Below, one piece after another: positions 1-43,489 of a stretch of DNA of 43,489 nt. This DNA comes from Solirubrobacteraceae bacterium. GTDB lineage: Bacteria; Actinomycetota; Thermoleophilia; Solirubrobacterales; Solirubrobacteraceae. The notes beneath the pieces were generated by a model, which worked only from the letters and a program-made list of their open reading frames with translations, was not told the DNA's origin and searched no databases. Location: the NCBI GenBank assembly GCA_017882445.1, contig JADGPK010000019.1, positions 1-43,489 of the forward strand, given 5' to 3'. The translations under genes were made by a program, and so were the position numbers. Position 1 is the first letter of the stretch. Each line of letters begins with the position of its first letter.

Positions 1-231
1 GGCAGCGGCCCGACGACGCTCAGCGGTTCGCTCCTTGCGCCCGTCACCTCGGGCAAGATGGTGAAAAGCACGACACTGAAGTTCACGGCCACGGCGGGCA
101 AACAGAAACCTGAACAGTTCTTGGGCGGCGACCCGGAGTTCCTCACGAACTCGCTCTTCGAAGCGGTCGGAGTCACCGTCGCCTCGACACAGACCAACGA
201 AGAAGCCGTGGAGATCAACACGGTCGTGTAG
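1..231 (+). CDS. C-terminal fragment of unknown protein
   Basis: An open frame runs from the first base of the window to a TAG at 229-231, giving 76 residues with no start inside the window. The visible part is rich in Thr, Ser, Lys and Gly, ends in a short acidic stretch and INTVV, and has no hydrophobic segment. I do not recognise a family. The even codon use with strong third-position GC supports a real gene whose start lies upstream. A 147-bp gap separates it from the aminotransferase. It could be the end of a secreted or structural protein, but nothing visible decides this. Confidence 0.55.
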   Translation, partial: GSGPTTLSGSLLAPVTSGKMVKSTTLKFTATAGKQKPEQFLGGDPEFLTNSLFEAVGVTVASTQTNEEAVEINTVV

Positions 232-378
232 GACGACGGGTGCCCGGCGGCCACGCGTCGGGAACGCCGGGGAGGGCCCGATGTCGCCTGCGAGCAGGAG
301 CATGGCGGCGACCGGTCGACAGACATGGGGTCGACAGACGTGATGTGATGTGCCCCAGCCCTCGAAAAGGAGCGCACC
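232..378 (+). promoter_or_regulatory. Upstream region of aminotransferase operon with short tandem repeat
   Basis: This 147-bp gap carries no gene. It contains two adjacent near-identical 14-mers, GGTCGACAGACATG at 314-327 and GGTCGACAGACGTG at 329-342, 15 bp apart. The sequence AAAAGGAG at 365-372 is a good ribosome binding site 6 bases before the ATG at 379. The direct repeat could be an operator for the operon; that is inference from position alone. Confidence 0.35.
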
Positions 379-1692
379 ATGACGGACCGCAGCGCCAAGC
401 AGCGCGCACTCGAGAAGTTCGCCACCTTCGTCAACCCGCAGAAGGTCCGGGTCCTGAAGGCCGCCGGGCTTGACATCATCGAGGCCGAGCGGTCGGGTCC
501 CTGGGTGTGGGATCTCGACGGGGCCAGGTTCCTCGACTGCTTCACCTCGGCCGGGTCGTTCAACGTCGGACGCAGGAACCCCCGGGTGGTGGCCGCGGCC
601 CACGCGGCCATCGACCACCTGGACAACGGGAACTTCCTGCTCTGCTCGCAGGCCAAGGCCGAGCTCGCCGCCAAGCTGGCGGAGATCACGCCCGGGGACC
701 TCTCCTGCACGATGTTCGCCACCGGCGGCGGAGAGGCCATCGACTTCGCCATCAAGCTGGCCCGGGGCTCCACCGGGCGCCCCCGGATCCTCTCCAGCGT
801 GAACGGCTATCACGGTCACACCGGGTTCGCCCTGTCCGCCGCCGGCCGGGCCTCGTTCCGCCAGCCGTTCGAGCCGCTCATGCCGGAGTTCGTCCAGGTG
901 CCCTTCGGCGACCTCGACGCGCTGTCGGAAGCCATCGACGAGCACACCGCCGCTGTGCTGCTGGAGCCGATCCAGGGAGAGGGCGGCGTCGTCGTGGCAC
1001 CCCCCGGATACCTGGCCGGCGTCCGCGCCGCGTGCGACCGGGTCGGGGCACTGCTGATCCTCGACGAGATCCAGACCGGGCTGGGCCGGACCGGCAGGTG
1101 GTGGGCGAGCGAGCACGACGGCGTGGTGCCGGACATCATGACCACCGCCAAGTCGCTCGGCGGCTCGCTGGTGGGAATCTCGGCGACCGTCTTCACCGAG
1201 GAGCTCCGGGAGTTCCTCATCCCCAACCCGTTCATCCACCTCTCCACCTTCGGCGGCTCGGACGTGGCGTGCGCCGTTGCTCTGGAGGTCATCGCCGTCA
1301 TCGAGGAGACCGGTCTGGTGGAGCACGCCGCGGCCATGGGGGAACGGCTCTTCGCCGGGCTGCACGCCATCGCCGAGACCCGTCCAGAGGTGATCACCGA
1401 GGTGCGCGGTCGCGGCCTGATGGCGGGCGTCCAGTACGCCGAGGACTCCTTCGGGCCGCGGATGTCCTACCACCTGGCCCGCCACGGGGTCCTGGCCATC
1501 TACAGCGGCAACGAGCCCTCGGTGGTGCGCCTGATGCCCTCCCTGGTCATCGAGGCTGAGGAGGTCGACTTCCTGCTGCACGCGCTCGAGCAGGCGATCG
1601 AGGACCTGGTGTCGGGCGCGGGGCCCGAGCAGGACGCGCCCGCCCGCCCGAGGCGCCGACCGGTCCGGGCGGCAGGCGCGGCGGCGAGCTGA
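379..1692 (+). CDS. Class III PLP-dependent aminotransferase
   Basis: This 437-residue protein is a fold-type I, class III (omega) aminotransferase, a family that moves amino groups between omega- or alpha-amino compounds and keto acids with pyridoxal phosphate. The cofactor aspartate is D229 in LDEIQTGLGRTG and the Schiff-base lysine is K258 in TTAKSLGG. The usual phosphate-binding SG-x-EA-x-E motif reads ATGGGEAID here, a mild departure. About 25 residues at the C-terminus (after residue 410) are Pro/Arg/Ala-rich and look disordered. The start is set by AAAAGGAG at 365-372. An SCP2-like gene begins 10 bases downstream and then a permease, so the three are probably co-transcribed and act on one imported amine or amino acid. 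The substrate cannot be told from sequence. Confidence 0.9.
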   Translation: MTDRSAKQRALEKFATFVNPQKVRVLKAAGLDIIEAERSGPWVWDLDGARFLDCFTSAGSFNVGRRNPRVVAAAHAAIDHLDNGNFLLCSQAKAELAAKLAEITPGDLSCTMFATGGGEAIDFAIKLARGSTGRPRILSSVNGYHGHTGFALSAAGRASFRQPFEPLMPEFVQVPFGDLDALSEAIDEHTAAVLLEPIQGEGGVVVAPPGYLAGVRAACDRVGALLILDEIQTGLGRTGRWWASEHDGVVPDIMTTAKSLGGSLVGISATVFTEELREFLIPNPFIHLSTFGGSDVACAVALEVIAVIEETGLVEHAAAMGERLFAGLHAIAETRPEVITEVRGRGLMAGVQYAEDSFGPRMSYHLARHGVLAIYSGNEPSVVRLMPSLVIEAEEVDFLLHALEQAIEDLVSGAGPEQDAPARPRRRPVRAAGAAAS

Positions 1693-1702
1693 AGGGGCGA
1701 TC

Positions 1703-2062
1703 ATGGCTGACTGGGACGAGCTGGCCGAGGCGCTCGCCGACTACACGATCAGCTGCAACAGCAACGAACGGCTGCGCAAGATGCAGCGGGACTGGTCGCG
1801 GACCCTGCACTTCGCCTGCTCGGACAACGAGACGACGTTCTCCATGGAGGTCGACCGCGGCGAGATCCTCTCCACCCCCGAGGGCCTCCTCGGCATCCCG
1901 GACATCGTGGTGAGGACGCACTCCGAGACGTTCTGCGACATGTTCTGGGGTGATTTGAACCCGGTGCAGAAGTATCTACGCGGCGAGATCACGGTGCAGG
2001 GGTCCCAGGAGGACGTCATGCGCCTGGATGTCATCAGCTCCGTGATCTGGCCCGACGCTTGA
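1703..2062 (+). CDS. SCP2 sterol-binding-domain-like small protein
   Basis: This is a 119-residue protein resembling the SCP2 lipid-binding fold (PF02036): an N-terminal helix, then a beta-rich stretch, and a C-terminal region (FWGDLNPVQKYLRGEITVQG) matching the family's pattern of a small step followed by a G-x-[IL]-x-[VL]-x-G strand. SCP2 domains bind hydrophobic ligands, and in bacteria they are often stand-alone or fused to enzymes. AAGGGG at 1692-1697 precedes the ATG. Its stop codon overlaps the ATG of the permease (TGATG at 2060-2064), so the two are translationally coupled. Its role between an aminotransferase and a permease is unknown; a lipophilic amine ligand is possible but speculative. 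Confidence 0.75.
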   Translation: MADWDELAEALADYTISCNSNERLRKMQRDWSRTLHFACSDNETTFSMEVDRGEILSTPEGLLGIPDIVVRTHSETFCDMFWGDLNPVQKYLRGEITVQGSQEDVMRLDVISSVIWPDA

Positions 2063-3519
2063 TGGCGGCCGCCGAGGGGGCGCCCCCGGCGGCGGTCGCC
2101 CTCCGCCGCTCGGTGGGTCTCGCCACCGCCACCGCCACCTCGGCCGGCCTCGCCTTCGCCGCAATCGACTACCTGGGGGTGGTGTCGGTGATGGCCTACG
2201 CGCCCGGGGCCACAGCGGCCCTGGCCATCCTCATCGGCGGCGTGCTCGTGCTCCTGGTGGCGGGGATCTTCTCCGAGCTGAACGGCCTCTACCCGACGGC
2301 CGCCGGCATCCGGCTCTATCTCGCCCGCGCCGTGGGATACCGCACGGCGCTGTCTGTGACCTTCACCTACATGACCACCGTCGTGCTGGTGATCGCGGCC
2401 GACGCCTTCCTGATCGGTGCGGCCGTCCGGCACATCCTGCACCAGCCGTCGGCCCTGGCCTACGTCTGGATCGTCGTCCTGTTGGGTCTGGCGCTGACCG
2501 CCAACCTGCGCGGGGTGCGTCTGGCCGGTTGGGTGCAGACGCTGGTCACCTACACGGTGCTGAGCGGGACCGCCGTCCTGTCGGTTCTCGCCCTGTTCCA
2601 CGTTGGTGGAGCCTTCCATCGCCCCTTCGACCTGTTCGGCAAGGGCTCCTTCTCGGGGATCCAGGCGCTGGCCTTCGCGCTGTTCCTGTATGCCGCGTTC
2701 GAGTGGGTCACCACCACCGCCGAGGAGGCCCGGACGCCTCGCGTGATCACCGGGGCCCTGTTCATAGCGCCCTTTCTGATCTGGATCGTCGCGAGCCTGT
2801 TCGCACTGGCCCTGGCGCACCTGCTGCCGTTCTCCGCGCTGCACCACAGCGCCTATCCCCAGCTCCTGTTGGGCAAGGCCGCTCTGGGCACGGTCGGAGA
2901 GCTGTGGATGCTGGCGCTGACGGTGCTCACCGCGCTGAACACCTTCAACGGAGGTTTCCTCGTGGCGTCTCGCTTCATCTACGCGGCCGCCCGCGAGGGC
3001 AGCCTGCCCCGGCAGTTCGCCATGCTGAACCTCAACGCCGTGCCCTGGCTGGCGGTCGTCACGCTGGCCTGCGTGTCCGCGGTGGTGGCCGCCGTGGTCT
3101 TCGCCACCGGGGAGTGGCTGCTGCTCGTCGCCGTCGGCGCTGCCATCGAGGCGGGCATCTACGCTCTCGGGTCTCTGAGTCTGCTCATCCTGCGGCGACG
3201 CGAGACGCGCGAGCGCCCGTTCCGCCTGGTGGCCGGCCGCCCCCTGGCCGCTTTCGGGGTCGTGCTCTTCACCGCGCTGTTCCTTGCCACCGGGTTCTCC
3301 GACCCGAAGGACGCGAGCCACTTCTCGGTCGCCCCGATCGCCGTGATCGCCGTGCTGGGCGCGCTGTCGACCGGCTACGTGCTGGTCTTCGTGCCGCGGC
3401 TGCAGGCCGCGGCCGCCGCGCGTGCGGCGGCCAACCGGCCGCGGCGGCGCCCTCAGAGGCCGCCCGCGGGCGTCACGGAGCCTGCTGCGGGGATGGGCAC
3501 ACCGTCGGTCGATGCCTGA
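2062..3519 (+). CDS. APC-family amino acid/amine permease
   Basis: This 485-residue integral membrane protein of the amino acid-polyamine-organocation superfamily has about 12 to 13 hydrophobic segments. The first (after residue about 20) carries the small-residue pattern typical of APC helix 1, and GIRLYLARAVGY follows near residue 75, like the conserved family segment after helix 2. The C-terminus is an Arg/Pro-rich cytoplasmic tail. I place the start at the ATG at 2062, which overlaps the stop of the SCP2-like gene by one base. A TTG just before it is possible but less likely. It probably imports the substrate of the aminotransferase two genes upstream. The gene ends 19 bases before a perfect palindrome. 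Confidence 0.88.
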   Translation: MAAAEGAPPAAVALRRSVGLATATATSAGLAFAAIDYLGVVSVMAYAPGATAALAILIGGVLVLLVAGIFSELNGLYPTAAGIRLYLARAVGYRTALSVTFTYMTTVVLVIAADAFLIGAAVRHILHQPSALAYVWIVVLLGLALTANLRGVRLAGWVQTLVTYTVLSGTAVLSVLALFHVGGAFHRPFDLFGKGSFSGIQALAFALFLYAAFEWVTTTAEEARTPRVITGALFIAPFLIWIVASLFALALAHLLPFSALHHSAYPQLLLGKAALGTVGELWMLALTVLTALNTFNGGFLVASRFIYAAAREGSLPRQFAMLNLNAVPWLAVVTLACVSAVVAAVVFATGEWLLLVAVGAAIEAGIYALGSLSLLILRRRETRERPFRLVAGRPLAAFGVVLFTALFLATGFSDPKDASHFSVAPIAVIAVLGALSTGYVLVFVPRLQAAAAARAAANRPRRRPQRPPAGVTEPAAGMGTPSVDA

Positions 3520-3538
3520 GCGCACGCCCCGCCCATCG

Positions 3539-3565
3539 CCTAGTGTCCTGACTCAGGACACTAGG
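3539..3565. terminator. 27-bp perfect palindrome, probable bidirectional terminator
   Basis: Two perfect 13-bp arms (3539-3551 and 3553-3565) flank a single base. As RNA this gives an 11-bp stem (CCTAGTGTCCT/AGGACACTAGG) with a 5-base loop. It lies between two convergent genes and contains the stop codon of the minus-strand DUF1059 gene, as expected for a shared terminator. No T-run follows on either strand, which is common in high-GC actinobacteria. A transposon-end remnant or a protein-binding site is the alternative. Confidence 0.55.
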
Positions 3566-3758
3566 CAAGCGCGCCCGAGACCTCGTCTTTGAGCGCCTGA
3601 CGGATCTGCTCGCGCAGCTCAGGCGTGTCCTCGTGCTTGTGCGCTGTCACCGCGTGAATGACCGCCGCGTCCAGCACGTGCTCTTCGCTGCCCGCCATTG
3701 CCACATCGCAGTTGCTTTCGCTCGGCATCTCTCTGCAGTCGACGTACTTGCGAGCCAT
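3561..3758 (-). CDS. DUF1059 family small protein
   Basis: This 65-residue protein starts MARKYVDC and continues with C, H and acidic residues in the pattern of DUF1059 (PF06348), a small cytosolic family of unknown function common in actinobacteria and archaea. Conserved features visible are the N-terminal RKYVDCRE, a second Cys near residue 16, and HAVTAHKHED in the second half. The start is the ATG at 3758, because AGGGGA (complement of 3762-3767) lies just upstream; a longer frame to 3785 has no such signal. Its stop codon lies inside a palindrome shared with the convergent permease gene. Confidence 0.85.
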   Translation of the reverse strand: MARKYVDCREMPSESNCDVAMAGSEEHVLDAAVIHAVTAHKHEDTPELREQIRQALKDEVSGALA

Positions 3759-3796
3759 GGTCCCCTCCGATCTCGTTTGGATCACAGACGGATCTG

Positions 3797-3802
3797 ATGC
3801 TA
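3797..3802 (-). promoter_or_regulatory. Putative -10 box for DUF1059 gene
   Basis: TAGCAT reads on the minus strand 38 bases before the ATG. This gene, unlike many neighbours, has a leader with a clear Shine-Dalgarno sequence. No convincing -35 was seen. Confidence 0.3.
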
Positions 3803-3904
3803 CGCCCTCTGGAGCGGACCGTGCAGGCGCATCTGCGCCCCATCGACGGGTCGCATCCAGGAGAACCTGTCAAGTGCAGCGCCGCTGCGGCCGATAGATA
3901 GCAC

Positions 3905-5191
3905 GTGCGGGCGCCAGCAGAGCGAACCTTCCAAGTCGACGGCCTGATCGCTCCCGCCGACTACGCCGCGGTGGCCGCGCTGCGCGAGCTGCCCGAGGCG
4001 CTCGTCCTGTTGTTCGACGGGGATCTGCGCTTCGTGGTGACCGCCGGGCAGGCGATCGATCGTCTCGGCGAGCGCAGCGCGCTCCGTGAGGGAGAGCCGG
4101 TGCAGGCGGCATTCCCGGACGGTGTGTGGAAGCTGATCGAGCCCCTGTTCCGCTCTGCGCTCGACGGCGAGACGCGCTCCCGCGAGGTCTGGACCGCCGG
4201 GCGGCGACGCTGCCTGATGGTCGACGTCGGTCCGCTGAGCACGAGCGGCTCAGGCGGCGAAGACGGGGGCGGCGCATCCGCCGGCGGTATGGCGGTGATC
4301 CTGGACATCACCGAGCGCAGGCAGGCCGATCTGCTCTCGCGCGAGCCGCTCGGCGGTTTCGAGGAGGTCTTCGAGCAGGCTCCGATCGGCACGGGACTGC
4401 TCGACCGTGACGGTCGCTGGCTGCTGGTCAACCGCGCGTTGTGCGAGATCACCGGCTACACCAACGACGAGCTGATCGGCAAGCGCTTCGACGGGATCAT
4501 GCATCCCGACGACGCCTCCAACGACGACGAGCAGCGCCAGCAGCTGCTCGCCGGGCAGATCCCCGCCTTTCAGGTCGAGAAGCGCTACTTCGACGCTTCC
4601 GGGGAAACCGTCTCGGCGATCGTGGCGATGTCGCTCGTACGCAACCACGACGGAGCGCCGCTCCACTTCATCGCGCAACTCCAGGACATCTCCGAGCGCA
4701 AGCAGCTCGAGGAGCACCTGCGCCGTCTCGCCGACCACGACCCGCGCACGGGCCTTCGCAACCGTAGGCTGTTCGAGCACGATCTGAAGCTGCAGGTCGC
4801 CCGCTCGCAGCGCTACGGCGAGGTGGCGGGCCTGATGGTGATCGACGTGGACGCCTTCGAGGACACCATCCACTCCCACGGCCACGAGGTCGGCGAAGAG
4901 ACGCTCAAGGCGGTCGCCAGAGCGCTCGTGCGCAGGCTCAGGCAGACGGATCTCGTCGCTCGCCTGAGCGGAGGCGAGTTCGCGGTGCTGCTGCCCCACA
5001 TCGACGAGGAGGGCGTCGCCGTCGTCGCCGAGGGCCTCGGCCGCGTCGTCCAGGCCTGCAGCATCGACGTCGGGGAGGGCGTGCTGCATCCCCGCGCGAG
5101 CATCGGATACGTCCTCATCACCGAGGGAACCGAGAGCGCCGAAAAGGCGCTCACCGACGCCGAGCGCGCCACGCCCGGCATGCTCAGCTGA
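3905..5191 (+). CDS. PAS-PAS-GGDEF protein with degenerate active site
   Basis: This 428-residue cytosolic signalling protein has a PAS-like domain at about 30-135 ending in ILDITERRQ, a clear PAS domain at about 153-265 ending in LQDISERKQ, and a GGDEF domain at about 275-420 beginning DHDPRTGLRNRRLF. GGDEF proteins normally make cyclic di-GMP. Here the signature reads SGGEF (355-359) after RL, so the Asp of GGDEF is Gly, and the usual substrate-contacting N/D positions in the DVDAFEDTIHSHGHE segment are also changed. D314 in MVIDVDAF is kept. It is therefore more likely a GTP or c-di-GMP sensor or scaffold than an active cyclase, although some variant motifs are active. The start is a GTG with TAGATA just upstream and no Shine-Dalgarno sequence. 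Confidence 0.85.
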   Translation: MRAPAERTFQVDGLIAPADYAAVAALRELPEALVLLFDGDLRFVVTAGQAIDRLGERSALREGEPVQAAFPDGVWKLIEPLFRSALDGETRSREVWTAGRRRCLMVDVGPLSTSGSGGEDGGGASAGGMAVILDITERRQADLLSREPLGGFEEVFEQAPIGTGLLDRDGRWLLVNRALCEITGYTNDELIGKRFDGIMHPDDASNDDEQRQQLLAGQIPAFQVEKRYFDASGETVSAIVAMSLVRNHDGAPLHFIAQLQDISERKQLEEHLRRLADHDPRTGLRNRRLFEHDLKLQVARSQRYGEVAGLMVIDVDAFEDTIHSHGHEVGEETLKAVARALVRRLRQTDLVARLSGGEFAVLLPHIDEEGVAVVAEGLGRVVQACSIDVGEGVLHPRASIGYVLITEGTESAEKALTDAERATPGMLS

Positions 5192-5241
5192 CGCGACTGT
5201 CGTGGGTCGACACGGCCCGCGGAACCCGCCGGAGCGGCCAA

Positions 5242-5247
5242 TACGCT
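5242..5247 (+). promoter_or_regulatory. -10 box of leaderless ppx-like gene
   Basis: TACGCT ends 6 bases before the ATG at 5254, so transcription would start at or next to the start codon. No Shine-Dalgarno sequence is present. The -35 is not obvious. Confidence 0.5.
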
Positions 5248-5253
5248 CACTGC

Positions 5254-6792
5254 ATGCAGCCAAACGAGCGGCTCGCGGTGATCGATCTCGGATCCAACTC
5301 CTTCCGCCTTGTCGTCTTCATGGCGGGCGAGGGCTGGTGGAGGCGCACCGACGAGATCCACGAGCCCGTGCGCATCGGCGAGGGGCTGCTGGGGACCGGC
5401 AGGCTGGGGGAGAAGGCGATGGAGCGCGCGCTGGCGACGCTCGAGGTGTTCGCGCACTTCTGCCGCGCGAGCGGCCTGGACGCCGCCTCGGTGGATGCCG
5501 TGGCGACGAGCGCGATTCGCGACGCCACGAACGCGGAGAGCTTCCTGGCACGGGCTCACGAGTGCTTCGGCCTGCCGATCCGGGTCCTCAGTCGCGAGGC
5601 CGAGGCGCACGACGGCTACCTGGCGGCTGTCAACTCGACGACGCTAAAGGACGGCTGTGTCCTTGACCTCGGAGGCGGGTCGCTGCAGCTGGTGCAGGTG
5701 GCCGACCGGCTGGCCGTCCGGTCGGGCTCCTGGCGCGTCGGCACCGTGCTGATGAGCGAGCGCTTCCTCCCGCCCAATGGGCCTGCCAAGCGCAGGCAGC
5801 TCGAGGAGCTGCGCGAGCACGTCGCCGCCGAGCTCGCGCACGCCGCCTGGCTCGAGGATGCGAAGGCGAGCGGCGGTGGCGGGCGCCTGGTGGGGATGGG
5901 GGGAACCGTGCGCAACCTCGCCGCCGCCGCGCAGCGGGCCGCCGGTCTGCCTTCCAACGGCGTTCAGGGCATGGTGATCGAGCTGGAGGTGCTCGACGAG
6001 CTGGTGGCGCGCCTGGCTTCGCTGCCCGCCTCCGAGCGCTCGAGCGTGCCGGGCATCAAGCCGGCGCGGGCCGATCTGATCCTCGCGGGAGCGCTGGTCG
6101 TGCAGGGCGTGCTGCGTGCCGGCGGCTTCGACGGCCTGGAGACGACAGAGGCGGGCCTGCGCGAGGGCGTGTTCTTCGAGCGGCTGTTCGCCGGCAGCGA
6201 CCCGCCGCTGTTCGAGGATGTTCGGCGCGCGAGTGTCCTGAACATGTCGGCCCAGTACCGGGTGGACGCCGAACACACCCAGCATGTCGCCATGCTCGCC
6301 CTGGGGATGTTCGACGATCTCGCCCGGCTCGAGCTGCACGACGGCGACCCGCGCGAGCGCGAACTGCTGTGGGCTGCGTGCATGCTGCACGACATCGGCA
6401 TGTCGATCGACTATGACGACCACCACAAGCACTCCCGCTACCTGATTCTCAACGGCGCCCTGCCCGGGTTCACCCCGGCTGAGACCGCGATAATCGCGCA
6501 GTCCGCGCGCTACCACCGCAAGGGCATGCCCACGCCGGGGCCGATGGCGGCGCTGTTCGGCGACGGTGACGCGGCCCGCCTGGACCGCTGTGCCGCCCTG
6601 CTGCGCCTGGCAGAGGATCTGGAGCGCTCGCGAGACCAGCTCGTGCGCAGTACGAGCATCGCGCTGCACAACGATGCGGTCGAGCTGTGTCTGATCGCCG
6701 ACGGGGAGGCCGCGGTGCCGCGCTGGGCGGCCGGCCGTGAGCGCGAGCTGTTCGCGCGCGCGTTTCACCGTGAGCTGTCCGTCGCCGCGTGA
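5254..6792 (+). CDS. ppx: Ppx/GppA-family phosphatase (exopolyphosphatase)
   Basis: This 512-residue protein has the two-domain ASKHA fold that hydrolyses inorganic polyphosphate or guanosine pentaphosphate. The first phosphate-binding loop is AVIDLGSNSFRLVV (about residues 8-21), the second is LDLGGGSLQL near residue 136, and GMGGTVRNLAA near residue 212 matches the third family motif. The C-terminal third carries an HD-like helical domain with LHDIGMSIDYDDHHKHS and ARYHRKG, as in longer Ppx enzymes. It would act with the bifunctional Rel protein about 23 kb away in stringent-response chemistry, a link known for the family. The start is supported by a TACGCT box 6 bases upstream. Confidence 0.88.
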   Translation: MQPNERLAVIDLGSNSFRLVVFMAGEGWWRRTDEIHEPVRIGEGLLGTGRLGEKAMERALATLEVFAHFCRASGLDAASVDAVATSAIRDATNAESFLARAHECFGLPIRVLSREAEAHDGYLAAVNSTTLKDGCVLDLGGGSLQLVQVADRLAVRSGSWRVGTVLMSERFLPPNGPAKRRQLEELREHVAAELAHAAWLEDAKASGGGGRLVGMGGTVRNLAAAAQRAAGLPSNGVQGMVIELEVLDELVARLASLPASERSSVPGIKPARADLILAGALVVQGVLRAGGFDGLETTEAGLREGVFFERLFAGSDPPLFEDVRRASVLNMSAQYRVDAEHTQHVAMLALGMFDDLARLELHDGDPRERELLWAACMLHDIGMSIDYDDHHKHSRYLILNGALPGFTPAETAIIAQSARYHRKGMPTPGPMAALFGDGDAARLDRCAALLRLAEDLERSRDQLVRSTSIALHNDAVELCLIADGEAAVPRWAAGRERELFARAFHRELSVAA

Positions 6793-6864
6793 TCGTCGCG
6801 CGCCGCCGGTTCCGCCGAGGACGCGGTTCCATGCAGGCGGCCGGCATCGCCGCTTGATCTCCGG

Positions 6865-8991
6865 TCAGGAGGACGACAGCGCGCGTTCGTCGCCGGCGCA
6901 GTCGAACAGCGTCAGGCCGAAGGGGTAGTCGACCGGGCTGTGCCAGACCGACGGCGCGAGCTGCCTGCAGGAGCGCAGGACCGCAGCGGTGGCGCGGTTG
7001 CCTCCGCGCAGTGAGTACTCGCCGCCGAGCAGCACGTAGCGTGCCTCCCGGCGGGCGACGAGTCGCCCGAGCCCCGGGCCGTCGAGCGTCGGGTCGGTGC
7101 CCGAGTAGCCGCCGAGCGCGCCCGCGTCCACGCCGAGGAGCATGATCGGCGCGGCCGTGTCCGAGGCGACGGTGAGCAGCGCCCAGCGCGAGCCGGGGCG
7201 GTGGGCGCTCACGTAATCGGCCAGCGCGCGGTCGATCGCGAGGTCCCGCTGGTTGACCCCGTAGCCACCGTGACCGGCCGCCTGTTTGGGTCCGGCGGCC
7301 GGGAACGTGCCCTCGACGGGCGCAAGCCACGTGGAGGCGGCGTATGCGGTCGGTGTGACCAGCAGCACGATGAAGATGAGCGCGAGCGCGGGACCGGCCA
7401 GCCTTCGCAGCGCGACGAGTGCGCCGACACCCACGATCGCTCCACAGACGAGCACCGGCTCGAACCACACCATGTAGTCCTCGCGATGCATCAGCACGAG
7501 CTGCGCGGCCACCGTCGCGGCCACCGCGCAGGGCACGAGCGCCAGCGCCCACGGCCTGCGCTCCCCGCGCGCCAGCTCGAGGAACGCGACTGCCCCCGCG
7601 CCGGCCATCGCGCCGGTCGGAGGCGCGAGCGCGGAGACGTAGTACGGGTGAACGATCCCCTTGGAGGCGCTCAGGACGACGGCCTCCACGAGGAACCAGC
7701 CACCGAGCACGAGCGCCGTGGCCAGGCGCGGGTCGCGTCGGCCAGGTCCGGGCGTCGGCTCCTGCACGGGTCCGGGCGTGGGCTCCTTGGAGGGTTCGCG
7801 CGGGCGTCGGTCGGCGAGCGCGAGCAGCGCGACGCCGAGCAGCCCGAAGAACGCGAAGGGGAGCATCCACCCGCCCTGATCGCCGAGGCCGACCCCGAAC
7901 AGGCGCAGCGCGCGGGGTGGTCCGCCGAACGGGATCGGGTACTTGTTCCGGCCACTGGACCCGCCCGCGGACCCGCCCGCGGACGGCTTGGGCTGTGGGA
8001 CGCTCGCTGCGGGCGCGGGCGCGGGCGCGGGCGCGGACGGGTGGCGGGGTGCGGCGGTGCGCTGAGTGGGTGTGCTGCGCCTCGCTGCGGGAACGCGCGC
8101 GCCCGGGAGCACGACTGTGGTGTTGGGGCCTCCGGCCTGGCCGCCGACGCGCCCGAAGCCGTTGTATTCGAACGTCAGCCCGAGCTCGGAGTTGTTGGTC
8201 GAGCCGCCCACGTAGGGGCGCTTGGATGCGGGTGTGAGATCGACGAAGCTGATCCACGCGAAGGAGACGGCGAGCATCACGAGACCGGCGACGGCCAGCT
8301 GCAGGGCTCGGCGCATGATCGTTGCGGGCGCGCACAGGAGATACGCCAGGGCGATCCCGGGGACGACGAGATAGGCGGCGAGGGTCTTGGTGTTGAAGGC
8401 GAGCCCCACGAGCGCGCCGCACCACAGCAGCGTGCGCCAGCGTCCCGTTTCGGCGGCGCGCAGGCCCGCGCCGCACGCCAGGACCATCAGCAGGATGAGA
8501 AGCGAGTCCACGCTGTTCTCGCGCGAGACAGCGACGAATGACGGGAAGACGGCCATTGCGAGCGCTCCCGCGAACGCCGCGAGCGCGCCCAGGCGGCGGG
8601 CCAGCAGGATGTACAGGAGGGCGACCGCCAGCACGCCGGCGATCGCCTCGGGGAGCAGCAGGCTGAGCGGCGAGAAGCCGAACAGCTTGGCGCTGGCCAC
8701 CTGCAACCACAGGGCCAGCGGCGGCTTGTCCACCGCCACGAGTCCGCCCGGGTCGAAGGACACGAACAGGAAGTTGTGCAGCGAGCGCAGCATCGAGGAG
8801 TCGCCCGCCGAGTAGAAGAGGTTGGCGTAGCCGTTCTGGGAGAGCCTGTTGGTGTTCAGCACGGCCGAGAGCGCCACTGCGACCACGAACCCGAGGTGGC
8901 GCGTGTGGGCCGAGACGCCCGTCAGCCGCTCGCGCCAGCCGCCCTGCGGTGCGAGCGCCTGCTCGGCGCCCGCCGGTGCGGAGGCGGTCAT
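6865..8991 (-). CDS. Glycosyltransferase family 39 (ArnT/PMT-like) membrane protein
   Basis: This 708-residue polytopic membrane protein of the GT-C fold transfers sugars from polyprenyl-phosphate donors to lipids or proteins on the outer face of the membrane. The diagnostic DKPPLALW loop is at 88-95, after the first transmembrane segment at about 33-46. About ten more hydrophobic segments follow. The central loop (about residues 300-380) is low-complexity, with an Ala-Pro repeat and Gly/Ser runs, as in many actinobacterial GT39 proteins, and the C-terminal part is an extracytoplasmic domain. The ATG overlaps the stop of the upstream class V aminotransferase gene by 4 bases (ATGA), so the two are coupled. 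Substrate unknown. Confidence 0.85.
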   Translation of the reverse strand: MTASAPAGAEQALAPQGGWRERLTGVSAHTRHLGFVVAVALSAVLNTNRLSQNGYANLFYSAGDSSMLRSLHNFLFVSFDPGGLVAVDKPPLALWLQVASAKLFGFSPLSLLLPEAIAGVLAVALLYILLARRLGALAAFAGALAMAVFPSFVAVSRENSVDSLLILLMVLACGAGLRAAETGRWRTLLWCGALVGLAFNTKTLAAYLVVPGIALAYLLCAPATIMRRALQLAVAGLVMLAVSFAWISFVDLTPASKRPYVGGSTNNSELGLTFEYNGFGRVGGQAGGPNTTVVLPGARVPAARRSTPTQRTAAPRHPSAPAPAPAPAASVPQPKPSAGGSAGGSSGRNKYPIPFGGPPRALRLFGVGLGDQGGWMLPFAFFGLLGVALLALADRRPREPSKEPTPGPVQEPTPGPGRRDPRLATALVLGGWFLVEAVVLSASKGIVHPYYVSALAPPTGAMAGAGAVAFLELARGERRPWALALVPCAVAATVAAQLVLMHREDYMVWFEPVLVCGAIVGVGALVALRRLAGPALALIFIVLLVTPTAYAASTWLAPVEGTFPAAGPKQAAGHGGYGVNQRDLAIDRALADYVSAHRPGSRWALLTVASDTAAPIMLLGVDAGALGGYSGTDPTLDGPGLGRLVARREARYVLLGGEYSLRGGNRATAAVLRSCRQLAPSVWHSPVDYPFGLTLFDCAGDERALSSS
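8009..8037 (-). repeat. Hexanucleotide GCGGGC tandem repeat inside GT39 gene
   Basis: Four perfect copies of GCGGGC (8009-8032) and a partial fifth encode the Ala-Pro run of the glycosyltransferase loop. The copy number could vary between strains by slippage, changing loop length by two residues per unit without a frameshift. Confidence 0.7.
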
Positions 8992-10067
8992 CGAAAGAGC
9001 GTCCCCAGCAGGCGATCGAGGTCGTCTTCGTCGTTCCAGGCCCCGACCGACGCTCTCAGCCAGGGCCGCCCGGGAATCGTACGCAGGACCACTCCGTTCT
9101 CCACCAGCCGCGCGTGCTCGCCGGGCGGGTCTGAGCTCGGGAAGGAGACGAGCGTGCTCGGCCCGCGCGGCGCAGGCTCACGGCCGCGCTCGGCCAGCAG
9201 CTCGGCGAGGCGCGCGGCGAGCGAAACGGCGCGCTCGTGCACGGCGGGCCAGCCGGCCGAGGCGAGCACGCCGATGCCGGAGAGCGCTCCCGCCACGGTC
9301 TCGGCGTTCAGGGCAGGGGTGTCGAAGCGCCGAGCGTCGTCGTGCACGCGGGCGTCCAGCCCGGCTTGCGGGTCGGCCAGGTTGCCATAGCCGCGCCTCC
9401 ACACGGCCAGCCGTTCGCGCAATGCGGGGCTGACGTAGAGCATGCCCGTGCCGTCGGGCCCGCACAGCCACTTCTGGCCAGCACCCGCGTATGCGTCACA
9501 TCCGAGCGCGTGAACGTCGAGGTCGATCGCGCCGACGCCCTGGGCGCCGTCGAGCAGCACGGGGACGTCGATCTCGGCGAGCTCGGCCGGCGCGAGCGAT
9601 CCGCTCATCCAGCCGACATGCGAGCAGGCCACGAGGCTCGTCTTTGGGCCCACCGCGTCGGCGAGATCGGCGAGCGGGGCTTCGCGGATCTCCACGCCGC
9701 GCAGCGAGCGCACCGCCGCCAGGGCGCCGAGCAGGCCGGGATGCTCCTCGTCGCTGGTCAGGATCTCGGTTCCCGGGGCGAGCTCCAGGCCGCCGATCGT
9801 CTGGGCGATCCCCTCGGTGGTGCAGGTGGTGAGCGCCACATCGCTCGGGTCGCACCCGAGCGCGTCCGCGTAGGCCGAGCGCAGACCGTCCGTCAGCTCG
9901 GCCCGGCGCTCGAAGTGCGCCTGTGAGCGCCCGTCGTGCAGCTCGCGCTCGAGCTCCTGCGCGGCGGCGTCGCGTGCGGCGGACGCCAGCGGGCCGTCGG
10001 TGCCGGCGTTCAGGTACGCCAGTCGAGCCAGGACGGGGAAGTGGGCGCGCAATCCGGTGACATCCAC
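8988..10067 (-). CDS. Class V-fold PLP-dependent aminotransferase / desulfurase-like
   Basis: This 359-residue fold-type I PLP enzyme resembles class V aminotransferases and cysteine desulfurases. Visible features are YLNAGTDGPL near the start, TTCTTEGI for cofactor phosphate binding, SDEEHPG, LLDGAQGVGAIDLDV carrying the cofactor Asp, and K199 in GAGQKWLCGPDGTGMLY as the Schiff-base lysine. No clear desulfurase active-site cysteine loop is seen, so aminotransferase, lyase or epimerase roles are all possible. I place the start at the GTG at 10067, not the longer frame at 10103, because TATTCT lies 8 bases upstream with GTGACA as -35. The GT39 gene follows with a 4-base overlap. Confidence 0.8.
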   Translation of the reverse strand: MDVTGLRAHFPVLARLAYLNAGTDGPLASAARDAAAQELERELHDGRSQAHFERRAELTDGLRSAYADALGCDPSDVALTTCTTEGIAQTIGGLELAPGTEILTSDEEHPGLLGALAAVRSLRGVEIREAPLADLADAVGPKTSLVACSHVGWMSGSLAPAELAEIDVPVLLDGAQGVGAIDLDVHALGCDAYAGAGQKWLCGPDGTGMLYVSPALRERLAVWRRGYGNLADPQAGLDARVHDDARRFDTPALNAETVAGALSGIGVLASAGWPAVHERAVSLAARLAELLAERGREPAPRGPSTLVSFPSSDPPGEHARLVENGVVLRTIPGRPWLRASVGAWNDEDDLDRLLGTLFR

Positions 10068-10075
10068 GACCGGCG

Positions 10076-10103
10076 AGAATATCTGTCGCACGAGCGCTGT
10101 CAC
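10076..10103 (-). promoter_or_regulatory. Promoter of class V aminotransferase operon (leaderless)
   Basis: On the minus strand GTGACA (10103-10098) and TATTCT (10081-10076) are 16 bases apart. The GTG start at 10067 follows 8 bases after TATTCT, giving a leaderless or nearly leaderless transcript. Confidence 0.6.
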
Positions 10104-10127
10104 GGTCTTCGCGCATGAGAAAACGGA

Positions 10128-10133
10128 TATAAG
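10128..10133 (+). promoter_or_regulatory. -10 box of acetoacetyl-CoA synthetase gene
   Basis: TATAAG lies 9 bases before the ATG at 10143, with no Shine-Dalgarno sequence between. It shares a 75-bp divergent region with the class V aminotransferase promoter. Confidence 0.45.
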
Positions 10134-10142
10134 ACCGAAGCG

Positions 10143-12169
10143 ATGTCGAGCACCGATCAGCAGCAGCCGCTGTGGAGCCCCTCGGCCGAGCAGCGCGAGC
10201 GCACGGAGCTCGCGCGCTTCATGCGCTTCGCCTCAGAGCGCCACGGCCGCACGTTCTCCGACTACGAGGAGCTGTGGAAGTGGTCGGTGGACGAGCTGGA
10301 GGACTTCTGGGCGGACATCTGGGAGTTCTGCGGCGTGCGCGCGTCGAAGCGCTACGAGCGGGTGCTGGGCTCGCACGAGATGCCGGGGACGAGATGGTTC
10401 CAGGGAGCGGAGCTCAACTACGCGGAGAACCTCCTGCTCGGAGACCGGCGGGCGAGCGCCGATCGGTCGGGAGAGGTGGCGGTGCTGCACAGCTCGGAGC
10501 TGCGCGAGCTCTCCGAGATCACGTGGGGCGAGCTCACCGCGCAGGTGGCCGCAGCGGCCGGCGGGCTGCGCGCCCTGGGGGTCTGCCGCGGCGATCGCGT
10601 GGTCGCGTACATGCCGAACATCCCCGAGACGCTCATCGCGTTCCTGGCGGTGGCGAGCATCGGGGCGATCTGGTCGAGCGCAGCGCCGGAGTTCGGCGCG
10701 CGCAGCGTCATCGACCGCTTCGCCCAGATCGAGCCGAAGGTGCTGCTGAGCGTCGACGGCTACCGCCACGGGGGCAAGGACTTCGACCGCACGGCCGTGC
10801 TGCAGAGCATCCTCGCGGAGCTGCCCACCGTCGAGCACACGGTCGTGCTGCCCTACCTCTCGCCCGATCTCGAGCCCGCAGCGGGCGCTCGCGGCACGAT
10901 CACCTGGAGCGAGCTCCTGGAGAGCGGCGAGGGCTCTGAGCTAACGGAGGACGGCCAGAGCTTCGAGCAGGTTCCCTTCGATCACCCGCTGTGGGTGCTC
11001 TACTCCTCGGGCACCACCGGCCTGCCGAAGGCGATCGTGCAGAGCCACGGCGGGATCCTGATCGAGCAGCTCAAGAAGAGCCGGCTGCACCTGGACCTGC
11101 GCCGCGGGGATCGCATGTTCTGGTTCACGACGACCGGCTGGATGATGTGGAACTTCCTCGTCGGCTGCCTGCACGGCGACGCAGCGATCGTCCTCTACGA
11201 CGGCAGCCCCGCCCACCCCGACCTCGGCGTGCTGTGGGACCTGGCCGAGCGCGCGGGGATCACCTGCATGGGCGTGAGCGCGGGCCTGCTCGCGAGCACG
11301 GAGAAGGCGGGGGTGCATCCGGCGCGCGACTATGACCTCAGCCGCCTGCGGGCGATCGGCTCGACCGGCTCGCCGCTCGCGCCGGAGAGCTTTCGCTGGG
11401 TCTACGAGCAGGTCGGCTCGGACATATGGCTGTTCTCCACGAGCGGCGGCACGGACGTGTGCACCGCGTTCGTGGGCGGTTGCCCGCTGCTGCCGGTCTA
11501 CGAGGGCGAGCTTCAGTGCCGGGCGCTGGGCTGCGCCGTTGAGGCGTGGGATGAGCAGGGACGCAGCGTGACCGACGAGATGGGCGAGCTCGTGATCACG
11601 GAGCCGATGCCGTCGATGCCCCTGTTCTTCTGGGGAGACGAGAGCGGAGAGCGCCTGCTTGAGAGCTACTTCTCGATGTTTCCAGGCGTGTGGCGCCACG
11701 GCGACTGGATCCGCATCACGCCCCGCGGCGGCGCGGTCATCTACGGCCGCTCGGACTCCACGATCAACCGCCAGGGCGTGCGCATGGGCACCAGCGAGAT
11801 CTACCGCGCGGCGAGCGCAGTGCCTCAGGTGCTGGACGCGCTCGTCGTCGACGTGCCGGGGCGGGCGGGCGCCGATCACCTGGAGGGCGAGCTGCGGATG
11901 ATCCTGTTCGTCGTGCTCACGCCCGGCACGGTCCTCGACGAGGAGCTGACGGCTCAGATCAAGCGGAGGATCCGCGAGGACTGCTCGCCGCGCCACGTGC
12001 CCAACGAGGTCCTGCAGATCGAGCAGGTACCGCGCACGCTGTCGGGCAAGGTGCTCGAGGTGCCGGTCAAGCGGATCCTGATGGGCGCGGCGCCCGATCA
12101 GGCGGCGAGCGTCGACTCGCTGGCCGATCCCGCCTCGCTGGACTACTTCGTGGAGCTGGCGAAGACGAT

Positions 12170-12173
<4 letters not shown>
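10143..12173 (+). CDS. Acetoacetyl-CoA synthetase
   Basis: This 676-residue member of the acyl-adenylate-forming superfamily most closely matches acetoacetate-CoA ligase, which activates acetoacetate with ATP and CoA. The N-terminal acetyl-CoA-synthetase-like segment includes WFQGAELNYAENLL, typical of acetoacetyl-CoA synthetases. The ATP loop YSSGTTGLPKA begins at residue 287, a WMMWN motif follows, and the adenylate-contacting HGDWIRITPRGG and GRSDSTINRQGVRMG come later. The catalytic lysine is K636 in LSGKVLEVP. Its stop codon shares a CTAG with the convergent acyl-CoA dehydrogenase. The pair suggests ketone body or short-chain acyl-CoA use, for example feeding or draining polyhydroxybutyrate. 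Confidence 0.9.
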
Positions 12174-13327
<1,154 letters not shown>

Positions 13328-13335
13328 GCGCCAGC

Positions 13336-13341
13336 ACCCTA
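13336..13341 (-). promoter_or_regulatory. -10 box of leaderless acyl-CoA dehydrogenase gene
   Basis: TAGGGT on the minus strand ends 8 bases before the ATG at 13327. It matches the TAnnnT-spacer-start arrangement seen at other genes in the window. Confidence 0.5.
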
Positions 13342-13441
13342 CCGTCGGGCGACTGCCCCGGGAGCCCGATCAGACGGATCGCATGCAGGCGGCGGCGTAT
13401 CTGGCAGGAGAGCCGGGCGAAGACGTCGAACAGAAGCGCCG

Positions 13442-14341
13442 ATGAAGCGTGCCGCTACCAACACTCCCGAGCGTCCCGCAGTGCCCGCAAACGGCACGAG
13501 CGAGCACCAGAGCCTCTCCAAGTACATCCAGGCCCGCTTCGAGGAGTGCTCGCGCTCCCAGAAGGACGTGGCCCAGTACATCGTCGATCACCTCGACGAG
13601 GCGGCCTTCCAGACCGCCGAGGAGCTGGCGCGCCGCGCGAACACGTCGAGCTCGACGGTCGTGCGCTTCTCCCAGGCGCTCGGCTTCGAGGGCTTTCCCG
13701 AGCTGCAGGCAGCAGCGCGCGAGGAATACCGCCGCGTCAACGCAAAGGCCGCCAAGGCGGGCGCGCCGGCGGGGGGCTCCACGCCGCTGTTCTCACTCGA
13801 TCAGAACGAGTTCGAGGCTGCGCTGGCAGCCGATCACCTGAACGTCGAGGAGACCGCGCGCAAGGTCTCGAGAAGCTCGGTGGAGGCGCTGATCGAGGCG
13901 ATCGTGAGCGCCGAGAAGGTGCTCGTGGCGGGCACCGACCAGATGGCCTTCTTCGCGAGCTACCTGCGTCACCTGCTGATGCTGCTCGACCTCCGCGTGG
14001 ACGTAGTGGCCAGTCCGTCCCAGGAGGCGCTCAGTCGTCTCGGTCGCATCGATCCCGCGACGCTCGTAATCGGGCTCTCCGCCGGACGTCCGCATCCGCT
14101 GGTCGTGCGCGCGATGAAGCTCGCGCGCCATCGTCAGGCGCGCACCGCCGCGATCACCGACGCGACGCTCTCCGAGGTCGCCAAGCTCGCCCAGATCAAG
14201 CTCTACTACTCCTCCAACAGCCCCGCATACGTGCGCTCGCACGCCGCGCTGCTGAGCATCATCCAGGCGCTCGCCTACGGCGTCTACGCGCGGGACACCG
14301 CGCAGTACGACGATCGCATCAAGGCCTTCCGGCTGAAGTAG
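13442..14341 (+). CDS. MurR/RpiR-family transcriptional regulator
   Basis: This 299-residue regulator has an N-terminal RpiR helix-turn-helix domain at about 25-105 (SQKDVAQYIVDHL, then TAEELARRANTSSSTVVRFSQ) and a C-terminal SIS domain at about 140-285, a fold that binds phosphosugars. RpiR proteins usually repress or activate sugar-phosphate genes in response to such ligands. The ATG at 13442 is the first good start before the HTH; a longer open frame upstream is antisense to the acyl-CoA dehydrogenase and is not real. Its stop codon forms the edge of a row of palindromes, and downstream lie a block of repeated boxes and pdxS, a plausible target of this regulator. Confidence 0.87.
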   Translation: MKRAATNTPERPAVPANGTSEHQSLSKYIQARFEECSRSQKDVAQYIVDHLDEAAFQTAEELARRANTSSSTVVRFSQALGFEGFPELQAAAREEYRRVNAKAAKAGAPAGGSTPLFSLDQNEFEAALAADHLNVEETARKVSRSSVEALIEAIVSAEKVLVAGTDQMAFFASYLRHLLMLLDLRVDVVASPSQEALSRLGRIDPATLVIGLSAGRPHPLVVRAMKLARHRQARTAAITDATLSEVAKLAQIKLYYSSNSPAYVRSHAALLSIIQALAYGVYARDTAQYDDRIKAFRLK

Positions 14342-14413
14342 ACCGGGCCGCATGCGGCCCGGTCTCGGGTCCGTGCATGCACGGACCCGCCGGCCGGTAC
14401 ATGTACCGGCCGG
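14340..14413. repeat. Three abutting perfect palindromes, each centred on CATG
   Basis: Three palindromes sit end to end without a spare base: 14340-14365 (26 bp, arm AGACCGGGCCG), 14366-14389 (24 bp, arm CGGGTCCGTG) and 14390-14413 (24 bp, arm CCGGCCGGTA). The arms differ but each centre is CATG. As RNA each would be a 10-11 bp GC-rich hairpin with a CAUG loop. The first begins inside the stop codon of the RpiR gene. A fourth smaller one, GCGCATGCGC, lies at 14431-14440. Tandem terminators without U-runs or tandem protein-binding sites are both possible. Confidence 0.85.
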
Positions 14414-14474
14414 AACAGCATCCGGGAAGAGCGCATGCGCGACCGGCACAGCTTCGAGGAGTTGCTGTTTGACC

Positions 14475-14594
14475 ATGGTTATACGGCCGGCGCGATGGGT
14501 CATACACACTTGATGCCGGGTGTATAACGATGGTTATACGGCTGGCGCGAGGGGTCATACACACTTGAGGCCAGGTGTATAACGATGGTGATAC
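14475..14594. repeat. 55-bp tandem repeat with seven GTNATAC boxes upstream of pdxS
   Basis: Two full copies (14475-14529, 14530-14584) and the start of a third (14585 on) differ at only a few bases. Each unit holds GTTATAC, GTCATAC 21 bp later, and an inverted box GTATAAC 23 bp after that. Boxes are at 14478, 14499, 14522 (inverted), 14533, 14554, 14577 (inverted) and 14588 (GTGATAC). Regular spacing near two helical turns and mixed orientation suggest operators for a multimeric regulator. With 14340-14413 it accounts for most of the 320-bp gap between rpiR and pdxS. Confidence 0.8.
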
Positions 14595-14661
14595 GGCGCG
14601 CGTGAAAGGTGAATGCCGACCTTGCCCGCCGTCGTCGGCGGCCGCCTGTCAAACTAGTCGT

Positions 14662-15546
14662 ATGCGCGACGAGGCGACATTCCGGGTCAAGGCGGGGCTG
14701 GCCGAGATGCTCAAGGGCGGGGTGATCATGGACGTGGTGACCCCCGAGCAGGCGAAGGTCGCCGAGGACTCGGGCGCGGCCGCGGTGATGGCGCTGGAGC
14801 GCGTCCCGGCGGACATACGCAGGGACGGCGGCGTGGCGCGCATGTCGGATCCCGAGATGATCGCGGGCATCCAACAGGCGGTCAGCATCCCGGTCATGGC
14901 CAAGGCGCGGATCGGGCACTTCATGGAGGCGCGCGTCCTGGCGGCGCTCGAGGTCGACTACGTGGACGAGTCCGAGGTGCTCACGCCGGCGGACGAGGCC
15001 AACCACATCGACAAGTGGGACTTCAAGGTGCCGTTCGTCTGCGGAGCCACCAACCTCGGCGAGGCGTTGCGTCGGATCGGCGAGGGCGCGGCGATGATCC
15101 GCTCCAAGGGCGAGGCCGGCACGGGTGACATCGTCGAGGCTGTGCGCCACATGCGCCAGATCACAGGCGAAATCAGGCGTCTGGCGACGCTGGGCGCCGA
15201 CGAGGCCGCGTCCGCCGCCAAGGAGCTCAGAGCTCCGCTGGATCTCGTTCGCGACGTGGCCCGCGAGGGGCGGCTGCCGGTCGTGCTGTTCTGTGCGGGG
15301 GGCATAGCCACGCCGGCCGACGCCGCGCTGATGATGGCGCTGGGCGCCGAAGGCGTGTTCGTCGGCTCGGGGATCTTCAAGGCAGAGGACCCTCCGACGC
15401 GAGCCCGGGCGATCGTGGAGGCCACCACGCACTGGCAGGACCCCGAGCGCGTGGCGAAGGCCTCGCGTGGCCTGGGGCCGGCGATGGTCAGCATCGAGAG
15501 CTCAAAGCTCGAGTCCGATCAGCTGCTCGCCCAACGCGGCTGGTAG
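14662..15546 (+). CDS. pdxS: Pyridoxal 5'-phosphate synthase, PdxS subunit
   Basis: This 294-residue protein is the lyase subunit of the glutamine-dependent PLP synthase. It condenses ribose 5-phosphate or ribulose 5-phosphate with glyceraldehyde 3-phosphate and ammonia from PdxT. It is a TIM barrel that assembles as a dodecamer. The two catalytic lysines fall at the family positions, K81 in VMAKARIGH and K149 in [10 protein letters not shown]. The ATG at 14662 gives the standard N-terminus [19 protein letters not shown]; the open frame extends upstream through the repeat block but that part is not homologous. No Shine-Dalgarno sequence is present; CAAACT 6 bases upstream may be a -10 box. 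pdxT follows after 7 bases. Confidence 0.97.
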
Positions 15547-15553
15547 CGCCCTG

Positions 15554-16135
15554 ATGACCGATGCAGCGCCGGAGAAGCCGGTGGTGGGTGTGCTCGCGCT
15601 GCAGGGCGGCTTTGAGGCGCACGAGCGCATGCTGCGATCGCTGGGCGCAACCACGCGCCAGGTGCGCGTGCCCGCCGACCTCGAGGGCCTCGACGGTCTC
15701 GTGCTGCCCGGCGGGGAGTCAACGACGATGACGCTCGGCGTCGAGCGCGAGAGCCTGGCCGAGCCGCTGCGCGCGCTGGCGGCGCGCGGCACGCCGATCC
15801 TCGGCTCCTGCGCCGGGTTGATCATGCTCGACACAGATCATCTCGGCCTGATGGACTTCCGCGCCGAGCGCAACGCGTTCGGCCGTCAGATCAGGAGCTT
15901 TGAGAGCGACGTCGACGTACGCGGGCTCGAGGGCGGGCCGGTGCGCGGGATCTTCATCCGCGCGCCCTGGATCACCGAGCACGGTCCCGGCGTGGAGATC
16001 CTCGGCGAGGTCGACGGCCACGCCGTCGCAGCGCGCCAGGCAGACATGTTCGCCGTCGCGTTCCACGCGGAGCTGGGACACGACGATCGCATTCATCGGC
16101 TGTTCCTGAGCCGCGTCGCAGCCGTCGCCGCTTGA
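15554..16135 (+). CDS. pdxT: Pyridoxal 5'-phosphate synthase glutaminase, PdxT subunit
   Basis: This 193-residue class I glutaminase supplies ammonia to PdxS. The nucleophile is C86 in GSCAGLIML, the oxyanion segment is LPGGESTTM, and the His-Glu pair is H171 and E173 in FHAELGHD. It begins with an acidic extension before VVGVLALQGGFEAHE, which is the conserved start of the domain. The ATG at 15554 lies 7 bases after the pdxS stop, so the two subunits are made from one transcript, as in most bacteria that use this pathway. An intergenic stretch of 128 bp without a gene follows. Confidence 0.96.
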   Translation: MTDAAPEKPVVGVLALQGGFEAHERMLRSLGATTRQVRVPADLEGLDGLVLPGGESTTMTLGVERESLAEPLRALAARGTPILGSCAGLIMLDTDHLGLMDFRAERNAFGRQIRSFESDVDVRGLEGGPVRGIFIRAPWITEHGPGVEILGEVDGHAVAARQADMFAVAFHAELGHDDRIHRLFLSRVAAVAA

Positions 16136-16252
16136 CGGTCGCTTCACTGCTGTTTGACCGGCGGGTCCGCGACGCGGCCTCCTCGCCCGGCGGCTGGACC
16201 CGCGGACTGGTCGCACTGGCGGAGTGGCTGAAGCCCTGAGCGGTCTCGGCGA

Positions 16253-16258
16253 TACTCC
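16253..16258 (+). promoter_or_regulatory. -10 box of leaderless RpiB-like gene
   Basis: TACTCC ends 5 bases before the ATG at 16264 and there is no Shine-Dalgarno sequence. It suggests that the gene has its own start of transcription in addition to any read-through from pdxST. Confidence 0.4.
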
Positions 16259-16263
16259 CGGCC

Positions 16264-16710
16264 ATGCAGATATCGCTCGCCGCCGATGAGCTCAAGGGCA
16301 TCGCCGGGGGACTCGTGCGCGCGCTGCGAGGCCGCGGGCACGACGTGCTCGCCCACGGCGTGCTCGGCGAGGGCGAGCGCGCTGACTGGGCGTGGGCGTC
16401 GGAGGCGGTCGCCCGCGACGTCGCCGAGGGCCGTGCAGAGCAGGGCGTCGTCTGCTGCTGGACCGGCACCGGCGCCTCGATCGCGGCGAACAAGGTCGCG
16501 GGCGTGCGCGCCGCCCTGTGCCTCGACGCGGACACAGCAGCCGGTGCGCGCCGCTGGAACGACGCGAACGTGCTCGCGCTCAGCCTGCGCGCTACCTCCC
16601 AGGCCCAGCTCGAGGAGATTCTCGACGCGTGGTTCTCTGCCGAGCCGAGCGCCGAGCGCGAGGACCGCGCGAACGTCGAGCACCTCAGCGAGATCGAGCG
16701 CTTTGCCTAG
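16264..16710 (+). CDS. RpiB/LacA/LacB-family sugar-phosphate isomerase
   Basis: This 148-residue protein is of the RpiB/LacAB fold, which interconverts ribose 5-phosphate and ribulose 5-phosphate or related aldose and ketose phosphates. It has ISLAADELKG at the N-terminus in place of the usual DHAG loop, then VVCCWTGTGASIAANKVAGVRAALC, which aligns with the conserved GTG-x-SIAANK-x-x-GIRAA segment. The usual active-site Cys of RpiB corresponds to C in VCCWTG, and the altered first loop suggests a divergent or different substrate. It follows pdxST, whose substrate is a pentose phosphate. Its stop codon shares CTAG with the convergent MBL gene. Confidence 0.82.
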   Translation: MQISLAADELKGIAGGLVRALRGRGHDVLAHGVLGEGERADWAWASEAVARDVAEGRAEQGVVCCWTGTGASIAANKVAGVRAALCLDADTAAGARRWNDANVLALSLRATSQAQLEEILDAWFSAEPSAEREDRANVEHLSEIERFA

Positions 16711-17774
16711 GTCGCACGGAACCTGACCACGCCGACGCGCTCCTCCTCGACGACGAGGCCGTCGCGCAGCAGCAGGTCGACGTGCCCGAGCACCTCCGAC
16801 AGCGTCAGGTAGGCCTGCGTCACCGCCACGTTCCCCCACAGCTCCTGGGCGATCTCATGCGCGCTGCGGGGCTGGGAGGCGATCAGGTGGTGCATCTTCT
16901 CGGCCCGCCTGGCGTGCATGCGGAAGCGCTGGTCGATCAGCGAGACATGATCGGAGATGGGCGGGCCGTGCCCGGGAAGAACCAGGGAGAGCTCCGTCGC
17001 CCGGGTCTCTTCCAACGAGGCCATGTAGGTGATCAGCGCCTGCGGGCGAGGTCCCGTGTAGTCGCCCTCGGCCTCCAGCGGACGGGTGAGCAGCGGGTTG
17101 GAGGATATGTGCGCGATCAGGTGGTCGGCGGCGAGCAGGATCGAGGGCTCACCGATGTCCGATCGGTCGTCGAGGAAGACGGTGTCCGACGGGCTGTGGC
17201 CGGGCCGGTGCAGCACCCGCAGCGTGCGGTCTCGCAACTCGAGCTCGCTCCCGTGGGCGAGCGTACGGGTGACCTGCACGGGGGAGCCCCACGCGCGGAA
17301 GCCCGCCGAGACGGCTCTCAGCGCGGTGACGACTTCCGGCGGGATCCCGTGGCGGAGCATCAGCTGCTCGGCGAAGCTGTCGTCGTGGTCGCTCGCTTCG
17401 CGGTAGTTGGCGAGGAAGGGCGCGAGGAGGTCGAGCGCTGCCACCTCGGCGCCCGAGCGCCGGGCGAGGATCGACGCCAGCCCGAAGTGGTCCATGTGCT
17501 GGTGGCTGACGACCAGCAGCTCGATGTCCTCGACGGCATGGCCGCGTGCGGCCAGCGCCTGTTCGAGCTCATCCATGGCCTTGGCCGAGTTGGGGCCAGA
17601 GTCGACGAGGGTCAGCGGGGAGTCCTCGATCAGGTACGCGTTGACGCGGCCGACCATGAACGGGGTGGGGATCGCCAGCCGGTGGATTCCCGCCTCGCGA
17701 GCGACCGCGAGATCGCGCTGCTCCTGCTCGCGCTCCTGCTCGCGCTCCTGCTCGCGTTGCTCCTCGCTGCTCAC
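16707..17774 (-). CDS. MBL-fold metallo-hydrolase with charged N-terminal extension
   Basis: This 355-residue metallo-beta-lactamase-fold enzyme carries the metal motif HQHMDH at 91-96, further ligands in LHRPGHSPSD and LLAADHL, and LVLPGHGP near residue 255. The C-terminal 80 residues look like the winged-helix domain often found in this subfamily (LACTB2 or glyoxalase-like hydrolases). Residues 3-18 are a Glu-Gln-Arg repeat encoded by 12-bp tandem repeats and probably form a charged helix. The GTG start overlaps the stop of the upstream phosphohexomutase gene (GTGA), so they are coupled. The substrate is unknown. Confidence 0.85.
   Translation of the reverse strand: MSSEEQREQEREQEREQEQRDLAVAREAGIHRLAIPTPFMVGRVNAYLIEDSPLTLVDSGPNSAKAMDELEQALAARGHAVEDIELLVVSHQHMDHFGLASILARRSGAEVAALDLLAPFLANYREASDHDDSFAEQLMLRHGIPPEVVTALRAVSAGFRAWGSPVQVTRTLAHGSELELRDRTLRVLHRPGHSPSDTVFLDDRSDIGEPSILLAADHLIAHISSNPLLTRPLEAEGDYTGPRPQALITYMASLEETRATELSLVLPGHGPPISDHVSLIDQRFRMHARRAEKMHHLIASQPRSAHEIAQELWGNVAVTQAYLTLSEVLGHVDLLLRDGLVVEEERVGVVRFRAT
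17720..17755 (-). repeat. 12-bp tandem repeat (three perfect copies)
   Basis: GCTCCTGCTCGC occurs three times in a row at 17720-17731, 17732-17743 and 17744-17755, with a degenerate copy beyond. It encodes the EQER repeats at the N-terminus of the MBL protein. The unit length keeps the frame if copies are gained or lost. Confidence 0.8.
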
Positions 17775-19216
17775 GACCCGGTCGGGCCGCGCCGGCCGGG
17801 TCGCGAGGCCGAGCGGATCAGCGCGAGGACCTCGTCGCGGCGGCGTTCCATGTCCTCGGGCGAGACGAGCGACTCGAGGCACAGGCGCAGCAGCGGCTCG
17901 GTGTTGGACGGCCGCACGTTGAAATGCCAGTCGTCGTAGTCGATCGAGATTCCATCGAGGCGATCCTGGCGGGCATCGGAGTAGCGCGCTGCGATCTCCC
18001 GCATCTTTGCGGCCGGGTCTGAGACCTCGGAGTTGATCTCTCCGGATATGAAGTAGCGGGAGTGGTAGGGGGCGAGTAGCTCCGACATGCGCCTGCCCTC
18101 GCTGGATAGCAGCTCGAGCACCAGCAGCGCGGGGATCGCGCCGGAATCGGCGCAGTAGAAGTCGCGGAAGTAGTAGTGCCCGGAGACCTCGCCGCCGAAC
18201 AGCGAGCCCTCCTTGCGCATGCGCGTCTTGAAGAACGCATGCCCGACGCGGTTGACGTGCGCGGTGCCGCCGGCGGCCCTGACCGTGTCGGCGACCGCCC
18301 GCGAGGCGCGCACGTCGTAGAGGATCGCCTCGCCGGGGTGCTTTCCAAGCAGCGACGAGGCGAGCAGCGCGGTGAGGAAGTCGCCGTCCACGAACGAGCC
18401 TGTGTCGTCGATGAAGAAGCAGCGGTCGGCGTCGCCGTCCCAGGCGATGCCGAGGTCCGCACCGCTCGAGCGGACCTGCTCGATGATCAGCCGCCGGTTC
18501 TCGGGCAGCAGGGGGTTGGGCCCGTGGTCGGGGAAGTTGCCGTCGGGCGTCCAGTAGGTCTTGATGAGATCCAGATCGAGCCGGTCGAGCAGCGGACCCA
18601 CCATCGGGCCGGCCATCCCGTGGCCTGCATCGAGGACGACCTTGAGCGGCCGCCCGTCGGTCGGACGGACGGCATCGGGATCGATGAAGCGCAGCGCGGC
18701 CGCCTGAAACTCCTCGTAGAGGTCGACCTCCTCGACCGTCCCCGGGATGTCGCCCTCGCCACGCAACGGCGCGGCGTCTGCGAGTTCGGCCTCGACCTCG
18801 CGGCGGATGTCCTGGATGCCCTCCTCGCCGGACAGCGCGATGGCTCCGTCTCGTACGAGCTTCGCGCCGGTGTAGGCCTTGGGGTTGTGCGAGGCGGTGC
18901 ACATCAGCCCGCCGTCCAGCTCGCGTGAGCCGACGAGGAAGTAGAGCATCTCGCTTCCCACCTGGCCGGCGTCGAGCACGTGGACGCCTTCCTGCACGAG
19001 GCCGCAGCGGTAGCGCGCCGAGAGCTCGGGGGCGCTCAGGCGCATGTCGCGTCCCAGCCCCACGCGCAGCTCGGCGACGGGCTTGCCGGCCAGGCGCGAG
19101 AGAACGCGCGCGAACGCGCGGCCGATCCGCTCGGCGATCTCGCCGTCGATCTGCTCGCCGTAGAGGCCGCGGATGTCGTACGCCTTGAAGATGTCGGGGG
19201 ACAGCGCTGGGGCCAT
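17771..19216 (-). CDS. Phosphomannomutase/phosphoglucomutase
   Basis: This 481-residue alpha-D-phosphohexomutase interconverts hexose 1- and 6-phosphates (mannose or glucose) through a phosphoserine. The N-terminus has FKAYDIRGLYGEQID, the active serine is in MCTASHNPKAYTG, the metal loop is AWDGDADRCFFID, the sugar-binding loop is FGGEVSGHYYF, and the phosphate-binding loop RPSNTEPLLRLCLE is near the C-terminus, so all four family domains are present. The start is the ATG at 19216 with TAGGAT 8 bases upstream; a longer frame to 19498 is antisense to yebC. It would supply GDP-mannose or related precursors, fitting the nucleotidyltransferase at 20031 and the GT39 enzyme. Confidence 0.92.
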   Translation of the reverse strand: MAPALSPDIFKAYDIRGLYGEQIDGEIAERIGRAFARVLSRLAGKPVAELRVGLGRDMRLSAPELSARYRCGLVQEGVHVLDAGQVGSEMLYFLVGSRELDGGLMCTASHNPKAYTGAKLVRDGAIALSGEEGIQDIRREVEAELADAAPLRGEGDIPGTVEEVDLYEEFQAAALRFIDPDAVRPTDGRPLKVVLDAGHGMAGPMVGPLLDRLDLDLIKTYWTPDGNFPDHGPNPLLPENRRLIIEQVRSSGADLGIAWDGDADRCFFIDDTGSFVDGDFLTALLASSLLGKHPGEAILYDVRASRAVADTVRAAGGTAHVNRVGHAFFKTRMRKEGSLFGGEVSGHYYFRDFYCADSGAIPALLVLELLSSEGRRMSELLAPYHSRYFISGEINSEVSDPAAKMREIAARYSDARQDRLDGISIDYDDWHFNVRPSNTEPLLRLCLESLVSPEDMERRRDEVLALIRSASRPGRRGPTGS

Positions 19217-19224
19217 GCGGGGGC

Positions 19225-19230
19225 ATCCTA
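19225..19230 (-). promoter_or_regulatory. -10 box of leaderless phosphohexomutase gene
   Basis: TAGGAT on the minus strand lies 8 bases before the ATG at 19216. It is back to back with the yebC promoter in a 61-bp divergent region. Confidence 0.45.
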
Positions 19231-19264
19231 CGTGCCCGGAGATCTCTGCCGCGCGGCGGATTCG

Positions 19265-19270
19265 TAGACT
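19265..19270 (+). promoter_or_regulatory. -10 box of leaderless yebC gene
   Basis: TAGACT ends 7 bases before the ATG at 19278 and no Shine-Dalgarno sequence is present. The same hexamer precedes the SAM riboswitch at 33413. Confidence 0.5.
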
Positions 19271-19277
19271 TGCGTGT

Positions 19278-20027
19278 ATGTCCGGGCACTCCAAGTGGGC
19301 CAGCATCAAGCACAAGAAGGCGATCGTGGACTCGCGCAGGGGCGCGCAGTTCTCCAAGCTCACGCGCGCGATCACGGTCGCCGCGCGCGACGGCGGCGGC
19401 GATCCCGACGCCAACGCGACCCTGGAGAACGCCGTCCGCAAGGCCAAGGAAGCGTCGATGCCGAAGGAGAACATCGAACGCGCGATCGCCAAGGGCACCG
19501 GCGCGGGCGGAGAGGCCGACGCGATCGAGAGCGTGCTGTACGAGGGCTATGGCCCCGGCGGCGTGGCGGTGCTCGTCGAGGCCTTCACCGAGAACCGCAA
19601 CCGCACCGGCGCCGACGTCAGGCACACCTTCGCCAAGAGCGGCGGCAACCTCGGTGAGCCGGGCTCGGTGGCGTACCTGTTCGAAAAGAAGGGCACGATC
19701 GTGATCGACTCCGAGCGCCACTCCGAAGACGAGCTGATGGTCGCCGTCGAGGCTGGCGCCGAGGATGTCCTGACCGACGAGGGCGTCTTCGAGGTGATCA
19801 CCGCGCCGAGCGACTTCACGGCCGTTCGCAGGGCCCTGGAGGAGGGCGGCGTGGAGATGGACAGCGCCGAGATGTCCTACCGGCCGTCGAGCGTCGTGCC
19901 GATCGACGAGGCCCAGGCGGGCAAGCTGATGCGGCTGATCGAGGCGCTCGAGGACAACGACGACGTCAGCGCCGTGCACGCCAACTTCGACGTGTCCGCG
20001 GACGTGCTCGAGCGGGTCGCGGGCTAG
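19278..20027 (+). CDS. yebC: YebC/PmpR-family DNA-binding / translation factor
   Basis: This 249-residue protein of the TACO1/YebC family begins SGHSKWASIKHKKAIVDSRRG, the hallmark N-terminus, and continues with FSKLTRAITVAARDGGGDP and MPKENIERAIAKGTG. Members bind nucleic acid; they have been described as regulators and as factors that help ribosomes through difficult proline stretches. The short leader and TAGACT box fix the start at 19278. In many actinobacteria yebC lies between pdxT and ruvC, and that order is kept here, with other genes inserted on both sides. A nucleotidyltransferase gene begins 3 bases after its stop. Confidence 0.96.
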   Translation: MSGHSKWASIKHKKAIVDSRRGAQFSKLTRAITVAARDGGGDPDANATLENAVRKAKEASMPKENIERAIAKGTGAGGEADAIESVLYEGYGPGGVAVLVEAFTENRNRTGADVRHTFAKSGGNLGEPGSVAYLFEKKGTIVIDSERHSEDELMVAVEAGAEDVLTDEGVFEVITAPSDFTAVRRALEEGGVEMDSAEMSYRPSSVVPIDEAQAGKLMRLIEALEDNDDVSAVHANFDVSADVLERVAG

Positions 20028-20030
20028 GCC

Positions 20031-20795
20031 TTGCAGCGCCCGCCCGTCGTGATCCTGTGCGGAGGGCGCGGGACCCGTCTGCAGGAGCACACGCAGGAGA
20101 TCCCCAAGCCGCTGGTCGAGATCGGCGGCATGCCGATCGTGTGGCATGTCGTCCAGCTGTACGCGGTGCAGGGCTTTAGCCGCTTCCTGCTGGCGACGGG
20201 CTACAAGGGCGAGCTGATCGAGCGCTTCGTCGAGACGCACGAGTGGCCCACTGGTGTGGCGGTCGAGTGCGTCGACACGGGTCTGGAGACCCAGACGGGC
20301 GGGCGCATCAGCAGGCTCGCGCCGCGGCTGGCCGGCGAGCCACTCTTCTGCGCGACCTACTCCGACGGCGTCGCCGACATCGACCTGCAGGCGCTGCTCG
20401 ACTTTCACGACGCGCACGGCGCAGCGGCGACGATGACGGTCGTCCGTCCCGAGCTGCAGTTCGGCGTGACAGAGCTGGACGAGCAGGGGCGGGTGACGGG
20501 GTTCCGCGAGAAGCCCCGCTCGGAGCACTGGATCAACGGCGGCTTCTTCTGCTTCGCTGCCCGCGCGCTGGACTACATCGAGCCCGACAGCGTGCTCGAG
20601 CGCGCTCCGCTGGAGCGCCTGGCCGGCGCCGGCGAGCTGCGCGCGCACCGGCATGACGGCTTCTGGGAGTGCATGGACACCTACAAGGACGCCGTCGCAC
20701 TCAACGACATGTGGGCCTCCGGCGAGGCGCCGTGGCGGCTTTGGGGTGGCGCAGGCGAGTCACGGCCGCCCGTCGGGTCCGCCTCTCCGCTCTAG
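20031..20795 (+). CDS. Sugar-1-phosphate nucleotidyltransferase (RfbF-like)
   Basis: This 254-residue protein matches glucose-1-phosphate cytidylyltransferases, which make CDP-glucose. The nucleotide loop is LCGGRGTRLQEHTQEIPKPL, with GGMPIVWHV next; SDGVADID provides a metal Asp, HWINGGFFCF the sugar pocket, and GFWECMDTYKDAVALNDMW the C-terminal signature typical of RfbF. The start is taken as the TTG at 20031, 3 bases after yebC, which gives two residues before the conserved strand; translation may be coupled to yebC. Its stop codon shares CTAG with the convergent cyclase gene. CDP specificity is inferred from family resemblance. Confidence 0.85.
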   Translation: MQRPPVVILCGGRGTRLQEHTQEIPKPLVEIGGMPIVWHVVQLYAVQGFSRFLLATGYKGELIERFVETHEWPTGVAVECVDTGLETQTGGRISRLAPRLAGEPLFCATYSDGVADIDLQALLDFHDAHGAAATMTVVRPELQFGVTELDEQGRVTGFREKPRSEHWINGGFFCFAARALDYIEPDSVLERAPLERLAGAGELRAHRHDGFWECMDTYKDAVALNDMWASGEAPWRLWGGAGESRPPVGSASPL

Positions 20796-21934
20796 CGGTC
20801 GCCGTCTCCGCCGTCGCCCGGGATGCGCGGGCGCGCCCGATAGAGCGCGACGGGCTCGCGAATGCCGCGCAGGCGCCGCTCGCCCGCGAACGACCAGCGG
20901 TGGGAATCACGCGCCGACTCGCGCACCTCGCGCTCGGCCAGCAGGCTCCCGGGCCAGGCGACCGAGGTGATGCGGCTGGCGAGGTTCACCGGCCGCCCGA
21001 ACCAGTCACCGGAGCGGCTGAGGGCCGCTCCGGCGGCCATGCCCACCCGCATCTGCGGGAAGTCCTCGCCCTCGGCGTCCGCCGCAGCGAGCAGCGCGAG
21101 GCCCGAGTCGAGCAGCGGCTTGGGCTCGACTGAGGCGAGCATGACTGCGTCTCCGATCGTCTTCACCAGCCGCACAGGCGGCTCGATGACGTAGCTCGTC
21201 AGCGCCTCCAGGCGCACCGCAAGATGGCTGAGCTCCTCGGGGGGCACCTCCTCGCCGAGGCGCGTGAAGCCGACCATATCGGCGAAGCAGACGGCGATCT
21301 CGCGAGAGCCCGGCAGGCGTCCGCCGCTGCGCTCGGCCGAGTTGATCGCCTCGCTCTGGGCCATCTGACGGAGGTGGAGGTTGAGCAGGCCGCTGACCAG
21401 CGGAGCCAGCATGGGAGCGAGCTGGGAGACCGTCGAGGCGTAGCGCTGGGCGAGCGCATGCTCGCTCATCCCCGGCTCGAGCACGAGGCGCAGCGGCAGC
21501 GTGCGCATCGTCTCGGCCGCCTGCGAGAGGCCGCGGCCGAGGGCGCGGAGCATGTCGAGTACGTCCTCGTCAGTGATGCCCACGGCGCGAGCCACGTTCG
21601 TCATGCGCACGATCTCGAGGTCCGAGTCGGTGTAGAACGCGTCCTCGGGAGCTGCGATCGCGAGGCCCATGGCGCGAGAGAGCGCCAGCAGGTGCGCTTC
21701 ATCGATCCCGCTGAGCTCGGCGATCTCCGCTCTCGTGTAGCGCGCACGACCGCCGATCACCCGCTCGGCCGGCAGGAACATCAGCGTTCCCGACGCCGTC
21801 GCGCGCCGCAGCTCGGCCAGGGTGACGCCGTCCGCGGTGAGATATTCGAGCAGCGCGAGGCGCTCCGCGCGGCTCTCACCCGCCAACCCGTCGAGCAGCC
21901 CCTCCGCCACGAAGTCGATCTCGTCGTCGGCCAT
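20792..21934 (-). CDS. Class III adenylate/guanylate cyclase
   Basis: This 380-residue soluble cyclase has an N-terminal helical regulatory domain of about 190 residues resembling the autoinhibitory domain of mycobacterial Rv1264-type cyclases, then a class III catalytic domain from about residue 205. Catalytic features are the first metal Asp in CFADMVGFTRLG, the Lys and second Asp in VKTIGDAVML, and the Asn and Arg in RPVNLASRIT, so it looks active. The likely product is cAMP. The start is the ATG at 21934 with TACGCT 8 bases upstream; a longer frame overlaps ruvC. The stop codon is shared in a CTAG with the nucleotidyltransferase. Confidence 0.9.
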   Translation of the reverse strand: MADDEIDFVAEGLLDGLAGESRAERLALLEYLTADGVTLAELRRATASGTLMFLPAERVIGGRARYTRAEIAELSGIDEAHLLALSRAMGLAIAAPEDAFYTDSDLEIVRMTNVARAVGITDEDVLDMLRALGRGLSQAAETMRTLPLRLVLEPGMSEHALAQRYASTVSQLAPMLAPLVSGLLNLHLRQMAQSEAINSAERSGGRLPGSREIAVCFADMVGFTRLGEEVPPEELSHLAVRLEALTSYVIEPPVRLVKTIGDAVMLASVEPKPLLDSGLALLAAADAEGEDFPQMRVGMAAGAALSRSGDWFGRPVNLASRITSVAWPGSLLAEREVRESARDSHRWSFAGERRLRGIREPVALYRARPRIPGDGGDGDR

Positions 21935-21942
21935 CGCTCGCC

Positions 21943-21948
21943 AGCGTA
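21943..21948 (-). promoter_or_regulatory. -10 box of leaderless cyclase gene
   Basis: TACGCT on the minus strand ends 8 bases before the ATG at 21934. The same hexamer precedes the ppx-like gene at 5242. Confidence 0.5.
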
Positions 21949-21989
21949 GGGCAGGCAGGCGTCCGATGACAGGCGCAGAATCACAGATC

Positions 21990-22496
21990 GTGATCGTCCT
22001 CGGCATAGACCCGGGCCTGGCCAACACGGGCTACGGCGTCGTCGCGCGGCGCGACGGCCGTCTGGTGGCACTCGACGGCGGTGTGATCCAGACGCGCGCC
22101 GGTGTCGCGCAGGAGCGGCGCCTGACCGACATCCACGCGGCCGTGGACGCGCTGCTGACAGAACACGAGCCGGACGCGGTGGCGCTCGAGCAGCTCTACT
22201 TCGGCCAGAACGTGCGCACCGCCTTCGCCGTCGGACAGGCTCGCGGCGTGGTGATGCTCGCAGCCGGCCAGCACGGCGTGCCGTGCGCCAGCTACACCCC
22301 TCAACAGGTCAAGGGCGCTGTGTGCGGCAGCGGGCGCGCGGAGAAGGACCAGGTGGCGCGCATGGTCAAGGCGCTGCTCGGCCTCGTCGAGGAGCCGCGG
22401 CCAGACCACGCCTCCGATGCGCTCGCAGTGGCGGTGTGCCACGTCAACTGCGCTCCGCTGAACACGGCGATGACGCTGGCGCGGGCGATCCGATGA
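21990..22496 (+). CDS. ruvC: Holliday junction endonuclease RuvC
   Basis: This 168-residue RNase H-fold resolvase cuts Holliday junctions with RuvAB. Catalytic acidic residues are visible as D in VLGIDPGLANTGYG, E in ALEQLYFGQN, and the closing acidic pair in RPDHASDALAVAVCH. I chose the GTG at 21990 because the family starts almost directly at this strand and CAGAAT lies 8 bases upstream; an ATG at 21966 would add eight residues. The gene overlaps ruvA by 4 bases (ATGA). Confidence 0.95.
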   Translation: MIVLGIDPGLANTGYGVVARRDGRLVALDGGVIQTRAGVAQERRLTDIHAAVDALLTEHEPDAVALEQLYFGQNVRTAFAVGQARGVVMLAAGQHGVPCASYTPQQVKGAVCGSGRAEKDQVARMVKALLGLVEEPRPDHASDALAVAVCHVNCAPLNTAMTLARAIR

Positions 22497-23092
22497 TCGC
22501 GCTCGTGCGCGGCGAGGTCGCGGTCAGGCGCTCAGACCACGTGGTGGTCCTGTGCGACGGTGTGGGCTACCGCGCCGCGGTCTCGGCCGAGACGCTGCGT
22601 AACGTGCCCCCGGTGGGCGAGCAGGTCACGCTGCACGCCCATCTGATCGTGCGCGACGACGCGCTGGCGCTGTACGGCTTTCACACCGAGCAGGAGCGTG
22701 ATCTGTTCCTGATGCTGCTGTCCGTGCAGGCGGTCGGCCCGAAGGTCGCGCTCGCGGTCCTCTCCGCCGGAGCGCCGCGCGAGCTGATCGGAGCGATCGC
22801 CGCGGGCGACGCGGTGCGCTTTCAGGCGGTGCCGGGGATAGGCAAGCGAACCGCCGAACGGATCATCGTCGAGCTCCGCGAGAAGGTCGGCGCCGCCGGC
22901 GAGGAGCCCGCGCGCATCCCGATCGTGGCGCGCCGGGGCGAGGCGCCCCATCCGCGGATGCTGGCGCGCGAAGGCCTGCTCGAGCTCGGGTACGCGCCTG
23001 ATGAGGCTGAGGAGCTGCTCTGCGACGCGGCGGGAGACAGCGCGGAGGAACTGATCGGATACGCGCTGCGACTGGCGCGGGCGGGGTCGTGA
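22493..23092 (+). CDS. ruvA: Holliday junction branch migration protein RuvA
   Basis: This 199-residue protein is the junction-binding subunit that loads RuvB. It has the OB-fold domain at 1-62, helix-hairpin-helix motifs in the middle ([17 protein letters not shown] and [19 protein letters not shown]), a variable linker, and a C-terminal three-helix domain ([17 protein letters not shown]) that contacts RuvB. The ATG overlaps the stop of ruvC, and ruvB begins 4 bases after its stop, so the three genes are one operon. Confidence 0.96.
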
Positions 23093-23096
23093 TTCG

Positions 23097-24122
23097 ATGA
23101 CCGAGACCGCCGCGCGCATCCAGACTCCCTACCTCGTTCCAGAGGACGAGCTCGACCGCTCGCTGCGTCCCAAGAGACTCGCGGAGTTCGTCGGGCAGGA
23201 GAGCCTGCGCCAGCAGCTCACCGTGGCGATCGAGGCGTGCAGCGCCCGCGGCGAGGCGCTCGACCATCTGTTGCTGGCCGGTCCTCCCGGTCTCGGCAAG
23301 ACCTCGCTCGCGCAGATCGTGGCGGCGGAGCTGGGAGTCCCGTTCGTGCAGACCGCCGGCCCGGCGCTCGAGCGCAAGGGCGACATCGCGGCGTTTCTCA
23401 CGGCGCTAGAGCCGCGCAGCGTGTTCTTCGTCGACGAGATCCACCGCCTGGCGCGTACGCTGGAGGAGACGTTCTACCCGGCGATGGAGGACCACAGGCT
23501 GCCGATCACGGTCGGGCAGGGGGCCGGCGCGCGCGTGGTGACGCTCGAGCTGCCGCCGTTCACGCTCGTTGGCGCCACGACCCGCACGGGCCTGCTGACC
23601 ACCCCGCTGCGCGATCGCTTCGGCATCCAGGCGCGCCTGGAGCCCTATGGCGTGGACGAGCTCGCGGTCATCGTGCGTCGCTCCGCGGGCATCCTCGACA
23701 TCGGCCTGGAGGACGACGGCGCGCTGGCGATCGCAGCACGCAGCAGGGGCACCCCACGGGTCGCCAACCGTCTCCTCAGGCGCGTGCGCGACTTCGCGGA
23801 GGTCCGCATGGAGGGCGTGGTCACGGCCGAGGCGGCGCACGCGGCGCTCGCGATGCTGGAGGTGGACGAGCGCGGCCTGGACCGACTCGACCGCAAGATC
23901 CTGGACACGATCTGCACCAAGTTCGCGGGCGGCCCGGTGGGCCTCTCGACGCTGGCCGTGGCTGTGGGGGAGGAGCAGGACACGATCGAGGACGTGTATG
24001 AGCCCTATCTGCTGCAGGAGGGGCTGATCAAGCGCACCCCTCGGGGGCGTGCGGCGACGCGGGCCGCGTTCGAGCACCTGGGCCTCGAGCCCGTGGCGGC
24101 GGCCGGACAGTCGCTGTTTTGA
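23097..24122 (+). CDS. ruvB: Holliday junction DNA helicase RuvB
   Basis: This 341-residue AAA+ motor drives branch migration. The N-terminus has [15 protein letters not shown], Walker A is GPPGLGKTS at 62-70, Walker B is [10 protein letters not shown], sensor 1 is [10 protein letters not shown], the arginine finger region is PLRDRFG, sensor 2 is [19 protein letters not shown], and the C-terminal winged helix ends in [10 protein letters not shown]. The length is as expected for the family. It lies 4 bases after ruvA, and a zinc-ribbon/PAS gene follows after about 95 bases, at a position that yajC occupies in many bacteria. Confidence 0.97.
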
Positions 24123-24197
24123 GTCTCGCCGGCGGCGTGCTCGGCGGGGCGCACCGCGCCGCTTCCCGGGGCGGGGTGGACCGGGAGCGGACTTGCG

Positions 24198-24203
24198 TAG
24201 TCT
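24198..24203 (+). promoter_or_regulatory. -10 box upstream of zinc-ribbon/PAS gene
   Basis: TAGTCT lies 14 bases before the ATG at 24218, so the leader would be only about 7-8 bases long. The identical hexamer precedes secDF and recJ. Confidence 0.45.
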
Positions 24204-24217
24204 GTGTGCAGAGAACC

Positions 24218-24667
24218 ATGGCCCACCCCTTCATCTGCCCAAACTGCGGTCACCGCACCAGCGAGCTGGATCGCAACCTCGGCTTCACGCGCCAGCGCAA
24301 AGGCTGCGCGAAGTGCGGCTTCGCGTTTCTGTTCGAACTGCTCGACGACTACTACCCGGCTCCGGACGCGGCGTTCTTCGTGTGCGATGGCGAGGGTCGC
24401 GTGGTCGGCTGCGGGAAGAACGCGTTCGCCTTCACGGGGCTGGAGGAGGAGGCTGTCATCGGCCAGCGGGTCGAGCAGGCGCTCGGCCTGCGCTTCTCAA
24501 ACGGCGACGATCCCGTGGCGACGGTTCTCGAGTGGGGCGTGAGGGCCCTCGAGGTGCCTGTGAGGGTCAGCGGCGAACGCGATGTCGCGGCGAGCGCGAA
24601 AGCGGACATGTTCCCCGCCTACGACGACGACGGCGGGCTGCTGCTCGTGTTGACCCCCGACAAGTAG
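24218..24667 (+). CDS. Small zinc-ribbon plus PAS-like protein
   Basis: This 149-residue protein starts MAHPFICPNCGHRTSELD, followed by GCAKCGF; the four cysteines in two CxxC pairs look like a zinc ribbon. From about residue 40 it resembles a PAS domain (YPAPDAAFFVCDGEGRVVGCG, then an FTGLEEEAVIGQ helix). I do not know a characterised homologue. The start is set by the TAGTCT box and by the cysteine motif; an open frame reaches back to the ruvB stop but adds unlikely sequence. It sits between ruvB and secDF with short gaps. Its stop TAG is the first three bases of the next gene's TAGTCT box. Confidence 0.7.
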   Translation: MAHPFICPNCGHRTSELDRNLGFTRQRKGCAKCGFAFLFELLDDYYPAPDAAFFVCDGEGRVVGCGKNAFAFTGLEEEAVIGQRVEQALGLRFSNGDDPVATVLEWGVRALEVPVRVSGERDVAASAKADMFPAYDDDGGLLLVLTPDK

Positions 24668-24670
24668 TCT
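24665..24670 (+). promoter_or_regulatory. -10 box of leaderless secDF gene
   Basis: TAGTCT ends 8 bases before the ATG at 24679 and includes the stop codon of the upstream gene. No good -35 lies 16-18 bases upstream, so its strength is uncertain. Confidence 0.4.
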
Positions 24671-24678
24671 GATCGACG

Positions 24679-27648
24679 ATGACCGACCGCCGCCGCAACC
24701 TCCTCATCCTGCTGATCGTCGCCGGACTGATCGCCGCGTCGGTCGCGACGATCGCCACGAAAAAGACGCGCCTCGGGCTGGACCTGAAGGGCGGCGTGGA
24801 GCTCATCTACCAGGGCAAGCCCACGGCCCAGTCGAAAGTCGACCCCGAATCGCTGAACCGCGCGATCGACATCATGCGCAAGCGCGTCGACCAGTTGGGT
24901 GTCGCCCAGCCGGAAATCCAGCGCTCGGGCGCAAACGAAATCGACGTGGCGCTGCCCAACGTCAGCAACGCGGCGCGCGCCGAACAGGAGGTGGGCAAGA
25001 CCGCGCAGTTGTTCTTCTACGACTGGGAGCCGAACGTGATCGGCCCCGACGGCAACCCGGCGCCGAGCGAACAGACCGTGACGGGCGGAGCGAACGCCGG
25101 CTCCTCGCAGTTCGGGCTGCCCGAGTATCAGGCCGTGCTGCGCGCCGCCAAACGTCCCGCGATCCTGCGCAAGAGCGACACGACACTCGAGCCGGGATGC
25201 ACCCCGCAGCAGATCGGCGGGTGCATCTACGGCAGCTGGTACCTGCTCGACCCCAAGCACGAAAAGGTCCTCAGAGGCCCCGAGGAAATCGAAAAGAACC
25301 TGTACGCCGATTTCAAGGTCCCCGTGGGTGTGACGGCGAAGGCGGTGCGAGTGAACCCCGGCACCGTGCTGGCCCGCGCACGGCCGATCGAAAGCGCCGC
25401 GGGCAAGGTGACGCAGAAAAGCCCGAACAGCTGGTTCGTTCTCAACGACGACCCGGTGCTGACGGGCCGGGACATCAAGAACCCTCAGCAGAGCTTCGAC
25501 GAAGGCGCCGGCGGCACCGGCGCGCCGAACGTGAACTTCGGCTTCACCTCGCACGGGCAGAGCGTCTTTCAGAACGTCACCAAGAAGATCGCCGAGCGCG
25601 GCCAGGAAGCCCAGCTTCCGGGCGTCGGCAAGGAAGCCGCCCAGCAGCACTTCGCGGTGGTGCTCGACGGCCAGCTCATCACCACGCCATCGATCGACTA
25701 CACCAAGTACCCGGAAGGCATCGACGCCACCACCGGGTCGCAGATCTCCGGCGGCTTCACGATCTCCTCGGCGCAGGAACTCGCGGGCGAGCTGCAGTCC
25801 GGCGCGCTGCCGATCAAGCTGGAACTGATCTCCAACTCGCAGGTGTCGGCGACGCTCGGCAAAACCGCGCTCAACCAGGGCCTGGTCGCGGGTCTCACGG
25901 GCTTCGCGGTGGTGTGCCTGTTCCTGCTCCTCTTCTACCGCGTGCTCGGCGCGATCGCAGTCGGTGGCCTGGTCGTCTACGGGGCGTACTTCTTCGCTCT
26001 GATCAAGCTGATCCCGATCACCCTGACGCTGCCTGGCATCGCCGGACTGATCCTCACGATCGGCGTCGCGGCGGACGCGAACATCGTGATCTTCGAGCGC
26101 GTCAAGGAGGAGATCCGTGGCGGAAGATCGATCATCTCGGGCATAGCCATGGGCTACAAGCGCGGGTTCGCGGCGATCGTCGACGCCAACGTGGTCACGT
26201 TCATGACGGCCTTCATCCTGTTCGCGCTGGCCACCGCGGAAGTCAAGGGATTCGCTTTCACGCTGGGCATCGGCACGCTCGTGTCGCTGTTCACCGCCGT
26301 GCTCGCCACGCGGGCCGCGCTCGGGGCGATGGGCCGCTCGCGCGTCGTCTCGCATCCCTCGGCGCTCGGCGCCGCGCGGCGCGGGCGTGGCTGGACGTTC
26401 GACTTCATGGGCGCCTCGCGCTGGTTCTTCTCGCTGTCTGGCACGATCCTGCTCGTCGGGGCCCTGGCGATCGGCGGCAGCGGCCTGAACTTCGGCATCG
26501 ACTTCAAGTCCGGCACGCGCATCCAGACGGCGTTCGTCAAACCCGTCAGCGAGAGCCAGGTCGCCAAGGCGATGTCGGCCGCGGGCTACGGCAACGCGCA
26601 GGTGCAGAAGCTCGTCAACAAGAGCATCGGCGGCACCGGCTTCCAGATCTCCACCAAGACGCTGCGCCCGGAAACGGTCAAAAAGGTCCATGCGACGCTC
26701 GAAGCGAAGTTCGGCACGCGGAACTTCTCCTCGACGTCGATCGGGCCGACGTTCGGGAAAACGGTCGCCAACAGCGCGGTGATCGCGATCATCGCCTCGC
26801 TGCTCGTCATCTCTGCATACATAGCGCTGCGGTTCGAGTGGAAGTACGCAGTGCCGGTGCTGATCGCGTTGATGCACGACCTGCTGATCACGGCAGGGGT
26901 GTATTCGCTGACCGGCCGGGAAGTGACGACCGCTACGGTGGCCGCACTGCTCACGATCCTCGGCTATTCGCTCTACGACACGATCATCGTGTTCGACCGT
27001 GTGCGCGAGAACGTGCCGCGGATGCCGCGCGCGGCGTTCTCGCAGATCGTCAACCGCTCCATGTCCGAGGTGCTGACGCGATCTCTGGCTACGACCTTCT
27101 GCACGCTGCTGCCCGTGACCGCGCTGCTGCTGTTCGGCGGCGAAACGCTGAAGGACTTCGCGTTCGCGCTGATGATCGGCATCGCCTCGGGCGCGTACTC
27201 CTCGATCTTCATCGCCTCGCCGGTGCTGACGCACTGGAAGGAGCGCGAGGGCGCCTACCGCCTCAGGCGAGCCCGCATCGTCCGGGAAGCGGGGGCGGTG
27301 CCGGCCTACGCGACCACCGCGGGGGGCACGCCCGAGGACATCGAGCCGACGCAGAAGAAGCGCCGGACGCGAAGCGGCAGCCTCGTCATCCCGGAGGAGC
27401 CGGGCCAGCAGCTCTCAAGGGACGAGTTCCAGGAACTCGTGCGGGACCTCGACATCGAGGGGCAGCCCACCGGCGGTGGCCGCCGTGCGGGCGTGGCGCA
27501 GGGCAACGCCACGGCGGCCCGGCCCGCCGCGGCCGAGCGCGACCCCGCCGCGGACCTCACCCCCGAGGATCTGGTTCTCAAGGAAGAGCCCAAACAGCGT
27601 CAGAAGAATCGCCGCCCCCGCAACCGCCGTCACGGCAGGGCGCGCTGA
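24679..27648 (+). CDS. secDF: SecD-SecF fusion protein translocase subunit
   Basis: This 989-residue RND-type membrane protein uses the proton gradient to pull preproteins out of the Sec channel. The SecD half (about 1-550) has TM1, the signature GLDLKGGVELIY near residue 33, a large extracytoplasmic domain, and five TM segments after FTISSAQELAGELQSGALP. The SecF half (about 575-875) repeats this with GIDFKSGTRIQTAF and a second six-TM set ending SGAYSSIFIASPVLTHW. The last 120 residues are a polar, strongly basic cytosolic tail ending in Arg-rich sequence. Most actinobacteria have separate secD and secF. Glu and Lys codons GAA and AAA are unusually frequent compared with the neighbours. Confidence 0.95.
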   Translation: MTDRRRNLLILLIVAGLIAASVATIATKKTRLGLDLKGGVELIYQGKPTAQSKVDPESLNRAIDIMRKRVDQLGVAQPEIQRSGANEIDVALPNVSNAARAEQEVGKTAQLFFYDWEPNVIGPDGNPAPSEQTVTGGANAGSSQFGLPEYQAVLRAAKRPAILRKSDTTLEPGCTPQQIGGCIYGSWYLLDPKHEKVLRGPEEIEKNLYADFKVPVGVTAKAVRVNPGTVLARARPIESAAGKVTQKSPNSWFVLNDDPVLTGRDIKNPQQSFDEGAGGTGAPNVNFGFTSHGQSVFQNVTKKIAERGQEAQLPGVGKEAAQQHFAVVLDGQLITTPSIDYTKYPEGIDATTGSQISGGFTISSAQELAGELQSGALPIKLELISNSQVSATLGKTALNQGLVAGLTGFAVVCLFLLLFYRVLGAIAVGGLVVYGAYFFALIKLIPITLTLPGIAGLILTIGVAADANIVIFERVKEEIRGGRSIISGIAMGYKRGFAAIVDANVVTFMTAFILFALATAEVKGFAFTLGIGTLVSLFTAVLATRAALGAMGRSRVVSHPSALGAARRGRGWTFDFMGASRWFFSLSGTILLVGALAIGGSGLNFGIDFKSGTRIQTAFVKPVSESQVAKAMSAAGYGNAQVQKLVNKSIGGTGFQISTKTLRPETVKKVHATLEAKFGTRNFSSTSIGPTFGKTVANSAVIAIIASLLVISAYIALRFEWKYAVPVLIALMHDLLITAGVYSLTGREVTTATVAALLTILGYSLYDTIIVFDRVRENVPRMPRAAFSQIVNRSMSEVLTRSLATTFCTLLPVTALLLFGGETLKDFAFALMIGIASGAYSSIFIASPVLTHWKEREGAYRLRRARIVREAGAVPAYATTAGGTPEDIEPTQKKRRTRSGSLVIPEEPGQQLSRDEFQELVRDLDIEGQPTGGGRRAGVAQGNATAARPAAAERDPAADLTPEDLVLKEEPKQRQKNRRPRNRRHGRAR

Positions 27649-27693
27649 CGTGATGCGCCGGAGCACGCCGCGAGTCAACGGAGGTCGTCGCTG

Positions 27694-27996
27694 ATGGGAA
27701 TACTCGGCTGGGTGATGATGGGTCTCGCGATCTGGCACTTCACGATCTTCATGCCGGACCGGTTCTGGGGCGGGATCGTGGGTGCTTTCGTGGGCTCCCT
27801 GATCGGCGCGCTCGTGGTCGGGCTGATCATCTACGGCGTGAAAGTGTCCGCGCTGCGGATCCCGGGCGAAAAGGCGACGGACATCACGGTCATCCTCTAT
27901 GCGGTGCCCGGCGCGCTGATCGGCATAGCCGCGGTCTACCTCGAGGGTATGCGCCGCGAACGTGCGGGCACCCAGCACCGCGCCGCCTCCGAGTAG
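27694..27996 (+). CDS. Small three-helix membrane protein of unknown function
   Basis: This is a 100-residue protein with three hydrophobic stretches at about 2-20, 25-50 and 68-86 and a polar, Arg-rich C-terminus. The beginning MGILGWVMMGL and the Gly-rich second helix (GGIVGAFVGSLIGALVVG) faintly resemble the GlsB/YeaQ/YmgE transglycosylase-associated family, but the match is weak and I would not assign it. GGAGG lies about 10 bases before the ATG. It sits in the same direction between secDF and recJ, so it may belong to the translocase transcription unit. Confidence 0.65.
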   Translation: MGILGWVMMGLAIWHFTIFMPDRFWGGIVGAFVGSLIGALVVGLIIYGVKVSALRIPGEKATDITVILYAVPGALIGIAAVYLEGMRRERAGTQHRAASE

Positions 27997-28086
27997 ACGC
28001 GAGCACCCGCCGCGGCGGCCAGCGCCCCAGCCGGGGCTCGAGCCAGGCGCGCAGAGCTCGATCGCCGTTCTGTCTCACCCTGCCCG

Positions 28087-28092
28087 TAGTCT
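28087..28092 (+). promoter_or_regulatory. -10 box of leaderless recJ gene
   Basis: TAGTCT ends 7 bases before the GTG at 28100. It decides the start, since the open frame runs back to 27962 through sequence unlike RecJ. Confidence 0.5.
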
Positions 28093-28099
28093 CGCCGGT

Positions 28100-29860
28100 G
28101 TGCCTCCCTGCCGCATCGAGATCCCAGAATGCCCGCCCGAGCACGTTCTCGGGCTGCGGCGTGAGCTGGGCGTGAGCGGGGCGCTCGCCCAGGTGCTGGT
28201 GCGCAGGGGACTCGCCGAGCCCGAGCGTGCGCGCGCGTTCCTCGTCGGGGAGGAGGAGCATCCGCCGGACGCCTTCCGCGGCATCGAGCAGGGGGTCGAG
28301 TCGATTCTGCGCCACCTGCGCGACGGCGAGCGCATAACGATCCATGGCGACTACGACGTCGACGGCATCTGCTCGACCGCCGTCCTGCTTCGCGCCCTGC
28401 GGGAGCTGGGAGGAGACGTGGACTCCTATCTGCCGGACCGCGCCGACGACGGGTACGGGTTGCACGAGAACACGGTCCGGCGCCTGGCTGCACGCGGCAC
28501 GCGGCTGCTGGTCACGGTGGACTGCGCGATCACAGCTGTGGAGGAGGTGGCGCTCGCCAGGGAGCTGGGGATGGAGGTGCTCGTCACCGACCACCATGCC
28601 CCGCGCGCCGATGGGGCGCTTCCAGCCGCGCCGATCGTGCACCCGGCGTTGAGCGGCTACCCGTGCCGAGACCTGTGCGCCGCCGCTGTCGCGTACAAGC
28701 TGGCCCAGGCGGTGTTCGCGGCCGCCGGCCGCGACGCGCGCGAGCTGCGCCACGACCTCGATCTCGTCGCGCTGGCGACGATCGCCGACGTCGTGCCTCT
28801 TCTCGGAGAGAACCGGACGCTCGTACGACGCGGGCTGCGTGCGCTGGCGAGCACGGCCAAGCCGGGCCTGCGCGCTCTGATGGCTGTGGCCGGCGTCGAT
28901 CCCTCCAAGGCGAACGAGCGCTCGGTGGCCTTTGCGCTCGCACCGCGGCTGAACGCAGCCGGGCGCATGTATCGAGCCGATGCGGGCCTGGAGCTGATCC
29001 TCACCGCCGACCCGCTGCGGGCCGAGCAGATCGCCCGCGAGCTGGACTCCGCCAACCGCGAGCGCAGGGACGTGGAGACGCGCATCCGCTTTCAGGCCGA
29101 AGCGCAGATGTCCGAGCTCGGAGAGCGCGCCGCCTACGTGCTGGCCGGCGAGGGCTGGCACCCCGGCGTGATCGGGATCGTCGCCTCGCGCATGGTCGAG
29201 CGCAGCGCTCGTCCCGTCGTGATGATCGCGCTGGACGGCGACACGGGGCGGGGGTCCGGCCGCAGCGTCGAGGCCTTCGACCTGCTCGCCGGGCTGACAG
29301 CGTGCTCAGGGCACCTGCTCCACTATGGAGGCCACCGAGTGGCGGCAGGCCTCGAGATCGAGCGCGCACAGGTGGCTGGGTTCGCCGCCGCCCTGGCGGC
29401 CCACGCCGAGAAGACGCTGCGAGCAGAGGACCTGGTGGCGGTGGAGCGGGTGGACGCCGTGGTGTGCGGCGAGGAGCTCGGGATGGCGCTCGCGGAGGAG
29501 CTGCAGGGTCTCGCACCGTTCGGTCGGGGCAACCCGGGTGTCTCGCTGATGGTGGCCGCCGCCACCTTCACCGATGCCCGACCGATGGGCGAAGGCAGGC
29601 ACGTCCGCTTCACCGTCGCCGCAGGCGGGGCCCGCGCGCGCGCGGTGGCGTTTGGCAACGGTGGGCGGCTTCCGGTGAAGGAGGGGATGCCGGTGCAGGC
29701 GACGTTCACGCTCGAGGTGAACGAATGGAACGGCGTCAGCGAGCCCCGGCTCGTCCTTCGCCAGGCGCAGGCGGCCGTCGAGGTCCCAGCCGAGCGAGCG
29801 CCGGCGGAATCGGTGACGGACACCGACACGGAGGATCTCGTGCTGTTCGCTCTTCAGTGA
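28100..29860 (+). CDS. recJ: Single-stranded-DNA exonuclease RecJ
   Basis: This 586-residue DHH-family 5'-3' exonuclease degrades single strands in recombination and mismatch repair. DHH motif I is HGDYDVDGICS with metal aspartates at 84, 86 and 88, motif III is VTDHH with D164 and the two histidines at 165-166, and motif IV is LATIADVVPLLGENR. The DHHA1 domain begins near residue 350 (GWHPGVIGIVASRMVER, then GSGRSVEAFDL) and includes HYGGHRVAAGLEI. The C-terminal OB domain follows (GLAPFGRGNPG). The GTG start is preferred because of the TAGTCT box. It is followed after 42 bases by rel. Confidence 0.95.
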   Translation: MPPCRIEIPECPPEHVLGLRRELGVSGALAQVLVRRGLAEPERARAFLVGEEEHPPDAFRGIEQGVESILRHLRDGERITIHGDYDVDGICSTAVLLRALRELGGDVDSYLPDRADDGYGLHENTVRRLAARGTRLLVTVDCAITAVEEVALARELGMEVLVTDHHAPRADGALPAAPIVHPALSGYPCRDLCAAAVAYKLAQAVFAAAGRDARELRHDLDLVALATIADVVPLLGENRTLVRRGLRALASTAKPGLRALMAVAGVDPSKANERSVAFALAPRLNAAGRMYRADAGLELILTADPLRAEQIARELDSANRERRDVETRIRFQAEAQMSELGERAAYVLAGEGWHPGVIGIVASRMVERSARPVVMIALDGDTGRGSGRSVEAFDLLAGLTACSGHLLHYGGHRVAAGLEIERAQVAGFAAALAAHAEKTLRAEDLVAVERVDAVVCGEELGMALAEELQGLAPFGRGNPGVSLMVAAATFTDARPMGEGRHVRFTVAAGGARARAVAFGNGGRLPVKEGMPVQATFTLEVNEWNGVSEPRLVLRQAQAAVEVPAERAPAESVTDTDTEDLVLFALQ

Positions 29861-29890
29861 GAGGCGCTTCGGTATGGGCGGATGGTCCCC

Positions 29891-29896
29891 TACTCT
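29891..29896 (+). promoter_or_regulatory. -10 box of leaderless rel gene
   Basis: TACTCT ends 6 bases before the ATG at 29903 with no Shine-Dalgarno sequence. It favours this start over an in-frame ATG 7 codons earlier. Confidence 0.5.
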
Positions 29897-29902
29897 TTGT
29901 CT

Positions 29903-32323
29903 ATGGGAATGTCTGAGGACCCCAACAACTCGCAGGTGACCGAGGCCCTCGAAGAGCCGCGCGCAAGCAGAGGAGCCGAGGGACCTGAGCGCCTGCACGG
30001 TCGGGGATCCGCTGACGGCGGGGCGTTCGATCGCGCCGCCGGTGATGAGCAGGCGTCGCTGGCCCTCAGCGCGTCCGAGCGACGCCTGCTGAACGACCTG
30101 TTCGCGATCGTCTCAGAGCACGCCGCCGACTCCTCTGTCGAGATCGACCGCGGGCGTGTGCAGGACGCTTTCGTGTTCGCCTGCGAGCATCACGCGGCGC
30201 AACGGCGCAAGTCCGGCGAGGACTTCATCGTGCACCCCGTCGGCGTGGCGCGAATCTGCGCCGGGATGCGACTCGATACCGAGACGCTCTGCGCGGCGCT
30301 CCTGCACGACACCGTCGAGGACACCTCGGCCTCGATCGAGGAGGTGCGCGAGCGCTTCGGCGAGGAGATCTCGGGTGTGGTCGACGGCGTGACGAAGCTG
30401 ACGGGAATCACCTTCCAGTCTCGTGACGAGGCGCAGGCGAACAACTACCGCAAGATGATGGTCGCGATGGCCACCGACGTGCGGGTCATCCTCATCAAGC
30501 TCGCCGACCGCCTGCACAACATGCGCACGATCGAGGCGATGCCCAAGCAGAAGCAGATCGAGAAGGCGCGCGAGACGATCGAGATCTACGCGCCGCTGGC
30601 CCACCGTCTGGGGATCCACGCGATCAAGTGGGAGCTCGAGGACCTCGCCTTCGCGACGCTGCACCCGCGCAAGTACCAGGAGATCAAGGGGCTCGTCGCC
30701 CAGCAGCGCGACGAGCGCGAACGCTACGTCAGCCAGGCCGGCGACTACCTGCGCGGCGAGCTTGGCCAGGTGGGCATCGAGGCCGAGATCGCCGGTCGAG
30801 CCAAGCACTTCTATTCGATCTACTCAAAGATGACCAAGAAGGGGCGCGAGTTCAACGAGATCTACGACCTCACCGCGATGCGCGTGATCGTCGACTCGGT
30901 GACGGACTGCTACGGCACCGTCGGCGTGATCCACTCGCTGTGGAAGCCGCTGCCAGGCCGTTTCAAGGACTTCATCGCCATGCCCAAGTTCAACATGTAC
31001 CAGTCGCTGCACACGACGGTGATAGGGCCCGAGGGCAGGCCGCTGGAGATTCAGATCCGCACACACGAGATGCACGAGATGGCGGAGTTCGGCGTGGCCG
31101 CCCACTGGGTCTACAAGGCCCAGACGGCCCCGGGTGAGACCGACGAGCTGGACGATCCCCGATCGGTCGGCTGGCCGGCCGCCGGCGAGGACGCCAAGCT
31201 CACATGGCTGCGCTCGATGCTCGACTGGCAGAAAGATCTCTCGGACCCGCGGGAGTTCATGGAGACGCTGCGCACGGACCTGTTCGAGGACGAGGTCTAT
31301 GTGTTCACGCCCAAGGGTGAAGTCAAGTCGCTCGCGGCGGGCGCCACGCCGCTGGATTTCGCCTACGAGGTGCACACCGAGATCGGCCACCGCTGCGTGG
31401 GAGCGCGGGTGAACGGGAAAATCGTGCCGCTGCACTACGAGCTGCGCTCGGGCGACATCGTCGAGATCCTCACCTCCAAGCGCGACCGCGGCCCCTCGCG
31501 CGACTGGCTGGCCATGGTCAAGACGACCCGCGCGCGCAACAAGATCAAGGCGTGGTTCAAGGCGGAGTCCCGGCAGGACACAGAGCACACCGGCCGAGAG
31601 CTGCTGCAGGAGCACCTGCGCAAACAGGGTCTGCCGGCGCAGAAGATCACCGGGTCTGCGCTGCTGGCGGATGTGATTCGCGAGGTCGGCTACCGCAAGG
31701 CGGACGACTTCTACATCGCGCTGGGAGCCGCCAAGGTCTCGCCGAAGCTCGTGGTCAACAAGGTCATGCAGCGTCTGAAGCAGGGCGAGTCCGCCGACGG
31801 AGAGGACACGGCGGCGGATCTGCTGCGTGTGGGACGCGCACGGCGGCGCCCCACGAAGTCCTCCGGGCAGTACGGGATCAGGGTGGATGGCGTCGAGGAC
31901 GTCATGCTGCGCCTGGCCAAGTGCTGCAGGCCGGTCCCCGGCGATGAGATCCTCGGCTACATCTCGGTCGGTCGTGGAATAACTATTCACCGCGAGGATT
32001 GCCCCAACGCGGCGCTGCTGCGCAAGAATCCCGAGCGATTTGCGAGCGTCGCCTGGGAGGGCGATCAGTCCACGGGATTCATCGTGGAAATCCAGATCGA
32101 CGCCTGGGACCGCCACCGCCTGCTCGAGGACCTCTCGCGCGCGTTCTCGGAGTCCGGCGCGAACATCGTCGAAGCGCGCTGCCTGTCGATGCCGCCGATG
32201 GTCAAGAACCGCTTCGTGATCGAATTGGCCGACACGCACACCCTGAAGGGCGCGATCACGCGCCTGCGCAACATCGAGTCGGTCTTCGACGCCTACCGGG
32301 TGACGCCCGGCGCCACCTCCTAG
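29903..32323 (+). CDS. rel: Bifunctional (p)ppGpp synthetase/hydrolase Rel
   Basis: This 806-residue long RSH protein makes and degrades the stringent-response alarmone. The HD hydrolase domain has FIVHPVGVARI and LLHDTVEDTSASIEE with the HD pair intact, so hydrolysis is expected. The synthetase domain has YSIYSKM, RFKDFIAMPKFNMYQSLHT and EIQIRTHEMHEMAEFGVAAHW. TGS (DEVYVFTPKGEVKSL), the Zn-finger/CC-like region with LAKCCRPVPGDEILGYI, and a C-terminal ACT domain follow. The first 60 residues are an acidic, disordered extension. Its stop codon shares CTAG with the convergent lipid kinase. It is functionally linked with the Ppx/GppA-family phosphatase at 5254. Confidence 0.96.
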   Translation: MGMSEDPNNSQVTEALEEPRASRGAEGPERLHGRGSADGGAFDRAAGDEQASLALSASERRLLNDLFAIVSEHAADSSVEIDRGRVQDAFVFACEHHAAQRRKSGEDFIVHPVGVARICAGMRLDTETLCAALLHDTVEDTSASIEEVRERFGEEISGVVDGVTKLTGITFQSRDEAQANNYRKMMVAMATDVRVILIKLADRLHNMRTIEAMPKQKQIEKARETIEIYAPLAHRLGIHAIKWELEDLAFATLHPRKYQEIKGLVAQQRDERERYVSQAGDYLRGELGQVGIEAEIAGRAKHFYSIYSKMTKKGREFNEIYDLTAMRVIVDSVTDCYGTVGVIHSLWKPLPGRFKDFIAMPKFNMYQSLHTTVIGPEGRPLEIQIRTHEMHEMAEFGVAAHWVYKAQTAPGETDELDDPRSVGWPAAGEDAKLTWLRSMLDWQKDLSDPREFMETLRTDLFEDEVYVFTPKGEVKSLAAGATPLDFAYEVHTEIGHRCVGARVNGKIVPLHYELRSGDIVEILTSKRDRGPSRDWLAMVKTTRARNKIKAWFKAESRQDTEHTGRELLQEHLRKQGLPAQKITGSALLADVIREVGYRKADDFYIALGAAKVSPKLVVNKVMQRLKQGESADGEDTAADLLRVGRARRRPTKSSGQYGIRVDGVEDVMLRLAKCCRPVPGDEILGYISVGRGITIHREDCPNAALLRKNPERFASVAWEGDQSTGFIVEIQIDAWDRHRLLEDLSRAFSESGANIVEARCLSMPPMVKNRFVIELADTHTLKGAITRLRNIESVFDAYRVTPGATS

Positions 32324-33324
32324 GAGATCACGTTGAGCGCGCCCGGCATGATCGTGTAGCGCGCCTCGGTGACCTCACCGAGATAGTCGCCGTCGACCTG
32401 CAGCGGCAGCGGACGCCCGTCGGTGGTGCGCACCGTCAGCTCGCTGAGGTCCGACAGGCCACTGACCCGGCGATGGCCGGCGACGCGTGCCCGGCTGGAA
32501 AAGGCGCGCCATGCGATCGAGCACATCGACAGCAGCGTCGCGCGATGCAGCACGCCACCGGTGAGCGCCCCCGAGTCGAGCGCCGCGCCGTCGGAGATCT
32601 CGATCGGGCGGTCCTGGAAGTAGGTGAAGGGCGAGCCGTTCTGCACGATCGCGGTGACGCCGCCGAACGTCTGCCCACCGGCGTCGACCTCGAGCTGCGG
32701 AGGCCTCACCAGGTAGCGGCGCAGGACCATCGACACGGCCACCCACGTGTAGTAGTAGGCGCCGAGTCGGGCCTTCATGCGCGGGTTTGCATCGACACGC
32801 TCGACGACGCTGGCATCGAGGCCGAGGCCGGACGCGAACGTGAAGCAGCGGCCGTTGACGACCCCCAGATCGACTTTGCGGGGGCGCCAGTCGTCGGCCA
32901 TCGCGAGCAGGTGCTCGGTCGCGTCGACGACGTCGCCGGGGATGCCGAGCATCTTTGCGAACACGTTGGCCGAGCCGCCCGGCAGGCAGCAGAGCGGGGT
33001 GCGGGACCCGAGCAGTCCGTTGGCGGCTTCGTTGACGGTGCCGTCGCCGCCGAAGGCGACCACCACGTCATAACCCTCGTGGGCGGCCTCGCGGCAGAGC
33101 TCGGTGGCGTGCCCACGAGCCTCGGTGTCCACGGCGTCGACCTCGAAGCGGCCCTGGAGGGCGTAGACGACGAGATGGCGCAGACGATCGGATACGGTCG
33201 TGGCGTAGGGATTGACGATGATCAGCATGCGCCGTCTGCTCGATGGAGAGGCGAAGCGGAAGGGCTCGCCGCCCTCGGCCGAGCGCTCGTGGCGCTCGTC
33301 GCGCTCCCGTGTAGGACTGCTCAT
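32320..33324 (-). CDS. Diacylglycerol kinase-family lipid kinase (YegS/DgkB-like)
   Basis: This 334-residue protein of the DAGK catalytic fold phosphorylates lipids such as diacylglycerol, or sphingosine-like or isoprenoid lipids. The domain starts at MLIIVNPYAT (residue 33), the ATP loop is AFGGDGTVNEAANGLLGS with GGDGT at 92-96, and PLCCLPGGSANVFAKMLG follows. The C-terminal beta domain includes VDGDYLG. Residues 1-32 are charged and precede the fold; the start at 33324 is supported by TAGCCC 5 bases upstream, but an internal ATG at residue 33 is possible. It ends in a CTAG shared with rel and is divergent from the SAM riboswitch transcript. Confidence 0.88.
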   Translation of the reverse strand: MSSPTRERDERHERSAEGGEPFRFASPSSRRRMLIIVNPYATTVSDRLRHLVVYALQGRFEVDAVDTEARGHATELCREAAHEGYDVVVAFGGDGTVNEAANGLLGSRTPLCCLPGGSANVFAKMLGIPGDVVDATEHLLAMADDWRPRKVDLGVVNGRCFTFASGLGLDASVVERVDANPRMKARLGAYYYTWVAVSMVLRRYLVRPPQLEVDAGGQTFGGVTAIVQNGSPFTYFQDRPIEISDGAALDSGALTGGVLHRATLLSMCSIAWRAFSSRARVAGHRRVSGLSDLSELTVRTTDGRPLPLQVDGDYLGEVTEARYTIMPGALNVIS

Positions 33325-33390
33325 CGCTAGGGCTACACCGGGCGATGAGAGGCGTTACCCGGGCGCGTCCAGTTGCGCTTACGGCGGGGG

Positions 33391-33418
33391 TTGCGTTCGC
33401 CGATACGGTTGCTAGACT
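33391..33418 (+). promoter_or_regulatory. Promoter of SAM-riboswitch transcript
   Basis: TTGCGT (33391-33396) and TAGACT (33413-33418) are 16 bases apart, the best -35/-10 pair in the region. Transcription would begin near 33425, about a dozen bases before the P1 stem of the riboswitch. Confidence 0.6.
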
Positions 33419-33436
33419 TCCGGATCACATCGACGT

Positions 33437-33529
33437 ACACATCGAGAGGGGTGGAGGGCCTGGCCCTGCGAAACCCCGGCAACCACCGCCAAGTCACAGG
33501 CGGGAAGGTGCCAATTCCAGGTGATGTGT
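33437..33529 (+). ncRNA. SAM-I (S-box) riboswitch aptamer
   Basis: The element has the S-box consensus in order: P1 5' strand ACACATC (33437-33443), GAGAGGGGTGGAGGG with the kink-turn, CTGGCCCTGCGAAACCCCGG, GCAACCACC, P3 stem CCGCC/GGCGG (33486-33490 and 33499-33503), GGTGCCAATTCC at the P3-P4 junction, and P1 3' strand GATGTGT (33523-33529), a perfect 7-bp match to the 5' strand. S-box RNAs bind S-adenosylmethionine and usually shut off methionine-pathway genes. Here it leads a threonine-synthase-like gene and a sulfur carrier gene. SAM-IV has a different layout and fits less well. Confidence 0.92.
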
Positions 33530-33583
33530 GGCGGGCTTCGCGCTCTTCGCCACACGTGACAAGGCGAAGTCATAGCGAAGGAG
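33523..33583 (+). promoter_or_regulatory. Riboswitch expression platform acting on the ribosome binding site
   Basis: The P1 3' strand overlaps an 8-bp hairpin stem GTGTGGCG (33526-33533) / CGCCACAC (33548-33555), so P1 and this hairpin exclude each other. When P1 forms, CTCTTCG (33543-33549) is free to pair with the Shine-Dalgarno region CGAAGGAG (33576-33583), and CTTCGCC (33545-33551) can also pair with GGCGAAG (33563-33569). This predicts translation off with SAM and on without it. There is no U-run, so a transcription terminator is unlikely. The pairings are seen; the switching is inferred. Confidence 0.6.
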
Positions 33584-33588
33584 CCCCA

Positions 33589-34884
33589 ATGGCTGTCAGT
33601 CATCTTCAGTGCAAGGAGTGCAAGGCCGAGTATCCGCTCGAGGCGCTCTACGTATGCGACCAGTGCTTCGGACCGCTGGAGGTCGTCTACGACCACGACC
33701 GCTCCACGCTCGACGTGGGCGAGCTGCGGCGCCGCATCCAGGGCGGTCCGCAGAACATCTGGCGCTACGCGGACTTCCTTCCGCTCGCGGGCGGCCCTCC
33801 CGGACCCTCAGGGCGGCTCGCGTCGCGCGTGGGCCTGCCGGCCGGCTGCACGCCGCTGATCCGAGCCGACAGACTCGCAGAGCGGCTGGGGCTGCGCGAG
33901 GTTTGGGTCAAGAACGACGCGGCCAACCCGACGCACTCCTTCAAGGACCGCGTGGTGTCGGTAGCGGTCACGCGGGCTCGCGAGCTCGGGTTCGAGACGA
34001 TCGCGTGCGCCTCGACGGGCAACCTCGCGAACTCGGTCGCGGCGCACGGGGCGGCGCTGGGGATGGACTCCTACGTCTTCATCCCCGCTGATCTGGAGGA
34101 GCAGAAGATCCTCGCCACGGGCATCTACGGGACCACGCTCGTGGGTGTGGAGGGCAGCTACGACGACGTCAACCGCCTCTGCACCGAGCTGTGCGCCGAA
34201 CGCGACTGGGCGTTCGTGAACATCAACCTGCGTCCCTACTACGCCGAGGGCTCAAAGACCCTGGCGTTCGAGATCGCCGAGCAGCTCGGCTGGGAGATCC
34301 CCGACCGCTGCGTCGTGCCGGTCGCCTCGGGGTCGCTGTTCACCAAGATCGCCAAGGGCTTCGAGGAGTGGATCGAGCTCGGGTTGCTCGACGGCGGCGG
34401 CCCATCTTCGATCGGTTCCTCGGCGCCGCGGCTGCCACGGATGAACGGCGCCCAGGCCGAGGGATGCTCGCCCGTTGCGAGCGCGTTCGCCGCCGGCAAC
34501 GAGGTCTGCCGCCCGGTCAAGCCGAGCACGATCGCGAAGTCGCTGGCGATCGGCAACCCCGCCGATGGCCCCTACGCGCTCGATCTGGCGCGCCGCACGG
34601 GCGGCTCGGTGGACGCCGTCACCGACGAGGAGATCCGCGCGGGCATCAAGCTGCTGGCGGAGACGACGGGGGTCTTCACCGAGACCGCCGGGGGCGTCAC
34701 GACGGCCGTGCTGTCCAAGCTCGCGGCGCGCGGGGACATCGATCCCGACGAGCGCGTCGTGCTGGTGATCACGGGCGAGGGCCTGAAGACGCTTGACGCG
34801 GTGCGCGGCGCGTTCGAGACCCACACGATCGCCCCGACGATAGAGGCGTTCGAGGCGGGCGTGCCCGAGGGGACGGCGGTCTGA
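33589..34884 (+). CDS. Threonine-synthase-like PLP enzyme under SAM control
   Basis: This 431-residue fold-type II PLP enzyme would be annotated threonine synthase, which turns O-phosphohomoserine into threonine. An N-terminal zinc ribbon (CKECKAEYPLEALYVCDQC) is followed by VWVKNDAANPTHSFKDRVVS with the Schiff-base lysine K119 and by CASTGNLANSVAAHG for cofactor phosphate. Common ThrC proteins read NPTGSFKDRG here, so His and Val are notable. GAAGGAG at 33577-33583 precedes the ATG. Its stop overlaps the start of a sulfur carrier gene (TGATG), and a SAM riboswitch leads the operon. Both features suggest that it may make a sulfur amino acid (homocysteine from O-phosphohomoserine), as CysM uses CysO in Mycobacterium, rather than threonine. 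That is inference. Confidence 0.85.
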   Translation: MAVSHLQCKECKAEYPLEALYVCDQCFGPLEVVYDHDRSTLDVGELRRRIQGGPQNIWRYADFLPLAGGPPGPSGRLASRVGLPAGCTPLIRADRLAERLGLREVWVKNDAANPTHSFKDRVVSVAVTRARELGFETIACASTGNLANSVAAHGAALGMDSYVFIPADLEEQKILATGIYGTTLVGVEGSYDDVNRLCTELCAERDWAFVNINLRPYYAEGSKTLAFEIAEQLGWEIPDRCVVPVASGSLFTKIAKGFEEWIELGLLDGGGPSSIGSSAPRLPRMNGAQAEGCSPVASAFAAGNEVCRPVKPSTIAKSLAIGNPADGPYALDLARRTGGSVDAVTDEEIRAGIKLLAETTGVFTETAGGVTTAVLSKLAARGDIDPDERVVLVITGEGLKTLDAVRGAFETHTIAPTIEAFEAGVPEGTAV

Positions 34885-35159
34885 TGGCGGTGGTCGTGAA
34901 GATCCCCACGCAGCTGCGGGCAGCGGCCGGCGGCGAGGCCGAGACCGTGCTCGACGGCGCCACTGTGCAGGAGGTGCTCGACGGTCTGTTCGAGCGCTTC
35001 GAGGAGCTGCGCACCCGCATCTCAGACGACGACGGCTCGCTGCGTCGCTTCGTGAACGTGTACCTGGCCGGCGAGGACATCCGCTTCCTGGATGGGCTCC
35101 AGACACCGGTGAGCGACGGCGCGGAGCTGACGATCCTGCCCGCCGTCGCCGGCGGCTAG
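34884..35159 (+). CDS. MoaD/ThiS-family sulfur carrier protein
   Basis: This 91-residue ubiquitin-fold protein ends in the diglycine that is adenylated and converted to a thiocarboxylate in MoaD, ThiS and CysO. It begins VVVKIPTQLRAAAGGEAETVL and has RFVNVYLAGEDIRFLDGLQTPVSDGAELTILPAVAGG-type layout, with the NVYLNGEDIR-like strand that is close to CysO. Its ATG overlaps the stop of the threonine-synthase-like gene, so the two are made together under the SAM riboswitch. No activating E1-like enzyme or JAMM protease gene lies in the window; they would have to be elsewhere. A role as sulfide donor to the neighbouring PLP enzyme is the best guess. Confidence 0.88.
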   Translation: MAVVVKIPTQLRAAAGGEAETVLDGATVQEVLDGLFERFEELRTRISDDDGSLRRFVNVYLAGEDIRFLDGLQTPVSDGAELTILPAVAGG

Positions 35160-35178
35160 CGCGACCCTCAGCGGCGCC

Positions 35179-35197
35179 GGCCGATCTGTGATCGGTC
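35179..35197. terminator. Hairpin between convergent sulfur carrier and ctaG genes
   Basis: GGCCGATC and GATCGGTC pair over 8 positions (one G-U) with a TGT loop. It lies in the 60-bp gap between two convergent genes. No T-run follows. Confidence 0.4.
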
Positions 35198-35219
35198 CTC
35201 GTCGTTCGCCGGGTGGTGC

Positions 35220-36128
35220 CTACATTCGCTCGGGCGTGCCGGCGCCTGCTTCCAGCCGCCGTTTCAACTCGGCGCCGCGACCTGCGGCGACGGCGCGCGC
35301 GGCCCGCGCCTCGCTGAGCTCCAGCCCGCGCGAGTGCGCGAAGTCGAGCAGGTCCTGGCGCTCCTCGCCCTCACGCGCGGTGCGCAGGAACAGCCAGCAG
35401 AACAGGCCGAGCGTGAGGAAGGACTCCTCGACCATCATGATCGCGCCCGCGAGGTTCTGGTCGGTGATGGGCGAGATGTGAAAGACGGCGTCTCCGTGCA
35501 GGTAGAAGGGGTAGAAGACCTTGCCCGACCACAAAAAGACGTTGCCCAGGACCGTGCCGGCGAGGCGCACCGCGACGATGTAGATGAGCCTGCCGAGGTT
35601 GCCGAACCAGCTCGGGGTGGGCAGCGGGCCGAACAGGCACATCCACATGTTCACGCCGAAGCCGAGGAACATGGCGTGCTCGAGCGCGTGGAGCCCGGAG
35701 TGACGCAGCGCCGCCTGGTAGAGCACGGGCACGTGCCAGACGTACAGGTCGATGCTCCAAAGCGGGAACGCGACCGCGGGGTGGGACAGCGCGCGCAGGC
35801 GATCGAACAGCCCGACGCGCAGGATCGGGGCGAGCAGCGGCCCCGTGAGTCCGAGCACGATCAGCAGCGCGGCGATGTCGCCGAGCAGCAGGTGCTCGAT
35901 CATGTGCGCGTACAGCAGTTCGTCGCTGGCGCGACCGAGCGCGGTGAGCGCGACCCCGATCACCGCGAAGCCGCCGTAGAAGCAGGCCTGGCGCCAGCCG
36001 GGGACAGGGTGGCCGTCGCCAGCCAGCGTGCGCGCGCGCCGGGCGTAGAGCAGCCCGATGAGCGCGAGTGGTCCCAGCTGGATGGCGGTGGACGCCCCCT
36101 CGGAGACGGCGAGCGGCACGATCAGCAT
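35220..36128 (-). CDS. ctaG: Cytochrome c oxidase assembly protein CtaG (caa3 type)
   Basis: This 302-residue polytopic membrane protein of the CtaG_caa3 family is needed for assembly of the copper centre of caa3 oxidase. It has seven or so hydrophobic segments; conserved histidines lie in HMIEHLLLGD, YVWHVPVLYQAALRHSGLHALEHAMF and the extracytoplasmic HGDAVFHISP loop. The C-terminal 60 residues are a charged cytosolic tail. The ATG at 36128 has TACCCT 9 bases upstream on the same strand. The oxidase genes themselves are not in this window. It converges with the sulfur carrier gene and is divergent from the FHA gene. Confidence 0.87.
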   Translation of the reverse strand: MLIVPLAVSEGASTAIQLGPLALIGLLYARRARTLAGDGHPVPGWRQACFYGGFAVIGVALTALGRASDELLYAHMIEHLLLGDIAALLIVLGLTGPLLAPILRVGLFDRLRALSHPAVAFPLWSIDLYVWHVPVLYQAALRHSGLHALEHAMFLGFGVNMWMCLFGPLPTPSWFGNLGRLIYIVAVRLAGTVLGNVFLWSGKVFYPFYLHGDAVFHISPITDQNLAGAIMMVEESFLTLGLFCWLFLRTAREGEERQDLLDFAHSRGLELSEARAARAVAAGRGAELKRRLEAGAGTPERM

Positions 36129-36137
36129 TCGTCTCTC

Positions 36138-36143
36138 AGGGTA
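36138..36143 (-). promoter_or_regulatory. -10 box of ctaG
   Basis: TACCCT on the minus strand ends 9 bases before the ATG at 36128. Only GAGAG stands between, a weak Shine-Dalgarno at best. Confidence 0.35.
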
Positions 36144-36216
36144 CGCGAGCGCGACCCTTCTGAACTTTTTAGCGTGCGTTCAGCTTTCCGTGAGTAGCAT
36201 GAGCTGTGCTACCGGC

Positions 36217-36621
36217 ATGAGCTCACAGGCACTCATCCACCTCGCCGCCGATGGGATCACCGAGAGGTTCGATCCGACGGCCTGTCTGGATGAGCGCGTA
36301 CGCCACCAGGCCACGCTCGCCGACCCGGTGAAGCCGGGCCGCTACATCCAGTTCCAGGGCCCCGAGCAAACGCTGCTCATCCCGCTCGAGGCCGACCCGG
36401 TCCACATCGGCCGCGGCCTCGCCGCCGACCTGCATCTCGATGAGAGCTCCGTGTCACGGCGCCACGCGATCCTCGTCCCGCGTCCCTCCGGTACGCGGAT
36501 CCTCGACGATCGCAGCGTCAACGGCACGTTCGTCAACGGCCGGCGCGTTCAACAGGCCGACCTGCGCGACGGCGACGTGATCGTGGTCGGTCGGATCATG
36601 CTGCGCTACCTGGAGCTGTAG
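36217..36621 (+). CDS. FHA-domain protein
   Basis: This 134-residue protein is mostly one forkhead-associated domain that binds phosphothreonine peptides. From about residue 60 it shows HIGRGLAADLHLDESSVSRRHAILV with the conserved Gly-Arg, Ser and Arg-Arg-His, then DDRSVNGTFVNGRRV with the Asn-Gly pair. The first 50 residues are an uncharacterised lead-in. I chose the ATG at 36217; an in-frame ATG at 36199 is possible. FHA proteins pair with Ser/Thr kinases, none of which is present in this window, so it is a reader without a visible writer. Confidence 0.82.
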   Translation: MSSQALIHLAADGITERFDPTACLDERVRHQATLADPVKPGRYIQFQGPEQTLLIPLEADPVHIGRGLAADLHLDESSVSRRHAILVPRPSGTRILDDRSVNGTFVNGRRVQQADLRDGDVIVVGRIMLRYLEL

Positions 36622-36662
36622 GACGGGCGGGCGCGAGGGCCGGCGCGAGCGCTGGATGGGCT

Positions 36663-37598
36663 CTAGCCGAGGCGCGAGAGCGAAGCCGGGAAGGGCACGT
36701 CGGTGAGCTCCTCCGAGAAGGTCCACAGACGGGCTGCCACCTGCTCGTCGCGCGCGGCGCGGCTGGGAGACACCACGTGGGGGTGGCCCCTGAATTCGCC
36801 GAGTCCGTCCGGTCCGACGTAGCTTCCGCCCTCGAGCTCCGGGAAGGTGGCGGCGTACAGTGACGGCAGGGCGCCCATGTCCGCGCTCTGGGCCATCACC
36901 ACGTTGGTCAATTGCATCACCAGGCGGTCGATCGCGGGCGCGGCGGCGGTCTGGAGGTTGGTGGCCGCATAGCCGGGGTGCGCGGCCACGCTCGTGACCG
37001 TCGAGCCGGCGGCGCGCAGGCGGCGGTCGAGCTCCAGCGAGAACATCAGGTCGGCGAGCTTGGACTGGCCGTAGGCGCGCCAGCGGCTGTAACCGTGCTC
37101 TGACTGCAGATCGTCGAAGTTGATGCGCCCCATCTTGTGCGCGTTGCTGCTCAGCGTGACCACACGTGCGTCGCGGTGGCCCTCCATAATCGCGATCAAG
37201 CGAGCGGTGAGCGCGAAATGTCCGAGAAGGTTAGTGCCGAGCTGCAGCTCGAAGCCGTCCTCGGTCTGCCGTCGCGGGGGGGCCATCACGCCGGCGTTGT
37301 TGATCAGCAGGTCCAGGCCGTCGTGAGCCGAGCTGAAGCGCTCGGCGAACGCCTTGGTCGATGCGAGGCTCGAGAGGTCGAGAGCGGCGAGCTCGAGTTG
37401 CGCGCCCGGGACCGCCCGCTCGATCGAGTGCAGCGCCTGGAGACCCTTCTCGGCGTTGCGGCATGCCAGCACGACGCTCGCTCCGTGTCGCGCGAGCTCG
37501 CGCGCGGTCACGAGGCCGAGGCCGCTGTTGGCGCCGGTGACTATCGCCGTGCGGCCGTGCTGGTCGGGGATCTGCTCGGCGGTCCACCTGGTGCTCAA
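36663..37598 (-). CDS. Short-chain dehydrogenase/reductase (retinol dehydrogenase-like)
   Basis: This 311-residue Rossmann-fold oxidoreductase has the nucleotide loop TGANSGLGL, DLSSLASTKAF, LINNAGVM, and the catalytic YGQSK with Ser upstream in VVTLSSNAHKMG, in the arrangement of the classical NADP-dependent SDRs close to retinol dehydrogenases and protochlorophyllide reductases. The start is the TTG at 37598, because AAGGAG (complement of 37604-37609) lies 5 bases upstream and the protein then begins STRWTAEQIPDQHGRTAIVTG; a frame to 37676 adds unrelated sequence. The substrate is unknown. It lies downstream of the CDF gene on the same strand with a 103-bp gap. Confidence 0.9.
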   Translation of the reverse strand: MSTRWTAEQIPDQHGRTAIVTGANSGLGLVTARELARHGASVVLACRNAEKGLQALHSIERAVPGAQLELAALDLSSLASTKAFAERFSSAHDGLDLLINNAGVMAPPRRQTEDGFELQLGTNLLGHFALTARLIAIMEGHRDARVVTLSSNAHKMGRINFDDLQSEHGYSRWRAYGQSKLADLMFSLELDRRLRAAGSTVTSVAAHPGYAATNLQTAAAPAIDRLVMQLTNVVMAQSADMGALPSLYAATFPELEGGSYVGPDGLGEFRGHPHVVSPSRAARDEQVAARLWTFSEELTDVPFPASLSRLG

Positions 37599-37701
37599 AG
37601 AATCTCCTTGCTGTGTGCGCCCCGGTCGGACCCCCACCGGCACACGCCGGCCCGGTGCTGTCCGCGGGCAATTCAAGCACAGCGCGGGGAGCGGGGGCTA
37701 C

Positions 37702-38388
37702 CTACTGGTGAGAGTGAGCTCCTCGCACGGTTCTCCATGACTGCCAGGTGATTCGCAGGATCACGAGCGTGATCCCGAGGCCGATCAGAGGGTCGGCGAT
37801 CGGCGCTCCGAGCGCCACCACGAGCGCGGAGGCGACCACGGCCAGGCTGACGTAGGCGTCGGCTCGTGCATGGTTGCCGTCGGCGATCAGCGCCGGGCTG
37901 TCCAACCGACGGCCGGCGCTCAGGCGGATGCGAGCGGCGAGGAAGTTGCCCGCGTATCCGATGGCGCCGGCGAGGGCCAGGAGCGCCAGATGGGTGGGAG
38001 CGGACGGGTGGATCAGCCGCCCGACCGCCTCCACGCCGGCTACACAGGCGCTGATGAAGATGGCCGCGACCACCGCGAGGCCGGCGCGTCGCTCGGCGAG
38101 CTGGGAGCGCAGCGCGAACGCGATGCCCAACGGCACGGCCGTGAGAGCGTCGCCGAAGTTGTGGATCACATCGGCGAGCAGGGCGATGCTCGTGCTCGCG
38201 AGGAACACGGCCGTCTGGGCGATCGCGGCGAGCGCGAGGACCGCGAGTGAGAGCGACACGGCGCGCAGGCCCTCCCGGGATCGTTTGATGCTCTCGTCGA
38301 TGAGCCCGTGAGAGTGGCCGTGCTCGCCATGAGCCTGATCGTGCCCGTGGTGCTGGTGATCGCGCTGATGGGGATGTTGCGCGGTCAC
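37702..38388 (-). CDS. CDF cation-efflux transporter lacking C-terminal domain
   Basis: This protein of the cation diffusion facilitator family exports Zn, Co, Fe or Mn by proton antiport. A His-rich N-terminus (HPHQRDHQHHGHDQAHGEHG) is followed by six hydrophobic segments; the metal site residues are in LLADVIHNFGDALTA (helix 2) and DGNHARADAYVSLAVV (helix 5). It stops at WRTVRGAHSHQ, soon after helix 6, so the cytoplasmic ferredoxin-like dimer domain of about 80 residues is absent. The stop is not the result of an obvious frameshift. I place the start at the GTG at 38388 (228 residues), just before the His-rich segment; a frame to 38511 is open but unlike the family. Confidence 0.82.
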   Translation of the reverse strand: MTAQHPHQRDHQHHGHDQAHGEHGHSHGLIDESIKRSREGLRAVSLSLAVLALAAIAQTAVFLASTSIALLADVIHNFGDALTAVPLGIAFALRSQLAERRAGLAVVAAIFISACVAGVEAVGRLIHPSAPTHLALLALAGAIGYAGNFLAARIRLSAGRRLDSPALIADGNHARADAYVSLAVVASALVVALGAPIADPLIGLGITLVILRITWQSWRTVRGAHSHQ

Positions 38389-38539
38389 GGGAATCGGGTC
38401 AAAGCTAGCGCGTCTCGGCGACGGTGCATCCGTGGCGAGAGCTATAGTCCAAACGTCTCCCGGCTTGCGCGGCGAGACGCTATGACCAACGTCACCGACA
38501 GGACAAGGCACGCGTCGTCGAGCTCACGGAGGTGGCGCT

Positions 38540-38974
38540 TTGTCAGCTGAGAACGTCGAGTTGATCCGGTCGATGCATCCCGGTGCCGGCGTTGATCTGG
38601 CGCCCCTGGTCAACGATGATGGCGAGTCCGGCCGGTTGCGCGCTGCGTTGGCGCACCTGTTCGACCCCTTAGTACACGGGACTATTCGGCTACCGGGCAT
38701 GGCGCCAGTGACGTATTCGGGGCTGGACGGGCTGCGCGACGCCTGGCGAGATTGGCTCGCGCATTGGGCGAGCTACCGTGACGAAATCGAAGAGGTGATC
38801 GACGCTGGGGAGCGAGTCGTCGTGGTTCACCGCTGCCACAGCCGGCCCGGCGCGGACGCCCCTGAGGTCACGCACAGGCGCGCCACGGTCTGGACGGTGC
38901 GCGAACGTCGCGTCACGCGCGTCGACTTCAACGTCCCGTATGCCGAGGCGCTTGCCGCGACAGGGGTCGCGTAG
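38540..38974 (+). CDS. NTF2/SnoaL-like fold protein
   Basis: This 144-residue protein of the alpha+beta barrel NTF2-like superfamily has an N-terminal helix SAENVELIRSMHP, a middle segment YSGLDGLRDAWRDWLAHWASYRDEIEEVIDAGERVVVVHRC and a final strand VWTVRERRVTRVDFNVPYAEAL, which is the standard layout. The start is a TTG with CGGAGGTG at 38527-38534 about 6 bases upstream, an unusual strong Shine-Dalgarno/TTG combination. These small proteins are often isomerases, hydrolases or binding proteins; no function can be assigned. It is divergent from the CDF gene. Confidence 0.78.
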   Translation: MSAENVELIRSMHPGAGVDLAPLVNDDGESGRLRAALAHLFDPLVHGTIRLPGMAPVTYSGLDGLRDAWRDWLAHWASYRDEIEEVIDAGERVVVVHRCHSRPGADAPEVTHRRATVWTVRERRVTRVDFNVPYAEALAATGVA

Positions 38975-39000
38975 CAGCCGCTGGCCGCTGAGTCGAGCTG

Positions 39001-40428
39001 CTACGCCGGAGTCGCCGTGGGGCGTCGACCGCGTGTACCTGCTGCTGGGGACCGTCGTCTTTCGGAGACTGTCAAGGGGTTCTTGCGGACCGTGAGGAGG
39101 GCGGCGACGACACGGGGGTCGAACTGGGTTCCCGCTGAACGCTCGATCTCGGCGATCGCCTCCTCTACGGGCCATGCGGACTTGTAGGGTCGATCGTGGG
39201 TGAGCGCGTCGAAGACGTCGGCCACGGCGACCACGCGGCCGACCAGAGGGATGGCCTCGCCGGTGAGACGTGCGGGGTATCCCGTGCCGTCCCATCGCTC
39301 GTGATGGGACGCGGCGATCACCTGGGCCATCTGGAGCACGGGCGAGCTGCTGTTGGAGAGCAGGCGCTCGCCGAGCGCGGTGTGTGTCTTCACGGCCTCG
39401 TACTCCTCGTCGGTCAGGCGTCCGGGCTTGAGCAGGATGGTGTCCGGGATCGCGAGCTTCCCGACGTCGTGCAGCGGCGCCGCCTCGCGCAGGACCCTGA
39501 TCTGCTCAGCGTCGAGCCCGAGCTGTGTGGCGATCTCCGCGGCGGTGACGCCGACGCGTTCGGTGTGCTGGAAGGTGTCGGCGTCGCGGTACTCAGCTGC
39601 CAGAGCCAGCCGCTTGAGATCCTCGGCGCGAGCGTCATCCAGCTCACGTGTCCGCTCGGCGACCTTCGTTTCGAGCCACTTCGCGTTGTCGGCGAGCTGT
39701 TGCTCGGCTTCGTGCTGGACGGTGACATCCCGTGCCGCCGCGTGCAGCACGCCCTCGGACGGCGAAGGGGAGACGTTCCACTCCAGCCATCGGTAGCTCC
39801 CATCCGCGGCGCGGTAGCGGTTGCGGAACCCGACGGTGTCATGGGAACTGTCAGTCAGGAGGGCGGTCTCTGCCATCGTCGCCTCACGGTCCTCGGGATG
39901 GACGAACTCGATGAAGGGCCGCGAGCACATCGTCTCGGGGGAGTGGCCGAGCGTGCGTTCCCACGCCCGGTTGACGCGCGTGAAGCGGCCGTTTAGATCA
40001 GCGATCGCCAGCAGATCGAGCGAGGCGTCGTAGTAGCGCGATATCTCGGCTTGCAATCTGCGGCGCTCATCGACGAAGATGCCGAGGAGCGTGCCGAGCA
40101 GCACGAACGCGATGCCACGGACCACATAGCCCTCCACCGTCAGCACGGCGACGGCGTTCAAGATGTCCCACATAACCGTGAGCACGATCGCCAGCAACCC
40201 GCCCGCCAGTCCACCGCGAAGGCCGAACCGGATCGCGAGCAGCGCGATGGGCAGCACGAACAGGACTTCGTGGGCGTCGGCCACATTCGGATCGCGCGCG
40301 CGGAGCACGCAGATGCCGGCGAACAGCGCGAACGCGAGGGCGATCGTCGCTCGGGCCGTCGCCGGACCCCCGAGTTTCAGCCAGCCATGCAGGCGACGCA
40401 TGGTCGGCCGGTGAACAAACGCGACCAT
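39001..40428 (-). CDS. Membrane PAS/HD-GYP phosphodiesterase
   Basis: This 475-residue signalling protein has four or five transmembrane segments at about 20-115, a PAS domain at about 130-240 (SLDLLAIADLNGRFTRVNRAWERTLG), a short coiled coil, then an HD-GYP domain. The catalytic pattern is visible as EAAPLHDVGKLAIPD, HTALGERLL and ASHHERWDGTGYP, so it probably cleaves cyclic di-GMP. It uses a GYP form (GTGYP). I place the start at the ATG at 40428, with GTG/TTG options to 40485. The GGDEF protein at 3905 is degenerate, so the source of c-di-GMP must be elsewhere. Confidence 0.9.
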   Translation of the reverse strand: MVAFVHRPTMRRLHGWLKLGGPATARATIALAFALFAGICVLRARDPNVADAHEVLFVLPIALLAIRFGLRGGLAGGLLAIVLTVMWDILNAVAVLTVEGYVVRGIAFVLLGTLLGIFVDERRRLQAEISRYYDASLDLLAIADLNGRFTRVNRAWERTLGHSPETMCSRPFIEFVHPEDREATMAETALLTDSSHDTVGFRNRYRAADGSYRWLEWNVSPSPSEGVLHAAARDVTVQHEAEQQLADNAKWLETKVAERTRELDDARAEDLKRLALAAEYRDADTFQHTERVGVTAAEIATQLGLDAEQIRVLREAAPLHDVGKLAIPDTILLKPGRLTDEEYEAVKTHTALGERLLSNSSSPVLQMAQVIAASHHERWDGTGYPARLTGEAIPLVGRVVAVADVFDALTHDRPYKSAWPVEEAIAEIERSAGTQFDPRVVAALLTVRKNPLTVSERRRSPAAGTRGRRPTATPA

Positions 40429-40535
40429 GTCTGCCCATCGGCCAAGCCGATTGGCGGCATGAGCGCGCCGCGGGGATTGGACCAATGGAGGTGCGGCGTC
40501 ATCCGAGGATGAGTCGGGTGGCTCCGCGCTCTTCG

Positions 40536-40754
40536 CTACATGGCGGCGAGCAGCGGTACGTCGTGAGCGATTTCGCTCGGCTTGAACAGCTGGTCATACA
40601 GCGCGAGCCGCACGCCCTTTCCGGTGATCCCATAGACGAGCGCGGTGTACGAGACCTCGCGACTGCCGGGAGACCCCTGCGCGGCGACGTCATACGCCTT
40701 CCAGACGGAAGCGCGCCGGCTGAAGGACCCGATTAGGCTCACTCGCTCATGCAC
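40536..40754 (-). CDS. Small hypothetical protein
   Basis: This is a 72-residue frame with normal high third-position GC codon use. It reads MHERVSLIGSFSRR, then a segment rich in small residues, and ends in a conserved-looking ALYDQLFKPSEIAHDVPLLA. It begins with an ATG with no clear Shine-Dalgarno sequence; TAGGCG lies about 15 bases upstream on the same strand. No family is recognised. It lies between the HD-GYP gene and the methyltransferase gene, divergent from the latter. It is supported only by codon use and position. Confidence 0.5.
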   Translation of the reverse strand: MHERVSLIGSFSRRASVWKAYDVAAQGSPGSREVSYTALVYGITGKGVRLALYDQLFKPSEIAHDVPLLAAM

Positions 40755-40876
40755 AGCTTGATGCTCGCCTAGCAGGCTGGGGCTGGGCTGAGGCTCTAGG
40801 ATGGGCTCTACGGGCGGTTGCTCGCTGATCGGTGATCTGATGGCTGGCGTTCAGACAAGCGCCCCCGGCTCGCCGC

Positions 40877-40882
40877 TACACT
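40877..40882 (+). promoter_or_regulatory. -10 box of leaderless methyltransferase gene
   Basis: TACACT ends 8 bases before the GTG at 40891. It favours this start over in-frame ATGs at 40801 and 40840. Confidence 0.45.
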
Positions 40883-40890
40883 CCCGCACG

Positions 40891-42066
40891 GTGGCCAGCG
40901 AGAAGGGGATCCGGGATGTCCAAGCGCCACAGCTCGGCGGTAATGGCACCGCACTGCCCACCGACCTGCTCGCTCTGTTGCGGTGTCTGGAGTGCGGCGC
41001 AACGGTCCGTGTCGCCCACTTGAGCGAGCGCCCCGGATACCCGGAGCTGGGTCCCGACGGCCGCATGCGCTGTGAGGCCTGCGGTGAGAGCTATCCGCTC
41101 GTCGCAGGCACCGCGAGGATGCTGCCGCGCACAATGCGCTCGCGCCTGCCGATCGACTATCCGCTCGCGCGCGAAGCGTTCCAGGAGGAGCCAGGAGAGG
41201 ATGCAGCCGCCTCAGGTGACCGCTCCCACGACGTCAAGCAGCGCACCGCCGACTCGTTCGCGTATGAGTGGCAGCGCTTCGGCGCCCTGCGCGAGCAGTG
41301 GCGCAGGAACTTCGTCGACTACATGCAGCCCCACACCCCGGAGAGCTTTGCGGGTCGCCTGGTGCTCGACGTCGGCACGGGCTCAGGCCGCCACGCCTTC
41401 CACGCCGCCGAGCTCGGCGCCCAGGTCGTGGCGGTGGACATCGGTCGCTCGATCGACGTGGCGCGGGGTAACCTCCCGCCGGCGGTGCTGACGGTGCAGG
41501 CCGACGCCGAGCATCTTCCGTTTGAGCCGGGGACTTTCGACTTCGTGATGTCGATCGGCGTGCTGCACCATCTGCCCGACCCGCAGCGCGGGCTTGAAAG
41601 GATTGTGCCGCTGGCCAGACCCGGGGGCCATGTCCACATCTACCTCTACTGGGTGCCAGAGCATCCCTGGCACGTGCGCGTCCTGCGCCTGGTGAGCGCA
41701 GCGCGCAGGGTGACGGTCAGGCTTCCGCATCGTGTGCTGCATGCGCTGTGCGTGCCACTGGCCGCGCTTCTGGCGCTCACCGTCGTGTGGCCCTATCGCG
41801 TGCTGCGCCGCGTCCCTCGCCTACGCCGGCTGGCCGGCGCGTTTCCTCTCAAGACCTATGCCGACTATCCGTTCGGCGTGCTGGTCAACGACCAGTTCGA
41901 TCGGCTGTCCGCGCCGCTGGAGCGACGCTACACCCGCGCGGAGGCCGTCGCGATGCTTCGCGAAGCCGGACTGACTGACGTGCGCGTGCTCGCCAACCAC
42001 GGCTGGGTGGGCGACGGACGCGTGGTGGACACCGGTCCAGTTGCTCCCACTCTGCCGACCGGGTAG
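40891..42066 (+). CDS. Zinc-ribbon SAM-dependent methyltransferase
   Basis: This 391-residue protein has an N-terminal Trm112-like zinc ribbon with CxxC at 32/35 and CxxC at 61/64, then a class I Rossmann methyltransferase domain. The SAM loop is LVLDVGTGSGRHA with D160, followed by VVAVDIG and a GVLHHLPDP motif. From about residue 270 there is a hydrophobic segment (LHALCVPLAALLALTVVWPYRVL) that may lie at the membrane, then a domain ending in an AEAVAMLREAGLTDV helix, typical of methyltransferases that act on lipids, quinones or glycans. The GTG at 40891 is preferred from the TACACT box; the longest frame would begin at 40801. Substrate unknown. Confidence 0.85.
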   Translation: MASEKGIRDVQAPQLGGNGTALPTDLLALLRCLECGATVRVAHLSERPGYPELGPDGRMRCEACGESYPLVAGTARMLPRTMRSRLPIDYPLAREAFQEEPGEDAAASGDRSHDVKQRTADSFAYEWQRFGALREQWRRNFVDYMQPHTPESFAGRLVLDVGTGSGRHAFHAAELGAQVVAVDIGRSIDVARGNLPPAVLTVQADAEHLPFEPGTFDFVMSIGVLHHLPDPQRGLERIVPLARPGGHVHIYLYWVPEHPWHVRVLRLVSAARRVTVRLPHRVLHALCVPLAALLALTVVWPYRVLRRVPRLRRLAGAFPLKTYADYPFGVLVNDQFDRLSAPLERRYTRAEAVAMLREAGLTDVRVLANHGWVGDGRVVDTGPVAPTLPTG

Positions 42067-42436
42067 CCTGAGACGAGGAAAGACCGAGGCCGGTTGAATC
42101 TGAGTCATCTATCCGCTGCGCGTACGCTTCGTGCTGATTCCGTGCGCCACCCGGGAATGGTCTGTCGTTCATGTGCGGGATAGCAGGCGAGGGCTCCTGG
42201 GGCTCCTGGGCAAGCCTGTAGGCTTTCTGACGGCCAGACTTAGGGGCGGCGTCGCGTTCGATGGCCCCGGCCTCTAGCAAGTCGCCTCTTGCTCTAACGA
42301 ATGACCTTGTTTTCTTGGAGGCTTTGACCGCTTCGATTAGTGCGGTCGAAAGCAAAGGTCCGTTTTTTAGCGCCGCTAAAATCCTCTCGCTCCATTCCTC
42401 GCGGCTGATCTTTGGTCGGGGTTCTTTCTTAGGCAC
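41885..42436 (-). CDS. HTH-like ORF in lower-GC patch, doubtful C-terminus
   Basis: The first 80 residues from the GTG at 42436 (PKKEPRPKISREEWSERIL, then helices and GDLLEAGAIERDAAPKSGRQKAYRLA) look like a basic winged-helix or HTH DNA-binding domain. Codon use there has far more A and T than the rest of the window. After about residue 85 the reading continues through unlikely sequence and, from 42066 down, antisense to the end of the methyltransferase gene. The natural end may be near residue 85 with the stop lost, or the ORF may be a decayed fragment. It borders the IS256-family element, so the patch is probably foreign. No gene is seen elsewhere in 42067-42538. Confidence 0.4.
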   Translation of the reverse strand: MPKKEPRPKISREEWSERILAALKNGPLLSTALIEAVKASKKTRSFVRARGDLLEAGAIERDAAPKSGRQKAYRLAQEPQEPSPAIPHMNDRPFPGGARNQHEAYAQRIDDSDSTGLGLSSSQATRSAEWEQLDRCPPRVRRPPSRGWRARARQSVRLREASRRPPRGCSVAPAARTADRTGR

Positions 42437-42480
42437 GCTCGTTGTACTCTTACCGCGCTTGAGATAGGTTTGCTTTATGC

Positions 42481-43489
42481 GGTCGCGTCCCAGTTGCCGG
42501 GTGAAATTGCCTGGGTGTAGCTCCGCTTGAGGGGGATGTTATGCGGCGATCACCTCCTGTGTGTTCGCGGTGGCTGGCGGGAGCGCGGTGTCGCGGAGCT
42601 GGCGGCGGAGGCGCTCGATCTCTGCGACGGTCTTGGGGGTCATCTTCACGCCGCGCCAGCCGCGGGATGAGAGCTCCAGCACGGCCCAGATGAGCGTGAG
42701 GGCCGAGGTCTCGCCGGGGAAGCGGCCGATGACCTTGGTGCGCCGGCGGACCTCCACGAACGTGCGCTCGAGCAGGTTCGTCGTCCTGATCCGCTTTCGG
42801 TGCTCGGAGGGGAACTGCAGGTGGGTGACGAGGGCAGGCAGGTCCGTTTCGATGACGGCCATCGCCGACGGATAGGCCGTGCGGTAGTCGGCGATGATGC
42901 CCTGCAGCTCCCGGGTTGCCTCTCCCGGTGAGCGGGCCTCATCGAACGTCTTCCACCACCGCGCCTTGACCTCTTGGTGGTGGCGCTCGGGCAGCTTTGA
43001 GGTGACGTTCCGCAGCGCATGAACGGTGCAGCGCTGCTCGAGCGCGTGGGGCCAGAGCTCGCGGACGGCCTTCCAGATCCCGGGTGCCCCATCGGCGACC
43101 ACGAGCGCCGGGGAGCGCATCCCACGGCCGATGAGATCCCGGCCGAACGCGAGCCAGCTGTCATAGCTCTCGCGGCTCCCCAATGCCAGCCCGAGCAGGA
43201 TCTTTCGGCCCTCCAGCGTCACGCCCCAGCACACCAGAACACCCTCCGCGGGCTGATCGTCGGGACGCAGCTTCAGGTAGATCGCATCCAGGAACAGGTA
43301 GACGATGTCGTGGGCCTCCAGTCGCCGCTCACACCACTGGCGGTATCTCTCGCGGGTGTCCTCACAGATCCTTGAGACCGTGCTCTTGGACGCGATCGGC
43401 TCCTCGAAGACCTCCTCCAGCGCGGCCTCCACGTCCCGGGTGGACAGGCCCCTCAGGAAGCTGCTGATCACCAGCGACTCCAGCGCGTG
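42481..43489 (-). mobile_element. IS256-family insertion sequence (incomplete, runs off window)
   Basis: The transposase gene and about 58 bases beyond its stop belong to one insertion sequence. The candidate end near 42481 reads GGTCGCGTCCCAGTTGCC, then GGGTGAAATT, a pattern of the kind found at ends of IS256-type elements. The other end and the target duplication lie outside the window, so the boundary is tentative. The sequence left of it has lower GC. Confidence 0.6.
42539..43489 (-). CDS. IS256-family (Mutator) transposase, N-terminus outside window
   Basis: The visible 316 residues are the C-terminal three quarters of a DDE transposase of the IS256/Mutator family. It has ALES...SSFLRGLSTRDVEAAL before the catalytic core, the first Asp in LFLDAIYLKLR, the second in VVADGAPGIWKAV with the following CTVHALRN, and the Glu in TTNLLERTFVEVRRRTKVIG. 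The frame is open to the last base of the window, so the start is upstream on the minus strand. No internal stop or frameshift was seen, so it may be active if the rest is intact. Confidence 0.92.
   Translation of the reverse strand, partial: HALESLVISSFLRGLSTRDVEAALEEVFEEPIASKSTVSRICEDTRERYRQWCERRLEAHDIVYLFLDAIYLKLRPDDQPAEGVLVCWGVTLEGRKILLGLALGSRESYDSWLAFGRDLIGRGMRSPALVVADGAPGIWKAVRELWPHALEQRCTVHALRNVTSKLPERHHQEVKARWWKTFDEARSPGEATRELQGIIADYRTAYPSAMAVIETDLPALVTHLQFPSEHRKRIRTTNLLERTFVEVRRRTKVIGRFPGETSALTLIWAVLELSSRGWRGVKMTPKTVAEIERLRRQLRDTALPPATANTQEVIAA

What the first reader, a model, noticed from the sequence alone, without database searches (positions are those of the whole stretch)
33391..35159. 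SAM riboswitch operon of threonine-synthase-like enzyme plus sulfur carrier: possible thiocarboxylate route to homocysteine
A SAM-I riboswitch leads a two-gene operon of a fold-type II PLP enzyme of the threonine synthase family and a MoaD/ThiS/CysO-like protein ending in Gly-Gly. SAM feedback makes sense for methionine synthesis, not threonine, and CysM/CysO in Mycobacterium sets a precedent for a fold-type II PLP enzyme using a sulfur-carrier thiocarboxylate. Threonine synthase already passes through a beta,gamma-unsaturated PLP intermediate of O-phosphohomoserine, so gamma-thiolation to homocysteine is chemically plausible. The active-site loop here reads NPTHSFKDRVV rather than the usual NPTGSFKDRG. 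The gene would otherwise be labelled thrC and its role missed.
Basis: partly seen in the sequence, partly recalled or inferred. Interest (0 to 1): 0.85.

Follow-up and report, generated by a model that had tools for sequence, protein, structure and literature searches.

The report
Riboswitch-controlled homocysteine synthase and carrier
A soil bacterium's gene pair that databases would call "threonine synthase" most likely makes homocysteine, the precursor of methionine, taking sulfur from a small carrier protein and shutting down when the methionine product SAM is plentiful; this route was published for Streptomyces in 2024, so it is a good new example rather than a new discovery.

Summary
A full-length SAM-I riboswitch (33436-33530) leads a two-gene operon: a 431-aa threonine-synthase-family PLP enzyme (33589-34884) and a 91-aa ThiS/MoaD-like carrier ending in Gly-Gly (34884-35159). 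It is already published as MetM/MetO (Hasebe et al. 2024, Streptomyces), a paper not held here and seen only through passages of PMC12172450.

Own-genome tests fit: a separate canonical thrC-thrB pair, MetH present, no full-length MetB/MetC/MetY/MetZ-type enzyme, no MetA, no convincing MetX, and only this SAM riboswitch. The DUF39 route was not searched. A lone E1 and a lone JAMM protein sit with cysO and cysM and could serve MetO.

The riboswitch lies upstream of 40 of 40 tested close homologues; a carrier gene lies beside 75 of 80. In Actinomycetota 72 of 197 sampled genomes have the enzyme, 49 with the riboswitch within 600 bp upstream. Against a simple replacement story, 57 of the 72 also keep a PF01053 enzyme, and 15 of 50 inspected loci lack an adjacent carrier. 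Activity was not testable.

Verdict: new member of a known kind.

The parts
33436..33530 (+). SAM-I (S-box) riboswitch aptamer
   Evidence: cmscan RF00162, 69.4 bits, full model 1-108; present upstream of 40 of 40 tested close homologues
33526..33555 (+). predicted anti-sequestor: GTGTGGCG (33526-33533) with CGCCACAC (33548-33555); overlaps the 3' strand of aptamer helix P1 (GATGTGT, 33523-33529), so the two exclude each other
   Evidence: ViennaRNA constrained folds; motif kept in several close relatives such as L019, L021, L022, L025 (by eye); inference
33533..33586 (+). predicted SD-sequestering hairpin (OFF state): GGGCUUC (33533-33539) pairs with GGAGCCC (33580-33586)
   Evidence: MFE with P1 formed; pairing probability of the GGAG core 0.97-1.0, against 0.35-0.68 when the anti-sequestor is forced
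33577..33583 (+). Shine-Dalgarno GAAGGAG of the enzyme gene
   Evidence: sequence; index printed
33589..34884 (+). metM-like gene: fold-type II PLP enzyme of the threonine synthase family, 431 aa, N-terminal CxxC...CxxC ribbon, PLP lysine K119 (by analogy) in NPTHSFKDRVV
   Evidence: lies in the MetM-like clade
34884..35159 (+). metO-like gene: ThiS/MoaD/CysO-type sulfur carrier, 91 aa, C-terminal Gly-Gly; start overlaps the metM stop
   Evidence: PF02597, SAMP1; closest solved chains 4n6e_B (ThiS/MoaD family protein) and 3dwg_C; 47% identical to the genome's CysO-like carrier over 87 aa

Best explanation
The operon is a MetM/MetO homocysteine synthase of the kind reported in Streptomyces, kept under SAM feedback. 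ThrB makes O-phosphohomoserine (OPH). The carrier (MetO) is adenylated at its C-terminal Gly-Gly and thiocarboxylated, presumably by the rhodanese-E1 fusion on contig C11. The PLP enzyme (MetM) eliminates phosphate from OPH to a beta,gamma-unsaturated intermediate, as threonine synthase does, and the carrier's thiocarboxylate attacks C-gamma. The acyl-carrier adduct is cleaved, possibly by the lone JAMM (Mec-like) protein, giving homocysteine, which MetH methylates. When SAM is high, P1 of the riboswitch forms, the anti-sequestor cannot, and the ribosome binding site is hidden. Shown here: the parts, their conservation, and that the conventional homocysteine enzymes searched for were not found. 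Inferred: substrate, sulfur donor, role of E1 and JAMM, and the switching.
For: (1) Published precedent: MetM, a homocysteine synthase acting on OPH in Streptomyces, with a SAM riboswitch upstream of S. albulus metM; a metO homologue is annotated as a sulfur carrier and lies next to the cyanobacterial homologue (passages of PMC12172450). That metO follows metM in S. albulus and donates sulfur as a thiocarboxylate is recalled. (2) Own genome: canonical thrC with thrB, both over their NCBIfam cut-offs, after lysA- and hom-like ORFs (by eye). PF01053: best match 34 bits over 96 of 381 positions, over Pfam's 27-bit cut-off but lying in a class I/II aminotransferase (PF00155, 145 bits). No MetA. 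MetX best 29 bits over 55 of 351 positions. MetH present. (3) The absence recurs: 15 of 72 MetM-bearing genomes have no PF01053 match at 1e-60, among them 6 of the 15 of this class and two more of this family, one of those a single contig. (4) Only SAM-I match of the genome. SAM-I is upstream of 40 of 40 tested close homologues, 40 of the 80 having been tested, and within 600 bp upstream in 49 of 72 genomes across the phylum. (5) Carrier gene adjacent in 75 of 80 close-relative loci and in Nonomuraea, and in 35 of 50 phylum loci; 62 of the 76 end exactly in Gly-Gly. (6) In the same phylum sample SAM riboswitches also precede PF01053 genes: 13 pairs within 2.5 kb, 2 of them directly (124 and 127 bp) and 11 at 0.9-1.4 kb. 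(7) Homologues form one clade, 100/99, apart from canonical ThrC and six other ThrC-like proteins. V122, V123, R215, Y218, S222 and S247 are invariant in 131 of 131 rows and differ from this genome's canonical ThrC.
Against: No activity was or could be measured. The S. albulus MetM sequence is not held, so identity to the tested enzyme was not computed; the nearest named proxy is Nonomuraea (51.5%). Not searched in this genome: the DUF39 homocysteine route, so 'sole route' is not established. Five of 80 close-relative loci (L033, L034, L035, L040, L043) and 15 of 50 phylum loci have no adjacent carrier, so a linked carrier is not obligatory. Across the phylum MetM does not replace PF01053 enzymes: 57 MetM genomes have both, and the 2x2 odds ratio is 2.0, p 0.052, in the wrong direction; one of the three other sampled genomes of this family (G147) has both. 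23 of 72 MetM genomes have no SAM-I match close upstream. The own genome is 94.9% complete, so a missing gene is possible. The MetX model's cut-off was reached in none of 14 control genomes, so it gives no clean yes or no. A MetM homologue, M. aeruginosa ThrC, was reported to act as threonine synthase and deaminase with no clear homocysteine product. The OFF fold is also the unconstrained minimum (-75.6 against -69.9 kcal/mol for the anti-sequestor state), so switching would need co-transcriptional folding.
Confidence: 0.88

Rival explanations
1. MetM makes homocysteine from OPH but takes sulfur from free sulfide or from a general carrier (such as the CysO-like protein); the adjacent carrier is an accessory or serves another thiolation.
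For: Adjacent carrier missing in 5 of 80 close-relative loci and 15 of 50 phylum loci; the genome has three further ThiS-family carriers, one 47% identical to this one.
Against: The carrier start overlaps the enzyme stop (TGATG) under the same riboswitch; it is adjacent in 75 of 80 close-relative loci.
Confidence: 0.12
2. It is a second threonine synthase whose SAM control balances OPH flow between threonine and methionine.
For: TIGR00260 thrC score far over the cut-off; substrate OPH is shared; plant threonine synthase is known (recalled) to respond to SAM.
Against: A canonical thrC already sits with thrB. SAM-off control of threonine synthesis has the wrong sign, since SAM activates the plant enzyme (recalled). 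The carrier gene would be unexplained, and the conventional homocysteine enzymes searched for were not found. Loops equivalent to NSVNxxR and GNAGN of canonical ThrC are replaced by N-x-N-x-RPxY and ASGS.
Confidence: 0.05
3. It is a bifunctional or catabolic enzyme (threonine deaminase-like), as proposed for a cyanobacterial homologue.
For: PMC12172450 reports deaminase activity for M. aeruginosa ThrC, 51.6% identical to S. albulus MetM.
Against: That gene lacks the SAM riboswitch; here SAM feedback and a linked carrier point to sulfur assimilation.
Confidence: 0.03

Closest known systems
MetM/MetO homocysteine synthesis from O-phospho-L-homoserine (Hasebe et al. 2024, Streptomyces albulus; seen only through passages of PMC12172450; the rest recalled)
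   Same: Threonine-synthase-like enzyme, Gly-Gly sulfur carrier beside it, SAM riboswitch upstream; a canonical thrC elsewhere in the genome
   Different: Class Thermoleophilia, judging by its nearest named relatives; no full-length PF01053 enzyme found in this genome; the riboswitch acts by predicted SD sequestration here and by a terminator-like hairpin in some relatives; activity untested
CysM/CysO/Mec cysteine synthesis (Mycobacterium; recalled)
   Same: Fold-type II PLP enzyme with a CysO-like Gly-Gly carrier; carrier matches 3dwg_C
   Different: Enzyme belongs to the threonine synthase family, not cysteine synthase; product inferred to be homocysteine. A separate carrier, cysteine synthase, JAMM and E1 cluster exists in the same genome
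HcyS/MetY thiocarboxylate route (Wolinella succinogenes; recalled)
   Same: Homocysteine from a protein thiocarboxylate
   Different: MetY is fold-type I (PF01053) and uses O-acetylhomoserine; no full-length PF01053 enzyme found here
Canonical threonine synthase ThrC (2zsj, 6cgq, 1uim)
   Same: Fold family by sequence, PLP lysine motif, OPH as presumed substrate
   Different: SFKDRVV in place of SFKDRG; loops NSVNxxR and GNAGN replaced; partner gene and riboswitch

Membership tests
MetM/MetO pathway | Threonine-synthase-family PLP enzyme distinct from the genome's canonical ThrC | tested here: met
   separate clade 100/99; canonical thrC on C11, 34% identical
MetM/MetO pathway | Sulfur-carrier gene ending in Gly-Gly beside it | tested here: met
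   34884-35159, ILPAVAGG
MetM/MetO pathway | SAM riboswitch upstream (reported for S. albulus metM) | tested here: met
MetM/MetO pathway | Direct sequence similarity to S. albulus MetM | not tested
   sequence not held; proxy Nonomuraea locus L099 is 51.5% identical, with riboswitch and carrier, and a cpn60 ORF downstream
MetM/MetO pathway | OPH plus carrier thiocarboxylate gives homocysteine; loss gives methionine auxotrophy | not testable with these tools
   needs purified proteins and a mutant
SAM-I riboswitch RF00162 | Full aptamer above the gathering score | tested here: met
   69.4 bits, gathering 44.4, model 1-108
Canonical threonine synthase | TIGR00260 above cut-off | tested here: met
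   283.7 bits, cut-off 167.1; the C17 paralogue passes too, so this model does not separate the kinds
Canonical threonine synthase | SFKDRG and the NSVNxxR and GNAGN loops seen in 2zsj, 6cgq, 1uim and (as NSVNEFR) the own ThrC | tested here: not met
   SFKDRVV, N-x-N-x-RPxY, ASGS
HcyS/MetY route | PF01053 (MetY) partner | tested here: not met
   no full-length PF01053 match in the genome; the partial one is an aminotransferase
CysM/CysO | Enzyme is a cysteine synthase | tested here: not met
   TIGR01136 cysKM 38.5 bits against a cut-off of 344.15; a cysteine synthase over that cut-off is on C11
DUF39 homocysteine route | DUF39 and NIL/ferredoxin proteins in the genome | not tested

The most novel reading that the evidence does not exclude
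In this lineage MetM/MetO is the sole route to homocysteine, and one rhodanese-E1 fusion plus one JAMM protein serve both thiocarboxylate routes (CysO-CysM for cysteine and MetO-MetM for homocysteine) as well as MoaD and ThiS. The same enzyme family may also explain prototrophic bacteria with no known homocysteine pathway, such as the actinobacterium Acidimicrobium ferrooxidans named as an open case by Price et al. 2018.
Probability: 0.35. Interest if true: 0.5.

Novelty: new member of a known kind. Interest (0 to 1): 0.35.

Why it matters
Genes like this are labelled thrC (TIGR00260 passes its cut-off), so pathway tools could call these bacteria methionine auxotrophs or miss the step. The sample here puts the enzyme in 72 of 197 Actinomycetota genomes, so it is common in this phylum, and 15 of those have no PF01053 match at 1e-60. 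Diagnostic features (SFKDRVV, riboswitch, carrier) could be used to correct annotations and to test the unexplained homocysteine pathways listed by Price et al. 2018 (passages).

Tried and rejected
A second threonine synthase: rejected mainly because a canonical thrC lies with thrB and because the conventional homocysteine enzymes searched for were not found. The His of NPTHSFKDR as a diagnostic residue: rejected, 29 of 50 phylum loci have NPTH. A simple replacement of PF01053 enzymes by MetM across the phylum: not supported. An all-thiocarboxylate sulfur metabolism with no sulfide step: weakened, because the C36 ORF (PALP) looks like a cysK by eye. A terminator in the window's own leader: none found; the leader fits SD sequestration instead. 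Structure prediction was asked for twice and the machine was busy, so no structural test was made. Not searched in this genome: the DUF39 route and MetE.

Papers: Hasebe et al. 2024 is not held. PMC12172450, PMC5764234 and PMC12452182 were seen as passages only; PMC7857596 had no passage for my terms. Literature searches were made; no listing named this pair in Thermoleophilia, but the library lacks most subscription papers. The threonine synthase residues named as phosphate-binding (T. thermophilus N154, S155, R160, N188) are recalled, not looked up; their alignment to MetM is.
Full report
What is there. The window carries, on the + strand, a full-length SAM-I aptamer at 33436-33530 (69.4 bits, gathering 44.4), then a 431-aa ORF from ATG 33589, then a 91-aa ORF whose ATG overlaps the stop of the first (TGATG at 34882-34886). 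The first protein is a PALP-family enzyme that passes the NCBIfam thrC model (283.7 bits, cut-off 167.1) and, by sequence, best matches solved threonine synthases (2zsj, 6cgq, 1uim). The second is a ThiS/MoaD-like carrier ending LPAVAGG; its best solved relatives are 4n6e_B (ThiS/MoaD family protein) and 3dwg_C, which I recall as the mycobacterial carrier CysO.

The genome around it. In the window's own genome (3.27 Mb, 234 contigs, 94.9% complete) the thrC model finds three genes over its cut-off. One, on C11, has the canonical NPTGSFKDRG loop and is followed by thrB; both pass their NCBIfam models. The lysA and hom genes before them are read by eye from the ORFs. That supplies O-phosphohomoserine and threonine. 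The third, on C17, is 42% identical to the window enzyme, reads SRPSLSYKDRVV and lies next to a class I aminoacyl-tRNA-synthetase-like ORF. PF01053, the family of MetB, MetC, MetY and MetZ, gives only partial matches; the best, 34 bits over 96 of 381 positions, passes Pfam's low cut-off of 27 but lies in an ORF that is a class I/II aminotransferase (PF00155, 145 bits). MetX gives short matches of at most 29 bits and MetA none. The MetX model's cut-off of 500 bits was not reached in any of the 14 control genomes either, so the judgement on MetX rests on how short and weak the matches are. The DUF39 route was not searched. MetH is present. The window's riboswitch is the only SAM-I match in the genome. 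There is one ThiF-family E1 and one JAMM protein, both on C11, clustered with a CysO-like carrier and a cysteine synthase. The E1 is a rhodanese-MoeB fusion. Four ThiS-family carriers exist, so this E1 would have to serve them all unless another was missed in assembly.

Close relatives. The scan of genome contigs kept 80 loci (175 stretches encoded a relative, the best 80 kept, so close relatives are favoured). Most are titled Solirubrobacterales, Solirubrobacteraceae or Thermoleophilaceae; some bear broad titles, and one Chlamydiae and two Bifidobacterium breve titles look like wrong bin names. The order belongs to class Thermoleophilia. All 80, and Nonomuraea gerenzanensis (L099), read NPTHSFKDRVV (81 of 81). 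A carrier ORF lies beside 75 of the 80 and beside the Nonomuraea gene. Of these 76, 62 end exactly in Gly-Gly, 12 have one or two further residues and 2 are cut by the contig end. It is absent in L033, L034, L035, L040 and L043, and a profile search found none there. I scanned 40 of the 80 for RNA families, mostly ones with upstream DNA: 40 of 40 have SAM-I upstream of the gene. Nonomuraea, 51.5% identical, has riboswitch, gene pair and a cpn60 ORF downstream.

Phylum survey. In 197 Actinomycetota genomes (90% complete or better asked for, the window's included), 72 have a homologue at E up to 1e-85, all at 53% identity or more; the own C17 paralogue stands apart at 44%. A SAM-I match lies within 600 bp upstream in 49 of the 72 (scored with stricter filters that lose some weak matches). 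Of the 23 without, three (G017, G056, G152) lie at a contig start or match only in part, and nine belong to one family (f14), in which 9 of 9 lack the riboswitch and 6 of 6 inspected loci also lack the carrier. Over 50 of the phylum loci, the window's own among them, 35 have a carrier gene within 900 nt downstream; at least one of the 15 without (L149) has almost no DNA left. PF01053 enzymes at E up to 1e-60 occur in 57 of the 72 and in 82 of the other 125 (odds ratio 2.0, p 0.052). So MetM is not generally a replacement. But 15 MetM genomes have none: six of the 15 MetM genomes in this class, including the window's and two others of its family; a further genome of the family, G147, has both. 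In the same sample I found, by eye and script, 13 SAM riboswitch-PF01053 pairs within 2.5 kb, 2 directly adjacent and 11 with 0.9-1.4 kb between, which agrees with this riboswitch governing homocysteine genes.

Tree and residues. A 68-row tree puts the homologues, with the C17 paralogue, in one clade (100/99) apart from the own canonical ThrC and six other ThrC-like proteins. The long branches of the outgroups and of the C17 paralogue make their exact places unsure, and the program warns of this. In 131 rows (80 close relatives, the window, Nonomuraea, 49 others of the phylum) V122, V123, E170, R215, Y218, S222 and S247 are invariant and differ from the own canonical ThrC. R215/Y218 and S247 lie in the loops that read NSVNxxR and GNAGN in canonical ThrC. 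These loops hold the substrate phosphate in the T. thermophilus enzyme (recalled). My inference is that remodelling the phosphate site disfavours water attack at C-beta and favours thiol attack at C-gamma.

Switching. With P1 formed, the leader folds so that GGGCUUC (33533-33539) pairs with GGAGCCC (33580-33586) and hides the SD (core pairing 0.97-1.0). Forcing the alternative GTGTGGCG/CGCCACAC hairpin, which shares bases with P1, lowers this to 0.35-0.68 at a cost of 5.7 kcal/mol. Of 19 leaders printed, several close ones (L019, L021, L022, L025) keep this arrangement, while L041, L051, L053, L057 and L098 have a G+C hairpin followed by a T run before the start (read by eye). Both would be OFF with SAM, the sign expected for a methionine gene.

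Comparison with the known. PMC12172450 (passages) states that Hasebe et al. 2024 found a homocysteine synthase MetM in Streptomyces that converts OPH to homocysteine, that S. albulus metM has an upstream SAM riboswitch, that a homologue of metO is annotated as a sulfur carrier, and that MetM prevents methionine auxotrophy. That MetO follows MetM and works as a thiocarboxylate is my recall of the Hasebe abstract. The window operon meets each of these features that sequence can test. The same paper is also the main caution: a cyanobacterial homologue without the riboswitch behaved as threonine synthase and deaminase, and with sulfide gave only an unidentified peak. Price et al. 2018 (passages) list organisms, among them the actinobacterium Acidimicrobium ferrooxidans, with no known homocysteine route; whether they have MetM was not tested here.

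Verdict. This is a new member of a known kind, in a class where it may be the only homocysteine route of some species.

Noticed in passing
L104:2773-4137 (own genome C17): Third threonine-synthase-like paralogue, 42% identical to the window enzyme, with SRPSLSYKDRVV at the PLP loop, beside a class I aminoacyl-tRNA-synthetase-like ORF with a leucyl-type editing domain match. Function unknown.
   Followed up: partly
L128, L138, L139, L155, L156, L157 (family f14): One actinobacterial family keeps a MetM homologue (NPSNSFKDRVV or NPSYSFKDRVV) without the SAM riboswitch (9 of 9 genomes) and without the adjacent carrier (6 of 6 loci); its role may have changed.
   Followed up: partly
L041, L051, L053, L057, L098 against window 33526-33586: The expression platform of the same riboswitch differs within the class: terminator-like hairpin and T run in some relatives, SD-sequestering hairpin in the window's clade (by eye).
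   Followed up: partly
L103:3553-8351 (own genome C11): Rhodanese-MoeB fusion, CysO-like carrier (ends GGAG, so it may need trimming), cysteine synthase and a JAMM protein in one cluster, interrupted by an opposite-strand oxidoreductase-like ORF (label by eye).
   Followed up: partly
L024:5475-5549: A c-di-GMP-I-GGC riboswitch match (61.1 bits, gathering 59) downstream of the metM operon in a relative.
   Followed up: no
L148, L149 (family f20): MetM homologues (NPTNSFKDRVV) with a strong SAM riboswitch but no carrier found downstream (L149 has only 88 bp left on its contig).
   Followed up: no
L036, L070, L083: Records titled Chlamydiae or Bifidobacterium breve carry a Solirubrobacterales-like metM at 70-79% identity; the bins are probably wrongly named.
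   Followed up: no
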